Source: Acidobacteriaceae bacterium (lineage in GTDB: Bacteria > Acidobacteriota > Terriglobia > Terriglobales > Acidobacteriaceae). From it: DNA of 64,000 nucleotides. Below the pieces are notes generated by a model. The model had not been told where the DNA came from. It was given only the letters and a program-made list of their open reading frames with translations, and ran no database searches. How positions within the stretch are numbered: position 1 is the first letter of the stretch; each line of letters opens with the position of its first letter. This document shows, one piece after another, positions 1 through 64,000 of this stretch. The stretch lies in assembly GCA_003139095.1 (NCBI GenBank), contig PLHW01000041.1:124261-188260 (forward strand). The letters run 5' to 3'. A program made the position numbers and the translations under genes.

Positions 1-564
1 ACTCATGTTGTGCGCATATTGCCAGAGTGCCCAGCGGTTCAGCACAAACTTCCAGAAACTGGCGAGTTGCAGGCTGCCATCGGCCGCCTTGTAATAGCCC
101 ACCGGATACTGCATGAATGCGTCGGTCGCGATGATGAAGTAGCCGGAGACCCACGCGCCCACGCAAACCGCCACCGCTGAAAGCCAATGCGCGCGCGGGC
201 TGAGCCGCTTCTCTCCGAAGAGAAATAAACCGAGGAACGACGATTCCAGGAAAAAGGCAAACATGCCTTCCATGGCCAGCGTCTGCCCAATCACGCCGCC
301 CGCATAGCGCGAAAACACCGACCAGTTCGTGCCGAACTGAAATTCCATCGGAATGCCGGTCACCACGCCGAGCACGAAATTGATGCCAAAGATTTTCGCC
401 CAGAAGCGCGCCGCGTCGTTATACACCTTGTCGTTTCTGCGCAGAGCAATCGTTTTGAGCACCACGATGAGCAGCGCCAGTCCCATCGTGAGCTGCGGAA
501 ACAGGTAATGAAAGGTCGCGGTAAACGCGAAGTGCAGGCGATGTATTAAAAGCGCACTGTCCAT
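1..564 (-). CDS. cydA: Cytochrome bd ubiquinol oxidase subunit I, 3' truncated by window edge
   Basis: N-terminal 188 residues of the quinol-oxidising haem subunit of cytochrome bd, an integral inner-membrane terminal oxidase with high oxygen affinity. The start ATG at 564 gives MDSALLIHRLHFAFTATFHY; His19 sits where the family has its haem b595 ligand. The segments FGINFVLGVVTG, MEFQFGTNWS and EGMFAFFLESSF are CydA hallmarks, the last carrying the two conserved acidic residues of the proton path. The rest of the gene, and any cydB, lie left of position 1. The thioesterase gene just upstream on the same strand ends only 22 bp away, so the two may be co-transcribed. Identification is firm; only the 3' end is missing. 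Confidence 0.95.
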   Translation of the reverse strand, partial: MDSALLIHRLHFAFTATFHYLFPQLTMGLALLIVVLKTIALRRNDKVYNDAARFWAKIFGINFVLGVVTGIPMEFQFGTNWSVFSRYAGGVIGQTLAMEGMFAFFLESSFLGLFLFGEKRLSPRAHWLSAVAVCVGAWVSGYFIIATDAFMQYPVGYYKAADGSLQLASFWKFVLNRWALWQYAHNMS

Positions 565-586
565 AAATCGGCTCTCCGCTATCGGC

Positions 587-1117
587 TCAAGTTCGGTTCC
601 GATGCTTGCTCTCGGCCCTTCGAATCTCGCGGCGGCGCGCGGCGTCTTCATAGCGCCGCTTCTCGTCGGCCGTTTCTGGAATCACGGGCGCAACCAGCAC
701 GCGGTTTCCCGCCGCGTCGATCGTGACAAAGGTCAAGTACGCGGAGCTGACATGGCGTTTCTCGTCCGAACGATAGTTCTCGACCCAGACCTTGACCCCG
801 ACTTCCATGGAAGTGCGGAATACGCGGTTCACCGAGGAGCGCAGAATCACCAGATCGCCGACGCGCACCGGCACTAGAAAATCCATGTGGTCAATCGACG
901 CCGTCACCACCCACTGCCGCGAATGGCGGTGCGCCGCCAACGCCCCCGCCAGATCGATCCAATGCATCAGGCGCCCGCCCAGCAGAGCGTTGAGCGGGTT
1001 CGCGTCGTTCGGCAAAACAATTTCGGCCATCTCCGAGACCGAAGCCTGCACCGGCCGCGGGATTAACTTTTCTGCGCCGTGGTTCACGTTCGGGCTCGTG
1101 AGTTGAGTCTTCATCAT
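587..1117 (-). CDS. Acyl-CoA thioesterase, hotdog fold (YciA/BACH type)
   Basis: A 176-residue single-hotdog hydrolase that would cleave acyl-CoA thioesters to free fatty acid and CoA in the cytoplasm. The stretch NPLNALLGGRLMHWIDLAGA matches the substrate-loop and helix of the cytosolic acyl-CoA thioester hydrolase family, and SIDHMDFLVPVRVGD matches its second strand block. Length is normal for the family. Two consecutive ATG codons open the frame; a GAGGA ribosome site lies 3-6 bases upstream and favours the second. The charged C-terminal tail (about residues 150-176) is a common extension. It sits directly upstream of cydA. Substrate chain length cannot be read from sequence. Confidence 0.88.
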   Translation of the reverse strand: MMKTQLTSPNVNHGAEKLIPRPVQASVSEMAEIVLPNDANPLNALLGGRLMHWIDLAGALAAHRHSRQWVVTASIDHMDFLVPVRVGDLVILRSSVNRVFRTSMEVGVKVWVENYRSDEKRHVSSAYLTFVTIDAAGNRVLVAPVIPETADEKRRYEDAARRREIRRAESKHRNRT

Positions 1118-1194
1118 CGATCCTCGATCCGATTCTTCCCCAATCCCGTAGTTCCCTGGTCTAACACACCTTTGATCCGACTGTTCCTCGGGCC

Positions 1195-1674
1195 TTAGAT
1201 GAGAGCGCCCCTTTGCCGGACTCGATAGGCCTGCACATAACTTGCCGCCAGTCGTGTAATACGCGGATCGCCCGGCCGCTCGCGCCAGGCTTCGCTCCGA
1301 AGATCATAGGTCATCGTCCCATGATCAATCGGGGCATAGTCGCGTTCGCACGCGTACGCGAGCGTGATTTGCTCGGCGACTGCGCTCGTCACACAGAAGC
1401 GCACGGCGTCCCAGTCGCGATCCCGCGGAAGATGCGGACAATTTGTGGCGTAGCCCAAATTGCAGAAATCCCGAATCAACGTGAGGACGGGCACTGTCGC
1501 CAGTCCCGCCGGAACCGGCGACGATGGCGTCCCGCCCATTGCGATGTCCTGCGGCGCTTCATGCTCAGGCGCGCAGCATTCGCCCGTCCATCCCGCCCCC
1601 AGGGGCAATCGCGCCGGATGAGGCCAGGAGCCGTCATTCAATATCTCGCGCGGCACAAAATAAGGGCACGCCAA
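1195..1674 (-). CDS. Hypothetical protein, cysteine-containing
   Basis: A 159-residue protein of no family I recognise. It begins MACPYFVPRE and has cysteines at about 3, 33, 34, 71 and 80, including a CPHLPRDRDWDAVRFC stretch (about 80-95), so a metal- or cluster-binding role is possible but unproven. No signal peptide or membrane segment is apparent. The amino-acid composition is ordinary and non-repetitive, which argues against a shadow frame. It is transcribed divergently from the TPR gene at 1847, with a word-repeat hairpin array between them. Confidence 0.6.
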   Translation of the reverse strand: MACPYFVPREILNDGSWPHPARLPLGAGWTGECCAPEHEAPQDIAMGGTPSSPVPAGLATVPVLTLIRDFCNLGYATNCPHLPRDRDWDAVRFCVTSAVAEQITLAYACERDYAPIDHGTMTYDLRSEAWRERPGDPRITRLAASYVQAYRVRQRGALI

Positions 1675-1723
1675 AGCTGCTTTCCTCGGATCACGCTATT
1701 GTAAACTGCGAGGACGTATAGAC

Positions 1724-1845
1724 CAGCTCTCAGTCGTCAGCTCTCAGTCGTGAGTTCTCAACTCCCCATTTTCCCGGCGTAAACTCCCGCCAGGAAGCTT
1801 TGGGTTTCTAACCGAGAACTGAAGACTGACAACTGAGGACGTTCT
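1724..1845. repeat. Inverted array of CTCAGT/ACTGAG words (hairpin)
   Basis: The left arm (about 1725-1761) repeats CTCTCAGTCGT and GAGTTCTCAA; the right arm (about 1812-1840) repeats GAGAACTGA, GACTGACAACTGAG. The right arm is largely the reverse complement of the left, with about 50 bases between, so transcript or DNA could form an imperfect long hairpin. The same words recur at 3818, 5517 and 40675. Confidence 0.8.
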
Positions 1846-1846
1846 T

Positions 1847-2155
1847 ATGGACCGTATTGCCGCATTGACCGAAATTCTCGCCGCCAATCCTGAAGATGCA
1901 TTCGCACGCTACGGGCTGGCGATGGAATACTCCAAGACCGGCGACATCGACCGCGCGCTCGCGGAATTCAAGACGTTGCTCGAAAAAAATCCCGACTATA
2001 CTCCCGGATATTTCATGGCTGCGCAGACCCTGGCAACCGCCGAGCGCGTCGACGAAGCCAGGCGCATGCTCGTTGATGGCATCAGCAGCGCCCGCCGCAC
2101 CGGCAACCAGCACGCCCAGTCCGAGATGACCGCGATGCTCGAAGAACTCAAGTGA
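1847..2155 (+). CDS. Small tetratricopeptide (TPR) protein
   Basis: A 102-residue cytoplasmic protein made almost entirely of TPR helices, roughly three units: about 4-20 (LTEILAANPEDAFARYGLA), 21-54 and 55-90. The PEDAFARYGLAMEYSKTGD and NPDYTPGYFMAAQTLA segments have the small/large residue spacing of TPR consensus. Such proteins act as protein-interaction scaffolds, and the partner is unknown. No signal peptide. The hairpin array upstream ends two bases before the start. The next gene is 400 bp away behind its own riboswitch, so this is probably a single-gene unit. Confidence 0.8.
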   Translation: MDRIAALTEILAANPEDAFARYGLAMEYSKTGDIDRALAEFKTLLEKNPDYTPGYFMAAQTLATAERVDEARRMLVDGISSARRTGNQHAQSEMTAMLEELK

Positions 2156-2255
2156 GATCAGAGGTTCGAGGTCAGATCCGAGGTGAAAACACCAGGCTGC
2201 CAGGACAAATGTAAGCTGTGAAATCCTTAGAATCCTTCATTTTCGTCGAAACTCC

Positions 2256-2282
2256 TTGACAGACCGCCCGGTCGGTTATAAG
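2256..2282 (+). promoter_or_regulatory. Promoter with palindromic operator-like core before the SAM riboswitch
   Basis: A perfect -35 TTGACA (2256-2261) and a -10-like TATAAG (2277-2282) are 15 bases apart, slightly short for sigma-70. Between them lies ACCGCCCGGTCGGT (2263-2276), a 12/14 imperfect palindrome of the ACCGnCCGGnCGGT type seen in TetR-family operators. A repressor bound there would block the promoter. The repressor is not in the window. Confidence 0.55.
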
Positions 2283-2314
2283 ATCCATTCCCAAGTTTGC
2301 TCGAAGTGAGCAAA

Positions 2315-2437
2315 CCGGAATTTCATGCAGAGTGGCTGAGGGACGAGCCCAGAGACGCCACGGCAACCGGGTCGCGATCATCTATCGCCATTGCAGGTGC
2401 CAACTCTCGCCCGGTAACGGGGACCATGAGATTCGGG
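2315..2437 (+). promoter_or_regulatory. SAM-I (S-box) riboswitch aptamer
   Basis: The conserved S-box core is present: GAGGGACGAGCCC, then GCCACGGCAACC (near 2339-2368), then GGTGCCAACTC (2396-2406). The closing P1 helix is clear: CCGGAATTTCAT (2315-2326) pairs with ATGAGATTCGGG (2426-2437) with one mismatch and one G-U. In this family S-adenosylmethionine binding stabilises P1 and turns the downstream gene off. The gene 120 bp downstream is threonine-synthase-like, so its product is predicted to be made when SAM or methionine is scarce. Confidence 0.92.
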
Positions 2438-2470
2438 TAAGCGAACGATATTGATTTCGCATCTCCCGAG

Positions 2471-2499
2471 CCTCTTTTCCTACCCGGAAAAGGGGTTTT
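2471..2499 (+). terminator. Riboswitch expression-platform terminator
   Basis: CCTCTTTTCC (2471-2480) pairs with GGAAAAGGGG (2486-2495) across the loop taccc, followed by TTTT. It lies between aptamer and coding region, as expected for SAM-triggered premature termination. The P1 3' strand TCGGG can alternatively pair with CCCGA just before the stem, a candidate antiterminator contact. Confidence 0.8.
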
Positions 2500-2558
2500 G
2501 TCGTACACGGGGAATTTTTCCCGGCTCGTCCCGCCGCCACAGAAAGAGAAGTTGCAGG

Positions 2559-3815
2559 ATGACGACGAGCACGTACCAGCTCCGCTGCCGCGAATGCGGT
2601 AAGACCTTCGATAACCAGCCGCGCTCGGTTTGCGAGTGCTTCTCTCCGCTCGAAGTTACCTACGATTACGATTCTCTCAAGAAGAATGTTTCGCGCGAGC
2701 TTTTCGCGTCGCGCGCCGAGAACATCTGGCGCTATCGCGAACTGCTGCCGCTGCCGCCGGGATTTACGCCTTCGCTGCCCGTCGGGTTCACGCCGCTGGT
2801 GAGCGCGCCGCGCCTCGGAGAAAAGATCGGCTCGCGCGGACTCCACATTAAAAATGACGCCGTGTGTTTGCCGACCTTGAGCTTTAAAGATCGCGTGGTC
2901 GCAGTCGCGCTGGCCAATGCACGCGGCTTTGGCTTCGAAACGGTGGCGTGTTCTTCGACCGGCAACCTGGCGAACGCGGTGGCGGCGCAGGCGGCCCGCG
3001 ACGGCTTCAAGGCGTGGGTTTTCATTCCCGCCGATCTCGAGCCCGCGAAGATCCTCGGAACCCACGTGTTCGGCGCGGAAGTCGTCCGTATCAACGGCAG
3101 CTACGATCACGTGAATCGCTTGTGCTCGCAAATTGCCGACGAGCATAACTGGGGATTCGTGAACGTGAATCTGCGCCCCTATTATGCGGAGGGCTCGAAG
3201 ACCGTCGGCTACGAGATCGCCGAGCAACTCGGCTGGCGCTTGCCGGATAACGTGGTCGTGCCGATGGCCGGCGGATCGCTGATTACAAAAATCAAGAAGG
3301 CGTTCGACGAGTTGATTCTTCTCGGCTTGGTTGAGCCGAAGCAGGTGCGCTTCTTTGGCGCGCAGGCGTCCGGCTGCTCCCCGATTTCGACGGCCATCAA
3401 GCAGTACAGCAGCGAGATCGAGCCGCAAAGGCCGAAGACGATTGCGCGCTCGCTCGCCATCGGCAATCCCGCCGACGGTCACTACGCGATCAAGGCAATC
3501 ACCAAAAGCGGCGGATGGTCGGAGGATATTTCCGATCCCGAGGTCGTCAACTCGATTCAACTACTGGCGCAAACCGAAGGCATTTTCACCGAGACTGCGG
3601 GCGGCGTGACGGTAGGCGTAGCGCGCAAATTGATCCAGCAGGACCGCATTCTGCCGGATGAGACAACCGTGCTCTGCATCACGGGCAACGGACTGAAGAC
3701 GACCGACGTGCTCGCCGACAAGTTCCAGGCGGACAAGCCGATTGCGGCGAAGCTCAGCGAGTTCGAAGCATATCTCGCGGCGAAAAATACCGACTTGCCG
3801 GCGGCCGTGGCCTAA
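2559..3815 (+). CDS. thrC: Threonine synthase family PLP enzyme under SAM riboswitch control
   Basis: 418 residues. An N-terminal zinc-ribbon-like motif (C10, C13, C25, C27) precedes a fold-type II PLP enzyme: Lys110 in LPTLSFKDR is the Schiff-base lysine, SSTGN at 132-136 is the phosphate/cofactor loop, and PMAGGSL follows around 230. The classic reaction is O-phosphohomoserine to threonine. The ATG at 2559 starts just before the zinc ribbon; the frame is open further upstream but that part is riboswitch. The SAM-I riboswitch and the downstream MoaD/ThiS-like gene do not fit plain threonine synthesis. They suggest a sulfhydrylase-like use of O-phosphohomoserine with a protein thiocarboxylate, making homocysteine. 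Family assignment is firm; that activity is inference. Confidence 0.88.
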   Translation: MTTSTYQLRCRECGKTFDNQPRSVCECFSPLEVTYDYDSLKKNVSRELFASRAENIWRYRELLPLPPGFTPSLPVGFTPLVSAPRLGEKIGSRGLHIKNDAVCLPTLSFKDRVVAVALANARGFGFETVACSSTGNLANAVAAQAARDGFKAWVFIPADLEPAKILGTHVFGAEVVRINGSYDHVNRLCSQIADEHNWGFVNVNLRPYYAEGSKTVGYEIAEQLGWRLPDNVVVPMAGGSLITKIKKAFDELILLGLVEPKQVRFFGAQASGCSPISTAIKQYSSEIEPQRPKTIARSLAIGNPADGHYAIKAITKSGGWSEDISDPEVVNSIQLLAQTEGIFTETAGGVTVGVARKLIQQDRILPDETTVLCITGNGLKTTDVLADKFQADKPIAAKLSEFEAYLAAKNTDLPAAVA

Positions 3816-3817
3816 CG

Positions 3818-3884
3818 ACAGTTCTCAGTTACCAGTTTCTACCTCGGGGCTTTCTGAGAACTGAGAGCCGGTAACCGCGAACTC
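3818..3884. repeat. Word-repeat hairpin between thrC and moaD-like gene
   Basis: AGTTCTCAGTTACCAG on the left pairs (13 of 16) with the reverse complement of CCGGTAACCGCGAACT on the right; the additional words CTGAGAACTGAGAG lie between. It belongs to the same family as 1724-1845. It lies inside the thrC-moaD transcription unit, ending about 7 bp before the moaD ribosome site. Confidence 0.75.
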
Positions 3885-3899
3885 TATAAAGGAGATTTT

Positions 3900-4184
3900 A
3901 TGAGCATTACTGTACAAATTCCGAGCGCGTTGCGGCGTCTTACGGGTGGCGCTCCCCATTTGACGTGCGAAGCCGCGAACCTGCATGAACTGTTTGCCGC
4001 GCTCGACGGAAAGTTCCCGGATCTGAAGTCCCATCTGCGCGACGAAGCCGGCGAGGTCCGCCGCTTCCTGAATATCTATGTGAACGAGGAAGACATACGC
4101 TTCCTGGGCGGCGCGTCGTATGCATTTCAGGAGGGCGACGAGGTCCTGCTGGTGCCTTCGATCGCTGGCGGCAGGGATCGGTGA
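3900..4184 (+). CDS. MoaD/ThiS/CysO-like ubiquitin-fold sulfur carrier
   Basis: A 94-residue beta-grasp protein. It has the family's order: strand SITVQIPSALRRLTGG, helix NLHELFAALDGKFPDL, NIYVNEEDIRFLGG, and the C-terminal block GDEVLLVPSIAGG. The diglycine (about 90-91) is the site that E1-like enzymes adenylate and convert to thiocarboxylate. Here it is followed by three residues (RDR), so a protease would have to expose it, as JAMM peptidases do in CysO-like pathways. A GGAG site sits 6 bases before the ATG. Location behind the riboswitch-controlled PLP enzyme points to a sulfur donor role in homocysteine or cysteine synthesis instead of molybdopterin. Fold assignment is strong; the role is inferred. 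Confidence 0.85.
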   Translation: MSITVQIPSALRRLTGGAPHLTCEAANLHELFAALDGKFPDLKSHLRDEAGEVRRFLNIYVNEEDIRFLGGASYAFQEGDEVLLVPSIAGGRDR

Positions 4185-4276
4185 CTTCAGTTGCCTCAGC
4201 CTTCAGCGGCGCAGCCTCACAGCCGCGCGTGATTCGGGTCACTTCTTAGGCCTGCATCCGCTACTAGGCTTGAGTT

Positions 4277-4780
4277 ATGCGCCTCAAGCAGAATTCGTGG
4301 AACGCGGTCGTGGTGAGAAAATCGTGGGCAAACCTGCGGGCGATTCGCGCCTTCCTGCGCGATGCCGCGCCGCAAGACGTTCAGGACGGAAACGGTGAAT
4401 CTCATTCGCCCCGCAACGGCCAGACTCGCGAAGCGCGCGCGGGCCGCTTCACAGATTCGGGAAATGGCAGGCGGAAAGCCCACTCCCCAGAGACAGAACG
4501 GACCTTGCATCTGGACCGCGATTCACACGCGGACGATTACGCCACAGAAACCGCCGATGATGGCCATACCATCCTCGCGCGCGTGCTCGACGACACCGAC
4601 GAACGCGGTCTCTGGATCGAGCTGAACACCAAAGAACACGAGAAGAATCCCGCGGTCGAACTCCAGGCAATGATGATTCCGTGGCACGCGGTGCTCGCGG
4701 TCGTGGCGGCCGACGATTTCGGCGCCGCGGCAGAGCAAGTCGAGAAACTTCGCTTCACGCTAAGCACAAGCTCGCGTTAG
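4277..4780 (+). CDS. Hypothetical protein, C-terminal half more credible
   Basis: A 167-residue frame with no recognised family. The C-terminal part, from about residue 95 (GHTILARVLDDTDERGLWIE) through IPWHAVLAVVAADDF, reads like a folded small domain with alternating hydrophobic positions. The N-terminal 60 residues are rich in Arg, Asn and Gly and look less natural. A second frame is open across the same stretch (4362-4625), so a later start or a frameshift is possible. No signal peptide. It converges on the lipoprotein gene, with a terminator between. Confidence 0.4.
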   Translation: MRLKQNSWNAVVVRKSWANLRAIRAFLRDAAPQDVQDGNGESHSPRNGQTREARAGRFTDSGNGRRKAHSPETERTLHLDRDSHADDYATETADDGHTILARVLDDTDERGLWIELNTKEHEKNPAVELQAMMIPWHAVLAVVAADDFGAAAEQVEKLRFTLSTSSR

Positions 4781-4805
4781 CCCGGCGGGAACGAAATCCT
4801 CCGCA

Positions 4806-4851
4806 GAAAAAAAGCAGGGATCCGCACACTCTGACTCACTCGATCCCTGCC
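4806..4851 (-). terminator. Intrinsic terminator of the DUF4440-like lipoprotein gene
   Basis: Read on the minus strand, GCAGGGATC (4850-4842) pairs with GATCCCTGC (4822-4814) around a 19-base loop, followed by seven T (4813-4807). It lies 11 bases after the stop codon of the gene at 4862. Confidence 0.85.
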
Positions 4852-4861
4852 CGCTCCAAAT

Positions 4862-5365
4862 CTACATCGCCGAATCGGAATTAAAGGTATCGGCGATCGC
4901 TTTCCAGCTTCCATCGGCCTGCTTGGTGTAGACGGTCAAATACTTTCCATGCTCGGTCACCGGTTTTTTCGTCTTCGGATTCGTCATGGTCATGGTGTAT
5001 GTGCCCTCCGAATAGACCATGTCTCCTCCCTTTGAGGCCATCATGCGTGTGGACGAGAACGTCAGCGCGAAATTGGGATCGGCGAGCATCGGCGTCATCG
5101 CCGCTTTGAGCGCTTCTTTCCCATTCACGGTTGGCGCGCCCGGATAAAGTCCCGATCCGTCTTCTGTGAAATAGCTTGCCCATTTTGCGGGATCCTTGGT
5201 GGCCGCATCTTTCACCCAGGCCGCTTCCACATCTTTGACGGCTTGCATATCGGCGGCGCGCGTGTCAGGCGGCGCAGCGGGAGCCGCCGCAGGCGCGACC
5301 GAATTCGAGCATCCAATGGCGGCCAGGCACAGAATCACGGCTAACATCGGCAAAGTGAAACGCAT
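4862..5365 (-). CDS. SnoaL/DUF4440-like lipoprotein
   Basis: 167 residues starting at the ATG at 5365, preceded by a strong AAGGAGG. A lipoprotein signal is clear: hydrophobic MRFTLPMLAVILCLAA, then IGC with Cys19 as the lipidation site. After an Ala/Pro linker (20-35) comes an NTF2-like fold: QAVKDVEAAWVKDAATKD, FTEDGSGLYPGAPTVNGKEA and ADGSWKAIADTFNSD match the SnoaL-like/DUF4440 pattern. These domains often bind small ligands or act as isomerases; no catalytic role can be assigned here. It would be anchored at the cell envelope. It lies downstream of fabG but behind its own ribosome site and a 200 bp gap. Confidence 0.85.
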   Translation of the reverse strand: MRFTLPMLAVILCLAAIGCSNSVAPAAAPAAPPDTRAADMQAVKDVEAAWVKDAATKDPAKWASYFTEDGSGLYPGAPTVNGKEALKAAMTPMLADPNFALTFSSTRMMASKGGDMVYSEGTYTMTMTNPKTKKPVTEHGKYLTVYTKQADGSWKAIADTFNSDSAM

Positions 5366-5516
5366 GTTCTCCCTCCTTAATTCTTCGTGGGTTTCGCGGG
5401 ACCGCGAGGCCCGCGACATTATACCTCCCTGCGCTTGGATCGGCTTCCCAGACTTCGACTTTCGGGGATTAAGATGCGAAAGTTCTGGAATGGACCAGCG
5501 ATCGGCATCGCGCTAC

Positions 5517-5560
5517 GGTTTTACTGATAGCTGAAAACTGAGAGCTGAGAACTTCAAACG
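5517..5560. repeat. Short ACTGAGAG/GCTGAGAAC word array
   Basis: The words AGCTGAAAACTGAGAG and CTGAGAACTTC follow in direct succession just downstream of the fabG stop codon. It is the single-arm version of the 1724 and 3818 family; no clear second arm is visible. Confidence 0.6.
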
Positions 5561-5565
5561 CACCC

Positions 5566-6309
5566 TTACCCCATCAGCATGCCGCCGTTTACATTCAGCA
5601 CGTGCCCGGTAATGTATGCAGCCTCCTCGGAGGCGAGGAAAGTTACGGCGTTCGCTACGTCGTCGGGAGTGCCCACTCGTCCGAGCGGAATCTGCTTCAG
5701 CGCGGTCTGCTTGAACTCGTCGCTCAGCCCCGCCGTCATGTTGGTTTCGATGAAGCCCGGCGCGACGGCATTGCACGTAATGCTGCGCGAGGCGACCTCG
5801 CGGGCGATGGCCATCGTCAGTCCCAACAGCCCAGCCTTGGAAGCTGCGTAGTTCGCCTGGCCCGCTTGGCCGGTCCGCCCGAATACGCTGCTGATGTTGA
5901 TGATGCGGCCCCAGCGCTGCTTGAGCATCGATGGAATGACCTGCTGGATCGCGAGGTAGGCCGACGTGAGGTTGGTGGCCAGCACGGCGTCCCAGTCGGC
6001 GCGCTTCATCCGCATCACCAACTGATCGCGCGTGATGCCGGCGTTGTTGACGAGGATGTCGATTTTGCCGAAGTGCGCAAGCGCGGCCTTGATGCCCGCT
6101 TTGACCTGCTCTTCGTCGGCGACGTCCATGGCGAACGCGGCGGCCTTCGCGCCAGTCGATGCGATCTCGGCGACCAACTCATCGAGTTTCTGCGCATTTC
6201 GCGCGGCAACGGCAACGCTCGCTCCGTTACGAGCCAGATGCAGCGCGCAAGCGCGGCCGATTCCTTGCGAGGCGCCGGTAACCAGCGCAACCCGTCCTTC
6301 AAGGTTCAT
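5566..6309 (-). CDS. fabG: 3-oxoacyl-ACP reductase FabG
   Basis: A 247-residue classical short-chain dehydrogenase that reduces 3-oxoacyl-ACP with NADPH in fatty-acid elongation. TGASQGIG at the N-terminus is the Rossmann nucleotide loop, NNAG follows at about 90, the catalytic Ser is in INISSVFG and Tyr/Lys in NYAASKAG (about 153-157), and the end TGHVLNVNGGM is typical of FabG. The start ATG at 6309 has AGGGAG upstream. The frame stays open further upstream but without family sequence. fabG usually sits next to fabD and acpP; here fabD is 34 kb away, so this copy is unlinked. Other SDRs of similar sequence exist, but the match is close to true FabG. Confidence 0.9.
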   Translation of the reverse strand: MNLEGRVALVTGASQGIGRACALHLARNGASVAVAARNAQKLDELVAEIASTGAKAAAFAMDVADEEQVKAGIKAALAHFGKIDILVNNAGITRDQLVMRMKRADWDAVLATNLTSAYLAIQQVIPSMLKQRWGRIINISSVFGRTGQAGQANYAASKAGLLGLTMAIAREVASRSITCNAVAPGFIETNMTAGLSDEFKQTALKQIPLGRVGTPDDVANAVTFLASEEAAYITGHVLNVNGGMLMG

Positions 6310-6956
6310 GAGAACTCCCTGGAACGGGGAATTATAAATAAAGCCGCGCGCCGAAACGCGGAAGTCTTGAAGTTCAATCTGTGAGCACTCTCGTGAGCTC
6401 CGGTCAGTCTCCTTTTCAAACGAACTCAGTACCAAAGCGCGATGCGGCTTTCACAGTTGGCATAAACTTGTGATCGCCTCCGCTCGGCGGTTTGGCCTGC
6501 ATCGTTGGACTCGACGTTCGTTGGCTCGACGTTCCTAGTCCTGCAGCTCCATATTGGAACTCAGGCGCTCGTGTTGGGGACCCCCCTCTCCCCGGTCTTT
6601 TGGAATCAAAGACTTGGACATGGAAAGCGCCAGGTCTTTGAGTTTAAAGGTGTTACCAGTAAAGTCTTTATTTTTTAATGAGTTAGGAAGTCTCCCCGCC
6701 GAGTCGCAACATTTCGATTCTTTTCTCCTCTGCTTCACGGCCTCAGCCGTTCCGAGTTCTCACCTCGTAAATTTGTCAAAGACCGAGCGACCACGGGTGC
6801 GCTTAGCACCTGCTTATATTTTATCAAGCGATGTCAACCGAGATGCGGTAGTTTGGTCGAACTCTGCGATGAGACCGATTAGCGAGTTGTCCCTCCGTCG
6901 CGGTTACGGTAAACCGTGAAGCCGTTCTGCATCGCACGCGCCTTTGGCGATTTGCT
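6310..6956. other. 647 bp non-coding stretch holding the fabG upstream region and a dispersed element
   Basis: No convincing gene is seen on either strand. The left third (6310-6540) is the fabG 5' region. The centre holds copy 1 of the C-run/AT-rich element (6577-6692). The right part (6700-6956) is AT-richer than the surroundings and runs to the stop codon of the response regulator. No tRNA-like cloverleaf was seen. Confidence 0.5.
6577..6692 (+). repeat. Dispersed AT-rich intergenic element, copy 1
   Basis: It opens with GGGACCCCCCTCTCCCC, then TGGAATCAAAGACTT, then GCCAGGTCTTTGAG and AAAGTCTTTATTTTTTAATG. The same succession occurs, inverted, at 45600-45822 and more diverged at 59990-60306. 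The repeated AAAGACTT/AAGTCTTT words could pair with each other. Confidence 0.75.
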
Positions 6957-7406
6957 CTAGCCTGCCTGGCCGGCAGCGCGCCGCAGCGGCACTTCAAAAA
7001 TCTTCTCGATCTTCTCCACCAGTCCCCTCCGCGTATATGGTTTTGCCAGGAAATAGGTCTGCGATTGCGGCTGTTCCGTCGCGCTCGCGGCGTCACAGTA
7101 GCCGGAGGTCACCAGCACCTTTACATCGGGCGAGCGCTGGCGAATCTCCTCGCCCAATTGCTCGCCGGTGCGGCCGGGCAGCACCATGTCGGTCATCAGG
7201 AGATCGATTGCCCATTGCGCCTCCTCGTAAGCCCGGATCGCCGCGACCGCGTCCCCAGCCGGGATGACCTGATAGCCGGCGCTTTCCAGAATGCTGAGCG
7301 TCGCCTCGCGCACAAAGGGCTCATCCTCTACGAGAAGAACGGTGCGCCGTGGCACCCGATACCGATCGCCACTCTCGTTCATATTCCAGGCAGGTTGCAG
7401 TCCCAT
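6957..7406 (-). CDS. Stand-alone response regulator receiver protein
   Basis: 149 residues, almost wholly a CheY-like receiver domain: acidic pair in LLVEDE (about 25-30), the phospho-acceptor Asp in LLMTDMVLPGRTGEQL (about 72), the conserved Ser/Thr in VLVTSGYCDA, and Lys in FLAKPYTRRGLVEKI. There is no output domain, so it would act through protein contacts. The start may be residue 1 or the Met at 9. The sequence is typical of receivers found next to hybrid histidine kinases (GRTGEQL, VTSGY), but no kinase is nearby. It follows the M1 peptidase gene on the same strand by 96 bp. Confidence 0.85.
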   Translation of the reverse strand: MGLQPAWNMNESGDRYRVPRRTVLLVEDEPFVREATLSILESAGYQVIPAGDAVAAIRAYEEAQWAIDLLMTDMVLPGRTGEQLGEEIRQRSPDVKVLVTSGYCDAASATEQPQSQTYFLAKPYTRRGLVEKIEKIFEVPLRRAAGQAG

Positions 7407-7502
7407 ATCGACCTCATTTTTCGCTTTTTATTCGCGCTCACTTCCACAAGTGCAATCGAGTGGCCGTGCAAGGTGTGCGAAAAAACGGGGCGAGGCTAAG
7501 AG

Positions 7503-10037
7503 CTACTTCGGCGCGCTGAGAATGGTGTGGTAGGGGTCGAGCACAATTTTATGGACGCCCGCCGGCGCGGTCATCTGGAATGGCGTCTCTGGTCCGTCAG
7601 CCAGCGTTTCGCCCAGAAAAACCAGCGAGTTACCGGCGACGACGCCATAGACCGGCACGGCCGTGATGAGATCCTCGCCCGCGTGTTTTTGCAGAATCAA
7701 ACCAGAAACGTTGCCCGCGCCCGCCTTCTCGCCCAAATGTACGTCGCGCACCGAAAGCTCCGGAATCGCTGTCCCGTTGATCCAGCTCTCCAGAAACCAG
7801 TTCAAATTGTGATGATTCTGGTACCAAAGTGGGCGGGGCAGTTCCTCTTCGAAAACCTGCACGAGCTCGCGCGTGCTCATCGCCTTGCCCGCGTACCGAT
7901 CGCGCGCTTTGCGGAGCGCCCGGAAGAAAGGCTCATCCGGGTTGGCGGGCGCTTTCCGGGAATGCGACGCCATCTCCGAATCGCGCATCATGCAGCGCAG
8001 CATGTGAAACAGCCAGGTTCCGCGTTCGTAGCTGATCTCCTCGTACGCGTCGGGGAAGTGCGACGAGATCAATCGCTGCCCCAGCGTGACCGGTCCCGCC
8101 TCGCGCAGCAGTTCGCCATCCTTATTCTTGCTGAGCAGATCGTTGCGGTACTTCTCCATGATCTGGTGGAACGCGGCGGGATTTTGCCGCTCCAGCAAAA
8201 GCAGCGCCGCGTAATTTGCCAGACCCTCGGAAATCCACTGGTCGCGATACGACTTCCAGAGCACGAGATCGCCCCACCACTGATGCGCCGTCTCGTGGGC
8301 CAGCACTTTGAGGTTCAACTCGCGCGCGATGGGATCGATGTGCAGATCGTGTTGCTCTTGCGGGCCGAGAAACGCGGTGCTGGAAAGAAAAATCAGGCCC
8401 GGCCAGCCCTGGCTCAGGTCGCCCGGCATTTGCGTAAGCGCCAGCGAGGGAAATGGAAACGGCCCAAACCACTCCGCGAAGTTCCGGATCGCTTCGGCGG
8501 CGCGGTCGGCAACAAACTGAACATCTCGCGCGGGCGACGGAGGCGGCGGAGACACAGCCACCGGCGGCAGCGCCCTCGCCCTCGGCGATTCCGGCAAAAT
8601 CAGCGGCTCGACGGCCTCGGCCGCCGGCATCGGAAACGACTTCTCGACTCCCCTGGTTCCGTACGCCTCAACCGCAACCGTGCCCGCCTTCGCCTCGGCG
8701 CGCACATACTTGCCGAGGTTGAACCCGGCGACGGGAATCGGACGATCCGAGATCCAATGTGAACTCTTCATGCCCGCAGGCTCAGCGCCTGTCTTCGAGG
8801 CCGCTTCCGCAGCGCGCGAACTCTGCTTCCCCGTCGCCAGCAGCGTCCATCCCGCCGGATAGCGAAACGTCAGATCGAACTGCGCCGGACTCAGACCGAA
8901 GTTCGGATACCAGATGCCGCGCGCGCCCACGTACAACAAACCGCCGCCCGCATCCGACAGAACATCGCCCGCATAATGAAAGCTGAGTTTCGTCTCCTGC
9001 CCGCTCTTCAACTCGGCGGGAAGCACCACCGCAACCAGATCGTTTCCCTTGCGCCGCAGCTGAGTTCCCTCGATGGCCGGATTCTGTATGAAGTCGAGAG
9101 CGTGACCGCCCATTTCGACGGAAGAAATTTTCAAATAGCGCGACAACTCGAAAAGCAGCGTGCGCTGCCCTCCACCGCGAACGCGCAGGTCGAGATCGGC
9201 GGAGGCCTGCAATTCCGTCGGTGGATTGACCGTCGCTCGAATCCGATAGCTGGAAATCGAAATGTCATTCGCGCGCGGCGCAGCGGCCACGCCCGGAATG
9301 GTGGGCGCAAACGACGTCCAGATATCGAAGTAGTCCGCGCCATCCCTGGTCTCGGCCTGGCCCGCCCACAGCGGCTCGGAAATCGCCGCATCCCAGAAAA
9401 TTTCGAACGCGCCCAGCTTTCTGCCCAGCAGGTGCGCGTGCAGCAGCGGGGGAAATTTCGCATCGCGCGCCGACGTTTTCGGCGGGAGAAAATGGCTGAA
9501 ATCGACGAACAAACGGGTCGCATCGAACTCCGCCAACCGGTGCGCCGCCTCGCCCCAATCCTTCAGAAAATCGCCCGCCTCCGTCGCGGGCGAAAGAAAC
9601 GGTTGCAGAAGTTCCGCCGTGTTGTCGTTGAAGCGAAAGTACGCGGAGGCAAACTGCTCCTCAAGAATTGCCGTGCCCGTAAACATGGACAGCGATGCAC
9701 GCTCCACATGATTTGGCGGCTGCACCAGAACCTCGCCGTCGCCCACAAAAAACGCGCCCGTGATGCGGCCACAGACGTCTTCGGTAAAGGCAATCGTTCC
9801 GTCGTCGAAGGTAAGGTCGAGATTGGGATGGTGAATCGAGGCGTCGCGCACGTGATACACGCGTGCGGCGTCAAGGCCAACCGTCCGCAGTCGCGCGTAG
9901 AGTCCGTCCGACGTGCCGGGGCAATCGGCCGGCGATTCCGCGCAGGCGGCCACGGCGCACAATAGGCAAGCGATCAGCCACGTGGTTCGCCATCCCGGGC
10001 GCGCGAAGCGCAACAACCGAACGAGCACCTTAGTCAC
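7503..10037 (-). CDS. Secreted M1-family metallopeptidase
   Basis: 844 residues. The gluzincin zinc site HETAHQWWGDL (about 580) with the third ligand Glu in SEGLANYAALL, about 20 residues later, defines the M1 aminopeptidase superfamily. An N-terminal hydrophobic segment ends in a lipobox-like AVAAC (about 29-33), so it is likely an exported lipoprotein. The N-terminal half (about 40-440) is a long beta-rich region before the catalytic part. The usual GAMEN exopeptidase motif is not obvious (LTQMPGDLSQGWPGLIFL stands in that place), so aminopeptidase specificity is uncertain. The GTG start at 10037 is only 38 bp from the divergent GTG start at 10076. Confidence 0.88.
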   Translation of the reverse strand: MTKVLVRLLRFARPGWRTTWLIACLLCAVAACAESPADCPGTSDGLYARLRTVGLDAARVYHVRDASIHHPNLDLTFDDGTIAFTEDVCGRITGAFFVGDGEVLVQPPNHVERASLSMFTGTAILEEQFASAYFRFNDNTAELLQPFLSPATEAGDFLKDWGEAAHRLAEFDATRLFVDFSHFLPPKTSARDAKFPPLLHAHLLGRKLGAFEIFWDAAISEPLWAGQAETRDGADYFDIWTSFAPTIPGVAAAPRANDISISSYRIRATVNPPTELQASADLDLRVRGGGQRTLLFELSRYLKISSVEMGGHALDFIQNPAIEGTQLRRKGNDLVAVVLPAELKSGQETKLSFHYAGDVLSDAGGGLLYVGARGIWYPNFGLSPAQFDLTFRYPAGWTLLATGKQSSRAAEAASKTGAEPAGMKSSHWISDRPIPVAGFNLGKYVRAEAKAGTVAVEAYGTRGVEKSFPMPAAEAVEPLILPESPRARALPPVAVSPPPPSPARDVQFVADRAAEAIRNFAEWFGPFPFPSLALTQMPGDLSQGWPGLIFLSSTAFLGPQEQHDLHIDPIARELNLKVLAHETAHQWWGDLVLWKSYRDQWISEGLANYAALLLLERQNPAAFHQIMEKYRNDLLSKNKDGELLREAGPVTLGQRLISSHFPDAYEEISYERGTWLFHMLRCMMRDSEMASHSRKAPANPDEPFFRALRKARDRYAGKAMSTRELVQVFEEELPRPLWYQNHHNLNWFLESWINGTAIPELSVRDVHLGEKAGAGNVSGLILQKHAGEDLITAVPVYGVVAGNSLVFLGETLADGPETPFQMTAPAGVHKIVLDPYHTILSAPK

Positions 10038-10075
10038 CTACGAAGTCCCCAGCCAGGGTTCTACAATCGGCAAGA

Positions 10076-11497
10076 GTGCGACTACTTTGCCCCATTCTAG
10101 TGCTTTTCGCGGCGCTTTCCTCGTCCGCGGATGTGATTCACCTGAAAAACGGGCGCACTATTTGGGCGGATCAGGTGCGCGAGGACAAGAATAAAGACCG
10201 GCTCGAGTACGACGTCGGCGAAGATACCTACGCCATCCCTAAATCGTCCGTCGAGCGCATTGACGCAGGCGGAGCCGCGCCGGCGCGATCTTCAGCGGCG
10301 TCGCCGGCAGCGTCGGCGGAGATCCCCAGCTTCACGCCGCCCGCCGTGACCTTCACCCACGAAGGCGACATTGCGGAGAAAATTATTCGCGACGGCAAGG
10401 TCGACACCGACGCGCTGGCCGCGCTCGACAGCGGCAATCCGGAACTCGCCGCGACTGGATATTTCCTCGCCGGCAAGCACGAATTTGATCGTGGAAACTT
10501 TCCGCAGGCGAAAACATACTACCAGTCTGCGCTGCGCTTTGAACCGGATAACGCAACTTTGCTGATTTACTACGCGGCTAGCCTGGTGCGCACCGGGCAG
10601 GCGGCGCAGGCTGTGTCCTATGCCGAGCACGCCGTCAAAGCGGCGCCCGATTCGCCCGACTCGCTCGCCATGCTCGGCTTTGCGCAATTTGCCGCCGACC
10701 ACACGGCCGACGCGATCCGCTCGTGGAGAAAATCCGTGGCGCTGCGGCCGGACGCCACCGTCAGCCAGTTTCTGGAACGCGCCGAGCGCGAATCAAAGGC
10801 CGAGTCCGACTTTTCCGAGCGCGAGAGCAGCCACTTTAATCTGCACTTCGAAGGCAAGCAGACGAGCGAAAGTTTCCGGCACGATCTGCTCGCGGCCCTC
10901 GACTCCGACTACGACGACCTGGTACGCGACTTGGGTTACTCGCCGCACGACACCATCGCCGTCACGCTCTACACGCAGCAAAGCTTCTTCGATGTGACGC
11001 GCGCGCCCTCGTGGAGCGGCGCCATCAACGACGGCAAGCTGCGCATTCCCATCAGCGGGATGGCAAGCGTGACGCCGGATCTGGCGCGCGTGCTCAAGCA
11101 CGAACTCACGCATTCTTTCGTCGCGCAAATGTCGAGCAGCCGCTGCCCTACGTGGCTGAATGAAGGCATCGCGCAGCTTGAGGAAGGCAGATCGAGCGGC
11201 TCCAACGGGCGCGCGCTGGCGCAACTGTTTGGCGCGGGAGCCGAGATTCCCTACAACATGCTGGAAGGCAGCTTTATGAGTTACTCCGGCGCCGAAGCCA
11301 GCACGGCCTACGCCGAGTCGCTCGCCGCCGTGGAATACATGCGCGACACGTACGGCATGGGCGACGTGCAGCGCATTCTCGAGCGCTTGTCGCAGGGCGG
11401 CGCCCTGGAAGCGGCATTGCGCGGCACCATCCACTCCGACTATCGCCAGCTGCGCGATGAAATGACGCGCTGGCTCGCCGAGAAATACGGGAAATAA
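10076..11497 (+). CDS. Secreted TPR protein with MA-like gluzincin peptidase domain
   Basis: 473 residues starting with GTG. Residues 1-17 form a short signal peptide, followed by the DVIHLKNGRTIWADQV strand block seen in many exported acidobacterial and myxobacterial proteins. TPR-like helices follow at about 100-245 (NFPQAKTYYQSALRFEPDN). A peptidase-MA-like domain then carries HELTHSFVAQ (about 342) and the downstream Glu in WLNEGIAQLEEG, the HExxH plus E pattern of gluzincins. Activity is therefore plausible. It is divergent from the M1 peptidase gene, giving two exported zinc peptidases back to back with an extremely short shared promoter region. Confidence 0.82.
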   Translation: MRLLCPILVLFAALSSSADVIHLKNGRTIWADQVREDKNKDRLEYDVGEDTYAIPKSSVERIDAGGAAPARSSAASPAASAEIPSFTPPAVTFTHEGDIAEKIIRDGKVDTDALAALDSGNPELAATGYFLAGKHEFDRGNFPQAKTYYQSALRFEPDNATLLIYYAASLVRTGQAAQAVSYAEHAVKAAPDSPDSLAMLGFAQFAADHTADAIRSWRKSVALRPDATVSQFLERAERESKAESDFSERESSHFNLHFEGKQTSESFRHDLLAALDSDYDDLVRDLGYSPHDTIAVTLYTQQSFFDVTRAPSWSGAINDGKLRIPISGMASVTPDLARVLKHELTHSFVAQMSSSRCPTWLNEGIAQLEEGRSSGSNGRALAQLFGAGAEIPYNMLEGSFMSYSGAEASTAYAESLAAVEYMRDTYGMGDVQRILERLSQGGALEAALRGTIHSDYRQLRDEMTRWLAEKYGK

Positions 11498-11515
11498 ATT
11501 GGGAACTGCTTCCCG

Positions 11516-11716
11516 CTAGTTCTCGACGTCGAAATAAATTTTCGTCGTGGTGCGATACTGCTTAATCGCTGCGCCGTCCACCAGCATGTCGAGCGACTCG
11601 ACATGCGCCCACTTGATATTGCGCACGGTCTTGGCGGCTTCTTTAATCGCCGCATCCGCCGCCTTGGCGAAACTCTCCGTAGAAGTGCCGACGACATCGA
11701 TGATTTTCTGGGTCAC
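11516..11716 (-). CDS. Dodecin, flavin-storage protein
   Basis: A 66-residue protein that forms hollow dodecamers binding riboflavin, FMN or FAD and so buffers free flavin in the cytoplasm. The match runs the whole length: KIIDVVGTSTESFAKAADAA, TVRNIKWAHVESLDMLVDG with the flavin-stacking Trp36, then AAIKQYRTTTKIYFDVE. The GTG start is supported by GAGGAGG seven bases upstream. It is a single gene converging on the peptidase gene at 11497. Confidence 0.93.
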   Translation of the reverse strand: MTQKIIDVVGTSTESFAKAADAAIKEAAKTVRNIKWAHVESLDMLVDGAAIKQYRTTTKIYFDVEN

Positions 11717-11908
11717 TGATTCCTCCTCGTTCTGATTGGTGAAAGGTAACTGGGGATTGTACTAGACGCGCGCGGCCCGGCGCGAGCAGAGGACAGGCCA
11801 CGCGGGTCGATTCGCATGGCCTTGGATCGCGAAGTGCTTCGGGACAAAGAAGCTTCGCGGCGCAGAGTTCGCGTCGCAGAAGAAGACTGCGCCCGGATCA
11901 GTCGCGCT

Positions 11909-13015
11909 TCACTTCTGCGTGCCGGAAGTCGCCGCATCCCCCGCGTCTGCGCTCGGCTTCTGCTCGCCCGGCTTTTGCTCCATCTGCTTTCCGTCAGTCT
12001 GCTTCGCGTCGCTCTGTTTCGCGTCCAACTGCTTCGGCTCACTCCGCTTTTCCGCCACCCGCTCCTCCTCTGCACGTACCTTCACCGTGGCCAGAATTTT
12101 TTCCAGTCGCCCAAATACCCGGTCGCGATCCACCGGCCGAATGTTCGCCTCCGCGCCGAAACCATCGGTTGCCAGGCCGAGCACATATTCGTAGCACGCG
12201 CCATTTTCGTAGTCGTGGTAGTAACGCGTTTCCACCTGGTGCATGGCGCTGCCCTCGAACTCGGACGTCATGTTCATTTCGGTGGCACCCACCTTGACGC
12301 GCTCGGCATCGATCGGTTCGCCATCCGCGTCATTTGCGTCGACGAACGCGAAATGCTGACATTCATTCGCGGCCAGATTTCGATTCACATTCACGCGAAA
12401 CAGGCCTGCCGCAAAGTCCGTTCCCGGATACGAGTTCTCCGGCAACGCGACGGTCGCGACCGCTGTTCCTCCCGGTTCGACGAAGTTCATCGGCAGATTG
12501 TCCATTCCCTGCGCAGGCCGCGCCTTTTCGCCAGAAGCTTGGCCGGCCAGATCTTTGCCGCCTGCAGCGTCTTCCGCTACCCCTTTGTCGCCCGACGCCA
12601 ACACAAATTTCCTCGGATAGACAAATGAGACGCCGGAGTTCGGGTCGCGATACGTCACGTTCGCAGATAGTTTTCTGCGCGGCTTTTTTGCCCGCGCCTG
12701 AACGTCTGGCGCGCCCGCGCTGGCAGCCGTCATCGCAGTCGCCGGACTCGCCGCGGTTGTCGTCAGTGCCGCCGAAGCCGAAGCCGGCCCGCTCACGCCC
12801 GCCGCCGCAGATTTGGAAGACTGCTTCGAGCACGCGCTGATGGCGAGCAAAATCCCCACCATCGTCAGGCATGCGATCACACCCAGTTTCTGGGCGCGCG
12901 ACCACGAAGAATGGTGCTCCTCGATTCCGGCTGAATGCTGATCCGCCGTGGGCCGCGCCGCCCCCGACGATTTGCTGTTGGTTTCCGTCTTGACTGGTTT
13001 ACAAGTTGTTGCCAT
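11909..13015 (-). CDS. Hypothetical membrane-anchored protein with charged repetitive tail
   Basis: 368 residues starting at the ATG at 13015, behind a strong AGGGAGGTGA. A 40-residue cytoplasmic head precedes one hydrophobic segment (LGVIACLTMVGILLAISAC), which ends in Cys and could be a lipobox or plain anchor. An Ala/Thr-rich linker follows, then a globular beta-rich domain (about 125-310: VTYRDPNSGVSFVYPRKFVL, ENSYPGTDFAAGLFRVNVNR) of unknown family. The last 60 residues are a hydrophilic KQ/DAKQ-type low-complexity tail. Function unknown. The head before the membrane segment is too long for an ordinary signal peptide, so a type II orientation is likely. Confidence 0.7.
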   Translation of the reverse strand: MATTCKPVKTETNSKSSGAARPTADQHSAGIEEHHSSWSRAQKLGVIACLTMVGILLAISACSKQSSKSAAAGVSGPASASAALTTTAASPATAMTAASAGAPDVQARAKKPRRKLSANVTYRDPNSGVSFVYPRKFVLASGDKGVAEDAAGGKDLAGQASGEKARPAQGMDNLPMNFVEPGGTAVATVALPENSYPGTDFAAGLFRVNVNRNLAANECQHFAFVDANDADGEPIDAERVKVGATEMNMTSEFEGSAMHQVETRYYHDYENGACYEYVLGLATDGFGAEANIRPVDRDRVFGRLEKILATVKVRAEEERVAEKRSEPKQLDAKQSDAKQTDGKQMEQKPGEQKPSADAGDAATSGTQK

Positions 13016-13227
13016 GTTGTCACCTCCCTGCGCCTCGCGCAGACGCAAAAGAAGAGGCAACCGCTGGGCCATTCATGCTCAGATTGATTTTGTTCGAGTT
13101 ACCGCGATGAGAATCCCCGGCGGGCGTTGCCCCCGAAACACAACGTGTGGATGGGGCCACAGGCGCGGGATCAGGGGCTCTCCGCGAAACCGAAAGACGA
13201 GCGCCCCTGAAGCGCGCACAAATAGAG

Positions 13228-13254
13228 AAGGGACGGAGCTCTTCCCCGTCCCTA
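13228..13254 (-). terminator. Hairpin downstream of sod, possible terminator
   Basis: On the minus strand AGGGACGG pairs with CCGTCCCT around a short loop, then TTCTCTATTTG. The T-run is interrupted, so termination efficiency is doubtful. It lies about 28 bp past the sod stop codon. Confidence 0.45.
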
Positions 13255-13281
13255 ACCATCCGTCCCAACAAAAAGTCGCGC

Positions 13282-13899
13282 CTACTTGCCCAACGACTTC
13301 TGATAACGCTTGTTGATCTCTTCCCAGTTCACCACGTTCCACCACGCTTGCAAGTACTCCGGGCGCCGGTTGTTGTACTTCAGATAGTACGCGTGCTCCC
13401 ACACATCGTTGCCGAAGATGGGATGGAGGCCCTGCGAAATGGGACTGTCCTGGTTCGCCGTGGAGATGACCTTCACCTCGCCCTTGCCGTCGCCGGCCAG
13501 CCAGACCCATCCGCTGCCAAATTGTCCCGCACCGGCGGCGTTGAATTTTTCCTGAAACGTCTTGAAGTCGCCGAACGTCTTCTTAATCGCGTCGGCAATC
13601 GGGCCGTTCGGCTCGCCGCCGCCGTGGGGCTTCATAATCTGCCAGAACATTGAGTGGTTCACGTGTCCGCCGCCGTTGTTGCGCACGGCCCCGCGAATGT
13701 CTTCGGGAATGGCATTCAGGTCCCGCAGCAGATCCTCTGCGGTCTTCTTGTGCAAGTCAGGGTGTTTGTCGAGCGCCGCGTTCAGGTTCTTCACATAAGC
13801 GGCGTGATGCATGTCATGGTGCAGGTGCATCGTTTTTTCATCGATGGTGGGTTCGAGCGCCGTGTAATCGTACGGCAGGGGGGGTAGTTCATGCGGCAT
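13282..13899 (-). CDS. sodA: Superoxide dismutase, Mn/Fe family, Mn-like
   Basis: 205 residues from the ATG at 13899, preceded by GGAGGAG. It dismutates superoxide to peroxide and oxygen in the cytoplasm. Metal ligands: His27 in HLHHDMHH, His in [10 protein letters not shown], and Asp and His in DVWEHAYY. The Gln in STANQDSP lies where MnSODs keep their second-sphere glutamine, and [13 protein letters not shown] fits the Gly seen there in Mn enzymes, so manganese use or cambialism is more likely than strict iron. No signal peptide. It forms a single-gene unit. Confidence 0.93.
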
Positions 13900-14103
13900 T
13901 ATTGATCTCCTCCAAAAGCTTGTGCCTTTGTATTTTCTTCCAAATCTCAAAGATGATCGCGTGCAACGGAAGGATTCACCGAGACCGGGACCGGTTGTCC
14001 CGACCCTCCCTTATATTTGTAGCACTTCGGCGCGAAAACATTGCAGCTCGTCGCAATGCCGGCCCTCGATGCGACCACGAGTAAGACAGCCCGGCGAACG
14101 CAG

Positions 14104-14577
14104 TTAAAGACTCAGCTCCATGTAAAGCGCGCCGGCGATTGGATTGTCACGGTAGGGAGCGATCTCCCGGAAGCCCAGCCTGCGATACATGGCAACCGCG
14201 TCCTTCATCACTGGTTCCACGGTATCCAGACGCATGCGCTCATAGCCAATCTCAGGCGCCTCGGCAATCAGTCGCTCCGCCAGCGTCCGCCCCAATCCGC
14301 GTCCCCGAAACTGTGGCCGTACATACAGACGTTTCATTTCGCAGATTCCGGTCCCGATTTTGTGCAAAGCGACGCAGCCCGCTAGTTCGCTTCCACATTC
14401 CGCAAGCAACAGACGGCCATCAGGAGGCGCATAGTCTCCCGGAAGCTCCTTTAGTTCGCGATCGAAATTTTGAAAACACAGGCTAAAACCAAGCGAACTC
14501 GCATATTCGAGGAACAACTCGCGAACTTGCGCGATTTGCGCCGGCGTTGACGCCTCCACGATAGTTACGTCTGTCAC
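14104..14577 (-). CDS. GNAT-family N-acetyltransferase
   Basis: 157 residues, GTG start. Motif A of the GNAT fold is clear: [20 protein letters not shown] with the R/Q-x-x-G-x-G/A acetyl-CoA loop, followed by [20 protein letters not shown] and [14 protein letters not shown] (motif B). GNAT enzymes transfer acetyl from acetyl-CoA to an amine; the acceptor here is unknown. It is divergent from serA across 90 bp. Confidence 0.87.
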
Positions 14578-14667
14578 GTCGCCATTATCGATGGCGTACC
14601 ATGGGATCGCAATCGCCCCTTTATAATTTTTGCTGGGCGCTTTGCGGTGCTGGAGTGCGGAGGCTTC

Positions 14668-15882
14668 TTGAAGGTTCTATTGCTGGAAAACATCAGCGGC
14701 GTCGCAGCCTCGCAGTTTGAGGAAGCGGGCTTTGCGGTCGAGATGCACAAGGGCGCGATGGATGAGCGCGACCTGGTGCCAAAGATGCGCGACGTCTCCA
14801 TCCTCGGCGTGCGCTCCAAGACGCGCGTCACCTCTGCCGTGCTGGAAGCCGCGCCGCAACTGGTCTCCGTGGGCGCGTTCTGCATCGGCGTCGACAAGAT
14901 CGACCGCAGCGCGGCCAGCGAGCGTGGCGTTGCCGTTTTTAACGATCCGCATTCCAACAGCCGCTCGGTGGCCGAGTTGGCCATGGGCGAAATCATTCTG
15001 CTCATGCGCCGTACCTTTGAAGCCAGCACGCGACTGCACGGCGGCCAGTGGAACAAATCGGCCGCCGGTTCGCACGAAGTGCGCGGGCTGACGCTCGGAA
15101 TCGTCGGCTACGGAAAAATCGGCTCGCAAATTTCCGACCTCGCCGAAGCGATGGGCATGCGCGTCGTGTTTCATGACGTCGCGCACGTCCTGGCCCGCGG
15201 AAATGCGCGTCCGGTCAGTTTCAGCGAACTGCTCGGCAGCGCCGACGTCATCACTCTGCACGTCGATGGCAAGCAGCAGAACCAAAACCTGATCGGCGAA
15301 GAGCAGCTTTCCGCGATGAAAGAAGGCGCATGCCTTATCAATTTGAGCCGCGGATTTGTCGTCGATCACGAGGCGCTCGCGCGCCACTTAAAGACCGGCA
15401 AGCTCGGCGGCGCCGCCATCGACGTGTTTCCGCAGGAGCCGGAGAGCGGCGGCGCTTTCGCCAGCCCCCTGCAAGGCTTGCCCAACGTGATTTTGACGCC
15501 GCACGTCGGCGGCAGCACCGAAGAGGCGCAGCAGAATATCGGCCAGTTCGTCTCCGCGAAAATGATCGATTACTTCGAGAGCGGCAACTCGCTGATGAGC
15601 ATCAACCTGCCGCATTGCCACCTCGACTACGAGCCCGGCTCGCACCGGCTCATGCACATCCACCACAACGTGCCGGGAATTTTGCGCGCCATCAACGACA
15701 TTCTCGCCGATCGCGGCATCAACATTGAGCGCCAGGTGCTCGATACGCGCGGGAATCTTGGCTATGCGATCTACGACATCAACCGCGCCTGCGACGGCGA
15801 CCTGCTCGAAAAGCTGCGCGGCATCGCGCACACCGTTCGCGTGCGCGTGCCCGGCAAAACCGCGCGCTCAGAATCCGTGTAA
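14668..15882 (+). CDS. serA: D-3-phosphoglycerate dehydrogenase
   Basis: 404 residues. It catalyses the first step of serine synthesis, oxidising 3-phosphoglycerate with NAD. Order: catalytic N-domain with [19 protein letters not shown], Rossmann domain [13 protein letters not shown], the catalytic Arg in NLSRGFVVD, Glu in PQEPES and His in LTPHVGGST, then a C-terminal ACT domain (about 330-400: [20 protein letters not shown]) for serine feedback. I chose the TTG at 14668 because GGAGG lies five bases upstream and the protein then begins [11 protein letters not shown]; a GTG at 14647 is an alternative. The single ACT domain resembles the E. coli-type enzyme. Confidence 0.92.
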
Positions 15883-15906
15883 GCGGTTGCATAGGCGCCC
15901 GCAGTC

Positions 15907-16707
15907 CTAATAGAACGACAGCGTGCCGCATTGCCGCGCCCGCCGCAGGCTCAGCGTAAGACCCGCCATAGCGCACCCCAGCAGCACAAAGCAAAACATC
16001 GCGAGGCCCATCACCGTGGGCGCCATCGCCGCAATCGAACGCCCCTCCAGCAGCGCGCCGCGCATTGCGTCAATCGCATACGTGAACGGCACTGCCCGCG
16101 CCAGCATCGCCAGCGGCAGGGGCAGATTCTGCACCGGAAATACCGTGCCGCTCAACAACCATAGTCCGGACCCAAGCAGCCAGATCAACGCCGAGCCCTT
16201 CTGAAACGCGATTTGCAGCGTCGCGGCAAGAATTCCGAGCGCGAGCGCGATCCCCACCGAGAGAATCATCACCACCGCGCACGCAACCACATTGGCGTGA
16301 ATGGCCGCCTGAAAAATCGCGATGCCCGCAAGAATATAAACGCCGAAATTCGTCAGGCTGCCGGCAAAAGCCGAGAGCGCGCTGAGCACGATCAATTCGG
16401 CCGGCGCAGTCGAGGTCGTCATCAGCACCTCCATCGTGCCCGTCTGCTGCGCCTCCTGCACCGTGCTCAAAAACGCCTGTCCGCTCATCACGAAAAATGT
16501 GTACAGGCCGGTGCCGACCAGAAGAAAAGGGAAGTAGGGAACCCCATCGGGACGAAAACCGGGACCGATGGCGCGCGACAGATAGTAAAAAGCGGCGAGT
16601 TCGGTCAGCACTCCCACCAGAGTCACGGCAAAGCTGCTGCGGTAGCGAATCGCGGTGAGCGCGTCGCGGCGAAGAATGGCCAGAAGCTTATCGAGCAGCG
16701 GCCTCAT
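15907..16707 (-). CDS. ABC-2 type transporter permease
   Basis: 266 residues with six predicted membrane segments, for example FAVTLVGVLTELAAFYYL, FPFLLVGTGLYTFFVMSG and ALIWLLGSGLWLLSGTVFP. The signature of ABC-2 exporters is visible: the STVQEAQQTGTMEVLMTT amphipathic stretch and the NLPLPLAMLARAVPFTYAIDAMRG loop. It forms an exporter with the ATPase encoded upstream, whose stop overlaps this start by four bases, so translation is probably coupled. The substrate is unknown; the family exports polysaccharide, drugs or lipids. Confidence 0.88.
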   Translation of the reverse strand: MRPLLDKLLAILRRDALTAIRYRSSFAVTLVGVLTELAAFYYLSRAIGPGFRPDGVPYFPFLLVGTGLYTFFVMSGQAFLSTVQEAQQTGTMEVLMTTSTAPAELIVLSALSAFAGSLTNFGVYILAGIAIFQAAIHANVVACAVVMILSVGIALALGILAATLQIAFQKGSALIWLLGSGLWLLSGTVFPVQNLPLPLAMLARAVPFTYAIDAMRGALLEGRSIAAMAPTVMGLAMFCFVLLGCAMAGLTLSLRRARQCGTLSFY

Positions 16708-17678
16708 CGGCCCGCTCCCGCGCCCCGCGCCAATTCTTCTCCGGCCGTGTCTTCTTCAACAGGGCCGCTTGCCGTGCGTTCTCCGTCGCACCGGAAGTCC
16801 GCCGGTTCAGAGATCGCTTCCACTCTCGAATCGCCACCCCGGTCCCGCTCGTCCGTCGCGCGAAAATAAAGCGCGCGCAATTCCTCCGCGATTTGATCCG
16901 CGCCGGGTCTTTGACTTGCAGCCGCAGCGTGCGTCGCGAAACGATCGGCCCGAGCGCGCCCGGCAGCGGGTCGCTTCAAGATGCGATCCGCGGCCAACTC
17001 TCCCCGGTGCAGCAATAAAACTCGATTTGCCACCGCGGCCGCTTCGGCGAAGTTATGCGTGGCCACAAACACGGTGGTGCCTGCGCCGCTCTGGGCGCGG
17101 ATCATCGCCCAAAGCTGCGCCGTTGCAGCCGCGTCCAGGCTACGCGTCGGCTCGTCGAGCAACAGCACGCGCGGGCGTTTCACCAGCGCGCGCGCCAGCC
17201 CCAGCTTCTGATACATGCCGCTCGAAAACTTCATCACCAGCGTGTCCGACTGCTCCTCCAGTCCCGTCGCGCGCAGAACTTCTTCAATGCGCCCGCGCCG
17301 CTCGCGCCGCGGAACTTCATCGAGGGCCCCGAAAAAATCCAGGTTCTCGCGCGCCGAAAGCCGCGGGAAAAAAGATCGCTCCGTTGCCACCGCAATCCCG
17401 ACTTGCCGCCGCACCTCGCCCGCCTCGCGCCGCGCATCGCTGCCGCCCACGCGCACCGCCCCGGCGTCCGGAAGCAGCATGGTCGAGATGAGTTTGAGCG
17501 TGCTGGTTTTTCCGCTGCCGTTCGGCCCAAGCAGCGCCACCACGTCCGCGTTCCCGACCGAAAACGAAACGTCATTCAGCGCGACCGTCTCGCCCGCCCG
17601 CTCGCGCCCCACCCAGTTGAACAGCGCCGGGCGATGCCGAAATACCTTGCGCACGGATTCGAACCCGACCTGCTCCAT
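16704..17678 (-). CDS. ABC transporter ATP-binding protein
   Basis: 324 residues from the ATG at 17678 with AAGGA upstream. Walker A is GPNGSGKTS (about 53-61), the signature is FSSGMYQKLGLARAL (SSGMYQK replaces the usual LSGGQ), Walker B is RVLLLDEPTRSLD and the switch His is in FVATHNFAEA. It powers the ABC-2 permease with which it overlaps. The C-terminal 90 residues beyond the ATPase core are acidic and low in pattern. The head contains FNWVGRERAGETVALNDVSF, the region before the ATPase seen in the polysaccharide/teichoic-acid exporter branch; that hint is weak. Confidence 0.88.
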   Translation of the reverse strand: MEQVGFESVRKVFRHRPALFNWVGRERAGETVALNDVSFSVGNADVVALLGPNGSGKTSTLKLISTMLLPDAGAVRVGGSDARREAGEVRRQVGIAVATERSFFPRLSARENLDFFGALDEVPRRERRGRIEEVLRATGLEEQSDTLVMKFSSGMYQKLGLARALVKRPRVLLLDEPTRSLDAAATAQLWAMIRAQSGAGTTVFVATHNFAEAAAVANRVLLLHRGELAADRILKRPAAGRARADRFATHAAAASQRPGADQIAEELRALYFRATDERDRGGDSRVEAISEPADFRCDGERTASGPVEEDTAGEELARGAGAGR

Positions 17679-17799
17679 AGATCCTTGCAAACCCTTGCCG
17701 CCTGCGCGCCTGCGCTTCTGCGTGTGTACGATCGTGGTACGACGATGATGCTCCCTCAATAATGCCCGCCGCTGGCTGTGTAGTATAGTTCGCAGTCAG

Positions 17800-19134
17800 A
17801 TGCCCCAAGCATTGCTCTCGTCTCCTCCGCCGGCGTCTCTCCCGCACCAAAATAGTGCCCGCCAAAGAAGTGGCGCCAAAAATCGCTCCGATCAAAACCG
17901 TGCCGGCCAGGACGCCTTTGAATTGTTGTGCGCGTGCTCCTGCGCGAATCCCGGCCCCGAACATCTCGCGCGAATCAGCCAACTCATTGCCGCCGCGTCC
18001 GATTGGGACGATCTTCTCCCCCTCGCCGAGTACCATGGCGTCCTGCCACTCGTGGCGCGCAATTTGACCGATCATGCCGACGCGCTCCCGCCGCATATTG
18101 CCCACGCCCTCCGCTCCGCCTACGCGGCCAACCTTCGCCGTAATTTGTGGTTTGCCGCTGAGCTTCAGCGCATCCTGCGCCACTTCGCGCAAACAAACGT
18201 GCGCTCCCTTCCTTATAAAGGACCGGTGCTGGCGCAATCCGCCTATGGCGATCTCGCGTTGCGCGCGTTCTCCGACCTCGACCTGCTGATTTCGCCCAAC
18301 GACTTCACCCGCGCCAAACAGTCGCTCGCCGAACTCGGCTACCGTCCCTCGAAGCCATTTACTCCCGCAGTCGAGCGCCTCTGGCTGCGCACCGGTTATG
18401 AGCGATCGTTCGACGGCCCCGCGGGAAAAAATCTCGTCGAACTGCAATGGAGCCTGCTTCCGCGCTTCTACGCGGTCGACGCGCGTGCCGCCGACTTCGC
18501 CTTCGACGACTTGCTCGCCCGCTCGGGCCGTATTGCGCTCGGCTCGCCCGGAACTCGCGCGCCCAGAGCGCATTCAGTTCCACCCGATTCGGCTCCAGTT
18601 GACCCAGCCCGCTCTTACTTCGAGCCGCACATTCCGTGCCTCTCTCCCGAAGATTCGCTGCTGGTCCTCTGCCTCCACGCCGCCAAGCATCTCTGGACGC
18701 GTCTTATCTGGGTCGCCGACATCGCCGAAAGTTTGCGCACGCCGAACCTCGACGTCAGCCAAGTCATCACGCGCGCCCGCGCTCTCGGCATCTCACGCAT
18801 TCTCGGCGTGAGTTTCTGGCTCGCAAAAAATCTGCTCGGCGCTCGCCTGCCGGAAGTCGCCCGCGAGTTTCTTGCCAGCGATCCCGCCATCGTGCCGCTC
18901 GGCCAAGCCTGCGCCGCCCGCCTGAAGCGCGCCGCAACTTACGATTTCGAATCCGCCGAATACTTCAGGCAAGTGCTTAGTTTACGGGAGCGCCGCAGCG
19001 ACCGCTGGCGCTATCTCTGGCGCCTTGCGTCCACGCCCGGCCCAGGCGACATCGATGCAGTGGCACTGCCGGAGGCGATATTCCCGCTTTATCGCGCGGT
19101 GCGCATTGGCCGCCTGCTGCGAAAGCTAGCCTAA
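17800..19134 (+). CDS. Nucleotidyltransferase-like protein (NTP_transf_5 type)
   Basis: 444 residues. The core GPVLAQSAYGDLALRAFSDL followed by DLLISPNDFTRAKQSLAELG (about 145-180) has the G-x-R-x-x-x-D-x-D pattern of the uncharacterised nucleotidyltransferase family often found in polysaccharide or lasso-peptide clusters. ERSFDGPAGKNLVELQWSLL and CLHAAKHLWTRLIWVADIAE are further family blocks. The two Asp residues in FSDLDLL would bind metal. No neighbour suggests a substrate. Residues 215-250 are a Pro/Ala-rich insert. It is divergent from the ABC pair. Confidence 0.78.
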   Translation: MPQALLSSPPPASLPHQNSARQRSGAKNRSDQNRAGQDAFELLCACSCANPGPEHLARISQLIAAASDWDDLLPLAEYHGVLPLVARNLTDHADALPPHIAHALRSAYAANLRRNLWFAAELQRILRHFAQTNVRSLPYKGPVLAQSAYGDLALRAFSDLDLLISPNDFTRAKQSLAELGYRPSKPFTPAVERLWLRTGYERSFDGPAGKNLVELQWSLLPRFYAVDARAADFAFDDLLARSGRIALGSPGTRAPRAHSVPPDSAPVDPARSYFEPHIPCLSPEDSLLVLCLHAAKHLWTRLIWVADIAESLRTPNLDVSQVITRARALGISRILGVSFWLAKNLLGARLPEVAREFLASDPAIVPLGQACAARLKRAATYDFESAEYFRQVLSLRERRSDRWRYLWRLASTPGPGDIDAVALPEAIFPLYRAVRIGRLLRKLA

Positions 19135-19159
19135 GGAGGAAACTCCTCTTCACGTCGCA

Positions 19160-20437
19160 TCACTGCGAGATTTTGTAGACGATACCGGCGTAATCAGCTC
19201 CGCCGCCAGTTACGCCGAAGAGATTTCCCTGGCTGTCGGGAATCACCCCGCTGTTCGGCTCTTCTCCGTCACCGGGTGCTCCGCCAAAACTGTATAGTAT
19301 CTTCTCGATCCAAACGCCGCCGGACAGGGAAAGCTCAAACACTGTGCCTCGGTTGGCCGTCCCGCCATAAAAAGTAGTTCCATACAGTTTGCTGTTGTAG
19401 AAAGTGACCGGTGCCATTGGATAGATGTTCCCGGAGAACGAATAGAGCACGGTCTCCGTCCAACTGCCGCCGTTTGGCGAAAGCTCGAAAACAGTGCCCC
19501 CTCCGCTGCTCCCGCCCTGCCAGGTAGTGCCATAGAGATTGCCCCCGATATCGGAGGTCAAGCTCGCGAAAAAGGGTATTAACCCATCCCCCGCAAAGCT
19601 GCCGAAATCGTGCAGGATCGCTTCCGTCCAGCCATCCGGACCCGGTGACAACTCAAAAGCAGTCCCCTTGTTGTACGCGCCGCCATATTGCGTCGTACCG
19701 TAAAGATTTCCGGCCCCGTCGAGGATGAGATTTCCATTCGGCCACTGGCCGTCGCCATAGTTCTGCCCAAGAAAATCGTGGATCACCGTGTACTTCCATT
19801 TCTCTTTCTTCGCCCCCTTGGCCGGCGGCGACAGCTCGAATACCACGCCGCATCGCAGCTTGGGCTTGGGCTTGGTCTGGCAGAGACTACCGCCAAGTTG
19901 GGTCACTCCATAGAGGTTGCCGTCGGCATCCAGCGCGAGCCCGCCGAACGGCTCATGAACATCTCTTTGAGGAGTCAGGATGGTCTCAGTCCAGTTGCCC
20001 TTACCGTCAGGACTAAGCTCATACACCGCGCCGACCCCGCCGAGCTTGTACCCTTCGAGAACACCATAGAGGTTGCCGGCCTTATCCATGATGAGGCTGC
20101 CCTCGGGTACGCCCCCATCCCCTGGGGCCCCAAACGAATGCAACATGGTCTCGACCCACGCCCCGTCCTGCAGGGAAAGCTCGAATACCATACCCCAGTC
20201 GTAGAACCCTCCATAAGGTGTCACACCATAGAGGTTTCCGGCTGGATCCTCAATCAGATTAAAGGTCTGCGGATAATATCCGCTATATCCATCGGGCTCT
20301 CCGGTGAAGGTATGGAGGATCGTTTCGGTTGCGGCCAGCGCTGGGACTGCCAGCAGCGCGCTGAGACCGATTGCCGCTCCCCAGCTGATCGCGATGGACG
20401 CGATCGCTCTGCGCTTATAGCTAAGGTATTTCGCCAC
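19160..20437 (-). CDS. Secreted GloVer tandem-repeat protein
   Basis: 425 residues, GTG start behind GGAGGT. A signal peptide (about 1-35, ending LLAVPALAAT) precedes at least seven repeats of the form GNLYGTTWQGG...GGTVFELS, the choice-of-anchor tandem repeat called GloVer, which is expected to form a beta-propeller. The last unit ends near GNLFGVTGGG. Such proteins are common and expanded in Acidobacteriota and are presumed extracellular; no activity is known. The repeats are imperfect but keep the alternation of Gly-Asn-Leu-Tyr-Gly and Val-Phe-Glu-Leu. Confidence 0.9.
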   Translation of the reverse strand: MAKYLSYKRRAIASIAISWGAAIGLSALLAVPALAATETILHTFTGEPDGYSGYYPQTFNLIEDPAGNLYGVTPYGGFYDWGMVFELSLQDGAWVETMLHSFGAPGDGGVPEGSLIMDKAGNLYGVLEGYKLGGVGAVYELSPDGKGNWTETILTPQRDVHEPFGGLALDADGNLYGVTQLGGSLCQTKPKPKLRCGVVFELSPPAKGAKKEKWKYTVIHDFLGQNYGDGQWPNGNLILDGAGNLYGTTQYGGAYNKGTAFELSPGPDGWTEAILHDFGSFAGDGLIPFFASLTSDIGGNLYGTTWQGGSSGGGTVFELSPNGGSWTETVLYSFSGNIYPMAPVTFYNSKLYGTTFYGGTANRGTVFELSLSGGVWIEKILYSFGGAPGDGEEPNSGVIPDSQGNLFGVTGGGADYAGIVYKISQ

Positions 20438-20774
20438 GGTGATCGACCTCCTTCGAGCGGAGTTCTCCGGAACGAGTGCCGTGCGAGTTGCCCATGGAAG
20501 CGGGCCTTCCAGTAAGGGAAGCCGCAGCAGAACCCGGCAATTATAACCGCTCCGGGCGCAATGATATGAAAGTTATGTAAGTTACTTTTCGAGGCTCTCA
20601 GCCATGGGTATCCTCGATGCAGAAAGCACGCCGTGTCGGCTCTCGCATACCATCCTGCGTGCGGCGTTCACACCGGACCGACTCCCAATTCCAGCCGCCC
20701 ACACTGTCGTTGCCTTGCCCCCGGTTGTGGAGCATAATCAAAGTGGCTGCCATCAGCGCCCGAACACTCTTCGC
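20438..20774. other. Divergent intergenic region, 337 bp
   Basis: It lies between the GloVer gene and pgsA. Apart from the GGAGGT of the GloVer gene (near 20448-20453) I see no firm promoter pair, hairpin or repeat. The pgsA frame stays open to 20604, so the exact pgsA start, and hence the size of this gap, is uncertain. Confidence 0.4.
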
Positions 20775-21428
20775 GTGAATCTCCCCAACTACATCACGCT
20801 CACCCGCATCGCGGCCATCCCGCTGCTGATCTGGATTCTGTGTACTCCGCGCCTTTCTGACACCAATGGCGAGCGCGAAATTCTCGCCTCGACCGTCTTC
20901 GTTCTCGCCTCCATCACCGACGGCATCGACGGCTATCTCGCGCGCCGGCGCGGCCAGATTACCACCATGGGCATGCTGCTCGATCCGCTCGCCGACAAAC
21001 TGCTGATCGCCGCCGCCTTCATCGCTCTCGTGCAGTTCAATCCCGTCCTCGTGCCCGCGTGGATCGCCGTGGTAATTATTGGCCGCGAATTCCTCGTCAG
21101 CGGCCTCCGTTCCATAGCCGCGTCCGAAGGCTTCACCATTCAAGCCAGCGAACTCGGCAAGTTCAAAATGCTGGTGCAAATCATCTCGGTCGTCGCCGTG
21201 ATCCTGGCGCGCCGCTGGCATGACTGGCCCTTAGGCCGTGTTTATGTTTTCCCCGTCCACTGGATCGCGCTGCTGGCGATCTGGTTCATGGTGCTGCTCT
21301 CGCTGGTCTCGGCCGTCGACTACTTTGTCGGCTTCTGGTCGCGCATCGACCGCACCTCCGAGAAGCGGCGCAAACGGCGGGCCTTCGTCCTTTCACGGCG
21401 GAGGAAACGCGATGTCCAGACTGTCTGA
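20775..21428 (+). CDS. pgsA: CDP-diacylglycerol-glycerol-3-phosphate 3-phosphatidyltransferase
   Basis: About 217 residues, integral membrane. The CDP-alcohol phosphotransferase motif D-x2-D-G-x2-A-R-x8-G-x3-D-x3-D is complete in DGIDGYLARRRGQITTMGML followed by LDPLADK, with NLPNYITLTRIAAIPLL at the front as in PgsA. It makes phosphatidylglycerol phosphate from CDP-diacylglycerol. I placed the start at the GTG before NLPNYITL on family grounds; no good ribosome site is visible, and the frame continues open to 20604. Its last 17 bases overlap the AMMECR1 gene. Confidence 0.88.
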   Translation: MNLPNYITLTRIAAIPLLIWILCTPRLSDTNGEREILASTVFVLASITDGIDGYLARRRGQITTMGMLLDPLADKLLIAAAFIALVQFNPVLVPAWIAVVIIGREFLVSGLRSIAASEGFTIQASELGKFKMLVQIISVVAVILARRWHDWPLGRVYVFPVHWIALLAIWFMVLLSLVSAVDYFVGFWSRIDRTSEKRRKRRAFVLSRRRKRDVQTV

Positions 21429-22101
21429 AGATTCGGCCGCGCCCCCACTGGCCGGAAGCGCCACGCCTGAGTTCACCCTCGAACAACGCCGCATCCTCCT
21501 CGGCATCGCTCGCGCCTCCATTGCCTCCGCCCTGGCTGGCGAACCGCTCCCCGATCTCCCGCCCGCATCAACCCTGCTTTCGCCGCCTGATTCAACCTCC
21601 GCAGCTTCATCTACGATTCCAGCCTCATCCTTCTCGCCCGACCTCTTGCGCACGCTCCGCCAACCCCGCGGCGTCTTCACCACGCTTTACCTGGGCGGCG
21701 ATTTACGCGGATGCGTCGGCTACCCGCTACCAATCCGCCCGTTGTTTCGCGCCATCGCCGAAACAGCCCGCGCCGCCGCCTTCGAGGACACACGTTTCTG
21801 GCCCGTTAAGCCGGAAGAGGCCCCCCACCTAAAGATCTCGCTCAGCGTCCTCTCTCCGTTGTTCCCAATTTCCGCCAGCCAAGTCGAGGTCGGCCGCCAC
21901 GGTCTGCTGATCTCTGACGGCAGACAACGCGGCCTGCTGCTCCCGCAGGTCCCCATCGAGCACGGATGGGATCGCGAAACCTTTCTCGCGCAGACCTGCC
22001 ACAAAGCGGGCCTGCCCCTCGACGCGTGGCGAAAACCGGCTACCCTCGAGGCTTTCACCGCCGAGGTATTTGGCGACGACGACTTTCCCCAGTTAACTTA
22101 A
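21412..22101 (+). CDS. AMMECR1-domain protein (AmmeMemoRadiSam system protein A)
   Basis: 229 residues; the ATG at 21412 has GGAGG upstream and overlaps the pgsA end. The diagnostic LRGCVGY (about 100) is the near-invariant AMMECR1 block, preceded by RGVFTTLYLGGD and followed by FRAIAETARAAAFEDTRFWP and the VGRHGLLISDGRQRGLLLPQ strand pair. A Ser/Pro-rich linker (about 40-75) lies between the first helix and the rest, longer than usual. In other genomes this protein associates with Memo-like and radical SAM proteins of unknown biochemistry; neither partner is in the window. Confidence 0.88.
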   Translation: MSRLSEDSAAPPLAGSATPEFTLEQRRILLGIARASIASALAGEPLPDLPPASTLLSPPDSTSAASSTIPASSFSPDLLRTLRQPRGVFTTLYLGGDLRGCVGYPLPIRPLFRAIAETARAAAFEDTRFWPVKPEEAPHLKISLSVLSPLFPISASQVEVGRHGLLISDGRQRGLLLPQVPIEHGWDRETFLAQTCHKAGLPLDAWRKPATLEAFTAEVFGDDDFPQLT

Positions 22102-22522
22102 TTTCCGCGCCCCGCATCCGACTGAGTGAACGCCGATGCGCTTCCGGTCCGCGCAACATTGGCGGCAAACAGTGGCGGCAAAGACGGGCGGCAAAGGGAG
22201 ATGGCACGTTAGTGACCTTGTCTTCCATTGCAATCGGCGTAAGCTGCGCGTAAGTAGTCTTCCAGCCGAGGTCAACATGGAACTCGCCGTTGTAGTTGTT
22301 GTGCTGCTCGTTGCAGGTGCTTCCATCCCCGGAGATTGGCACATCCTGTTTTATCGCTGATTTTGTCGATGAAGAGTGCCCTGCTCTTCGTCCATCGCCG
22401 AAGATCCCTCCCCTCAGTTCGTCGCTGACTTGCGCGCAAAACCGCCAAACCCGTCTCACGCTCGCGGGAAAAGAAACTTCGCGATCACCAGATGGACGCA
22501 AAGTAAAGTCACGACCCCAATA
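22102..22522. other. Gene-free region, possibly holding a decayed secreted-protein fragment
   Basis: No intact gene. On the minus strand between about 22200 and 22350 one frame reads STCNEQHNNYNGEFHVDLGW and TTYAQLTPIAMED, a composition unlike a shadow frame, so it may be the relic of an exported protein. There is no supporting start, signal peptide or neighbour. The rest shows nothing. Confidence 0.3.
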
Positions 22523-22549
22523 GAAAAAGGGCAGATGCAATCTGCCCTT
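22523..22549 (-). terminator. Intrinsic terminator for the gene ending at 22570
   Basis: On the minus strand AAGGGCAGAT pairs with ATCTGCCCTT around a three-base loop, followed by a TTTTTC run. It lies 21 bp beyond the stop codon. The stem has few mismatches and could also work in the opposite direction. Confidence 0.88.
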
Positions 22550-22569
22550 CCCCTCCCTTACTTTACTTC

Positions 22570-23538
22570 TTAGTCCTGATCGTCGAGCTGCACCGTATCG
22601 CCCGCCAGAATATCCTCCAGCGCAAACACCACCATCGCGGACGATGACGTCGGAGTCGTACCGACGATCACCACTTCGCCCACCGATCGCCGCGGCAAAT
22701 CGCCCACCAGAATATTCGGCCCCTTGCCTCTGGTCATTCGCGTGGCTTCAAAAGTCGGCGAGTGCATCTGCGTGTCTTCCGAGATCTGCGCCTTAAACGA
22801 CAGCGAGTCGACCGGATCCTTGATCGTCGAAGTGTACGAGCGCACCACCCGGAAGTAGTCGCCCACCTTCACGCCCTGATTCGCGCCCACGTTCAGGTAG
22901 AGCTTGACGCCCGATCCCAGAATCGTGTCAAAGTCCTTGCCCAGCACGATGCGCCCGCTCAACTTGCCATTCGGAGGCGCAAAACGGTCAAAGTGGCCCG
23001 GCACGTGAAACGCAACCATCGACTTGTCGACAAACGGAACCGCGACATCGCCCGGGTTGATCGGATCGCAACTGAACTCCACCTGCGCGATCGCGCTCTT
23101 GCTGCGCGTGTCCAGAATGCGCACCCGCCCAATTTCTCCATACGGATGCCCGATGCTGGCCAGCATCTTGCGCATCCCCGGATAGATTTCATACTCGTTC
23201 ACATCGCGCAATTCGCGCACAATCGAGTACAACTGTCCAGCCTGGTAGCCCGTTCCCGACAGATAGACGATCTCGCCAATCTCAAACTTGGTCGACGTCG
23301 GCGTCTGCAACCCGCCGTTCACGTATCTGGCATCCGGAATTCTGTCCTTTGAGATAAAGCCGGCGCAATAAATATCGGCTTGCGTCGGAGTCTGGAAGCG
23401 CACAAACGGAACGTTCGCCGTGGTCTCGATAATGCCATTCGCGCCCGGCGTCGCCGTCATAGTCGAGGTAAGCATAGGCGTCGACTGGCCCACCGCCAGG
23501 CTCGCCACCAGCAGTACTAACAATCCTGTTTTCTTCAT
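22570..23538 (-). CDS. Hypothetical exported protein with internally duplicated barrel-like domain
   Basis: 322 residues from the ATG at 23538. Residues 1-17 (MKKTGLLVLLVASLAVG) are a signal peptide. Two similar blocks stand out: GRVRILDTRSKSAIAQVEFS ending in INPGD, and GEVVIVGTTPTSSSAMVVFA ending in ILAGD. Both have the G-x-V-x-I, S-x-x-A-x-V, I-x-x-GD pattern seen in FlgT C-terminal-like and related beta-barrels. LNVGANQGVKVGDYFRVVR is another FlgT/LysM-like strand pair. There is no flagellar gene nearby, so an envelope role of unknown kind is all that can be said. A strong terminator follows. Confidence 0.7.
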   Translation of the reverse strand: MKKTGLLVLLVASLAVGQSTPMLTSTMTATPGANGIIETTANVPFVRFQTPTQADIYCAGFISKDRIPDARYVNGGLQTPTSTKFEIGEIVYLSGTGYQAGQLYSIVRELRDVNEYEIYPGMRKMLASIGHPYGEIGRVRILDTRSKSAIAQVEFSCDPINPGDVAVPFVDKSMVAFHVPGHFDRFAPPNGKLSGRIVLGKDFDTILGSGVKLYLNVGANQGVKVGDYFRVVRSYTSTIKDPVDSLSFKAQISEDTQMHSPTFEATRMTRGKGPNILVGDLPRRSVGEVVIVGTTPTSSSAMVVFALEDILAGDTVQLDDQD

Positions 23539-23754
23539 GTTGACTCCAGCCCCCAACTCCCAAACCGCTCCCGCCCGCCCAGCTATCTCTCTGGGAAGAC
23601 TAGGGTTATACCCGAAAAGTAACAAGCGCCGAGTAAGGGGTCAAGGTTACGGGGGTATCAGGAGCCTTGCCTCCCAAAGTGTTTGTTGACTGATTGTGCA
23701 ATCGGCTGTTGCATCTGAGCTTACGCCCTTGTAATATCGCGCCGATCACTTGCA

Positions 23755-25317
23755 ATGGCCATAGCGTCCTCTTCTAACCTCGCGCCTCGCGCTTTACCCC
23801 TCCGGCTGCCCAAAGTCTGCCTTGCCATCAGCGCCGATACCCCCGATGAATTGCTCGAGATCGCCGAATCCTTGGCCCGCGATAACCCCTTTATGGAGTT
23901 TCGCTTAGATTACCTGAAGGCACCCCTGGCTGCGATTCCAAAAATCCGCCGCTTCCTTGAAACCCATCAATACGTCACTGCTATCGCCACCTGCCGTCGC
24001 GCCGAACATGGCGGCAAGTTCAAAGGGTCGCTTGCCTCCGAGTTAGCCACTCTCAACAAAGCCCAGGAGGCCGGCTGCCAGATCGTCGACCTCGAACTCG
24101 AAAGCGCGCTCAAGACCAAGCCCGAAGTGCTCGCCCGCCTGCGCAAGAGCGCCGGCCTCATCATCTCTTCCCACGACTTCCGCGCCACCCGCAACCTCGA
24201 GCCCACGCTCGATAAAATGCTCAGAATCCCCGCCGACTTCTACAAGATTGTCACCACCGCCACCACCCTCTCTGACAATGTGACGATGATGAAGTTCCTC
24301 CAGGCCCAAAGCGACAAGCACGCCCTCCTCGGCCTGTGCATGGGCGAGCAGGGCATTATCAGCCGTGTGCTCAGCGTGCGCGCCGGCAGCGTCTTCACCT
24401 TCGGCGCCGTCAGTGCCCACTCCAAAACCGCTCCCGGACAGGTCAGCGCCCGCGATCTGCGCAGCATCTATCGCATCGAGCAGGTCGACGCCGCCACCCG
24501 CATCTACGGAGTCGCCGGCGATCCCATCGAGCATTCGCTTTCCCCGGCCATCATGAACGCCGCCCTCCGCCGCGAGAACGTGAACGGCGTCTACGTCGCT
24601 CTCCACGCCAGGACGCTCAAGGACCTCATGCACTGCGTCCGCGAAATTCCCCTCCACGGCTTAAGCGTCACCATGCCGTACAAGCAGGCAATCGTCGAAC
24701 ACCTCGATAACACCGACGGCCACACCGCCAAAATCGGCGCCTGTAACACCGTCGTTCGCGGCCAGGACGGCAAGCTCTACGGCTTCAACACCGATCTCTT
24801 CGGTGTAATTCGTCCGCTCGAACAGCGCATGACCATCGAGAAGTCGAAGATTCTCGTCATCGGTGCTGGGGGCGCGGCCCGCGCCGCCGTCTTCGGATTA
24901 AAGGAGCGCGGCGCCGAAGTCTGGATTCTGAACCGCAGCGCGGTCAAGGCCCAGAAACTCGCCCGCCAAGCCAAGGCGCGCGTCATCAAACGCGCCGACG
25001 TCCGCAAAACCGCCTTCGACCTGATCATCAATGCCACGCCGGTTGGCATGGGCAACACGCGCGACTGCCCGCTCAAAGACGATGAGATTCAGGCCAAAAT
25101 CGTCTTCGATATGGTCTACGACCCGGTCGAAACCCACCTCTTGCAGGTCGCGCGCGCCAAAGGCATCGCCGTCATTCCCGGCATCGAGATGTTCGTCCAC
25201 CAGGCCGCCCGCCAGTTCGAAATCTGGACCGGCAAGCCCGCCCCCGCCAGCGAAATGCTCCGCGTAATCACCGTCTCTTTACAGGAGCGCCTGAAAGAGC
25301 GCAGCGCAAAAAAGTAG
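23755..25317 (+). CDS. aroDE: Fused 3-dehydroquinate dehydratase (type I) and shikimate dehydrogenase
   Basis: 520 residues combining two consecutive shikimate-pathway steps. Residues about 18-235 are type I dehydroquinate dehydratase: His140 in ISSHDF and Schiff-base Lys164 in DFYKIVTTAT. Residues about 248-515 are shikimate dehydrogenase: SLSP at 261-264, Lys310 in VTMPYK, the NADP loop GAGGAARAA (370-378), INATPVGMG and PGIEMFVHQAA. The fusion order matches the plant bifunctional enzyme and is known in several bacterial lineages. Channelling between the sites is plausible. No aro neighbours. The upstream 120 bp are AT-richer and probably hold the promoter. Confidence 0.94.
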   Translation: MAIASSSNLAPRALPLRLPKVCLAISADTPDELLEIAESLARDNPFMEFRLDYLKAPLAAIPKIRRFLETHQYVTAIATCRRAEHGGKFKGSLASELATLNKAQEAGCQIVDLELESALKTKPEVLARLRKSAGLIISSHDFRATRNLEPTLDKMLRIPADFYKIVTTATTLSDNVTMMKFLQAQSDKHALLGLCMGEQGIISRVLSVRAGSVFTFGAVSAHSKTAPGQVSARDLRSIYRIEQVDAATRIYGVAGDPIEHSLSPAIMNAALRRENVNGVYVALHARTLKDLMHCVREIPLHGLSVTMPYKQAIVEHLDNTDGHTAKIGACNTVVRGQDGKLYGFNTDLFGVIRPLEQRMTIEKSKILVIGAGGAARAAVFGLKERGAEVWILNRSAVKAQKLARQAKARVIKRADVRKTAFDLIINATPVGMGNTRDCPLKDDEIQAKIVFDMVYDPVETHLLQVARAKGIAVIPGIEMFVHQAARQFEIWTGKPAPASEMLRVITVSLQERLKERSAKK

Positions 25318-25763
25318 CTCTCAGCCGCGAGCTCTGAACTTGAGTCCGTCCATTTATGATCGGCAGTACCGCTCCTGCTTCCAGGCGTGAGATCGGGCCT
25401 GTTAGCTGAGTGTTTACTAAAGCCCCTTGGCAGAGAGACTTAGGACAGTTACAGCTTTCTGTCCTCTCCTCCGTAGCGAGCATGGCGAGCGGCGTGTCTA
25501 GTTAGCTCTGACTTCTTGGCTCGTAACCCCGTTAGCTTGAAACTCGACGCTAACTCTCGTTTTGAGACGCCCCCCGATGCACTTCCATGAACAAAGGTTG
25601 CAAATTGATCCAAACTGAGGTAATGTGGCTCTAGACGCGGGACTTCGCGTCTGTCTCGTCTCAACTTAAAACAAACTAAATCGTCTTCCAGGTAGGAGCA
25701 GCCCCAAGCTTTTAACAAAATCTAAAGGGTGCCCAAGGCCCCGGTGCAATTCGGAGAGAATGC
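25318..25763. other. 446 bp gap between aroDE and gvpF/L-like gene
   Basis: No supported gene. It begins with a short CTCTCAGCCGCGAGCTC word-type hairpin (25318-25334) related to the ACTGAGAG arrays. A small stem GACGCG-CGCGTC lies near 25634-25651. The region is AT-richer than its neighbours and probably carries the promoter of the downstream gene, but no firm -35/-10 pair is visible. Confidence 0.4.
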
Positions 25764-26510
25764 ATGTCGTGGTATGCGTACTGCCTCACGGAACACCAGC
25801 CCCTCCCAAACGGTGTCCGAGCCCGCCGTCCTTTCGTTTTAGAAGGTGTTCAAGGTGTGAATGCCTCACCGGTCATGAGTTATCCCAGCGGAGATTTCGC
25901 GGTCATTGTCAGTGAGTACGACCGCGCCTCCTCGAAATTGGACGAAAAGTCGGTTCTGGAGCACGCCCGCGTAGTCAGCCAGAGCTTCCGCACGTCAACC
26001 GTTCTACCCTTCCGTTTCGGCACCATTTTTGACACCGAAGACGCCATTCGCCAGGCCGTGCGCTCCAATCGCCGCGCGCTTTGCGAAAGTGTCGAGCGCC
26101 TCCGCGGCAAATCCGAAATGCGCATCAAGCTCACCGTGCGCGACGGCTCTCTCCGCGGCAACATGGAGGACGTCGTCCTGCCAGACACGGTGGGCCGCGA
26201 ATACCTCGCCAAGCTCCGCGAGAAGGCCTCGCGCGAGCGGGAGCGACAAACCAAGGCTCGCGCCCTCTCCGTGCAGGTACACAAGCTCTTTAACCCGCTC
26301 GAAGAGGAAGTGAGTTGTAAACGCGTCGCCGCCGACGGCATGCTCCTCGATATCGCCCACCTCATCGACACCAAATCCATTGAAAAATATCAGAACCGCT
26401 ACTCCACAGCCGCCAAGCAGCTCAAAAACTGCGAGATGGTCGTCAGCGGTCCCTGGCCCCCCTACCACTTCCTGCCGGAAAAACTCCGCCAGGTCGCGGG
26501 AGATAGTTAG
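25764..26510 (+). CDS. GvpL/GvpF-family protein, orphan
   Basis: 248 residues with the complete family pattern: an N-terminal MSWYAYCL strand, VLEHARVVSQSFRTSTVLPF with FRFGTIF (about 75-95), the central SEMRIKLTVRDG, a coiled segment REYLAKLREKASRERERQTK, and the diagnostic C-terminal VVSGPWPPYHF (about 225-238). GvpF/L proteins are accessory components of gas vesicles that contact GvpA. No gvpA, gvpN or other gas-vesicle gene lies in the window, so this copy may serve another compartment or a distant cluster. It ends at a strong terminator and appears to be a single-gene unit. Confidence 0.88.
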   Translation: MSWYAYCLTEHQPLPNGVRARRPFVLEGVQGVNASPVMSYPSGDFAVIVSEYDRASSKLDEKSVLEHARVVSQSFRTSTVLPFRFGTIFDTEDAIRQAVRSNRRALCESVERLRGKSEMRIKLTVRDGSLRGNMEDVVLPDTVGREYLAKLREKASRERERQTKARALSVQVHKLFNPLEEEVSCKRVAADGMLLDIAHLIDTKSIEKYQNRYSTAAKQLKNCEMVVSGPWPPYHFLPEKLRQVAGDS

Positions 26511-26560
26511 CGCGAAGCGGCTAGCCGCAAATAGCAGCCCAAATCTCCGATCTGCAAGAA

Positions 26561-26592
26561 AGCCCCCGAAAATTCGGGGGCTTTTGCTTTTC
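26561..26592 (+). terminator. Intrinsic terminator after the gvpF/L-like gene
   Basis: AGCCCCCGAA (26561-26570) pairs perfectly with TTCGGGGGCT (26573-26582), followed by TTTGCTTTT. It starts 50 bp after the stop codon and is among the strongest terminators in the window. Confidence 0.92.
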
Positions 26593-26787
26593 CGCGCCGG
26601 ACCGTTCACGTTTCCAGCACAGAACCGTTTAACTTTTCTGTCTATCAACTCAGCAAATCAGAACTCGGTGGGAGGACTCATTGTCGTGTTCCTCGTTGTC
26701 GAAGGATTCGCCTTATATTGGTCACCAGCGCTAACCAGCGCCGCGCCGGCGGAAGCCGCTTTCGCTCCCGCCGGTCATCGCCGCTCT

Positions 26788-29520
26788 TTACTTTCCCGTG
26801 CCCGTGAGCGCGACCGACTGCGTCCCCGCGCCATCGTTGATCTGCAACGTCGCCGTCCGCTTGCCGCTGGCAGTTGGAGTGAACGTTACAGAAATGCTGC
26901 AGTTCGCGCCGGCCAAGAGCGTGCTCTTGCACGCCGACTTGAAACCAAAATCCCCCGGATCGCTGCCGCCCAGCCCAACGCCGCTGATCGCGAGCGTCGC
27001 TGACTCGTCATTGGTAACAATCACGGTTTGGGCTTTGCTTGTCTTGCCCACCGTTTCGCTGCCTAAGTTCATATTCAGCGGCGAGACGCTCACCGGCTGC
27101 GTATTGTTCAGCAGGATGGTCACCCAGTCCTGGCTCGTCCAACCCGCATTGCCCGCCACGGCCACGTCGATCATGCCGTCGCCGTTGAAGTCGCCCAAGG
27201 CAATGCCGGAATTATCCACGCCGCCGACCCATGGCCCGTCGTCCAGATTGAACGTGCCGTCGCCGTTGCCGGTGTAAACCAGCGCCGCTCCCCAAGTGTT
27301 TTGTCCGCTATATTCCGTGTCGCAGGCGCTATATTGGACGGCCAACGCCAGATCCAGCTTGCCATCCTGGTTGAGATCGGCAGCGCCAATCCAGTACGGA
27401 TTGGATCCGCCGCTCGGATAGCATTGTTCCCACGTGCCGAAGTTATAGGTGCTGCCCGCGGTGAACGTGCCGTCGCCCTTGCCGGTTAAAATCACGAACG
27501 ATCCGGAATCGTCCCAACTGCTGACCGCCAGGTCGAGCTTGCCATCGTTGTTGAAATCGCCGGCCGTGAATCCGACCGGGTTGATGACCGAAGGCGTCAC
27601 CATCGGGGCCTGGAATGTGCCGTCGCCGTTGCCGAGCAGAAGATTGACTGCCGTCGCTCCGTAGTTGGTGAGGGCGAGATCCAGCTTGCCATCGTTGTTG
27701 AAGTCGCCGATCGCCATGCTTGCCGCCTCCGTCCCGCTGGCCCCTGCAATTACGTTTGCCGTCCCGTAAACGCCCTTACCGTTGTTGAGCAGCACGCTCA
27801 GGCTGCCGTCTCCATTGGAAGTCAGTATGTCCAGCCTGCCGTCGCCTCGGAGGTCGGCCAACGTCACGCTGTAGGACTGTTGCGTCGTCCCGGTGGAATA
27901 ATAGACAGGCGCTTTGAATTTTCCCTTGCCTGCGCCGAGCAGCACCGCTACTTCGTTGTTCGGACACCCGCCTCCGCTGTTGGTCATGTTCGCCACTACG
28001 TCCACCTTGTGATCTCCATTGACGTCACCCAAGGCGATGTAACTGACCCCGCCACGGTTGGCTTGGCCGCAACCGACCGCGGTGGAAATAGGACTCCCGA
28101 ATCCGCCGTGCGAACTGCCCAGCAGCACGGTAATTCCGACGCCTGTTCCGCCGCCCGCTTCCACGATGTCCAGGATGCCGTCGTTGTTCATGTCCGCCGT
28201 CGCAATACCCGAGACCGTGCCGCTCCACGTGTAGCCGTAACTCTGGCTGCTGCGGAACGTTCCGTCCCCATTTCCGAGGGCCACCGTCTCCCACTGGCCG
28301 GCGTTATTGGAGGTGGCGAAGTCCAGCTTCTTGTCGCCATTAAAGTCGGCGAGTACAACATTGTTCGGATACCCATCCGTGGCGAATGAGCCTAGGGTAG
28401 TGAATCCGCCTTTCCCGTTGCCCAGCATTGTCCACACCGCAGAGGACGAATAGGAACTCACAACCAGATCGTTTTTCCCATCGCCATTGATATCGGTGAT
28501 CACAATGGAATTGATCCACGAAGGGCCATAGAGAACGGGGGGAGTCTTAAACGTGCCATCGCCGTTGTTCATATAGACGTACGCGCCGTTCCCAGTTCCC
28601 ATCACCACGTCCCCGTTGTCGCCCTTCTTCAGTTGCCCGATGGCTACCGCCATCGCGCCCGAATTCGATCCCTGCTGGTAAAACGCCGGCGTTTGGAAGG
28701 TGCCGTCGCCGTTTCCGATCAGCACATAAATCCCGTCGCCGCTCACGTTGGACGCCACCACCAGGTCGGGCTTTCCGTCATGATTGACGTCCCCGGCAGT
28801 CATTGCTCCTGAATAACCCGACTGTGAGACCGACACCAGTGTCGGAGTCTGGAACGTCCCATCGCCGTTGCCCAGAAAGACGTCGACGCCATTCTTGCTG
28901 GGATCGATGGCGAGGATGTCGAGGTGTCCGTTGCCGCGCAGATCGGTGGCAATCAATCCGCCAGCCAGATCGTTGTTCGCGGGAGTGCCGATCTCGGTAT
29001 ACGTAGCCTCCAGCGTGAAGCCACCCGCGCCGTTGCCCAGATAAATCCACAGCGTGCCCGGGTTGAAGTTGCAGTCACCCCCAGCGCTGCCGGTCACGAT
29101 GGCGAAATCGAGATTACCGTCGTTATTGAAATCGCCCGTGACGATTCCGCCTTCCAGATTGCATGCAAACGGACTGGTAATGGCCGTGTCGGGCCCGAAC
29201 CCGCCATTTCCGGTGCCCAGCTGCAGGCTCACTCCATCGTCCGCCAGCGTGAGCAGGTCGGGGATTCCGTCATTGTTAAAGTCGCCTGCGACCACCACAT
29301 AAGACTGCGTCGGGCTGTGATTGGGGATCACCGAAGCCCCATTAAAGAACGTGGGGTTCACGAAAGTTGCTGGCACAGGTTGTGCGAACAGAATACTGGT
29401 GAGAGCCACCACCATCAGGGCCGAGAGGAAAATTCCAAGTGTCCCAAGAAAAGCCGGCCGTTGCTTTCCCGTCACAGTTGCCGCATTCAATCCGTCAGTT
29501 TGTTGCCGCGTAAATTTCAT
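26788..29520 (-). CDS. Secreted FG-GAP/VCBS beta-propeller protein with choice-of-anchor D domain
   Basis: 910 residues from the ATG at 29520, behind AGGGGGA. A long-n-region signal peptide (hydrophobic core about 22-42) precedes about 14 calcium-type repeats such as GDFNNDGIPDLLTL, DINGDGKNDLVV and GDFNNDGKLDLALTN, the D-x-D/N-x-D-G loops of FG-GAP repeats. They would build two seven-bladed propellers. The last 100 residues (VSPLNMNLGSETVGKTSKAQ to VALTGTGK) form an Ig-like choice-of-anchor D domain. It is probably extracellular, calcium-binding and adhesive or structural. It is the last gene of the six-gene secreted-repeat row. Confidence 0.9.
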   Translation of the reverse strand: MKFTRQQTDGLNAATVTGKQRPAFLGTLGIFLSALMVVALTSILFAQPVPATFVNPTFFNGASVIPNHSPTQSYVVVAGDFNNDGIPDLLTLADDGVSLQLGTGNGGFGPDTAITSPFACNLEGGIVTGDFNNDGNLDFAIVTGSAGGDCNFNPGTLWIYLGNGAGGFTLEATYTEIGTPANNDLAGGLIATDLRGNGHLDILAIDPSKNGVDVFLGNGDGTFQTPTLVSVSQSGYSGAMTAGDVNHDGKPDLVVASNVSGDGIYVLIGNGDGTFQTPAFYQQGSNSGAMAVAIGQLKKGDNGDVVMGTGNGAYVYMNNGDGTFKTPPVLYGPSWINSIVITDINGDGKNDLVVSSYSSSAVWTMLGNGKGGFTTLGSFATDGYPNNVVLADFNGDKKLDFATSNNAGQWETVALGNGDGTFRSSQSYGYTWSGTVSGIATADMNNDGILDIVEAGGGTGVGITVLLGSSHGGFGSPISTAVGCGQANRGGVSYIALGDVNGDHKVDVVANMTNSGGGCPNNEVAVLLGAGKGKFKAPVYYSTGTTQQSYSVTLADLRGDGRLDILTSNGDGSLSVLLNNGKGVYGTANVIAGASGTEAASMAIGDFNNDGKLDLALTNYGATAVNLLLGNGDGTFQAPMVTPSVINPVGFTAGDFNNDGKLDLAVSSWDDSGSFVILTGKGDGTFTAGSTYNFGTWEQCYPSGGSNPYWIGAADLNQDGKLDLALAVQYSACDTEYSGQNTWGAALVYTGNGDGTFNLDDGPWVGGVDNSGIALGDFNGDGMIDVAVAGNAGWTSQDWVTILLNNTQPVSVSPLNMNLGSETVGKTSKAQTVIVTNDESATLAISGVGLGGSDPGDFGFKSACKSTLLAGANCSISVTFTPTASGKRTATLQINDGAGTQSVALTGTGK

Positions 29521-29629
29521 AAAAGTCCCCCTGGAAGCGCAAATTTTGTTCGTCATTTGAAAGCGTGTCCCGGCAAAACCGGGTACAAATTTTTCCGTAC
29601 CGTTCGAACTTCAGCTTTTCATTTCCGCA

Positions 29630-30652
29630 CTACGGCTGGTAAATCTGAACGTAGTTGTAAATGCTGCTCAGGTTGCTGGCCGCTCCGCCAAAGCAATACA
29701 GGCGGCCCCCGACGGTCGCGGAGCCGGGAGTTTGCAAGGCGTTCGGCATCGAGGCCAGCGTCGTCCACGACTTTGTCTTTGCGCTGTAAGCTTCGTTCAC
29801 GCTGAGCACGCCGGCCGAATTCCCGCCGCCCGCGTCGTACAACTGCCCCTTCACAACCGCGAAGCAGGACTGCTGGCGCGGAGTAGGATCGGGCGTCAGT
29901 TGCGTCCATGCGTTCTTCTTTACGCTGTAACTCTCGCTCTCACCTGTGGAGCTTCCGTTGGGCGCGATGTTTCCGTCCACCGCCGCGATGCTCGTTCCCA
30001 GCAAACCTACTGCCTCCCACGATTTCGCGAGCAGCAAAGGCGCTTCTTCCTTCCAGGTATCGGTGGTGGTGTCGTAGCTTTCGACCGTGTCATACCAGAA
30101 CTGAGTGTTCGGGTCGTAGCCGCCAATGACGTAGATGACGTCCTTGTCCACCACTGCCGGCATGCTGTTCCTCGCCGTCGGCATCGAGGCCTTCGTCGTC
30201 CAGCTATTCGAAACTGGATCGTAGGCCTCGACCAGTGATAGAGGGTTTGATCCGCTGGTGCTGCCTCCAATCACATACAAGATCCCGTTGACCACGGCCG
30301 ACGCCCCTAGCTCGCGCGCGGTCGGGTCGGAAGCGCCCGTCGTCCACGTGTTCGTCTTGGTGTTGTAGATTTCGTTTACGCCGGTGGCTTGGTACCCGGA
30401 GTTAGTAGCCCCGCCGACGACATAGATGTTGTTCCCGATCGCTCCCGCAAATGCGCCAAAGCGAGCGGTGGGCATCGCCGCGCCGCTGGTCCACGTGTTG
30501 TGATTGACCTTCGGCTCTGCCTGCGCGGCTGCGTCGTTTTGGGCCTGGACCGGCAGCGCTGCGCCCGCAACGAGCACCACAAGGGCCAGCACGGTGTGCG
30601 TGAAACCGGAAATAAGAGTTCGTTGGTTCATCCGAAAACGCAGGCAGTTCAT
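29630..30652 (-). CDS. Secreted Kelch-repeat protein 1
   Basis: 340 residues from the ATG at 30652 (AAGGGAG upstream). The signal peptide ends near GAALPVQAQ. The mature protein opens with HNTWTSGAAMPTARFGAFAG and holds six Kelch units (NNIYVVGGATNSGY, GILYVIGGSTSG, DVIYVIGGYDP and so on), expected to close as a six-bladed propeller. It ends NYVQIYQP, an ending shared with the other three Kelch proteins here. No transmembrane or catalytic motif. Kelch propellers in secreted bacterial proteins are thought to bind sugars or proteins; the ligand is unknown. Confidence 0.9.
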   Translation of the reverse strand: MNCLRFRMNQRTLISGFTHTVLALVVLVAGAALPVQAQNDAAAQAEPKVNHNTWTSGAAMPTARFGAFAGAIGNNIYVVGGATNSGYQATGVNEIYNTKTNTWTTGASDPTARELGASAVVNGILYVIGGSTSGSNPLSLVEAYDPVSNSWTTKASMPTARNSMPAVVDKDVIYVIGGYDPNTQFWYDTVESYDTTTDTWKEEAPLLLAKSWEAVGLLGTSIAAVDGNIAPNGSSTGESESYSVKKNAWTQLTPDPTPRQQSCFAVVKGQLYDAGGGNSAGVLSVNEAYSAKTKSWTTLASMPNALQTPGSATVGGRLYCFGGAASNLSSIYNYVQIYQP

Positions 30653-30683
30653 GGTTGTCTCCCTTAACATCGAATTGATTAAT

Positions 30684-30717
30684 ACGGCCCGATGCTCACC
30701 TCGGAGCATCGGGCCTC
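30684..30717 (-). terminator. Strong hairpin between Kelch genes 2 and 1
   Basis: GGCCCGATGCTC (30686-30697) pairs perfectly with GAGCATCGGGCC (30704-30715). It lies in the 74 bp between two co-directional Kelch genes. On the minus strand it is followed by GTATTAATC, not a T-run, so it may be an mRNA-stability or attenuation hairpin rather than a full terminator. Confidence 0.6.
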
Positions 30718-30726
30718 AGCCAAACC

Positions 30727-31740
30727 TTACGGCTGATAAATCTGCACGTAGTTGTAGACCGTGTTGTTGGGAGGCACCGCGCTGTTTCCACCGCCAATGC
30801 AGTACAGCCGCCCTTTGTAGACCGCCGAGCCCGAATCGGTCAGCGTATTCGGCATCGCGGCCAGCGACGTCCACGAGTTCTTCGCCAAATTGAACGACTC
30901 CATCACCGCGATCGGGTTATTCCCCGAGGCGTTCCCGTCCGAGGCGTACAGCTTCGTGCCGATCGCGCCGAAGCACGACCCATTCCTCGGGTTCGGGTCC
31001 GCCGCCAGCGAGGTCCACGTATTCGTCGCGATGTCGTAGGCTTCGTTGTCGCCCGTATCGCTGCCGCTGAATCCGTCCGCCGCCACAATCGTCGCCGCCG
31101 AAATCAATCCCGCGGAAATCTCCGACTTCCCCCGCAGCAATCCCGCTTCTTCCGTCCACGTGTCGGTCGCGGGATCGTAAGCTTCGACCGTCGACAACCG
31201 GTTGCCGTTGTAGCCGCCAATCACATAAATGATGCCAGCCTTGTCTGCCACCGCCGTGGCGCTGCATCTCGCCGTCGGCATCGCGGTTTTCGGCGTCCAC
31301 GTGTCCGTCTTCGGGTTGTACGCCCACACCGCGTTCGTCACCGCCCCGCCCCCGTTGCTGCTTCCGCCGAAAAGATAAAGAATGTTTTTCACCACCGCCG
31401 ACGCCGGCTGCGCGGTCGCCGTCGGAATCGGAGCGGCGCTCGTCCACGTGTTCGCAACCGGGTTATAGACCTGGTTGTCAGCCGTGGCCGGCCCACCCGT
31501 GTATCCGCCGACTACATAGATCTTTCCTTTGATCACGCCCACCCCCGGCCAGTTCAACGCCGTCGGCATCGCCGCTCCGCTCGTCCATGTGTTGTGGTTG
31601 ACCGCCGGTGCCTCTCGACCCGCGACCCCAGCCTGTGCGCGGAGCGGCAATGCCGCTCCGCCGATGAAAATGAACACAGCCATCGCGGCCAGCGCCGCTC
31701 CATTCGCTTTCTTCCACGTCCCACCCGTGCTCGAATTCAT
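30727..31740 (-). CDS. Secreted Kelch-repeat protein 2
   Basis: 337 residues from the ATG at 31740 (AAGGAG upstream). Signal peptide to about GGAALPLRAQ. It starts with the shared block NHNTWTSGAAMPTALNWPGV and carries six Kelch units (GKIYVVGGYTGG, NILYLFGGSSNGG, GIIYVIGGYNGN, ...), with the fourth blade degenerate (ATIVAADGFSG), as in its paralogues. It ends YNYVQIYQP. It is a clear tandem paralogue of Kelch 1, 3 and 4, most similar in plan to Kelch 4. Location and role as for the group: extracellular or periplasmic binding propeller. Confidence 0.9.
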   Translation of the reverse strand: MNSSTGGTWKKANGAALAAMAVFIFIGGAALPLRAQAGVAGREAPAVNHNTWTSGAAMPTALNWPGVGVIKGKIYVVGGYTGGPATADNQVYNPVANTWTSAAPIPTATAQPASAVVKNILYLFGGSSNGGGAVTNAVWAYNPKTDTWTPKTAMPTARCSATAVADKAGIIYVIGGYNGNRLSTVEAYDPATDTWTEEAGLLRGKSEISAGLISAATIVAADGFSGSDTGDNEAYDIATNTWTSLAADPNPRNGSCFGAIGTKLYASDGNASGNNPIAVMESFNLAKNSWTSLAAMPNTLTDSGSAVYKGRLYCIGGGNSAVPPNNTVYNYVQIYQP

Positions 31741-31825
31741 ATTTCTCCTTAGAAGTGACAATCAAGAGCTCGAACTGCCTTCCAACAAACTGCACTGCCG
31801 AAAATCTACGGCCGCAAATCTGCCC

Positions 31826-33316
31826 CTACTGCTGCGCCGTCCCGCCCGTGAGCGTGCTGTTGTCCGTTTCCAGCAGCAGCACTTCCTTGCCACTGCCGAC
31901 CCTCACCGTATTGAAATTGGCCGCGCTCCCTCCGCTCGGCGTAATTTGCGCCGTCCCCGTGCAGTTCGCGCTCTCCGTGTATGTGCCCGTAACCGACACC
32001 TCCGTGCTCGCGTAGTTCACGCTGAACGTCTCCGTGCCCGAGAGATTTCCCTTTCCGTCCAGCGTCACTTGCCCCACAATCGCTTCCGGACTGTCGTTCG
32101 AGAAATCGGTCGCCAGCAAGTTCGTCGCCAGCGCTTGTTTCTTCCCGCTCAGTCCGCACGTTCCCGTCCCCTGCGCCACGCCAAACCCCGGCTGCGCGGT
32201 GCCATTGTCGCTTTGAATCATCTGGAAGCCCTTGCTGCTTTCGAGCGTCACGTCAAAGTGCACTGGCGAGCCCGCACCGTCATCCTCATTGGTTAACGTC
32301 ATCGTTCCGCTGCAATTTTTCTCGATCGAGTAGGTGCCGGTGAATGTCCCGGTCGTGATCGTTCCGTTCCCCTCGGCCCACGTAAACGATCCGCTCGTGA
32401 TGTTGCCGTTGCCGTCCGCGTCGATCTGGCCAAGCACCGCATTCACTAACGTCCCTCCGATGCCGCCCGGCCTGCCATGGAAATATCCGTAGACGCCCTT
32501 CAGGCTCGCGTTCGTACATTTCGCCGGCGCCGCCTGCCCGTTGCCCCCGGCCAGCGTTCCGTTGTCCGTTTCCAGCAGCAGCAGTTCCTTGCCCGCATTC
32601 ACCACCACCGTCGCGAAGTTCGCCGCCGTGCCTCCACTCGGTGTAATCTCCGCCGTGCCGGTGCAGTTCGCATTCTCGGTGTATGTCCCCGTCACCGAAG
32701 CGGTTGAAATCGCGCCGTCGTCGCTGATCGTTTCGCTGCCCGAAAGGTTACCCTTGCCGTCCAGCGTCAACAGCCCAACAATCGCTTCCGGCACGTCGCT
32801 TGGCAGCAACGTCGAAATAAAGTTGGTCGCCAGCGTCAGTTTTTTCCCAGGCACCCCGCAGGTCGCATTCCCCTGCGCAAAGCCAAAGCCCGGTTGGTCG
32901 TCGCCCACGTCGGTCTGAATCATCTGGAAGCCCTTGTTGCTGTCGTCCAGAGCAAGATTGAAGTCGGCCGGGCTCCCGTTCTCCGAATTGAAAGTCAACG
33001 TCCCCGCGCAGCTTTTCGAGATCGAATACGTCCCCGTCAAAGTCCCGGTTGAGATCGTTCCGCCCGCACTCTCAGTAAATGACCCGCTCGTGATGTGTCC
33101 TGCGCCGTCGGCCGTAAATTGCCCAAGTACTGCGTCAACCGGTTGCCCGCCAAGGCCGCCCGGCCGCCCGTGAAAGTATCCGTAAACTCCCTTGAGGCTC
33201 GCGTTCGAGCAAACCGCCGCCGCCGCGGGCGTCGCCGCCATCATCGTCGCCAACAAAACCGCCGCCACTCCGATCGCTCCGAAACGCACGTTGGTTTTTC
33301 CATCCATGCATGTCAT
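31826..33316 (-). CDS. Exported protein with two copies of a beta-rich domain
   Basis: 496 residues from the ATG at 33316, chosen because GGAGGG lies six bases upstream. Signal peptide to about TPAAAAVC. The mature part is two near-identical halves of about 230 residues; each begins CSNASLKGVYGYFHGRPGG or CTNASLKGVYGYFHGRPGG and runs through TLDGKGNLSGSET to KELLLLETDNGTLAGG/KEVLLLETDNSTLTGG. The pattern DGxGxIxxGSF, GTYSIxxxCxGT is typical of acidobacterial secreted proteins of unknown function. Four cysteines per half may pair. It sits between Kelch genes on the same strand. The duplication is recent enough to be obvious at protein level. Confidence 0.78.
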   Translation of the reverse strand: MTCMDGKTNVRFGAIGVAAVLLATMMAATPAAAAVCSNASLKGVYGYFHGRPGGLGGQPVDAVLGQFTADGAGHITSGSFTESAGGTISTGTLTGTYSISKSCAGTLTFNSENGSPADFNLALDDSNKGFQMIQTDVGDDQPGFGFAQGNATCGVPGKKLTLATNFISTLLPSDVPEAIVGLLTLDGKGNLSGSETISDDGAISTASVTGTYTENANCTGTAEITPSGGTAANFATVVVNAGKELLLLETDNGTLAGGNGQAAPAKCTNASLKGVYGYFHGRPGGIGGTLVNAVLGQIDADGNGNITSGSFTWAEGNGTITTGTFTGTYSIEKNCSGTMTLTNEDDGAGSPVHFDVTLESSKGFQMIQSDNGTAQPGFGVAQGTGTCGLSGKKQALATNLLATDFSNDSPEAIVGQVTLDGKGNLSGTETFSVNYASTEVSVTGTYTESANCTGTAQITPSGGSAANFNTVRVGSGKEVLLLETDNSTLTGGTAQQ

Positions 33317-33400
33317 AAATCCCTCCTGGAATGTAGTTAGAACCTCGGTCAACTTCTTAAAGCTGGCGAACCATCAAGCTTTCTTTCTCTCTCCTCCAAG

Positions 33401-34351
33401 CTACGGCTGATAAATCTGCACGTTGTTGATGGGAGCCCCCTCCCACGAGGCCCAACCGCCGATGCAGTAGAGTTGCTTCTTGTAGACCGCGGAACTGCCT
33501 ACCATGGTTCCCTGGGGCATGGGAGCGAGCGTCGTCGTCCATTTGTTCTTCGACAGCTGGAAGGATTCATTCACAGTAGTTGCCGCCCCGGCGTTGTTGA
33601 GATAGCCGCCAGCGTCGTAGAACCTCGAACCGATGGCTCCATAGCAGGAAAAAACGCGCGCCGTGGGATCGGCGGTGAGTTCCGTCCACGTGTTGGTGGC
33701 AGTGTCGTAGCCCTCGGTGTCGCCCGTGATTTCGCCGCCCTGAACGGCGCCGTCGGTGGCCACGATCGTAGTTCCCAGCAGACCGGCCGCAGGGCTTGCC
33801 TTATTCCCTAACATCGGCGCTTCTTCGGTCCAGATATTGGTCGCGGGATTGTAGCTTTCGACCGTCGCGATGAAGTCGCCGGGACCGGCGACGCCGCCAA
33901 TGACGTAAATGATGTTCTTCTCGACCACAGCTGCGGTTTCATACCTCGCGGTCGGCATGTCCGCCACAGCAGTCCAAGTCTTGGTCTTCGTGCTGTACGC
34001 CCAAACCGCATTCGACGGTGCTCCGTTGTAACCGCCAAAGACGTATAAGACGTTTTTCACGACCGCGGCGCTCGAGCCCTCGATTGCGGTTGGATAGGGC
34101 ACGCCGGTACCCCAGCTGTTGGTGGCGGGGTCGTAGATCTGCACGTCGGCGACAGGCCCCGACCCGTTGTCCCCGCCGACTACGTAGATCCCGTTTTTAA
34201 CCACGGCCGCAGCAGGAAGTGCGACGGCCGTCGGCAGCGCCGCGCCGCTGGTCCACGTATTGTGCGTGACGGCGGGACTCTGCGCTCCCACCAGCGAAGC
34301 CGTGCCGATGAGCAAAAGCGATATCAGCATCAATCGAAGTGTGGTTTTCAT
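33401..34351 (-). CDS. Secreted Kelch-repeat protein 3
   Basis: 316 residues, the shortest of the four. Signal peptide MKTTLRLMLISLLLIGTASL ending at VGAQ. HNTWTSGAALPTAVALPAAA opens the propeller; Kelch units include NGIYVVGGDNGSG, NVLYVFGGYNGA, NIIYVIGGVAGPG and QLYCIGGWASWEG, with the same degenerate fourth blade (TIVATDGAVQGG). It ends INNVQIYQP. The spacing to the next gene of the row is 84 bp, and to the upstream Kelch gene 49 bp, so a common transcript is likely. Confidence 0.9.
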   Translation of the reverse strand: MKTTLRLMLISLLLIGTASLVGAQSPAVTHNTWTSGAALPTAVALPAAAVVKNGIYVVGGDNGSGPVADVQIYDPATNSWGTGVPYPTAIEGSSAAVVKNVLYVFGGYNGAPSNAVWAYSTKTKTWTAVADMPTARYETAAVVEKNIIYVIGGVAGPGDFIATVESYNPATNIWTEEAPMLGNKASPAAGLLGTTIVATDGAVQGGEITGDTEGYDTATNTWTELTADPTARVFSCYGAIGSRFYDAGGYLNNAGAATTVNESFQLSKNKWTTTLAPMPQGTMVGSSAVYKKQLYCIGGWASWEGAPINNVQIYQP

Positions 34352-34400
34352 ATTTTTCTCCTATACAAAATTTTGGTCGCGCAAGGGTATTTCCCCGGCT

Positions 34401-35426
34401 CTACGGCTGATAAATCTGCACGTTGTCGATGACGGGGCCGCCATTCGCCGCCCATCCGCCGATGCAGTAGAGCTGCCCCTTATACACTGCGGACGCGGAG
34501 AAAATGTTGCCTTGCGGCGCTGGAGCCAGCGTCGTCCACTTATTCTTCGAGAGCTGGAACGACTCGTTGAGCGTGTAGTTGAAAAGGCCGCCCACGTCGT
34601 ACAACTTGGTGCCTATCGATCCGTGGCAAGGCGCGTAGCGCGATGCCGGGTCGCTCGCCAGCGTCTTCCACGTATTCGTTGCCGTGTCGTAGCCTTCGTT
34701 GTCGCCGGTGTTGCCTCCGCCATTGGTGCCCCCGTCGGCAACCACAATCGTCGTTCCGATCAGGCCCGCTGCGGACTGCGACTTGTCCACCAGCATCGGC
34801 GCCTCTTCGGTCCAGGTATTGGTCGCGGGATTATAGCTTTCCACCGTCGCGAGGTTGCCGTTCCCGCTCGCGTTGGAGGCACCGCCGATCACATAAATGA
34901 TGTTCTTCTCGACCACGGCTTCGGCGCTGAATCTCGCGGTTGGCATGTCCGCCATGGCAGTCCAGCTTTTGGTCTTGGGGTTGTACGCCCACACGGCATT
35001 CGTCGCCGAGTTGCCCCCATCGCTGGTGCCGCCAAACACGTATAAGACGTTTTTCACCACCGCCGCGCTCGGCGATTCGATCACGGTTGGATACGACACG
35101 CCGGTGCCCCAGGTGTTGGTGACCGGGTTGTAGATTTGCACATCGGCAACTTGCTCGGTGCCGTTGTACCCGCCGACCACGTAGATCTCGTTCTTGAGTA
35201 CGGCCGCGGTCGAGAATGCAAGAGGCGTCGGCATCGCCGCGCCGCTCGTCCACGTGTTGTGGTTCACCGCCGGTGCCTGCGCCTCCCCCGGTTCGGTCTG
35301 CGCCTGCACCCCATCCGCATAAGCCCCCAGCGCGGGCAGTAATATGATCCCGGCCAGAAATAACAGCCCACTTAGCCCGAGAATTACAAATAACCCCTTG
35401 CTGAATTCGCGATAAGACGCTGGCAT
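34401..35426 (-). CDS. Secreted Kelch-repeat protein 4
   Basis: 341 residues from the ATG at 35426 (AGGGGAGG upstream). The N-terminus has one long hydrophobic segment (about 10-35, GLFVILGLSGLLFLAGIILL) that serves as signal peptide or anchor, followed by NHNTWTSGAAMPTPLAFSTA and six Kelch units (NEIYVVGGYNG, NVLYVFGGTSDGG, NIIYVIGGASNASG, TIVVADGGTNGG, KLYDVGGLF, QLYCIGGWAANGG). It ends IDNVQIYQP. It is the first gene of the row and the one nearest the divergent HTH-TPR regulator, 142 bp away. Confidence 0.9.
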   Translation of the reverse strand: MPASYREFSKGLFVILGLSGLLFLAGIILLPALGAYADGVQAQTEPGEAQAPAVNHNTWTSGAAMPTPLAFSTAAVLKNEIYVVGGYNGTEQVADVQIYNPVTNTWGTGVSYPTVIESPSAAVVKNVLYVFGGTSDGGNSATNAVWAYNPKTKSWTAMADMPTARFSAEAVVEKNIIYVIGGASNASGNGNLATVESYNPATNTWTEEAPMLVDKSQSAAGLIGTTIVVADGGTNGGGNTGDNEGYDTATNTWKTLASDPASRYAPCHGSIGTKLYDVGGLFNYTLNESFQLSKNKWTTLAPAPQGNIFSASAVYKGQLYCIGGWAANGGPVIDNVQIYQP

Positions 35427-35568
35427 AAAACCTCCCCTAACATGGTTTAGGTGCAACTTTTTGCAGCTCACTTCCGAGTGTCCCCACACCCGAATCTCGG
35501 CTATAATCGATTGAATTCCTCCCCCGGGGCAATCGACATGAACGGTCAGGAACGGACTTGATCGGACA

Positions 35569-37491
35569 TTGCCCTCAATAGGGAGCTTTTTTACGTCTGC
35601 ACAGTCTCACCGCGACAAACGCCTCGACTCCTGGAAGGAGATTGCTGCCTTTTTTGAGCGCGACGAGCGCACCGTCCGCCGTTGGGAGATCGAGCGCGGC
35701 ATGCCCGTCCACCGCGTCCCCGGCAACGCCCGCGGCGTCGTCTATGCCTTCACCTATGAGTTGGAGGAATGGCTGCAGCGCCCCCAGTCGCAGCAAGAGC
35801 CGCTGGCCGCGCCCGATGCGAGTGGACCCGTCGTCGGCTCAGCGCTGGTCCGAGACTTGGGAGCCGATGCGTCCGTTCCCGACTTTCCTCCGTCGCGTGA
35901 CCCGGAGACAGACCGATCTCCCGAGAGGGTAGCGTCAGGGGTTGGGAATCTCCGTGCGCATTCTCAGCTCCTGCTGTGGCTGATGGCTGGGACATTAGCG
36001 GTCGCCGTCTTTGCCGGTGTCTACTCCTACCGCCAGACCGCCCGTTTCGCCGCCCGCGCCGCCGCACAGCAGCCCACCTCCAACCCGCGCAATCCCCACC
36101 TCGGCCCCGATTCCGTCGCCGTGCTCCCCTTCACCAACGCGCGTGGCGATGCCGGCACCGACTATCTCAGCGATGGCATCACCGAGGCATTGATCGGCAA
36201 CCTCGCCCACCTGCCCCTGCTTAAGGTCAGGCCCCGCGACGCCGTCTTCCGCTACAAAGGAAAAGATGTTGACCTACGGACGATCGGCAGCAATCTCGGC
36301 GTTTCGGTTCTGGTGACCGGGCGAGTCATGTCGCAGGGTGACAACATCGAAGTCAGCGCCGAGCTTACCGACGTTCGCAACAACGCCGAAATCTGGGGGC
36401 GGCACTATACCGGCACAAGCGCCAACATCATCTCCCTGCAACAACAATTGGCCGGCGACATCGCGGACAAATTGCGTTCCACGCTCAGCACCACCGAGCG
36501 GCAGAACGTTACCAACCAGGGCACCCAGGATCCCGAGGCCTATTCGTTGTACTTGAAGGGCCGTTACGCCTGGAACAATCGCAACTTCCCAAAACTACAA
36601 ACCGCAATCTCTTATTTCAATCAGGCCATCGCCAAAGACCCCTCATTCGCGCTGGCTTATTCCGGTATCGCCGACGCTTATTCTGTACTGCCAAATTTTG
36701 GCGGCAATCCCAGCGAAGATTCTCCCAAGTCCAATGCCGCCGCCCGCCGCGCCCTGGAGTTGGACCCGACGCTGGCTCACCCCCATGCCGTTCTCGGCAA
36801 CAACGAAATGCAGTATGACTGGGACTTTGCCGGGGGCGAGGCGGAATTCAAAAAAGCCATCGAACTCGATCCCAACGACGCCACCGCTCACCAGTGGTAT
36901 GCCGAAAACCTGGGCACCATTGGAGGCCGCGAGCCGGAGGCGCTGGCGGAAATCAATCGTGCTCATGAACTGGATCCACTCTCTCCCATCATCACTCGCG
37001 TCAAGGGAAGCGTTCTGGTCTCCGCGCGAAAGTTTGACGAGGCCATCGCCATCTGCAAAAAACTGGAAAATGACGACCCCACCTTCGCCCTCGCCCACGA
37101 CTGCCTGGGCTGGGCCTATTGGGGAAAACACATGTACCCCGAGATGGTTGAGGAATGGAAGACTTATAGCTTGCTCACCGGCAATCGCAGAGATGTTGAG
37201 TTCGGTAATGCCATCGAGCGAGGATTTCAATCTGGCGGATGGCGGGGCGCACTCACCCATGCCGCTGCGTTCTTCGAAGCCCAGCGCGCGATCGGCTACG
37301 AATCTCCACTCCAGATTGCCCGTTACTACGCCGATCTCGGCGACAAAGAGCGCGCCTTTCAATGGCTCGATATAGCCTATCGCGAGCACGACTGGCTGCT
37401 CGAGGGTTTGAATACTCTAAGCCAGTTAGACCCTCTGCGCTCCGATCCGCGCTTTGCGGAACTAGTCCGCAAAGTCGGCCTGCCCAAATAA
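35569..37491 (+). CDS. Transmembrane HTH-TolB-like-TPR regulator
   Basis: 640 residues. Residues about 17-70 (RLDSWKEIAAFFERDERTVR, then RWEIERGMPVHR) are a MerR/HTH_17-like DNA-binding domain. After a linker comes one membrane segment (about 130-152, LLLWLMAGTLAVAVFAGVYS), then a FlgO/TolB N-like domain (about 180-300, SVAVLPFTNARGDAGTDYLS), then TPR repeats to the end (ELDPTLAHPHAVLGNNEM, IELDPNDATAHQWYAENLG). The plan is that of a ToxR/CadC-like one-component membrane regulator sensing the periplasm. The start is a TTG; no better in-frame codon is present. A TATAAT at 35502 may be its -10. Divergent position suggests it controls the Kelch row; that is inference. Confidence 0.82.
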   Translation: MPSIGSFFTSAQSHRDKRLDSWKEIAAFFERDERTVRRWEIERGMPVHRVPGNARGVVYAFTYELEEWLQRPQSQQEPLAAPDASGPVVGSALVRDLGADASVPDFPPSRDPETDRSPERVASGVGNLRAHSQLLLWLMAGTLAVAVFAGVYSYRQTARFAARAAAQQPTSNPRNPHLGPDSVAVLPFTNARGDAGTDYLSDGITEALIGNLAHLPLLKVRPRDAVFRYKGKDVDLRTIGSNLGVSVLVTGRVMSQGDNIEVSAELTDVRNNAEIWGRHYTGTSANIISLQQQLAGDIADKLRSTLSTTERQNVTNQGTQDPEAYSLYLKGRYAWNNRNFPKLQTAISYFNQAIAKDPSFALAYSGIADAYSVLPNFGGNPSEDSPKSNAAARRALELDPTLAHPHAVLGNNEMQYDWDFAGGEAEFKKAIELDPNDATAHQWYAENLGTIGGREPEALAEINRAHELDPLSPIITRVKGSVLVSARKFDEAIAICKKLENDDPTFALAHDCLGWAYWGKHMYPEMVEEWKTYSLLTGNRRDVEFGNAIERGFQSGGWRGALTHAAAFFEAQRAIGYESPLQIARYYADLGDKERAFQWLDIAYREHDWLLEGLNTLSQLDPLRSDPRFAELVRKVGLPK

Positions 37492-37502
37492 CCGTAGCGC
37501 CG

Positions 37503-37530
37503 GCCCCGCGATTACGGGGCGTCACGCCCC
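37503..37530. repeat. Two mutually exclusive GC hairpins after the TPR regulator
   Basis: GCCCCG pairs with CGGGGC around cgatta; alternatively GGGGCGT pairs with ACGCCCC immediately after. There is no T-run, so termination is doubtful. It lies 10 bp beyond the regulator's stop codon. Confidence 0.4.
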
Positions 37531-37559
37531 CGCACCCCATCGAAATGCCCCGCCCTTTC

Positions 37560-37588
37560 TTGACAGTCTCTTTTTCCACATTTAACCT
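37560..37588 (+). promoter_or_regulatory. Candidate sigma-70 promoter of the yceD-rpmF-plsX-fabD operon
   Basis: A perfect TTGACA (37560-37565) is followed after 17 bases by TAACCT (37583-37588), a weak -10 with three of six consensus positions. It lies 85 bp before the yceD start in an AT-rich pocket, the only such pocket in this gap. Confidence 0.5.
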
Positions 37589-37672
37589 TAAGCTTTGCTC
37601 CCCGAGAGACTTTCTTCTCCGTGCGTGCTTCCGCGGGCCTTCGCGGTATCGGGTGGGACGGCGGGGGTGCCG

Positions 37673-38224
37673 ATGTTTATCGAAATTAAGGAGTTGGAGC
37701 TTCACCCCGTCGATTTTCGGGAGGATTTTGCTCCCGGAGCGATCGACTTGGGCGAAGAGGTAAAGCAACGGTCCTTATTATTAAGTCAGGGCCGCGCCGA
37801 TCTCGTCGAGGAGCACCACGGCAGGCACAAGGTCGTGCAGGACATCCGGGTCAAGGGCAGTCTGGAGACGAGCCTCGAAGTCCCCTGCGCGCGCTGCCTC
37901 GAACCGGTCGTTTTCCCGGTGCAACGCAGTTTTGATCTGATCTATCGCCCGCTCGGAACCGATGCCGGCCACGAAGAGCTTTCCGTGACCGATGCCGAGG
38001 CCGAGATTGGTTATTATCAGGGAGGCGGCCTTCTGCTCGAAGACGCGTTGCGCGAGCAGGTGCTGCTTTCGGTGCCTTTGAAAACCGTCTGCCGCGAAGA
38101 TTGCAAAGGTTTCTGCCCGCATTGCGGCCGCAACTTGAACGAAGGCGAATGCTCTTGCTCGGACGAAGTCGAAGATCCGCGCTGGGCCGCGCTGAAAGAA
38201 ATACGAAGTAAACTGGAACAATAA
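37673..38224 (+). CDS. yceD: YceD/DUF177 family protein
   Basis: 183 residues. This family is nearly always encoded just before rpmF and is linked to 23S rRNA accumulation in bacteria and plastids. The family signature VPCARCLEPV (about 70) and a C-terminal zinc-type cysteine set CREDCKGFCPHCGRNLNEGE are both present. The ATG at 37673 has GGGGGT upstream and gives the expected start MFIEIKELEL; the frame is open further upstream without similarity. It heads the operon yceD-rpmF-plsX-fabD. Confidence 0.9.
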   Translation: MFIEIKELELHPVDFREDFAPGAIDLGEEVKQRSLLLSQGRADLVEEHHGRHKVVQDIRVKGSLETSLEVPCARCLEPVVFPVQRSFDLIYRPLGTDAGHEELSVTDAEAEIGYYQGGGLLLEDALREQVLLSVPLKTVCREDCKGFCPHCGRNLNEGECSCSDEVEDPRWAALKEIRSKLEQ

Positions 38225-38228
38225 CCTG

Positions 38229-38309
38229 GCTCCAAGCTTCAAGCTGCAGGCTCTCAGCTAAACCGGTTTCCCTGAGAGCTTGGAGCTTGGAGCTGAGAGC
38301 TTCCGAAGG
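38229..38309. repeat. Word-repeat hairpin between yceD and rpmF
   Basis: The left arm has GCTCCAAGCTTCAAGCTG and GGCTCTCAGC, the right arm TGAGAGCTTGGAGCTTGGAG and CTGAGAGC, complementary over most of their length around a loop of about 14 bases (taaaccggtttccc). It ends just before the rpmF ribosome site GAAGGA, inside the operon. Confidence 0.8.
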
Positions 38310-38316
38310 AATCATC

Positions 38317-38502
38317 ATGCCGAATCCAAAACGCCGACACTCCCAAAAGCGCACCTCCACTCGCCGCGCCCATGACTCGCTCTCCAGGCTCTCGCTCTCC
38401 GAGTGTCCCAACTGCCACGAGCAGAAACTGCCGCACCGCGCCTGCGCCAAGTGCGGCTACTACAAGGGCCGCGAAGTTCTTGAGGTCGAAGAGAAGTCCT
38501 AG
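38317..38502 (+). CDS. rpmF: 50S ribosomal protein L32
   Basis: 61 residues. The start MPNPKRRHSQKRTSTRRAHD is the invariant basic N-terminus of bL32, and CPNCHEQK with CAKCGYYKGREV supplies four cysteines for one zinc, so this is the zinc-binding form of L32. GAAGGA precedes the ATG. It lies 12 bp from plsX, the usual arrangement linking ribosome and membrane lipid synthesis. Confidence 0.97.
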   Translation: MPNPKRRHSQKRTSTRRAHDSLSRLSLSECPNCHEQKLPHRACAKCGYYKGREVLEVEEKS

Positions 38503-38514
38503 TTTCCTCCCTTC

Positions 38515-39537
38515 ATGCCTAGCGTAATCGCTCTGGATGCGATGGGGTCCGACAAGGCGCCGAAGCCCGAAATCGAAGGCGCCTTGCAGGCGGCGCGCCA
38601 CCACGGCGTGCGCGTCCTGCTCGTCGGTCCCGCAGATCGTCTGCGCGCCGATCTCGCCCGCTACCCCGGCGCCGCGCGCCTTCCCGTCGAAGTCGTTCAC
38701 GCCAGCGAAGTCATCACCATGGACGACAAAGTCGACGCCATCCGCGGCAAGCGCGATTCCTCCATCCGCGTCGGTCTGCGCCTGGTGCGCGATGGCCTCG
38801 CCGATGGTTTCGTCACCGCCGGCAACACCGGCGCCGCCATGGCTACCGCCAAAGTCGTCCTCGGCGCTCTGCCCGGCGTCGATCGTCCCGCGCTCGCAGC
38901 CGCCTTTCCCACCGCGCTCAACACCGCCGCCGTTCTCCTCGACGTTGGCGCCAATGTCGATTGCACCGCGCAAAATCTCGAGCAGTTCGCCGTCATGGGC
39001 CACATCTATTACCGCACCATCTTCGGAATGAAAAGTCCCCGCGTCGGCCTCCTCTCCATCGGCGAAGAAGAAAGCAAAGGCAACGACCTCACCCGCGAAG
39101 CGTTTCAGCTTTTAAAGCGCCTGCCCATCCAGTTCGTCGGCAACGTCGAAGGCCGCGACCTCTATAACGGGCACGTCGACGTCATCGTCGCCGACGGCTT
39201 TGTCGGCAACGTCGCCCTCAAAACTTCCGAAGGCGTCGCCAAACTCGTGCGCACGGTTCTCAAAGAGACCCTGAAGTCCACCATCACGCGCCAGGTCGGC
39301 GCCTATCTTTCGCGCCACGCGTTTTCCGATTTCAAAAAACGCCTCGATCACACCGAATACGGCGGCGCTCCGCTTCTCGGCATAAAAGGCGTCTGCATCA
39401 TTACTCACGGCTCGTCCAATACCAACGCCATCAAGAACGCAATCCGTGTAGCCGCCGAATTCGCCGAAGGCAAAGTAAACGAAACCATCGAGCGCGAACT
39501 GTCAGGCCTGCGAGCCATGGCCGGCGCAACAGTTTGA
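38515..39537 (+). CDS. plsX: Phosphate acyltransferase PlsX
   Basis: 340 residues, usual family length. PlsX converts acyl-ACP to acyl-phosphate for the first acylation of glycerol-3-phosphate, at the inner face of the membrane. Family blocks: [20 protein letters not shown] at the N-terminus, the phosphate/ligand loop [30 protein letters not shown], and the C-terminal [19 protein letters not shown] and [20 protein letters not shown]. It follows rpmF by 12 bp. fabH, often next in this operon, is absent; a repeat hairpin array and fabD follow instead. Confidence 0.95.
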
Positions 39538-39697
39538 AGTTTCAAAGTTTCAAAGTTTCATATTTTCAAGGTTCCAGAGTTTCAAGGTTTCAGAGTTTCA
39601 GAGTTTCAGAGTTGCAAGATTTCAAGGCTCCTCGCGGGTCTAGAACGTTGAAACCTTGAAGCCTTGAAACTTTGAAACCTTGAAACCTTGAAATCTC
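39538..39697. repeat. Inverted TTTCAAGG/CCTTGAAA word array between plsX and fabD
   Basis: The left arm (about 39538-39625) has about ten imperfect copies of GTTTCAAA / GTTTCAGA; the loop is CTCGCGGGTCTAGAAC; the right arm (about 39646-39692) has GTTGAAACCTTGAAGCC and repeated CCTTGAAACTTTGAAA, the reverse complement of the left words. The same array family occurs at 60572 and 61113. It would be transcribed with plsX-fabD. Confidence 0.88.
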
Positions 39698-39705
39698 GCT
39701 TCCCT

Positions 39706-40656
39706 ATGACAAACTCGTCCATCACATTCCTCTTTCCCGGCCAAGGCTCCCAATCCGTCGGGATGGGCAAAGAACTCGCCCAAAATCACGCCGTCGCGCA
39801 CCAGACTTTCGAAGAAGCCGACGAAGCCCTCGGCTATAAACTCTCCGACCTCTGCTTCGAGGGCCCCGAAGAAAAACTCAAGCTCACCGAAATCACCCAG
39901 CCCGCAATCCTCACCGCCTCCGTCGCCGCCTGGCGCGTGCTCCATGAAAAAGGCATCAAGCCCGCTTTCGTCGCCGGCCACAGCCTCGGAGAATATTCCG
40001 CCCACGTCGCCGCCGGCACGCTCTCCTTCGCCGACGCCGTCCGCACCGTCCGCAATCGCGGCAAATACATGCAGGAGGCCGTCCCCGTCGGTGTCGGCGC
40101 CATGGCCGCCATCCTCGGCATGTCGCTCACGCAAGTCAGCAAGATTGCCGCCGAGTCCGCCGCCGGAGAAGTCTGCCAAGCCGCTAACATCAACTCGCCC
40201 GAGCAAATCGTAATCTCCGGCAACACCGGCGCCGTCGCCCGCGCCATTCAACTCGCCGCCGAACGCGGCGCTAAAAAGGCCGTCAGCCTTCCCGTCAGCG
40301 CACCCTTCCATTGCGCATTAATGCAGCCCGCGCAAGATCGTCTCGCCGTCGATCTCCGCGCCCTGACGTTTGAAAATCCATCCTGCCCAGTGATTTGTAA
40401 CGTTGATGCAACGGCGGTGACTTCGCCGGAAGCCGCGCGCGACGCCCTCATTCGCCAGGTCACCGGCGCCGTCCGTTGGGAAGAATCCGTCCGCCAGTTG
40501 ATCGACGGCGGCGCCGCCCTCTTCATCGAAGTCGGTCCCGGCAAAGTTTTATGGGGATTAATGCGCCAAATCGACCGCTCCAAAACCTGCCTCACGGTCG
40601 GCGATGAAGCCTCGCTCCAGAAGTCCCTGACGAATCTCTCAGTCTCCGCCGCCTAA
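39706..40656 (+). CDS. fabD: Malonyl-CoA:ACP transacylase
   Basis: 316 residues from the ATG at 39706. It transfers malonyl from CoA to acyl carrier protein for fatty-acid elongation. ITFLFPGQGSQSVGMGKELA is the N-terminal block, Ser93 in GHSLGEYSAH the nucleophile, His in LPVSAPFHCALM (about 205) its partner, and the C-terminal EVGPGKVLWGLMRQI the end block. Cytoplasmic. It follows plsX after a 168 bp gap filled with the word-repeat hairpin. fabH, fabG and acpP are not adjacent. Confidence 0.95.
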   Translation: MTNSSITFLFPGQGSQSVGMGKELAQNHAVAHQTFEEADEALGYKLSDLCFEGPEEKLKLTEITQPAILTASVAAWRVLHEKGIKPAFVAGHSLGEYSAHVAAGTLSFADAVRTVRNRGKYMQEAVPVGVGAMAAILGMSLTQVSKIAAESAAGEVCQAANINSPEQIVISGNTGAVARAIQLAAERGAKKAVSLPVSAPFHCALMQPAQDRLAVDLRALTFENPSCPVICNVDATAVTSPEAARDALIRQVTGAVRWEESVRQLIDGGAALFIEVGPGKVLWGLMRQIDRSKTCLTVGDEASLQKSLTNLSVSAA

Positions 40657-40674
40657 GAAAGGAATTGGGCATTC

Positions 40675-40740
40675 CGGTAACGGCGATTGGCAACCGGAAA
40701 CTGATTTACTGAGAACTGACAACTGACAGCTGAGAACTCT
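40675..40740. repeat. ACTGAGAACTGACAACTG word array after fabD
   Basis: TTCCGGTAACGGCGATTGGC and CAACCGGAA form a short stem, followed by the words CTGAGAACTGACAACTGA and CAGCTGAGAAC. It belongs to the same word family as 1724 and 3818. It lies between the convergent genes fabD and the gene at 40743. Confidence 0.7.
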
Positions 40741-40742
40741 CT

Positions 40743-41189
40743 TCAGTACGGATACACCGTAATCGTCTTGTCCGATTTCTCCACGAACATGCGCGCGTGC
40801 TCGGCGCGATCGTTCACCACCACCTCCACGATCACTCCGCCGCCGCCAAACGTCTTCGTGTCCGCCGACCCGTAAATCCGAAACGTCTTGATCAATCCCC
40901 ACTCCCCGCCCGGTCCCCAGTCGCGGTAAAAATCCGCATACGCATACTGCTTGTATTTTTGCGGATGCTGCCGCCACTCCGCATCGTTGAAATAAATCGC
41001 GTACGCCGACTCGTAATCCTGTTTTCCGAGCGCCGCAAAAAAGTGGCTGATCACCCGCTCTTCCGGCCAGTTGCGGTACATCCACCCGAGCACGGCGATC
41101 ACGATCACAACCACAATCGCCGCGACTATCTTGATCTTGCGCCGCCGCGCACGCGCCACATCAAACGGCTTGGCATCGAGCAATGTCAT
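40743..41189 (-). CDS. Small membrane-anchored protein of unknown function
   Basis: 148 residues. After 18 mostly basic residues (ARARRRKIK) comes one membrane helix (about 19-37, IVAAIVVVIVIAVLGWMYRN), giving an inside-to-outside anchor. The exposed domain, HFFAALGKQDYESAYAIYFN to EVVVNDRAEHARMFVEKSD, has the helix-then-beta-sheet plan of NTF2-like/DUF4878-type domains, with DWGPGGEWGLIKTFRIYGSA as its middle strands. No catalytic motif. Role unknown. It is a single gene convergent with fabD. Confidence 0.65.
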   Translation of the reverse strand: MTLLDAKPFDVARARRRKIKIVAAIVVVIVIAVLGWMYRNWPEERVISHFFAALGKQDYESAYAIYFNDAEWRQHPQKYKQYAYADFYRDWGPGGEWGLIKTFRIYGSADTKTFGGGGVIVEVVVNDRAEHARMFVEKSDKTITVYPY

Positions 41190-41296
41190 AGTTCCGTTAT
41201 AGTCCTATCAACGCCCTGCCCCAAGCATATCGGATTTCCCAATCGAAAAGGTAGAGCCGGCGCGATCTCGCATTGTCCTGCTCTTGTCCCTCCGTT

Positions 41297-41402
41297 GGTT
41301 TCCCCGGCGGCTCCGTGGGTTTCCTCGGCGGACTCTGCGGGTTTCCTCCGCGCACTCAGCGGGTTCAAGGCCTTCCCCGTGTTACCCCGTGTACCCCGTG
41401 GT
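41297..41402. repeat. Degenerate tandem repeat of about 21 bp, then a 9 bp repeat
   Basis: Three units begin GGTTTCCCCGGCGG, GGTTTCCTCGGCGG and GGTTTCCTCCGCGC at about 41297, 41318 and 41339. They are followed at about 41376-41402 by three 9-10 bp units of ACCCCGTGT type. It lies in the 360 bp gene-free stretch 41190-41549, where nothing else was seen. Confidence 0.7.
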
Positions 41403-41549
41403 TCACGCTCTTGATTTCGCCCGCTCGATGCCCCGATTCATCACAATCCTTCCGTGACGGCGCGCATAGCTTCCTCGCCCGCCCCGCGCTACTCTGATTC
41501 CACTCCCTGAACTTTCCTCGGTTCATTCCCTTCAGAAACGAGATCTACG

Positions 41550-42182
41550 ATGCGTGCGTCCCGACGACTCTCATTCGCCGCGCTAGCCTGCGTGGCCCTT
41601 ATGGTCCCATTCGCCTTCGCCTCCGATGTGTCCTCCGACCAGGCCACCGCCGAGCGCCTTCTCGGTCCTCAGTGGCAGCAGATTTCCCGCCGCGCCGGAA
41701 TGATCTTCACCGCCACCGTCCTCGGCCCCGATCCCCAATCGCCGAGCGCGTCGTCAACAGGTGGCCCGAGCCCGGTCTTGCGAACAGCCGTCAACGCAAC
41801 GCGATTCTCGCAAACAGCCGCCCAACTCTCCCGCACCATCCCCGCCATCGAACTCCGCTTCCGCATCGACCGCCCCATCGCCGGAGTCCGCGCCGGCCAA
41901 ATCATCACCATCCACCAATGGATCGGCGTCGCCTCTCGTCAGCCCGCGCTGCACGCTGGTGACCGCGTTCTCCTCTTCTTATATCCCCCCAGCCGTCTAG
42001 GCCTCACCAGCCCCGTCGGCGGCGCGCAAGGCCAGATTCGCCTCGACCCCACCGGCCAGCACGTCGCCCAGAATGCGCAGTCAACGATCCTTCACGCGCA
42101 ACCAGGCTCCAGGTCGCCGTCGCGCACTTCGCCCTCCATCACCCAGCTCGAGCGCGCCATCCGCTCTGCCCGAGGAGAATAA
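41550..42182 (+). CDS. Hypothetical exported protein preceding the Ig-like protein
   Basis: 210 residues. Signal peptide MRASRRLSFAALACVALMVP ending near FAFASD. The mature part contains a strand-rich block AIELRFRIDRPIAGVRAGQI then HQWIGVASRQPALHAGDRVL, the pattern of a small beta-sandwich also found in exported proteins paired with matrixin-like proteins. The C-terminal 50 residues are Gln/Ser/Arg-rich and probably unstructured. It lies two bases before the next gene, so the two products are very likely made together and may interact outside the cell. Confidence 0.7.
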   Translation: MRASRRLSFAALACVALMVPFAFASDVSSDQATAERLLGPQWQQISRRAGMIFTATVLGPDPQSPSASSTGGPSPVLRTAVNATRFSQTAAQLSRTIPAIELRFRIDRPIAGVRAGQIITIHQWIGVASRQPALHAGDRVLLFLYPPSRLGLTSPVGGAQGQIRLDPTGQHVAQNAQSTILHAQPGSRSPSRTSPSITQLERAIRSARGE

Positions 42183-42184
42183 TC

Positions 42185-45100
42185 ATGCGTCCCCGCATTC
42201 TCGCCATCGCCGCTCTCATCCTCGCGCTCGCCGCCCTCGCCCACGCCGGTGGCCCCGCTTTCGTCGCCGGCGCCGGCTACAACACCGGAGTCGAAGGCCA
42301 GCCCATCCTCTGGGCCAACGCCTCCATCCAATACTTCACCGATCAGGGCAGCCTCAGTCCCATCCTCAGCAACTCGCAAGCCGACGCCTTCGTCGCCTCC
42401 GCCATCGCTCCCTGGACCACCGCGCCCGGCGTCGCCCTCACCGTCACCCAAGCCGGCCATCTCGCCGAGGACGTCAATGGCAGCAACATCGAAGCATCCT
42501 TCGGCGTCATCTCCGCTCCCGCCGACGTCACCCCCCAAGCCACCTCCACTCCCCTCGGCATCATCTACGACTACGATGGCTCCGTCACCGACGCCATCCT
42601 CGGCCAGGGCGCAGGCGGCTCCGGCGACTGCTTCACCAACGCCGTCTATGGCGGCCCTGACAACTTTTCCCCCAGCGGCAACCTCGCCCACGCCGTCATC
42701 GTCATCAACGGAGTCTGCGCCACTACCAGCGCCCAACTACCCGACGTCCAATACCGTCTCGTCCGCGTGCTCGCCTACTGCTTCGGGCTCGGATGGTCGC
42801 AAGCCAACGTCAACGTCCTCACTGGTCACCCCGCGCCCACCCAGGCCGACTTCCAGGGTTTCCCCGTCATGCACTTTCTTGATCCCATCGATTGCGTCCC
42901 CATCAGCAGTTGTTATGGAGGCATCTTCGAAGGCGCGCTCGGCAAGTTCACCGTCACGCCCGCGCTCGACGATGTCACCGCCCTCGCTCGCCTCTATCCC
43001 ACGCCCAGCGGCGCCCCGCCCACCGGCCGCATCTGGGGCAATGTCTACTTCACCGATTCCTCCGGCAATGCCGCGCAATTCATGCAAGGTGTCAATGTCG
43101 TTGCCCGCCTCATGAGCGGCGGCCAGCCCTCCCGCCAATACGTCGTCACTTCCGTCTCCGGATTCGATTTCCTCGGCAACGCCGGCAACATCATCGACGG
43201 CTACTTTGACGCGAACGGCCTCCCCTATAACCGCTTCGGCAACGGCGATCCCACCGTCGAAGGCTTCTACGATCTCGGCCAGCTCACCATCCCCACCGGC
43301 CAGACCATCGCCCAGTATCAGCTCACCGTTGAGCCTCTCAATCCCAATTGGTCCTGGGGCATTGAGCCCTACGGCCCAACTCAGGTCGCGCCCTCCGGTT
43401 CGTTCGCGCCCCTCGTCGTCACCATTCAAAGCGGGTCCAATGTCGAGAATGACGTCCTCATGCTCGGCAGCGAAATCGCCGGAGCCGATCTCGCCGCCGG
43501 TTCGTCTTACACCAATCCCGTTCCGCTTCCCTCAGGCGGCGGCTGGCGCTCTTGGATCTCCGGCTACGGCTCGACCGACTTTTTCTATTTCAACGCCCAA
43601 ATCAATCGCACCGCCTCCATCGCCCTCACCGCCCTCGACGAATCCGGCAATCCCACCGAATCCAAGCTCCTCCCCGTCGCCGGCATGTGGGAATTGCCCG
43701 ACGAAACCGGCAATCCCGCGCCCGCCTCCACTCCCTCCGCCTTCAACACCCAGACCTTCGCCATGACCCGCCTCGACGCGCAGTTCTTCGTCTCCGAAGC
43801 CTACAAAGTCGGGATCGCCGACTATCGCGGCGACGGCCGCCCCGACTACGCCTACAAGGCCTATTTCCTCTATTCCGACACGGTCTCGCCCGCACGCCTC
43901 AGCCTCGCCGGCGGCGTCGCCACCCTTCAGGGCATCGGCTTTATCCCCGGTCTTCAGGTCAGCGCCACCACCACCGGCACCCAGAACGGCATCGTCCTAA
44001 ACCAGTTGTCAGGCCAGCTTCAAATCTCTCTGCCCTCCGCCACGCTCGATGGCCCCGCCACAATTCAGGTCACCGAACCCGTCACCGGCTCCTTCTCGCA
44101 AATGATCGGCGCCCTCACCTACGGCGCGTCCTCCACCGATCTCATTCAACTCTTGCAAGGCGGCGCGCAAACCACCCCCGTAGGCGCACAAGCTCCCAAC
44201 TTACTTCGCGTCCGCGCCACCGCCTCCGACGGCGTTACTCCCGTCAATGGCGCAACCGTCGCGTGGAGTTCCACTAACGGCGCAGAGTTCTCCGCCTGTA
44301 ACCAGGCCACTTCCTGCTCCGTCCTCACCGACGCCTCCGGCGAAGCCTCCACCTACATAACTCCCGCCGCTCTCGGTCAGGCCGCTATCACCGCCGCGCT
44401 CGCGCCCGCCTCCTATCAGCCCCCGCAAACCGTGCAGGCCACCCTCACCGGCACCGAAACTTCTCTCGATCTCGTTGCCCTCTCGCCCACGCGCTCCATC
44501 GCGAAAGGTGCAACTCTCACTGTCCCCCTCACGGTCGCAACCCTCGACATGGGTGCGCCGCTGCCGAACATCGGAATCAAGTTCACGGTTACGAACGGCG
44601 CGGCGTCGCTCTCGTCGAGCACCGCCACCACCAACAGCGCGGGCCTCGCCACCATCACCGCGCAACTCACCAATCTCGCCGCCATGGTGCAGGTCAGCGC
44701 CTGCGTCCTCCCGGGCAACACCGAATGTCAGATTTTTTCGCTGCTCGCCATTCAGCCGTCTTCGTGGACCCTTGAGCCCGTCAGCGGCGCCTCGCAAATC
44801 GTTCCCGGCGGACAATCCTTTCAACCGCTAGTCATGCGCGTCACTGACGGCTCCTCCGCCGACAATCCCGTAATCGCAGCCACAGTAAATTTCCTGACCA
44901 CGCTCGAACGCAATCCCTCCGGCCCCGGCGGCCCGCCGCCCGGCGGCGATTTCCAAAGTGGTGAGGCCAGAATTGGCGATTCCCCCGCCCAATCCGGCAT
45001 GCCTGTAATCCTCGCCACATCGCAAGCCCAAGTCGTCGCCGATCAAAACGGCTTCGCCCAAATCACGCCCAGCGCCACCAATCAAACCCCGTGCGATGTC

Positions 45101-45550
45101 GACCTCACCGTCACAGCCGGTCGCGCCACCGCCCAATTTCAACTCGAAAGCGTCGATCCCATCACCGTCCAACAGCAGCAGGTGAAAAAACGCGGCAAGG
45201 AAGTCTCCCGCCGAACCGATCCCGGATCATCCGCCCCCACCCAACCGGATCTCAGTGAAACCCCCGAAATATTCGCCGTCCCGCAAGCGGCCGTCTTCTT
45301 TTCGGACAGCACCACCCCCGACCCCAGCCCCGCGCAAGATGATCCGCCCGCCGCCGAAGCCCCACCCGATCAAGCCCCATCATCCGAAACCCCGCCCGCC
45401 AAAGCTCCAACCGCAGACGCCATCACCGACACCCCCGTTCCACCGCCCACGCAGTCGGGCTCCGTGAACACGCCACCCCTCATCCCGCCGACCGTCGCGC
45501 CGGCGTCCCCGCCCCCGCATCCCGATCCCGATTCCATGCCAAAACCCTGA
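42185..45550 (+). CDS. Large exported Ig-like protein with a zinc-less metzincin-like N-domain
   Basis: 1121 residues with signal peptide (about 1-21). Residues about 25-275 resemble the matrixin-like N-domain of acidobacterial exported proteins, but the zinc helix reads RLVRVLAYCFGLGWSQANVN (191-210) where active relatives have H-E-x-G-H-x-x-G-L-x-H-S-Q. All three histidines and the catalytic Glu are replaced, although GLGWSQ and a Met-turn-like FPVMHFLDP remain. A CNA-B/beta-sandwich region follows (about 280-640), then two invasin-type Ig domains (about 655-770 and 770-880), and a Pro-rich tail from about 1010 (PPPPTQSGSV). It is probably a surface structural or binding protein, not a protease. 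Confidence 0.72.
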   Translation: MRPRILAIAALILALAALAHAGGPAFVAGAGYNTGVEGQPILWANASIQYFTDQGSLSPILSNSQADAFVASAIAPWTTAPGVALTVTQAGHLAEDVNGSNIEASFGVISAPADVTPQATSTPLGIIYDYDGSVTDAILGQGAGGSGDCFTNAVYGGPDNFSPSGNLAHAVIVINGVCATTSAQLPDVQYRLVRVLAYCFGLGWSQANVNVLTGHPAPTQADFQGFPVMHFLDPIDCVPISSCYGGIFEGALGKFTVTPALDDVTALARLYPTPSGAPPTGRIWGNVYFTDSSGNAAQFMQGVNVVARLMSGGQPSRQYVVTSVSGFDFLGNAGNIIDGYFDANGLPYNRFGNGDPTVEGFYDLGQLTIPTGQTIAQYQLTVEPLNPNWSWGIEPYGPTQVAPSGSFAPLVVTIQSGSNVENDVLMLGSEIAGADLAAGSSYTNPVPLPSGGGWRSWISGYGSTDFFYFNAQINRTASIALTALDESGNPTESKLLPVAGMWELPDETGNPAPASTPSAFNTQTFAMTRLDAQFFVSEAYKVGIADYRGDGRPDYAYKAYFLYSDTVSPARLSLAGGVATLQGIGFIPGLQVSATTTGTQNGIVLNQLSGQLQISLPSATLDGPATIQVTEPVTGSFSQMIGALTYGASSTDLIQLLQGGAQTTPVGAQAPNLLRVRATASDGVTPVNGATVAWSSTNGAEFSACNQATSCSVLTDASGEASTYITPAALGQAAITAALAPASYQPPQTVQATLTGTETSLDLVALSPTRSIAKGATLTVPLTVATLDMGAPLPNIGIKFTVTNGAASLSSSTATTNSAGLATITAQLTNLAAMVQVSACVLPGNTECQIFSLLAIQPSSWTLEPVSGASQIVPGGQSFQPLVMRVTDGSSADNPVIAATVNFLTTLERNPSGPGGPPPGGDFQSGEARIGDSPAQSGMPVILATSQAQVVADQNGFAQITPSATNQTPCDVDLTVTAGRATAQFQLESVDPITVQQQQVKKRGKEVSRRTDPGSSAPTQPDLSETPEIFAVPQAAVFFSDSTTPDPSPAQDDPPAAEAPPDQAPSSETPPAKAPTADAITDTPVPPPTQSGSVNTPPLIPPTVAPASPPPHPDPDSMPKP

Positions 45551-45599
45551 GAATGAACCTACCGCCCGCAATACCGCCAGAACCGCGTAAGTGAATGAG

Positions 45600-45822
45600 G
45601 AATAAATACTTTATGAGCGCATCGCAATATCGCCGTCAAAGTCTTCATTTCCAGCCCCGCTAAGTTATTAAGAAATAAATACTTTATCCGATAAAGTCCA
45701 ATTGTCCCTCGTAAACTATTGATTAGTAAATACGTTAGAGACAAGTCCTTATTATTCAAAGACCTGGCCGTTTGCACCCTCTAAGTCTTTGATTCCACAA
45801 GATCACACCAAGGGGGGTCTCT
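45600..45822 (-). repeat. Dispersed AT-rich intergenic element, copy 2
   Basis: On the minus strand it reads GACCCCCCTTGGTG, then GTGGAATCAAAGACTTAGAG, then GGCCAGGTCTTTGAATAATA, closely matching 6577-6692. Further in are two direct copies of AATAAATACTTTAT 72 bp apart (about 45601 and 45673). It fills most of the 354 bp gene-free stretch 45551-45904, in which no gene was seen. Confidence 0.75.
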
Positions 45823-45904
45823 ATTACTGACTAGTCAATATCGCCTCAACCCAAAGCAATCACAACCACTCTCTTCGCGACTCTGGTTTATCCTTACTCT
45901 CACC

Positions 45905-46963
45905 TTGGAACCCGTCACTCACTTCCTCTTCGGCGCCAACCTCGGACGCCTCGGCCTCAATCGCAAAACCGCTCTCGCCACCGCGACTCTCACACTCGCC
46001 GCCGAAGCCGCCGACCTCGACGTCTTCAGCCGCTTCGGTGGCTCTGCCTTCGCCCTCAATCACCATCGCGGCTTCACGCATTCCTTCCTCGGAGTCCCCA
46101 TCGTCGCCGCCGCGGTCGTCGCTTTCATGTACCTGCTCTGGCGCATGCGCGGCCGCAAAACTCGCAATCCCAATCTCCCGCCGCGTTGGGGCCTGCTCTA
46201 CACCTATGCCTGTCTCGCCGGCCTCAGCCACATCCTCCTCGACTACACAAACAGCTACGGCATTCGCCCGCTCTGGCCCTTTTCCGAGCGTTGGATCTCC
46301 TGGGACATCGTCTCCATCTTCGAGCCCGCTCTGCTCGTCGCACTCCTCCTCGGCCTCATCGTTCCGTCTCTCTTCTCGCTCATCAATCAGGAAATCGGCG
46401 CGCGCCGCAACCGCAACGCTCCTCCCGGCCGTCTCGCTGCCGCCCTCGCTCTCCTCGCCGTCTTTTGTATCTGGGGACTTCGCGACTACGAGCATCGCCG
46501 CGCCGTCGCCGCGCTCCAGGCTCGCACCTATGAAAACTTCGACGCCCTCCGCGTCTCCGCCTATCCCTACATGCTCAATCCCTTTCTCTGGTATGGAGTC
46601 GCCGAAACTCCCAACTTTTTTGCCCGCATGAATGTCTCTTCGCTCACTCCCGAAGTCGATCCCGACGGCACCATGCAGATCCGCTACAAGCCCGAAGAAA
46701 CTCCCATCACGCTAGCCGCCAAGCGTTCCTACACTGGCCAGGTCTACCTGAGCTGGGCCGCATATCCAGTCACCGAAACCGAAACCCTCCCGAACGACTC
46801 CACTGACAGCGCAGCCTACCTCGTCCGCTTCCGCGATCTCCGCTACCTCTATCCCGGTCAAGGCGCACGCTCTCCACTAGGAGCTAACGTCCTCCTCACC
46901 CGCGATCTGAAAGTAGTCAGCGAGACGATGGCCATGCGCGCCTCCAGGAAAGACGAGCACTAG
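45905..46963 (+). CDS. YdjM/DUF457-family membrane metal-dependent hydrolase-like protein
   Basis: 352 residues, TTG start. The family signature is intact: MEPVTHFLFGANLGRLGLNR at the N-terminus, then EAADLDVFSRFGGSAFALNH with HHRGFTHSFLG (about 52-63), and GLSHILLDYTNSYGIRPLWP (about 105-125); the His and Asp residues would bind metal. About five membrane helices carry these motifs and a C-terminal domain of some 130 residues, beta-rich, lies outside. The family is loosely related to phospholipase C-like membrane hydrolases; its substrate is unknown. It stands alone behind the AT-rich element. Confidence 0.87.
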   Translation: MEPVTHFLFGANLGRLGLNRKTALATATLTLAAEAADLDVFSRFGGSAFALNHHRGFTHSFLGVPIVAAAVVAFMYLLWRMRGRKTRNPNLPPRWGLLYTYACLAGLSHILLDYTNSYGIRPLWPFSERWISWDIVSIFEPALLVALLLGLIVPSLFSLINQEIGARRNRNAPPGRLAAALALLAVFCIWGLRDYEHRRAVAALQARTYENFDALRVSAYPYMLNPFLWYGVAETPNFFARMNVSSLTPEVDPDGTMQIRYKPEETPITLAAKRSYTGQVYLSWAAYPVTETETLPNDSTDSAAYLVRFRDLRYLYPGQGARSPLGANVLLTRDLKVVSETMAMRASRKDEH

Positions 46964-46967
46964 CCAA

Positions 46968-47003
46968 TATCCTCTCCGTGTCTCCGTGCCTCCGTGGTGA
47001 CAA
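46968..47003. repeat. TCTCCGTGTCTCCGTGCCTC word array
   Basis: Four successive imperfect words of CTCCGTG type, then GGTGAC. Similar CCGTG word runs lie at 41297-41402. It sits in the 112 bp gap between the DUF457 and DUF6580 genes. Confidence 0.6.
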
Positions 47004-47075
47004 AACGCTCCGCTCCCTTGACCAACTCCCTCCCCAAGCGCCACAATCCTAACTGTCAACTTTTTTGAGGTGATC

Positions 47076-47624
47076 ATGCTGGCCTACGTCTTCGTTCTCT
47101 TCGCCATTGCCGTGCGCATGCCATTCGCGCAGCATCCCTGGGGATTCACCCCCGTCGCCGCCGCTCTTCTCTATTTCGGCGCACGCGGCGCGCGCCGCCA
47201 GCTTTGGGTTCCCTTCGCTCTCTTTGCCGCCTCCGACGTCGTCCTCACGCGCTTCGTCTACGGCTACCAGTTCACTTGGGATCACTATGTCACCTGGCTC
47301 TGGTACGCGGCAATTCTCTGGCTCGGCACCAATCTCCGCGAGAATACCAGCCTGCGTGAAACCAAGGACTGGCTACGCGTCGGCGGTGCCGCCCTCGCCA
47401 GTTCCATTTCATTTTTTGTGTTGAGCAATTTCGCCGTGTGGGCTTGCTGGCCGACCTATCCAAAATCCGCCGCCGGACTCATGACCTGCTACGCCGCCGC
47501 CATCCCGTTTTTCCGCCGCGGCCTCGAAGGCGACCTCGTCTTCACCGCTGTAATGTTCGGATTGCCCGCCCTCGCCGCCGCGCTCGTGCGTTCCGGCCGA
47601 GCGCATCGCGTGACCGCAGTCTAG
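47076..47624 (+). CDS. DUF6580-like membrane protein
   Basis: 182 residues with five or six membrane helices (MLAYVFVLFAIAVRM, GFTPVAAALLYFGARG, LWVPFALFAASDVVLTRFVY, and others). HPWGFTPVAAALLYFGARG and the SDVVL-FVYGYQF loop fit the DUF6580 family, which resembles ECF transporter S components, so small-molecule uptake is a reasonable guess. I chose the ATG at 47076, spaced well from GAGGT; a GTG at 47070 is possible. Its end overlaps the convergent DedA-like gene by four bases. Confidence 0.75.
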   Translation: MLAYVFVLFAIAVRMPFAQHPWGFTPVAAALLYFGARGARRQLWVPFALFAASDVVLTRFVYGYQFTWDHYVTWLWYAAILWLGTNLRENTSLRETKDWLRVGGAALASSISFFVLSNFAVWACWPTYPKSAAGLMTCYAAAIPFFRRGLEGDLVFTAVMFGLPALAAALVRSGRAHRVTAV

Positions 47625-48292
47625 TCGGCTCTATTAGAATTTTCTCGGCGCAGCGCAGCTTTCGCGGCTGCGCTTTTCTTTTTCCGCACCCGCCGTTTCA
47701 TCATCCGCCAGATAAAATACGCGGCAATCAACTCCCCAACAATCGACAAAACCAAAAACAAGTGATGCGAGAACACATTCGCCGTCATGGCCACAATCCC
47801 CGGCCCGAACCATAACGTCAGCAGTGCCTCGATCAAAAACCGTATAAACCGGCCCGCAAAAATCGCCACCAGAAAGTGGCCAAAGTTCATCTCAAACGCC
47901 GCCGCTGCCAGCACCACCGCTTTAAAAGGAGTCGGCGGCGGCAGCATCGCCGGAAACATGAGCGCCCAGAATTCATGCTTGTCGAACGAGGCGTGAATCC
48001 GCTCGAACCGCGCCGGCGAAAGCCGCTTCCGCAGCAGCATCTCTCCGCCCATGTATCCGATCACGTAAAAAACAATGCTGCCCAGCGCCGACCCCACCGC
48101 CCCCATCAGCACATACAGCAGAAATCGCGCCCGGTCGTGATACACGTAGCTGACAAAAATCGCGTCCAGCGGCATCCCGAGAAACGACCCGTCCACCGCT
48201 GCAAACGCCAGCATCCCCCACGGCCCCAGCGGCGCAAGCAAATGCTTGATCCACTCCCCGTACGCCTTCACAAAATGTTTGAGCTTATTCAA
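47621..48292 (-). CDS. VTT-domain (DedA/YqaA-like) membrane protein
   Basis: 223 residues. Typical blocks of the SNARE-associated/VTT family: PWGMLAFAAVDGSFLGMPLD, GAVGSALGSIVFYVIGYMGG, LMFPAMLPPPTPFKAVVLAA, and FAGRFIRFLIEALLTLWFG with the conserved Arg. These form re-entrant loops and six helices in the inner membrane; family members scramble or flip lipid carriers and maintain membrane homeostasis. The C-terminal RRVRKKKSAAAKAALRRE tail is cytoplasmic and basic. It is closest to the YqaA-like branch, which is short and lacks long extensions. Confidence 0.85.
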   Translation of the reverse strand: MNKLKHFVKAYGEWIKHLLAPLGPWGMLAFAAVDGSFLGMPLDAIFVSYVYHDRARFLLYVLMGAVGSALGSIVFYVIGYMGGEMLLRKRLSPARFERIHASFDKHEFWALMFPAMLPPPTPFKAVVLAAAAFEMNFGHFLVAIFAGRFIRFLIEALLTLWFGPGIVAMTANVFSHHLFLVLSIVGELIAAYFIWRMMKRRVRKKKSAAAKAALRRENSNRAD

Positions 48293-48311
48293 TCAATCAG
48301 TTTACGCGATT

Positions 48312-48417
48312 GGAAAGAGGTCGATGGTCGTTCGTCGTTGGTCGCTCGGGAGGATCGTTGCGATTGTGGCGACGGACTTGTGGCTAGGCCGAACGACTAA
48401 CGACTAACGACTAACGA
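48312..48417. repeat. Inverted GGTCGTT/CGACTAA word array
   Basis: The left arm has TCGATGGTCGTTCGTCGTTG, the right arm CCGAACGACTAACGACTAAC with the unit CGACTAA three times, about 45 bases apart and complementary. It lies between the moaB end and the DedA-like gene start, two genes read on the minus strand, and reaches into the moaB stop region. Confidence 0.8.
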
Positions 48418-48935
48418 CGCTCTTCGTGTTCCGTCCTCCCTGCCACCAACTCCAGCGCATGCGGCAGCAGATCCACCACGGCCTCCAGCGATTCCACCGC
48501 TCCCGCCGGGCTCCCCGGCAAATTCAAAATCAAACTCGCCCCGCGCACGCCGCACACCGCCCGGCTCAGCGCCGCATACCGCGTCTTCTTCGTCCCCTCA
48601 GCCCGCATCCGCTCCGCAATTCCCTCCACCAGCTTTTCGCACACCGCCGCCGTCGCCTCCGGCGTCACGTCCCGCGGAGCAATCCCCGTCCCGCCCGTCG
48701 TCACCACCAGGCGCGCCGCCCCGCACATCTCAATCAACTTTTCCTGGATAGCCCCGCGCTCGTCCGCCACCACGCCGCGCCCCACCACGCAAAAGCCGCG
48801 CCGCTCCAGCGCCTCCGCCACCGCCGGACCCGACCCATCCTCCCGCTCGCCCCGCGCGCAGGAGTCGCTCACCGTCAGCACCGCCGCCGAAATTTTCTCC
48901 CCACTCCCCACCGCATCACATGTCGAGCAGCACAT
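48411..48935 (-). CDS. moaB: Molybdopterin adenylyltransferase/MoaB-MogA family
   Basis: 174 residues. The fold adenylylates molybdopterin before metal insertion. Family blocks: [40 protein letters not shown] (with the TGGTG substrate loop), and the C-terminal [20 protein letters not shown]. The start is uncertain: the ATG at 48935 lies inside the preceding gene, and a GTG at 48911 is another option. Either way it overlaps or abuts the response regulator gene, so translation is coupled. It is the last gene of moeA-moaC-RR-moaB. Confidence 0.87.
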
Positions 48936-49671
48936 CCTCGCCCTCAGCCGCCTCGTCCCGCGCCGCTTCATCCAGCAGCCGCAGTCCTTCCATCAGCAGC
49001 CCCTGCGTGTTCAACGTCGTCGTCTCCTGCGCCGTGCTCTTCTCAAAGTCGATCTGGAAATTTCCCTCCGTCCACCGCAGCACCTTGAACACCGCTTCAT
49101 CGCCCGCAATCGAGCCATAGGCGGCGTGTTTCGCCTGCCCCTGCGTAAAATAAATTTCGCACTTCTCCTCGCCGTTCGTCATCGTCAGCAGGCAGCTCTT
49201 GCGGCCCATCTCCAGCGACTGCACCAGGTCAATCACATTCATCTGCGCCAAACTCCCGCGCAGCACGCCATCCGCCGTCGGAGCCTTCGCCAGTTTCTCC
49301 AGTGCAATCCGGTCCACCACGCGCTTGATTCTCCGCACCGCATCTCGCAAAAAAAATGGCTTCTCAATGTACTCTTCCACCGGATCCTGCGACAGCCGCT
49401 CGCTGATGTCAGCCTTGCTCGCCATCAGCACCACCACAATCCCCGCCGTCGCCGGGCGGCTCTTCAATTTTTCCACCAATTGCCGCCCATCCATGCCCGG
49501 CATCCGGTAGTCCGTGATCAGCAGATCCGGAACTTCTTCAATCGCCTTCAGCATCGCATCCGCCGAATCCCCCGCCGTCGACACATCCCCCAGCGGCGCC
49601 AGCGCCTGCTGCACCATCCCCAGCACCATCGGGTTGTCATCCACCACCAGAATTCGTACGTTGCTCGGCAT
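48916..49671 (-). CDS. Response regulator with DUF4388 (PATAN) output domain
   Basis: 251 residues. Residues 1-125 are a receiver: ILVVDDNP, phospho-acceptor Asp in [13 protein letters not shown] (about 54), the usual Ser/Thr position occupied in VVLMASKAD, Lys in YIEKPFF. From about 135, [20 protein letters not shown], then [20 protein letters not shown] and [14 protein letters not shown], form a PATAN/DUF4388 domain known from cyanobacterial and myxobacterial regulators, a protein-interaction output without DNA-binding motif. It sits between moaC (5 bp) and moaB (overlap), an unusual place for a regulator. Confidence 0.9.
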
Positions 49672-49676
49672 ATCGT

Positions 49677-50216
49677 TTATTTGCGCGGCGCGCGCCGGTA
49701 CTCCCCGCTCTTCCCGCCCGACTTCCTCTCCAGCGCCACTTCGCGAATCTCAATCCCCTTGTCCAGCGCCTTGCACATGTCGTACACCGTCAGCGCCGCC
49801 ACGCTCGCCGCCACCAGCGCTTCCATCTCCACGCCCGTCTCCGCGCGGGTCTTTACTTTTGAGGCAATAGCCACGCCATTCTCGCACACGCGTAGAGTCA
49901 CAGCAATGTGCGCGATCGCCACCGGATGGCACATCGGAATCAGCTCCGCCGTCCGTTTCGCCGCCATGATCCCCGCCGTCCGCGCCACCTCCAGCGGGTC
50001 GCCCTTCGGATTCTTCGGCAGCGCCCGCAACACCTCCTGCGACATCGCCACCAGCGCGCTCGCCTCCGCCTCCCGCACCGTCCGCTCCTTCGCCGACACG
50101 TCCACCATCCGCGCCCGCCCCCGCTCGTCATAGTGCGAAAGCTTCTTCCGCGCCCGCCCGCCATCGTCTTGCGTAGAAGATTTCTTTTTCTTCGCCATCG
50201 CCATCCGATTTGCCAT
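49677..50216 (-). CDS. moaC: Cyclic pyranopterin monophosphate synthase
   Basis: 179 residues. With MoaA it turns GTP-derived precursor into cyclic pyranopterin monophosphate, the first step of molybdenum cofactor synthesis. KRTAELIPMCHP, KTRAETGVEMEALVAASVAA and LTVYDMCKALDKG are the MoaC blocks; the Asp in TVYDMCKA and Lys in KVKTRAE line the active site. The N-terminal KKKKSSTQDDGGRARKK stretch is a basic extension. Several ATGs open the frame (50216, 50204, 50198) and none has a good ribosome site, so the start is provisional. moeA ends 81 bp upstream. Confidence 0.9.
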   Translation of the reverse strand: MANRMAMAKKKKSSTQDDGGRARKKLSHYDERGRARMVDVSAKERTVREAEASALVAMSQEVLRALPKNPKGDPLEVARTAGIMAAKRTAELIPMCHPVAIAHIAVTLRVCENGVAIASKVKTRAETGVEMEALVAASVAALTVYDMCKALDKGIEIREVALERKSGGKSGEYRRAPRK

Positions 50217-50264
50217 CGAACTCAGGTTACAGCATCCACTAGCAAACCGCCGCCGCACGTTCCG

Positions 50265-50297
50265 ACGTGCTCGTAGCTCGAAGCTCGTAGCTCGTAG
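50265..50297. repeat. AGCTCGTAGCTCGAAG word array between moeA and moaC
   Basis: Four tandem words of GCTCGTA / GCTCGAA type fill the gap. The word AGCTCG is nearly self-complementary to CGAGCT, so the array can form a small hairpin by itself. A shorter relative lies near 53456-53480. Confidence 0.7.
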
Positions 50298-51818
50298 CTA
50301 TTTCATCACCGCCACCGACTCTCCCGCCGCAATCCGCTCCCGGTCCGGAGGAATCACCACATAGCAATTCGCCCGCGCCAGCGCCGCAATGTCGCCCGAC
50401 CCCTGCCACGCTGCCAGTTCCACCTCCGAATCTTCAAACTCGCCTGAAATAATCGCCGGCAAGAACCGCGTCAGCCCCGTCTTCGTCCGCACTTCTTTCT
50501 TCAATCGCGCCCGAAAAAAAACCAGCGGCTCCGGCCGCGCGCCCCCCAGCGCCGCGATCATCGGCTCCGCAAAAAGCCGGAACGTCACCATCGTAGAAAC
50601 CGGATTCCCCGGCAACCCAAAAAAATAGTGTGGCGCGGATACTCTTTTCCGCGCAGAACCCTGACCCGCGCGGGTGCCCCATCCTAGCGCGGCGTCTTTT
50701 GCCGCGTTAGGGTGGGAATTACTGCTGCCGGCCACGCATGCTCCAAAAACCACCGGCTTCCCCGGCTGAATCCGCGCCCCAGTGAAATAAAATTCCGCGC
50801 CCAACTCCCCGAGCACCTGCTCCACCAGGTCGTACTTCCCCATTGAAACGCCGCCCGTCATCAGGAGCAAGTCGCACCGGAAGCCCTCTTCCATCAACTC
50901 CCGCAATCGCCGCGGCTCATCCGGCGAGATCGCCAGCCGCACCGCCTCGCCACCCGCCTCTTCAATCTGCGCCGCCAGCGAATACGAATTTGAATTCCGA
51001 ATCTGGGCCGGTTCCGGCGCCACCCCAATCTCCACTACCTCGTCGCCCGTCGAAAGCACCGCCACGCGCGGCTTTCGAAACACCTGCACTCGCCCCTTGC
51101 CCACCGCCGCCGCAATCGCAATCACCGAGTGATTCAATCGCGCGCCCGCCTCCACCAGCGCCTGCCCCACCCGCGCCTCCGCCCCCTGCGCAACAAAATT
51201 TTCCCCGCTCCCAACGCCGTGCAGTATCTCGACAAAGCTGTTGTGAGCGCCACGTCCGGGGGCGTCCGACCCGAGGGTGCCCCATTCTAACGGCGCGTCT
51301 TCTGCGACGTTAGAGTGGGGATTTTCCTCGCCCTTCCTATCCGCCTCATCTCGCCCTTTTCCATCGGCGTCCTCGCGCGTATACTCCACCATCGCCACCG
51401 CATCTGCGCCCGCCGGCACCGGAGCCCCCGTCATAATCAAAACCGCCTGCCCCACACCAACCGCAAGCCCTTCCCCCAACTCGCCCGCCCTAATCTCTCC
51501 AATCACCTCCAATCGCGCCGGAACCCGCTCCACGTCGGCAGCCCGCACCGCGTATCCGTCCCGCGTCGCCCGCGCAAATGGAGGAAAGTCGCGATCGGCA
51601 AAAACAGTCTCCGCCAAAACCCGCCCCCGCCCCGCCAGCAGATCGACCACCTCAACCTCGCCCGCCGCAATGCCGCTAACCTGAGCCCCTCCCGCCTGAA
51701 CATCGCAATCAACCGCGCCAGCAGCCACGCCGGCCCGCACCCTCGTGGCATGTTCCTCCACAATGCGCCGCGCCTCTTCAAAACTCACCACGCCAACCGT
51801 TGAGACCGATGAAGACAT
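50298..51818 (-). CDS. moeA: Molybdopterin molybdenumtransferase MoeA with two in-frame palindromic insertions
   Basis: 506 residues, about 95 longer than the usual length of about 410. MoeA inserts molybdate into adenylylated molybdopterin. Core blocks: DRDFPPFARATRDGYAVRAA, IMTGAPVPAGADAVAMVEYT, VLSTGDEVVEIG, LLLMTGGVSMGKYDL and FFGLPGNPVSTM. Two inserts explain the extra length: about 152-197 (NPHSNVAEDAPLEWGT part) and about 363-402 (NSHPNAAKDAALGWGT part). They are similar to each other (11 of 16 identical) and coincide with DNA palindromes at 51280 and 50677. Catalytic blocks are intact, so the enzyme is presumably functional. It is the first gene of the Moco cluster. Confidence 0.9.
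   Translation of the reverse strand: MSSSVSTVGVVSFEEARRIVEEHATRVRAGVAAGAVDCDVQAGGAQVSGIAAGEVEVVDLLAGRGRVLAETVFADRDFPPFARATRDGYAVRAADVERVPARLEVIGEIRAGELGEGLAVGVGQAVLIMTGAPVPAGADAVAMVEYTREDADGKGRDEADRKGEENPHSNVAEDAPLEWGTLGSDAPGRGAHNSFVEILHGVGSGENFVAQGAEARVGQALVEAGARLNHSVIAIAAAVGKGRVQVFRKPRVAVLSTGDEVVEIGVAPEPAQIRNSNSYSLAAQIEEAGGEAVRLAISPDEPRRLRELMEEGFRCDLLLMTGGVSMGKYDLVEQVLGELGAEFYFTGARIQPGKPVVFGACVAGSSNSHPNAAKDAALGWGTRAGQGSARKRVSAPHYFFGLPGNPVSTMVTFRLFAEPMIAALGGARPEPLVFFRARLKKEVRTKTGLTRFLPAIISGEFEDSEVELAAWQGSGDIAALARANCYVVIPPDRERIAAGESVAVMK
50677..50717. repeat. Palindromic element inside moeA, copy B
   Basis: CCCCATCCTAGCGCGGC pairs with GCCGCGTTAGGGTGGGA (14 of 17) around gtctttt. Just to its left another hairpin GGCGCGGA-TTCCGCGC (near 50633-50664) may be the second half of a bipartite element. 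Confidence 0.85.
51280..51320. repeat. Palindromic element inside moeA, copy A
   Basis: CCCCATTCTAACG pairs with CGTTAGAGTGGGG (12 of 13, one G-T) around a 15-base loop. It shares GGGTGCCCCAT-CTA-CG and CGTTAG-GTGGG with copy B, in the same orientation and the same reading frame. Confidence 0.85.
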
Positions 51819-51965
51819 GCTGAAATCATACCCCGTCGTTGGGCGCCTCATGTCTCGCTGTGGTCCAGACATAGGCGGTTGAAAGGAATCGAATAAACAA
51901 AGAAACAGCGAGAAGAGTCAGCCATCCACCAGTCCCCATTGCCAGCCCCGCCGAACTGAACGACA

Positions 51966-52703
51966 ATGCATTGCGGAGCGATTGTGCAGACCCGATCAAC
52001 CGGCACTACCCTCTCAGAAACCCAAGCTCCACCGGCAGACACGGCCGCCTTTCAAAACGCCACCCGCATCCACGGAAGTTTCCTCGCCTCCGCCGAAAAG
52101 CGCGCCCTCATCTGGATGGCCGAGCGCATGCCGCGTTTTATCAACTCCGACCATCTCACCGCCATCGGCTTCGCCGCGCAGCTTGCCACTGGCGTTTGCT
52201 ACGCGCTCTCCGGTCGCGACCGTCGCATGCTTCTCGTCGCCATCCTCTGCCTCGCCATCAACTGGCTCGGCGACAGCCTTGATGGCACGCTCGCCCGCGT
52301 TCGCCAACAACAGCGGCCTCGCTATGGCTTTTATGTCGACCACATGATCGACTCCATCGGCGCCACCGCCATGATGCTCGGCATCGCGCTCTCCGGCTAC
52401 ATGCATCCCGTAATCGCCATCGGTTTGCTCATCGCCTTCCTGCTTCTCTCCATCCAGTCCTATCTCGCGACTTACACCATCGGCGAGTTTCATCTCTCCT
52501 TCTGGCGATTCGGTCCCACCGAACTCCGCATCCTCCTCGCCACCGGCAACCTCGCTCTGTTTCGCTGGGCTTGGGTCATTCACGGCCGTTATCGCCTCTT
52601 CGATATCGGCGGCGCCATCGGCCTGGCCGGTATGTCGCTCATGCTGATCGTCGCGACTCTCCAGAACACAATCCGCCTTTATCGCGAGGAAAGAATCAAG
52701 TGA
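51966..52703 (+). CDS. CDP-alcohol phosphatidyltransferase family protein
   Basis: 245 residues, six predicted membrane helices. The full motif D-x2-D-G-x2-A-R-x8-G-x3-D-x3-D is present in GDSLDGTLARVRQQQRPRYG then FYVDHMID (about 100-130). These enzymes displace CMP from a CDP-alcohol or CDP-lipid with an alcohol; the acceptor cannot be told. RFINSDHLTAIGFAAQLATG in front resembles the branch found with polyprenyl- or inositol-lipid genes. It overlaps the GtrA-like gene by four bases, suggesting a shared job in lipid-linked sugar chemistry. The first 30 residues look unstructured, so a later start is possible. Confidence 0.85.
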   Translation: MHCGAIVQTRSTGTTLSETQAPPADTAAFQNATRIHGSFLASAEKRALIWMAERMPRFINSDHLTAIGFAAQLATGVCYALSGRDRRMLLVAILCLAINWLGDSLDGTLARVRQQQRPRYGFYVDHMIDSIGATAMMLGIALSGYMHPVIAIGLLIAFLLLSIQSYLATYTIGEFHLSFWRFGPTELRILLATGNLALFRWAWVIHGRYRLFDIGGAIGLAGMSLMLIVATLQNTIRLYREERIK

Positions 52704-53185
52704 GCGGCGGCGATGGCGGTCGTGGCGAAAGTTATAAGGCGACCGCTCCGTCAGGAAATGCGCGCCACGAAAAAGAACCCGCCCGCCAAAGTCTTCTCCG
52801 CTGGCTTAAGTTCAACTTCGTCGGCGGAATCGGAATCGTAGTCCAACTCGCGGCCCTGGCCCTGCTCCGCTCCGTGCTTCATCTCAACTACCTGCTCGCG
52901 ACCGCGCTCGCCGTCGAAACCGCCGTCATCCACAACTTCCTCTGGCATGAGCGCTTCACCTGGAAGGACCGCCCCTCCGCCCACCGCCTGCAATCACTCG
53001 CAAGGTTCGCCAAATTCAACGCCACCAACGGCGCCATCTCAATCCTCGGCAACCTGCTCATCATGCGCGCCCTCGTCGGCCAGTTCAAAATGAACTACAT
53101 GATCGCCAACCTCATCGCCGTCACCATCTGCTCGCTGATAAATTTCCTGCTCAGCGACTGGGTTGTCTTCGAGCATTCCCCATGA
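52700..53185 (+). CDS. GtrA-like membrane protein
   Basis: 161 residues with four membrane helices: LLRWLKFNFVGGIGIVVQLA, NYLLATALAVETAVIHNFLW, NATNGAISILGNLLIMRALV and MIANLIAVTICSLINFLLSD. The blocks KFNFVGGIG, NFLWHERFTW and NFLLSDWVVF are diagnostic of the GtrA/DPMS3 family, thought to flip or stabilise polyprenyl-phosphate sugars. The GTG start overlaps the stop of the CDP-alcohol transferase gene. No glycosyltransferase is adjacent. Confidence 0.88.
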   Translation: MSGGDGGRGESYKATAPSGNARHEKEPARQSLLRWLKFNFVGGIGIVVQLAALALLRSVLHLNYLLATALAVETAVIHNFLWHERFTWKDRPSAHRLQSLARFAKFNATNGAISILGNLLIMRALVGQFKMNYMIANLIAVTICSLINFLLSDWVVFEHSP

Positions 53186-53559
53186 AACCGGCGTGCCCAG
53201 AGCCACCCGGCTGGGCGTCCCTGCGTAACCGCCTCCGCCCCCTCCGTAACGCTTTTGGGGTTACGCCGCCGCCCGATCCGAGTTATAATTTAGGCAGTAT
53301 TTATGCGCCTCAAAAGCTCCATCTCGGCCACTTGCTGGATCGAGGGACGCGCCTGTCCTCGCAGGTATTTGTCCGTTCTGCCTTCTCACGTCCGCGCCAA
53401 CCTCTTCGGCAGCGACTAATTCTCTCCTTCGATTTTTCTGGGTTGCTCAAAGCTCATAGCTCGCGGCTCGAAGCCGTTCCATCGCTTCCCAGCCGCCAAT
53501 CATGCAACCGGGTCCGATCCATCCACGGCCCTTCGCTCACGAAATCAGGAGAACCTGCC
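53186..53559. other. Leader region of the class III aminotransferase gene
   Basis: No gene is supported here. A consensus -10 TATAAT lies at 53284-53289 with a poor -35 (TTACGC, 53261-53266) 17 bases upstream. A CGTAAC-GTTACG hairpin precedes it (about 53245-53265). A GCTCATAGCTCGCGGCTCGA word array lies near 53456-53475. The coding frame stays open through this region, but GGAG and homology put the start at 53560. Confidence 0.45.
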
Positions 53560-54918
53560 ATGACCACCAAAACCATGACCCTCGGCCCGAAGATCACAAC
53601 CGCTCTTCCCGGCCCCAACGCCCGCCGCGTCCTTGCCGGCGACGAAAAATTTATTTCCCCTTCCTACACGCGCTCCTATCCGCTGGTCGCCAAGCGCGGC
53701 CGCGGCATTGTCGTCGAAGATACCGATGGCAACGAGTTTTTCGATTTCTCCGCCGGCATCGCCGTCACCTCCACCGGCCACTGCCATCCCCACGTGGTCG
53801 CCGCCATCCAGAAGCAGGCCGCCGAACTCATTCACATGTCCGGCACCGACTTTTATTACGAGAGCATGGTCACGCTCGCCGAGCGCCTCTCCCACATCGC
53901 GCCCATGGCCGGGCCGCACAAAATTTATTACGGCAACTCGGGCACGGAAGCTATCGAGTGCGCCTTGAAGCTGGCCCGCTATCACACTAAGCGCCAGCAC
54001 ATCATCGCGTTCCTTGGCGCGTTTCACGGGCGCACCATGGGCGCGCTCTCGCTCACCGCCTCCAAGCCCCAGCAGAAGCGCCGTTTCGCACCCTTCGTGC
54101 CCGGCGTAACCCACGTTCGTTATCCGGATACGTATCGCGGCTGCGTTGGCGGACCGCAGGATACCGAGCAGTTCGCACTCGGCTGCGCCCGCTACATCGA
54201 AGACAAATTATTCAAAACCGTGCTCGCCCCCGAGGAAGTCGCGGCGATTTTTGTCGAGCCCATTCAGGGTGAGGGCGGCTACGTGGTCGCGCCTTCCATC
54301 TTCATGCAGGAACTGCGCCGCATCTGCGACAAGCACGGCATTCTCCTCGTCGTCGATGAAGTGCAGAGCGGCATGGGCCGCACCGGAAAATGGTTTGCCG
54401 TCGAGCACACCGGCGTGCAGCCGGACATGGTCTGCATGGCCAAGGGAATCGCGTCGGGCATGCCGCTCGGCGTCGTGATGACCAAGGCCGACATCATGGA
54501 CTGGGTGCCCGGCTCGCACGCTTCCACCTTCGGCGGCAACCCCGTCTGCATCGCCGCCGCGCTGGCCACTCTTGACGTGATCGAAAAAGAAGGCCTGCTG
54601 CAAAACGCGCACGACGTCGGCGGCCACATGATGAAGCGCATGGCCGAATGGCCGAAGAAGCACAAAATTGTCGGCGACGTTCGCGGCCGCGGCCTCATGA
54701 TCGGCGTCGATATCGTCAAAGACCAGAAGACGCGCGAAAACGGCAACGCTGAGCGCGACCGCGTAGTCGAACACGCTTTCGAGCGCGGCGTCCTCTTCCT
54801 CGGCTGCGGTCCCAGCACGGTGCGCATCGCGCCCGCGCTGATCGTCACCAGGGAAGAAGCGGATATCGCGGTCGATATTCTTGAAGACTCGATCGCCGCC
54901 GTCGAAGCCAATCTCTAA
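53560..54918 (+). CDS. Class III PLP aminotransferase (acetylornithine/4-aminobutyrate type)
   Basis: 452 residues from the ATG at 53560 (GGAG upstream). Blocks in order: GIVVEDTDGNEFFDFSAGIA, YYGNSGTEAIECALKLAR, AFLGAFHGRTMGALSLTAS, FVEPIQGEGGYVVAP, LLVVDEVQSGMGRTGKWFA with the cofactor-binding Asp, the Schiff-base Lys in CMAKGIASGMPLG, and STFGGNPVCIAAAL. The overall plan fits 4-aminobutyrate or acetylornithine aminotransferases; substrate specificity cannot be settled by eye. An ornithine/lysine/GABA role is the usual range. It is a single gene with its own leader and a hairpin repeat after it. Confidence 0.88.
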   Translation: MTTKTMTLGPKITTALPGPNARRVLAGDEKFISPSYTRSYPLVAKRGRGIVVEDTDGNEFFDFSAGIAVTSTGHCHPHVVAAIQKQAAELIHMSGTDFYYESMVTLAERLSHIAPMAGPHKIYYGNSGTEAIECALKLARYHTKRQHIIAFLGAFHGRTMGALSLTASKPQQKRRFAPFVPGVTHVRYPDTYRGCVGGPQDTEQFALGCARYIEDKLFKTVLAPEEVAAIFVEPIQGEGGYVVAPSIFMQELRRICDKHGILLVVDEVQSGMGRTGKWFAVEHTGVQPDMVCMAKGIASGMPLGVVMTKADIMDWVPGSHASTFGGNPVCIAAALATLDVIEKEGLLQNAHDVGGHMMKRMAEWPKKHKIVGDVRGRGLMIGVDIVKDQKTRENGNAERDRVVEHAFERGVLFLGCGPSTVRIAPALIVTREEADIAVDILEDSIAAVEANL

Positions 54919-54942
54919 TCGCGTAGCCGCGAAGCGGCGAAA

Positions 54943-54996
54943 GATTGCAGCCCGCCTGAGCTTGCCGAAGGACGCAAGCCGCGGGCTGCAATCGTA
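54943..54996. repeat. Intergenic inverted repeat after the aminotransferase gene
   Basis: GATTGCAGCCCGC (54943-54955) pairs with GCGGGCTGCAATC (54982-54994). The loop carries CTGAGCTTGCCGAAGGACGC, a sequence of the type seen in REP-like elements, with a nested CTTGC-GCAAG stem. No T-run follows. Confidence 0.8.
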
Positions 54997-55059
54997 AAGG
55001 CCGCCACCATGGGGGCTCTAACCCGAACGCGTAACGTCAAGACGTGGGAGCAATCGCCA

Positions 55060-55584
55060 ATGAGCGAGAACACATTACTCGAACTTTTCCACGGCAAAGG
55101 CGCTCACGCCGATCCCGTCGCTTGCATCGAAGACCTTCCCGCCGATCTCGCCGCTCGCAAAGTTCAAGGCTACCCGCACTCCATCTGGCAGATCGTCTTG
55201 CACATGAATTACTGGATGGATTACGAGCTGCGCAAGATCGCCGGAGAAAATCCGCGCAACCCCGATCACGCCATCGAGAGCTGGCCCGAGCATCCCAACT
55301 CCGCCAACGCCGCTGAAGCGACCGATGCGAATTCCCAATGGCAGAGCACACGCCAACACTTCATCGACGATCTCGCGCGCCTCGCTGCCCTCGCAGAGTC
55401 CGATGCGTCGACGCTCGATCGAATTGTTCATGATGTAAGCCCGCAGAAAACCGCGCGCCAATCCACCGTGCGCGCTACCCTCTGGCAGATCATGGCGCAC
55501 AACAGTTATCACGCCGGCCAGATCGCCCTCTTGCGGCGCCAAGCTGGCGCCTGGCCTCCACTGCGCGGCGGCGATACCTGGTAA
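55060..55584 (+). CDS. DinB-family protein
   Basis: 174 residues from the ATG at 55060 (GGAG upstream). A four-helix bundle of the DinB/YfiT-like family: helix 1 with LLELFHGKGAHADPVACIED, then HSIWQIVLHMNYWMDYELRK and TLWQIMAHNSYHAGQIALLR. The three histidines (in VLHMNYW, MAHNSYHAGQ) would bind one metal, as in bacillithiol- or mycothiol-dependent transferases of this fold. The thiol substrate is unknown. It is a single gene. Confidence 0.87.
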   Translation: MSENTLLELFHGKGAHADPVACIEDLPADLAARKVQGYPHSIWQIVLHMNYWMDYELRKIAGENPRNPDHAIESWPEHPNSANAAEATDANSQWQSTRQHFIDDLARLAALAESDASTLDRIVHDVSPQKTARQSTVRATLWQIMAHNSYHAGQIALLRRQAGAWPPLRGGDTW

Positions 55585-55691
55585 CGCGTCAACCTCGCTT
55601 ACCTTCGTCCCTGAAATAGACCAAACAGGCCGTGACGCCCATCACCGTGTTCCCGCGCCTCGGCCACTACCCTTTAGATTGGAGTCGCCGC

Positions 55692-56225
55692 ATGTTCGCC
55701 GGTCGCCTCACCCAAACCGCACTGCGCGCGCTCGACTGGTGGATCGCGAACACCTCGCCGCCCGCCGAATTGCCTGCCGACGCTCTCCCCGCGCACCTGC
55801 TCACCGGCCAGCGCGGCGAGGAAGCCGCCTTCTTCTACCTCCGCCGCCGCGGCTACATCATCGTCGCCCGCAACTATCGCTCCCCGCATCAACGCGGCGA
55901 CCTCGACCTCGTCGGCTGGGACGGAAACATATTGTGCTTCATCGAGGTGAAAACCCGCACCACGCGCGCCGTCAAACCCGCCCAAGCCGCCGTCGATCGC
56001 GATAAGCAGCGCGAACTGCGCCTTATGGCCCGCGATTTTCTCCGCCATCTGCCCGCCTCAAGCCGCCGCGGCCCGCAACCGGCCCGCTCTTCGCCCCCCG
56101 AAGTCGAGTGCCGCTTCGACGTGCTCGCCGTATACTATGACCACGGCTTCCGCAAGCCTTCATTCGAGCTGTTCCAAAATGCATTTCCCGTGTCGTACAA
56201 TCGTGGATTCGTGCCCTGCTATTGA
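55692..56225 (+). CDS. yraN: YraN/UPF0102 family endonuclease-fold protein
   Basis: 177 residues. GEEAAFFYLRRRGYIIVARN, then QRGDLDLVGWDGNILCFIEV and KTRTTRAVKPAQAAVDRDKQ form the restriction-endonuclease-like fold of UPF0102, with E-x-K (IEVKTR) as active-site-type residues. A long N-terminal piece (about 1-45) comes before. I chose the ATG at 55692 because GGAG lies eight bases upstream; a GTG at 55632 would add 20 residues. Function unproven; a role in DNA recombination or repair has been suggested for the family. It ends 13 bp before galT. Confidence 0.85.
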   Translation: MFAGRLTQTALRALDWWIANTSPPAELPADALPAHLLTGQRGEEAAFFYLRRRGYIIVARNYRSPHQRGDLDLVGWDGNILCFIEVKTRTTRAVKPAQAAVDRDKQRELRLMARDFLRHLPASSRRGPQPARSSPPEVECRFDVLAVYYDHGFRKPSFELFQNAFPVSYNRGFVPCY

Positions 56226-56238
56226 AAGGATTTAGTGC

Positions 56239-57282
56239 GTGCCTGAACTCAGAAAAGATCCCATCGTCGGCCGGTGGGTGATTATTTCGACAGATCGCGC
56301 CAAGCGGCCTACTGACTTTGTGCGCGAAGCGATGCGCATCAAGGGCGGCTTCTGCCCCTTCTGTTACGGAAACGAGTCGAAGACTCCGCCTGAGATTCTG
56401 GCCTACCGCCCAAGCACCAACGGAAACGCCCCGCAAAAGGACACTCCGGGCTGGACCGTGCGCGTGGTCCCCAATAAATTCCCCGCGCTCGGCATCGAAG
56501 GCAACCTGAACAAACAGGCCGAAGGCATGTTCGACAAGATGAACGGCATTGGCGCCCACGAAGTCATCATCGAAACGCCCGACCACAACATGAGCCTCGC
56601 CCAGCTCCCCTCCAAGCGCATCGAAGACGTGCTCTGGGCCTTCCGCGACCGCATTCTCGATCTTAAAAAAGACCGCCGCTTCAAATACATCCTGCTCTTC
56701 AAAAATCACGGCGAAGCCGCCGGCGCATCGCTCGAGCATTCGCATTCGCAGCTCATCGCCCTGCCCATTCTGCCCATTTATGTCGTCGAAGAGTTACAGG
56801 GAGCCAAGCAGTACTACATCTACAAAGAGCGCTGCGTCTTCTGCGACATCATCCGTCAGGAGTCCGACAACGCGATTCGCGTGGTTGGCGAAAACGATGA
56901 TTTCATCACGCTCGCGCCCTACGCTCCGCGCTTTCCCTTTGAAACCTGGATTCTCCCCAAGCGCCACGAATCCGCGTTCGAGAATTCGTCCTCGCAGATG
57001 TTCGAGAATCTCGCCAAGGCGCTCAAGCTCCTGCTGATGAAGGCCGACCGCGTGCTCGATAATCCTCCCTACAACCTGGTCGTGCATTCCTCACCCGTGC
57101 AGGACCCGACCAACGAGCACTACCACTGGCACATCGAATTCATGCCGAAGCTGACGAAGACGGCAGGATTCGAATGGGGCACAGGCTTCTACATCAATCC
57201 CACGCCCCCAGAAGAGGCCGCAAAGTTCCTGCGCGAAGCCAGCGTAGAAGATGTAGCGCCGCAAACGGTTGCCGCGCGGTAA
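56239..57282 (+). CDS. galT: Galactose-1-phosphate uridylyltransferase
   Basis: 347 residues, GTG start with AAAGGA upstream. It exchanges UMP between UDP-glucose and galactose-1-phosphate in the Leloir pathway. Zinc-type cysteines GGFCPFCYGNE (about 35-42), the nucleotide-binding ETPDHNMSLAQL, the catalytic His in LEHSHSQLIALP (the HxH-x-Q of the histidine-triad superfamily) and CVFCDIIRQE, then EHYHWHIEFMPKLTKTAGFE near the end are all as in GalT. Galactokinase and epimerase are not adjacent, so a broader hexose-1-phosphate uridylyl role is possible. Confidence 0.92.
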   Translation: MPELRKDPIVGRWVIISTDRAKRPTDFVREAMRIKGGFCPFCYGNESKTPPEILAYRPSTNGNAPQKDTPGWTVRVVPNKFPALGIEGNLNKQAEGMFDKMNGIGAHEVIIETPDHNMSLAQLPSKRIEDVLWAFRDRILDLKKDRRFKYILLFKNHGEAAGASLEHSHSQLIALPILPIYVVEELQGAKQYYIYKERCVFCDIIRQESDNAIRVVGENDDFITLAPYAPRFPFETWILPKRHESAFENSSSQMFENLAKALKLLLMKADRVLDNPPYNLVVHSSPVQDPTNEHYHWHIEFMPKLTKTAGFEWGTGFYINPTPPEEAAKFLREASVEDVAPQTVAAR

Positions 57283-57408
57283 GACACGCACGTCGCGCAA
57301 AACAAAAAAGCGCATCCCTATTGAGAGCACCGCCGCGGGCCGCCCAGCCCGTACCGGCAACGTTTCGACTCTATCGTGAGTGGAATCGCGAGCAGCGCGT
57401 TCTTGTCC

Positions 57409-59529
57409 TCAAAACCTGCTCGTGAGTTTGATGCGGAAATTTCTCCCGTCCTGCTGAATCGAATCCTGAGCGTCCTCGGGCCGGCCGGGGTTGAAATACT
57501 TCTTGTCCAAAATGTTGTAAACGCTGCTCGATAAATCCATGTGCTTGCCCAGCGTGTGTCCCAGCAAAGTGACGTTGAAAACGGAGAAACCACTGACGGT
57601 ATTTCCAGCCAAAGTCTGGACCGGACTGGTGTACTGTCCGTCTACGCTGGCGAACAGCCGCTCCTTCACCACGGGATAGCTCAGGTTCAGTTTGCCCAAC
57701 TGTTGCGGGGAGTTGGGCAGAATCTGATCGGTTGCCGGTTGTACCGAGTGTACGTAACTGTAGCTTGCCCTGCCTTCCAAACCGCCGGCCAGGCGACCGT
57801 CCAGCTCTACCTCAACGCCGGTGGCAACCACTTTGTTGGAGTTCTCATACACCTCTTGCCCATCGCTCGGATTCGTCTCCAGCGTGATCAGATCTCGAAT
57901 CCAGTTGCGGAAAACGCTGCCCGATAGCGTGAAATGTCGTCCCAACCCCTGCTCCACCACTCCTTCAAGGCTGCGGATTGTCTCCGGCCTGAGCTGCAGA
58001 TCGTTGTCAAAGTAAGATCCGTAGTCGGGCGTGAGTTCGAAGGGTTCCGGCGCGCGGAACGCCGTACCATAAAGCAGCTTCAGAGTAGTTGGGTGGAAAA
58101 CATGGTAGATCAGCCCCAGACGCGGATTGGTGGTCCCGCCAAAACCGGAGTAATGATCGTAGCGCAGGCCCGCGCTCAACGTCAGTGTTCGAGCGATGGC
58201 GAACTCATCCTGCCCATAGAGGGCCCAGATGACTGAGCTTTGCGGAACCGAGACAAAGGCGTTCCCAAGTGCAGTGTAGTCTCCCTGATCTTGCCGCAAG
58301 TTATCGGTAATCTCCGTGCCCAGTGTGATTCTGTGTTTCTCCAGCACGGTTCCGCTCAATTTCACTTCGCTGTCCCACCAGTTCCCCCGGAACGAATACG
58401 TGTCCACCGTAGTCGATCCGTCAGGCAGCCCCGTGGAATACGCCACCGGCGCTTGCAGGCGGGCCTGATCGTAGGAAGTCCGCGCCGTCACGTCCCACTT
58501 CTCGCGGATCGAGTGCTGGTAACTGAGGTCGAGATATTGATGGTAGTCGTCGTTCTTGGTGCGGGGATCGTTGAACAAGGCGCCGTAGTAAGCAGTAGGA
58601 ACGCCCTTATCGCGGGCGCTGAATAACCCTTGCAGAGTGAATCCACGAAAACTGATGGTAGCCAGGATATGTTGGAAGCTCTCGTAGTCCGTATTTCGCG
58701 TAATCCCGTTGTTGGTGGCCGGGCTGTTAAACTGCGGAAAAAACAGAGTCTCTCCCTGACTGTTGTAGAACGTGCCAGACAGCAGCATGTCGATTCCGCG
58801 GTACTGACCGCCATAACTGGCGCGCCCCTGGTAAGTGCCAAAGCTGGCAGGCGAAAATGAGAGCTCCATCCCCTTCAGTTGCGCCGCCTTACGGCTGATA
58901 ACATTGATCACCGCAAAGACGGCATCAGCCCCGTAAAGCGAAGAGCTGGGTCCACGAATGATCTCCACCCGCTCGATCAGATCCACATCCACCAGGAACT
59001 CAGTGCCCAGGTAGGGCTCTCCGAACACGTTGTCGTTGATCCGGTGGCCGTCGATCAACACCAGAATGCGGTTGTTCGAGTCTCCCAATCGTCCGAAACC
59101 GCGCACGCCCACGTAGCTGTAATCGCGGTCGTAGGTGATGTAGAAACCGCGCACGCTTTCCAGAATGTCAGCCAGCGTGCGGTAACCGTACTTCTGGATC
59201 TCGTCCGCCGTGATCACCGTGACGGCCGAGGGCGCGTCGCTTGTGCTCTGCAGATGTTTCGAGGCGCTGTAAACCTGGACGTTCACCAGTTCCTCAAGGC
59301 TGAGTTCCGCCAGGTCTTTAGGTAGGTCCCTCGTTGTTTCTTCCGCGTGCGCTGGTACCGGGAATAAAAAGGCAAATACGAGAAAAATACCGGCGGCGAG
59401 GCTTCGGCTCGATCGAGTCAAAGAACGCCCGAGCAAAGAACGCCCGAGCAAAGAGCGCCCGAGCAATGAGCGTCCCAGCAAACAGCGCCAATGCGAAAAT
59501 TCGTCAGGCGATGGTGTGATCCAGATCAT
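57409..59529 (-). CDS. TonB-dependent outer membrane receptor
   Basis: About 706 residues. After a signal peptide (core AAGIFLVFAFLFPVPAHA) comes the plug domain: SDAPSAVTVITADEIQKYGY, LADILESVRGFYITYDRDYS, GRLGDSNNRILVLIDGHRIN and VDLIERVEIIRGPSSSLYGA then DAVFAVINVISR. The rest is the 22-strand beta-barrel, ending in a C-terminal aromatic signature LTSRF. It would import a siderophore, cobalamin or sugar with TonB energy. Start choices: the ATG at 59529 includes four LLGRS repeats; a TTG at 59421 would give a compact signal peptide and leave the repeats outside. No transporter partner is nearby. Confidence 0.9.
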   Translation of the reverse strand: MIWITPSPDEFSHWRCLLGRSLLGRSLLGRSLLGRSLTRSSRSLAAGIFLVFAFLFPVPAHAEETTRDLPKDLAELSLEELVNVQVYSASKHLQSTSDAPSAVTVITADEIQKYGYRTLADILESVRGFYITYDRDYSYVGVRGFGRLGDSNNRILVLIDGHRINDNVFGEPYLGTEFLVDVDLIERVEIIRGPSSSLYGADAVFAVINVISRKAAQLKGMELSFSPASFGTYQGRASYGGQYRGIDMLLSGTFYNSQGETLFFPQFNSPATNNGITRNTDYESFQHILATISFRGFTLQGLFSARDKGVPTAYYGALFNDPRTKNDDYHQYLDLSYQHSIREKWDVTARTSYDQARLQAPVAYSTGLPDGSTTVDTYSFRGNWWDSEVKLSGTVLEKHRITLGTEITDNLRQDQGDYTALGNAFVSVPQSSVIWALYGQDEFAIARTLTLSAGLRYDHYSGFGGTTNPRLGLIYHVFHPTTLKLLYGTAFRAPEPFELTPDYGSYFDNDLQLRPETIRSLEGVVEQGLGRHFTLSGSVFRNWIRDLITLETNPSDGQEVYENSNKVVATGVEVELDGRLAGGLEGRASYSYVHSVQPATDQILPNSPQQLGKLNLSYPVVKERLFASVDGQYTSPVQTLAGNTVSGFSVFNVTLLGHTLGKHMDLSSSVYNILDKKYFNPGRPEDAQDSIQQDGRNFRIKLTSRF
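59420..59494. repeat. Tandem 15 bp repeat at the 5' end of the TonB receptor gene
   Basis: Units AAAGAACGCCCGAGC (twice), AAAGAGCGCCCGAGC, AATGAGCGTCCCAGC and a partial fifth, AAACAGCGCCAATGC. Fifteen bases keep the frame; on the minus strand they code LLGRS-type peptides before the signal core, or lie in the 5' leader if the TTG start is used. Confidence 0.85.
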
Positions 59530-60329
59530 TCGATCATTCCGACGGAACTCACGTCGACTGCACGGGACCGGACTCTGCGCAGTTCTCGGCCTTGAAGCCT
59601 GCGCGTTAACTCTCATGCTGTCATCTTCGGCAGAATCTTGGTTCTTCTTCAGTAGGTTGGATTGGTTACCTTAGAATCAAAAAGAGGGCTCGTTGCTCTC
59701 GCGTCCTGCGATTCCGCATTGCTCGTCTGAAGACAATGCGGACGCACAAGAGAAAGCCGATCACAAAGGTAACTGAAGAGATCCTAATTATGGGCCATCT
59801 CCATGATGAGGATATAACTCGAGTTCGATTGGCGACGTACACCCTTGACACCCCCACTTATAATGTAAGTAGAAGGTTCCACCAAACGCGCCCCAGGGCC
59901 GTCGCCTTCCATCGCATAAAGCCTTCTGTTCTTTGAAAACAAAAAAGCTGGGTGCCCGCAGTTATTGCGTTGCTCGATGCGGGTTCTGAGGACAGGGTAA
60001 GTCTTTTGTCTCGAATACCTTACCTCTAACCATCTTGTAATGAATACTTTGCGAGGAGCACCCGCGAAAACTGCTATTTTCCGCAGCTAACTCCCATGCG
60101 CTCAATACTTTACATATAAGTCATTTAGGTTCAAGACTTTGGCAGGAAATAAATCGCGAAATTTCCGAAAATCGGACCTAACTAGAACTCAGCAAAAGAG
60201 TGGTAGCAGATAAGTTCAAGGCCACATTTTTGAATACTTTGCGAGCCAACTTACTATAAGTCGCTGATTCCATTAGGCAGGGGCAGAAGGGGGAGGGGGG
60301 TACCCCACCAGCAAGGACAACGAGGGTTG
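59530..60329. other. 800 bp gene-free region between TonB receptor and iscX
   Basis: The left part (59530-59990) has no supported gene; it contains TTGACA (59845-59850) and TATAAT (59859-59864) only eight bases apart. The right part is copy 3 of the dispersed element (59990-60306). AT content is clearly higher than in the flanks. Confidence 0.5.
59990..60306 (-). repeat. Dispersed AT-rich intergenic element, copy 3 (diverged)
   Basis: On the minus strand it reads GTACCCCCCTCCCCC, then AATGGAATCAGCGACTTATA, then CTCGCAAAGTATTCAAAAA. AATACTTTGCGAG occurs twice (about 60048 and 60233, plus strand) and AATACTTTACATA once. The head and TGGAATCA match copies 1 and 2; the rest is diverged and longer. 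Confidence 0.65.
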
Positions 60330-60551
60330 CTACCCTTGCGTCCGATCCATAAACTCCGCTTGCCATGCCATCTGAATAGCTTCGAGCTTGGCTTCGTTCG
60401 ATTTCGCGGGATCGTCTTTGAAGTTGGGAAGCGCGATCACATACTTGTGCAGATCGGTGAAGCGAACCGACAGCGGATCGACCTCGGGATGGGCTTCCGA
60501 GAGCAGAATGCCTAAATCTTCAGAATCGCTCCAAGTTAGTTCTCTTGGCAT
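60330..60551 (-). CDS. iscX: Iron-sulfur assembly protein IscX
   Basis: 73 residues from the ATG at 60551. IscX is a small acidic protein that binds IscS and iron and tunes cluster assembly. The match is end to end: LTWSDSEDLGILLSEAHPEV, DPLSVRFTDLHKYVIALPNF and AKLEAIQMAWQAEF. It is the last gene of the isc set as in E. coli (hscB-hscA-fdx-iscX), but a 130 bp gap with a word-repeat hairpin array separates it from fdx. Confidence 0.93.
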   Translation of the reverse strand: MPRELTWSDSEDLGILLSEAHPEVDPLSVRFTDLHKYVIALPNFKDDPAKSNEAKLEAIQMAWQAEFMDRTQG

Positions 60552-60571
60552 GAATGAGTGCTCCAATAATA

Positions 60572-60680
60572 AGGTTTCAAAGTGCGAAGGTTTCAAGGTT
60601 TCAGAGTTTCAAAGATTCACTCGCTGAATCCCGAGTTGGCTTCCTTGAAACCTTGCGACTTTGAAACCTTGAAACCTGGC
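60572..60680. repeat. Inverted TTTCAAGG/CCTTGAAA word array between fdx and iscX
   Basis: The left arm AAGGTTTCAAAG, GAAGGTTTCAAGG, TTTCAGAGTTTCAAAG pairs with the right arm TTCCTTGAAACCTTG, CGACTTTGAAACC, TTGAAACC, around a loop of about 25 bases. Same family as 39538 and 61113; inside the isc operon. Confidence 0.85.
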
Positions 60681-60682
60681 CT

Positions 60683-61096
60683 CTAATGTTCTTCCGAAAC
60701 GTAATTTCGGTTCCACGCCGGAATTTCCACCACCACTTTGCCCGGCCCTTTAATTACGGCCTGGCATCCGAGACGCGAGTTTAGCTGAAGGTCGGCGGCC
60801 ATGTCGAGTTTGTCGGCTTCGTCGTCTTCCATCTCCGAGATCAACTCCGCTCCTTCTTTCACCCACACATGGCAAGTCGTGCAGGCGCAGTTGCCGCCAC
60901 AGGCATGGTCAAGATGCACACCATAATTGAGCGCGACGTCGAGCAGTGACTCTTCCTTGCCGTGATCTTTGTACGGCAATTTGCCATGCTCGAAGCTGAC
61001 CGTCTTGCCTTCGGGAAGGAAAGTGACTTCAACTATATTTTCGCCCGGTGATTCCACGGTTGCGATTCCGCTAGATTGATTTTTTTCGTCCGACAT
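60683..61096 (-). CDS. fdx: ISC-type [2Fe-2S] ferredoxin
   Basis: 137 residues. Adrenodoxin-like ferredoxin that supplies electrons for cluster assembly. Cysteines 66, 72, 75 and 111 follow the C-x5-C-x2-C-x35-C spacing (HACGGNCACTTCHVWV, then SRLGCQAV); Cys70 is an extra one inside the loop. The C-terminal VVVEIPAWNRNYVSEEH matches Isc ferredoxins. The N-terminal 25 residues are an extension without motif. Its position after hscA and before iscX is the standard isc order. Confidence 0.93.
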   Translation of the reverse strand: MSDEKNQSSGIATVESPGENIVEVTFLPEGKTVSFEHGKLPYKDHGKEESLLDVALNYGVHLDHACGGNCACTTCHVWVKEGAELISEMEDDEADKLDMAADLQLNSRLGCQAVIKGPGKVVVEIPAWNRNYVSEEH

Positions 61097-61112
61097 AACG
61101 CTCCAAAAAGGT

Positions 61113-61284
61113 ATCGACGTTTCAGAGTTTCAAGGTCTCAAAAGTTGAACTCTCATCCTCATCCAGAGTTCCGCGGGGTTCATCGTTGAAACTCCGAAAC
61201 CTTGAAACTCCGAAACCTTGAAACTCTGAAACTTTGAAACTCTGAAACTTTGAAACTCCGAATCCTCGAAACTCTGAAACCTTG
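61113..61284. repeat. Inverted TTTCAAGG/CCTTGAAA word array between hscA and fdx
   Basis: Left words GTTTCAGAGTTTCAAGGTC, a spacer of about 60 bases, then a long right array of GAAACTCCGAAACCTTGAAA and GAAACTCTGAAACTTTG repeats (about 61185-61284), eight or more imperfect units. The arms are unequal; the right arm alone is the longest in the window. Confidence 0.85.
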
Positions 61285-61286
61285 CT

Positions 61287-63200
61287 CTATTTAAACTCCG
61301 CTTTCGCTACCGGATGACCAGCTTGCGCACCTTCGCCTTCCGGCAAATCGGCTTCGGCTCCATCCATCGCTTTGCCCTTAAGCGCGGCAGAAACAGCAGT
61401 ATCCATCATGAGTTCCGCCAAATGCATCGTGCCGGCATTCAGCGCGTCGATCGCTTTGCGGATCGCCGCATAATCGTCACCATCCTTCGCCGCCAGCAGA
61501 GCCCGCTCCAACTCTTCCGTCTTGGCGCGCTCTTCGCTGCTCAGTTCCTGCCACGCTGGACTCTGTTTTCCCTTAGACAGCGCCGCCAGAATTGTATCCG
61601 CCTCGCGCCTCGCCTCAATCACCTGCCGCTGGCGAAAATCTTCTTCGGCGAAGTCATACGACTCGAGCAGCATATGTTCAACCTGCTCGTCGGTCAGCCC
61701 GTAACTTGGCTGCACTTCAATCTCCGCCTCTTTTCCGCTGCGCTGCTCACGCGCCGAGACGTGCAAAATCCCGTTCGCATCGATCAGAAACCTTACCTCG
61801 ATGCGCGGCATTCCCGCCACCATCGGCGGAACGCCCTTCAGATCGAATCGCGCCAGCGACCGGCAATCGCGTGCCAGTTCGCGCTCTCCCTGCAACACAT
61901 GAATTGCCACGCTCGTCTGTCCATCGACCTGCGTTGTGTAGTACTGCGTCGCCGAAGCGGGAATCGTCGAATTGCGCAGAATGATCTTGTCGGTCACGCC
62001 CCCCGCAACTTCAATGCCGAGCGAAAGCGGCGTCACATCGAGCAGCAGCATCTCCTTCGTAATGGCCGATCCACCACCCAGAATGTTCGCCTGCACCGCC
62101 GCGCCGAGCGCCACCACTTCGTCGGGATTCATGCCCGTATGCGGCGCGCGCCCGAACAGTTCCTGCACCAGTTGCCGCACCTTTGGAATGCGCGTCGAAC
62201 CCCCTACCAGCACCACTTCGTCCACTTGACCAGGCTTGAGCCCGGCATCTTTTAACGCCTGCTTTGTCGGTCCAATCGTTCGATCCACCACTGGCTGAAT
62301 CAACTGCTCGAACATTTCGCGCGTGATTTCGCGCTGATACTTCTTTCCGCCGGGCAAATCCACGTCGAGCTTGGCCGACGGCTCCGAGGAGAGCGCGATC
62401 TTTGCCTCGATCACCGACTTCCGAATTCGCTGCACCGCTTCGCCGTTGCGCCGTACGTCGAGCCCGAGATCGCCGCGAATGTCGTCGAGCGCAATGGCAA
62501 TCAGCAGATTGTCGATGTCATCGCCGCCAAGATGCGTATCGCCATTGGTCGCGACTACCTCAAAAATGCCGTCATGCAGCTTAAGAATGGAAATGTCGAA
62601 CGTGCCGCCGCCCAGGTCATACACCGCGACGACCCCGTTCTTCCGCCGATCGAGGCCGTAGGCGAGCGAAGCCGCAGTCGGTTCATTCACCAACCGCAGC
62701 ACGTCGAGTCCTGCAATGCGGCCCGCGTCTTTTGTCGCCTGGCGCTGCGCATCGTTGAAATATGCCGGAACCGTGATGACGGCTTTCGTGACCGGGCCGC
62801 CGAAAAAACGCTCGGCGTTGCGTTTGAGCTGGCGCAGAATGAGCGCCGAAATTTCCGGCGGCGTGTAGGTGCGCTCGCCAATCCGAATTCGCAGAACTTC
62901 GCCCGACAGCAGATCGTCCGCCAATCGGAAGGGGAAAAGCTTCAGCTCTTCCTGAATGTCTTCCATGCCGCGTCCCATCAGGCGCTTGATTGAATAGACG
63001 GCGCGGTCCGACGTTTCAATCAGGTACTTGCGGGCGGCATTACCGACGATCATCTGGTTGTTTTCGTCCAGCGCGACCACCGACGGCACAAGGTTCAGCC
63101 CGTCTTCTCCGGGTATGACCGCGGGCACGTCGCCCTGCATGTAGGCCACCAGCGAATTCGTGGTGCCAAGGTCTATGCCGACAATGTGATCAGAACTCAT
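61287..63200 (-). CDS. hscA: Hsp70-family chaperone HscA
   Basis: 637 residues from the ATG at 63200. HscA drives transfer of Fe-S clusters from IscU with HscB and ATP. ATPase blocks: [70 protein letters not shown] and [20 protein letters not shown]; substrate-binding half from about residue 385 with [20 protein letters not shown] and [20 protein letters not shown]. The isc context separates it from DnaK. The C-terminal tail ends in AEFK, without the DnaK-like EEVD-type acidic motif. No clear ribosome site precedes the start. Confidence 0.93.
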
Positions 63201-63282
63201 TTGCAATTTGTGGATTTGTAATAGGTAATTGAAAGTCGCCGCATGATGGTGCGATTCAAAATTAGAAATTGCCAATTACAAA
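63201..63282. repeat. AATTTGTAATT word hairpin between hscB and hscA
   Basis: The left arm TTTGCAATTTGTGGATTTG then TAATAGGTAATTG pairs partly with AAAATTAGAAATTGCC and AATTACAAATTATT on the right (about 63257-63288), around a short GC-rich loop. It gives a third word family, inside the isc operon, in the only AT-rich gap there. Confidence 0.7.
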
Positions 63283-63987
63283 TTATTCCAGCGCCTCATT
63301 CACATCGCGCACGAGATTTCGAATGTAATTTCGCCGGTTCAGCACATCGAGCATCTGATCGCGAATCTGCGCGAGTTGCTCTTCCGTTCCGCTGTCCACG
63401 GCCGCATCCCACTTCTTCCACTCCGCCTTCAACTCGTTGAACAATGCATCGAACTTCTCTTCCAGCGAGAGCTTGGCTTTGCCGATTTCTTCCAGCAGCG
63501 CCGGATCGTCTTCCCCCAGCTCTTTCTGCCCACGCAGCTCTTCCAAATGCATATTGAGCTCGAAGACTTCCTCCAACAGATCGGGCGGCACCACCTGCTT
63601 CTTCAGTTCACCCGTCGCGCGCGCCTTTTCCGTCGCCTGCTTCGACTGCTCTTCGAGTTCTACGCCTTCCAGCCGCAGCAGGTACTCCGTGCGCTTGATC
63701 GGGTCCTTCAAGGTGCGGTACGCGTCGTTGAGCATGGAGCTTTGTTCCAGGCTCCACGCTCGCTCAACCGATTCGGCCTGCGCAAACACATCCGGATGCA
63801 GCCGCCGGCTCAGCGCATAAAATTCTTTTTCCAGCACAGCCGTATCTAGGTCGAGCTTCCGCGGAAAACCGAAAAACATGAAATAGTCTACGGGCGCCGC
63901 GGGCTGCACTTTGCCGCATGAGTTGCAGAAATGCTGCGCCCGCATCGTTCCGCACGACCAACAGCGCTCGGTCGCCTCACCCGGCAC
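63283..63987 (-). CDS. hscB: J-protein co-chaperone HscB with N-terminal zinc-type cysteine knuckle
   Basis: 234 residues as seen. It recruits IscU to HscA. The J domain lies at about 33-100 with HPD at 64-66 (RRLHPDVFAQ), and the C-terminal helical IscU-binding domain follows (LEEVFELNMHLEELRGQKEL). Before the J domain, C9-x2-C12 and C21-x2-C24 form a CWSC...CNSC knuckle, as in eukaryotic HSC20; the E. coli protein lacks it. The start is a GTG at 63985-63987, but the frame is open to the window edge, so the true start may be outside. iscRSUA would be expected to the right. Confidence 0.93.
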   Translation of the reverse strand: MPGEATERCWSCGTMRAQHFCNSCGKVQPAAPVDYFMFFGFPRKLDLDTAVLEKEFYALSRRLHPDVFAQAESVERAWSLEQSSMLNDAYRTLKDPIKRTEYLLRLEGVELEEQSKQATEKARATGELKKQVVPPDLLEEVFELNMHLEELRGQKELGEDDPALLEEIGKAKLSLEEKFDALFNELKAEWKKWDAAVDSGTEEQLAQIRDQMLDVLNRRNYIRNLVRDVNEALE

Positions 63988-64000
63988 GATCAGTGACGAT

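Follow-up and report, generated by a model that had tools for sequence, protein, structure and literature searches.

A SAM-I riboswitch operon from an Acidobacteriaceae genome pairs a threonine-synthase-like enzyme with a sulfur carrier and probably serves homocysteine synthesis

The window (the whole 64 kb stretch of Acidobacteriaceae DNA that was analysed) carries on its plus strand a SAM-I (S-box) riboswitch aptamer at 2320-2432, followed by genes for a threonine-synthase-family PLP enzyme (here ThrC2, 2559-3815) and a ThiS/MoaD-fold sulfur carrier (3900-4184). An Rfam search matched the aptamer to RF00162 over the full model (positions 1-108) with 66.3 bits (gathering score 44.4; E = 3e-13 for the complete window) and revealed no other match at gathering score within the 64 kb. 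No second SAM match was found across the 5.5 Mb genome, using stricter filters with which weak matches can be lost. Upstream of the aptamer, TTGACA-17-TAAGAT at 2256-2284 (plus strand) resembles a sigma-70 promoter, as a consensus match only, with 10 of 12 positions; two promoter-like sites were found on the two strands of 2150-4300, compared to 0.6 expected. Downstream, an 11-pair hairpin at 2470-2496 (plus strand), directly followed by TTTT, constitutes the expression platform. Folding of 2424-2506 gave a minimum free energy of -28.4 kcal/mol (z = -2.8), a value equally low in 2 of 200 shuffles. The hairpin is likely a SAM-dependent terminator, a designation kept at this strength because it was absent from the list of a strict terminator scan. 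A SAM-I aptamer coupled to a terminator lowers expression when SAM is high. The first-pass annotation had named both elements; the aptamer is confirmed, and the terminator is likely.

The ThrC2 reading frame extends from the ATG at 2559 to 3815 and encodes 418 residues. Its product scored 216 bits with Pfam PALP (PF00291) and 264 bits with TIGR00260 thrC (cut-off 167), which bears out its earlier assignment to the threonine synthase family of PLP enzymes; PRK08197 was matched at 292 bits, below the cut-off of 303. A fold search returned threonine synthases as the closest structures (2c2b, 2zsj, and 3aey), headed by the plant enzyme in complex with SAM. The AlphaFold alignment comprised 38 rows, with L208 and L212 (a stop in the stretch) omitted. 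ThrC2 resembles canonical ThrC in its fold, its catalytic lysine (K61, kept in 87 of 88 ThrC2 sequences, with one gap), its STGN loop (S84-N87, present in all 88), and its 31-35% identity to the ThrC encoded on contig C50 of the same genome and to two solved ThrC. It differs by the swaps T88L, N157R, R160Y, and D323T (Thermus numbering), which are fixed in 88/88 ThrC2, and by its separate branch. Ser155, Asn157, Arg160, and Asn188 are present in 17/17 canonical ThrC, whereas ThrC2 has Asn (86 of 88), Arg (88), Tyr (88), and Gly or Ser (88), respectively, at these positions. In Thermus ThrC, these residues have a role in binding the substrate phosphate, and replacement of Ser155, Arg160, and Asn188 could reflect another substrate for ThrC2. 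In a quick, midpoint-rooted tree with long branches flagged, 17 ThrC rows and 27 ThrC2 rows were placed on separate branches (SH-aLRT 96 and 100), and four cysM-like rows formed a further branch, apart from ThrC2. The paralog on contig C51 of the source genome was excluded from the 17 ThrC of the residue comparison and belongs to no tree group. By these sequence comparisons, ThrC2 is a clade of its own with swapped pocket residues.

The carrier gene encodes 94 residues, and its product matches Pfam ThiS with 47.9 bits (cut-off 22.5); among solved sequences, the closest is CysO of Mycobacterium tuberculosis (3dwg, E = 3e-17). The MoaD/ThiS-like fold that had been predicted is thus upheld, but the predicted terminal diglycine is not, since the protein ends in SIAGGRDR, with three residues past the GG. 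Residues past the GG were present at 10 of 10 loci with a JAMM protease gene versus 42 of 65 others, a weak association (one-sided p = 0.019, uncorrected, with loci that are not phylogenetically independent). Tails were counted on 75 of 80 related loci because four have no carrier match (L160, L169, L173, and L184, the last with just 317 nt available past ThrC2) and the carrier of L165 is cut by the contig end.

The arrangement of the two genes is widely conserved. A carrier match lies downstream of ThrC2 on the same strand at 76 of the 80 related loci, which span 14 named phyla plus unassigned lineages, and starts less than 250 nt past the ThrC2 stop at 66. A SAM-I aptamer was found upstream of ThrC2 at 42 of the 80: Rfam, run on the 78 loci other than L220 and L221, identified 41 (nine named phyla plus unassigned), and our own model, run on 34 of the 37 loci without an Rfam SAM match (L152, L157, and L163 being left out) and also applied to L220, added L220. 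The latter is from Actinomycetota, already within the nine phyla. Rfam matches were sparse in some phyla (1/12 loci in Nitrospirota and 1/7 in Omnitrophota), and SAM-I is far from universal among ThrC2 loci. Clustering of linked genes at 90 loci revealed NIL-like (32), MoeB (28), cysM-like (22), TusA (14), and JAMM (10) genes, together with hom (9), thrB (9), and ask (8); one locus (L202) encodes a proposed homoserine kinase above the TIGR02535 cut-off. Gene orders showed canonical ThrC adjoining ThrC2 in several clusters, and NIL fusions were seen among the ThrC2 and carrier loci. In one relative (G040), a MetE catalytic-domain protein is encoded directly after the carrier. The NIL domain is described as binding methionine and regulating another homocysteine synthase (PMC12068725).

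In the source genome, MetH was detected, and profile searches gave no match to MetX, MetA, or HcyBio. Two ThrC paralogs are present besides ThrC2, one of them in a thrC-thrB pair. The first-pass annotation had held that a complete metX/metY or cystathionine route, in a genome with no other thrC, would speak against its reading, and this combination was not found. It had also suggested looking for a JAMM protease and an E1-like MoeB, together with a lack of metY- and metB-type enzymes. The single JAMM match lies in a CysO/CysM cluster on contig C25 that also encodes a MoeB-rhodanese E1, but three strong enzymes of PF01053 (Cys_Met_Meta_PP), the fold-I family of MetY, are present (contigs C50, C66, and C48). 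One of the PF01053 genes is divergent from thrC-thrB, and one of the enzymes passes the PRK08249 threshold, “cystathionine gamma-synthase family protein”.

Avoidance of the other homocysteine routes, which had been predicted for genomes with this operon, holds across the phylum and breaks down among close relatives. Among 197 Acidobacteriota genomes, MetX, MetA, or HcyBio was found in 4/48 with ThrC2 versus 69/149 without (p = 4.5e-7), counts that rest on positives among the matches listed. Counted by genus, the figures were 4/35 versus 35/89 (p = 0.0017), and within the family of the source genome 0/16 versus 4/6 (p = 0.002). MetX was counted in the phylum at E <= 1e-60; the curated cut-off of 500 bits was passed by 0/197 genomes, and by 0/14 control genomes. 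In 41 close relatives, on the other hand, MetX (G008 and G014) or MetA (G012, G027, G028, G033, and G035) was present in 7/35 with ThrC2 versus 0/6 without, five of these six being 54-82% complete and the sixth (G024) 90%. Here, two MetX matches at 388-394 bits were counted, and the remainder, none above 153 bits, were regarded as hydrolases of other kinds. Exclusion between ThrC2 and MetX or MetA therefore fails among the 41 relatives. In G024, MetH is present, and ThrC2, carrier, SAM switch, MetX, and MetA were all undetected. Because none of the four routes was found in 80 of the 197 phylum genomes, missing MetX and MetA alone are no proof of the role of ThrC2.

Several described systems share parts of this design. 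MetM of Streptomyces albulus is a threonine-synthase-like homocysteine synthase using O-phosphohomoserine (Hasebe et al. 2024, as cited by Kim et al. 2025, PMC12172450), and its gene has a SAM riboswitch upstream and an adjoining sulfur-carrier gene, metO, according to the same account. All three features, including an enzyme distinct from ThrC, are present in the window, and a locus of the actinomycete Nonomuraea (L222), used as a stand-in for MetM/MetO (54% identity), shows the same succession of SAM-I (by our own model), a ThrC2 that retains most of the signature, and carrier. The window operon is most likely a member of the MetM/MetO kind, judging from sequence. The homocysteine route itself is not new, because MetM/MetO is already in print, and a reading of it as undescribed was dropped. 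Compared with MetM/MetO as described in PMC12172450, the tail past the GG, the breadth of 14 named phyla, the NIL fusions, and the JAMM/MoeB linkage differ, and may be additions to it. The CysO/CysM cysteine pathway of M. tuberculosis comprises a carrier thiocarboxylate, the Mec+ protease, MoeZR as the E1, and a PLP enzyme that uses an O-phospho amino acid (PMC3227635). The window carrier is nearest CysO; however, the enzyme belongs by best profiles and tree to the threonine synthase family rather than to CysM, and the source genome has a CysO-type cluster elsewhere. The Wolinella-type HcyS/MetY system also uses a protein thiocarboxylate for methionine (cited in PMC6225789), whereas the carrier-linked enzyme in the window is of PF00291, not PF01053. 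L-aspartate semialdehyde sulfurtransferase (HcyBio/DUF39 with NIL-ferredoxin; PMC12068725, PMC5764234) shares the NIL domain and the homocysteine product proposed here, but HcyBio had no match in the source genome.

The comparative evidence (linkage, distribution, signature, and clade) favors the earlier suggestion that a protein thiocarboxylate sulfhydrylates O-phosphohomoserine, and we consider it quite probable that ThrC2 and the carrier, under SAM-I control, make homocysteine. In the scheme that we infer for the chemical steps, with an E1 and a protease common to the cysteine system, O-phosphohomoserine would be supplied by aspartokinase, homoserine dehydrogenase, and ThrB. The carrier would be trimmed past the GG by the JAMM protease of the CysO cluster, the sole match in the genome, and adenylated by the MoeB-rhodanese E1, leading to a C-terminal thiocarboxylate. 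Phosphate would then be eliminated from O-phosphohomoserine on the PLP of ThrC2 and the thiocarboxylate sulfur added, giving a carrier-homocysteine adduct, from which homocysteine would be released by the same protease or by hydrolysis and methylated by MetH. At high SAM, the riboswitch would halt transcription.

An ordinary threonine synthase, with SAM adjusting its expression where the threonine and methionine routes part and with an unrelated carrier gene next to it, would agree with the TIGR00260 score and with the threonine synthases that top the fold search, the SAM-bound plant enzyme first. Plant threonine synthase, however, is activated by SAM, the opposite direction, and less ThrC2 at high SAM would spare O-phosphohomoserine for methionine when SAM is already plentiful. 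This variant, which the first-pass annotation had also offered, fits poorly with two further ThrC paralogs (one adjoining thrB), the separate branch, carrier linkage in 14 named phyla, and residue swaps fixed in 88/88, and was set aside as very improbable. Plants also use O-phosphohomoserine in the cystathionine gamma-synthase route, and such an enzyme with a beta-lyase, both among the PF01053 genes on C50, C66, and C48, could make homocysteine here, with ThrC2 and carrier making another sulfur compound, for example, cysteine. The strength of the three PF01053 matches, the position of one beside thrC-thrB, and the PRK08249 match of one argue for this route. Against it, the cysteine role is apparently filled by the CysM/JAMM/CysO/MoeB cluster on C25, the single SAM switch found in the genome belongs to ThrC2, and CysM-like genes adjoin ThrC2 in 22/90 loci, so ThrC2 is not simply a CysM substitute. 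The cystathionine route, with its other role for ThrC2, is accordingly highly doubtful, and cysteine synthesis was set aside as that role in view of the C25 cluster. The cystathionine gamma-synthase-like protein of the source genome was matched near ThrC2 at 1/80 loci (L182, within flanks of up to 6 kb).

ThrC2 might also be bifunctional, making homocysteine when the carrier is present and serving as a threonine synthase or threonine deaminase when it is not. In Kim et al. 2025 (PMC12172450), a ThrC from Microcystis that shares 51.6% identity with MetM formed threonine from O-phosphohomoserine and deaminated threonine in vitro, and the authors questioned whether it takes on the full role of MetM in vivo. 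The presence of canonical ThrC elsewhere in the source genome, and adjoining ThrC2 in several clusters, makes such a dual role unlikely.

Homocysteine synthesis by ThrC2 and carrier would have wider consequences. The chances seem evenly balanced that in much of Acidobacteriota, Nitrospirota, Verrucomicrobiota, Planctomycetota, and further poorly cultured phyla, homocysteine is made mainly by this pair, with the carrier as a precursor that is JAMM-trimmed after the GG and, in several phyla, carries or adjoins a methionine-sensing NIL domain. If so, some of the homocysteine gaps that Price et al. 2018 pointed out may be closed by the pair, and genomes without MetX and MetA, seemingly methionine auxotrophs, may in fact make methionine. 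Many “threonine synthase” annotations may be homocysteine synthases, and the residue signature would allow annotators to separate ThrC2 from ThrC. Maturation and feedback steps are suggested by the residues that carriers have past the GG and by the association with NIL and JAMM genes. Of 72,556 plasmid records searched at E = 1e-100, one was matched, an 11.85 Mb Nonomuraea sequence filed as a plasmid in PLSDB.

Upstream of ThrC2, a SAM-I aptamer (2320-2432) was matched over the full model at 66.3 bits (gathering score 44.4). It is preceded by a promoter-like site and followed by a hairpin of 11 pairs with a short T run (2470-2496). ThrC2 (2559-3815; 418 aa) is a PALP-family protein that scores above the TIGR00260 thrC cut-off, and the carrier (3900-4184; 94 aa) belongs to the ThiS family, with CysO as the closest among solved sequences. 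The aptamer, the threonine synthase family and the MoaD/ThiS-like carrier named in the first-pass annotation were thus borne out, but the carrier does not end in a diglycine, as had been stated; its C-terminus is GG-RDR. The window spans 124261-188260 of contig C75 in a 5.5-Mb genome that is 98% complete (G000), in which the aptamer is the sole SAM riboswitch found. Among the matches listed in a scan of genome contigs, the closest named records of ThrC2 are from Acidobacteriota.

Two further ThrC paralogs are encoded in the same genome. One (L069, 7843-9219) precedes thrB (9377-10339; TIGR00191 above cut-off), and a PF01053 gene runs divergently from it. The other (L070, 6417-7631; C51) is of the PRK08197 type, and in it alanine replaces both the aspartate after the catalytic lysine and the threonine of the STGN loop. 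A complete metX/metY or cystathionine route combined with the lack of another thrC had been held to speak against the proposal; in this genome MetX, MetA and HcyBio each had no match, and both further paralogs are present. MetH scored above cut-off (1232 bits). Three PF01053 genes scored at least 453 bits each; all fell short of the TIGR01326 cut-off for MetY, and the C48 gene passed that of PRK08249, a “cystathionine gamma-synthase family protein”. CysM, JAMM, a second, CysO-like carrier and a MoeB-rhodanese protein are clustered on C25 (L124, 6975-10177), as a Mycobacterium-like cysteine system in agreement with the CysO system described in PMC3227635. The tail of this carrier, GG-KGIV, also extends past the diglycine.

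In a quick tree, some long branches of which were flagged, 27 ThrC2 sequences formed one branch (SH-aLRT 100) and 17 ThrC sequences stood apart (SH-aLRT 96). Relative to the 17 ThrC (Thermus numbering), T88, N157, R160 and D323 are replaced by L, R, Y and T in 88/88 ThrC2, and S155 by N and A194 by K in 86/88 each, while the PLP lysine and the STGN loop are retained. S155, R160 and N188 of the Thermus enzyme are presumably phosphate-binding residues. The best fold matches of the AlphaFold model of ThrC2 (pLDDT 88.7) were threonine synthases.

ThrC2 could instead be a threonine synthase placed under SAM-off control. However, a SAM-I terminator riboswitch is an off-switch at SAM, and such control would suit an enzyme leading to SAM rather than a threonine synthase. 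We regard this as a strong argument for a role of ThrC2 in a SAM-forming pathway. ThrC2 and the carrier would then make homocysteine from O-phosphohomoserine, each chemical step of which we infer. The locus most likely belongs to an already known kind, given the precedent in print: in the part of Kim et al. 2025 consulted (PMC12172450), Hasebe et al. 2024 are credited with MetM, a Streptomyces homocysteine synthase with a SAM riboswitch upstream, and the carrier gene is named metO, with homologues in cyanobacteria. Kim et al. also ascribe threonine synthase and deaminase activity to a Microcystis MetM homologue, and a role confined to methionine becomes less likely on this account. For Bacillota, hom1 is reported to be preceded by tandem SAM riboswitches and thrC by tandem T-boxes (PMC12452182).

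Across 197 genomes of the phylum, ThrC2 (at least 534 bits) was counted in 48, MetA in 15, HcyBio in 6, and MetX in 52 at E up to 1e-60, the curated MetX cut-off being passed by none of the counted genomes nor by any of 14 control genomes. Any of MetX, MetA or HcyBio accompanied ThrC2 in 4/48 genomes, compared with 69/149 without ThrC2 (one-sided Fisher, p 4.5e-7). The difference persisted within the family (0/16 vs 4/6, p 0.002) and by genus (4/35 vs 35/89, p 0.0017), the genus count controlling for kinship only in part. All four were absent from 80 of the 197; these genomes, and likewise the close relative G024, may belong either to auxotrophs or to users of another route. According to Price et al. 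2018 (PMC5764234), one or more routes to homocysteine had yet to be identified. G024 itself has MetH, and ThrC2, MetX and MetA were without match there.

The scan of genome contigs gave at least 593 pattern matches, at least 556 of them encoding relatives. Of the best 80 of these, 76 had a same-strand carrier match downstream of ThrC2, and in 66 it started within 250 nt. The diglycine was kept in 75/75 complete carriers, 23 stopping there and 52 extending past it. Four loci have tails of 80 aa; that of L164 is NIL by Pfam, and those of L167, L177 and L186 resemble it by eye. When 90 loci (the best 80 plus 10 from further relatives) were clustered, a separate NIL-like gene was found in 32 (two members checked, both NIL), cysM-like genes in 22, TusA in 14, hom and thrB in 9 each, and ask in 8. 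Of the two genes for which co-occurrence had been suggested, MoeB was linked in 28/90 and JAMM in 10/90. Four Nitrospirota loci (L171, L187, L195, L207) share the order hom-TusA-MoeB-ThrC2-carrier-NIL-thrC, with JAMM after MoeB in L195, and in L202 the gene of a proposed homoserine kinase (TIGR02535) and ask come after a similar run. The literature searched, of which the text of Hasebe et al. was not part, yielded no description of the NIL fusions, carrier tails or JAMM linkage in the portions seen; we do not claim that they are unpublished. A CysM-like enzyme in L162 (1204-2343) bears an N-terminal ThiS domain.

SAM-I control of ThrC2 loci is common, not universal. By Rfam, an aptamer lay upstream of ThrC2 on the same strand in 41/78 loci, and no SAM match was found elsewhere in the 78. 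It was frequent, for example, in Acidobacteriota (15/23), Verrucomicrobiota (8/9) and Planctomycetota (5/5), and rare in Nitrospirota (1/12) and Omnitrophota (1/7). A model built from 16 aptamers and run on 41 further sources matched L220 and a Nonomuraea locus (L222), and nothing else at E up to 1. In the Nitrospira locus L180 (1414-7206), where a CysK-like gene sits between SAM-I and ThrC2, the single aptamer stands in front of a gene series that comprises CysK-like, ThrC2, NIL, CysM-like, JAMM, carrier and, after these, a protein resembling ATP sulfurylase by eye.

The phylum-wide avoidance contrasts with 41 close genomes (own, genus, family, order and class), where the trend runs opposite. 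ThrC2 is whole at 58% identity or more in 30 of these and fragmented in 5 more, and SAM-I occurs in 31, at a single place in each. MetX (388-394 bits) was found in two and MetA in five; all seven also carry ThrC2, whole or fragmented, and neither was found in the six close genomes without ThrC2 (0/6), so the routes are not mutually exclusive at this level. The 30 best carrier matches, own included, all have 1-3 residues after the diglycine. In order-level relatives, of which G026 (L130) is an example, the riboswitch-ThrC2-carrier unit and ask-thrC-thrB-hom are arranged divergently. In G040 (L135), which also has MetH and in which no SAM riboswitch was matched, the carrier terminates exactly at the diglycine and is followed by a MetE catalytic-domain protein. 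OsmC-like and rhodanese genes come next (5283-6592), and these possibly serve sulfur supply.
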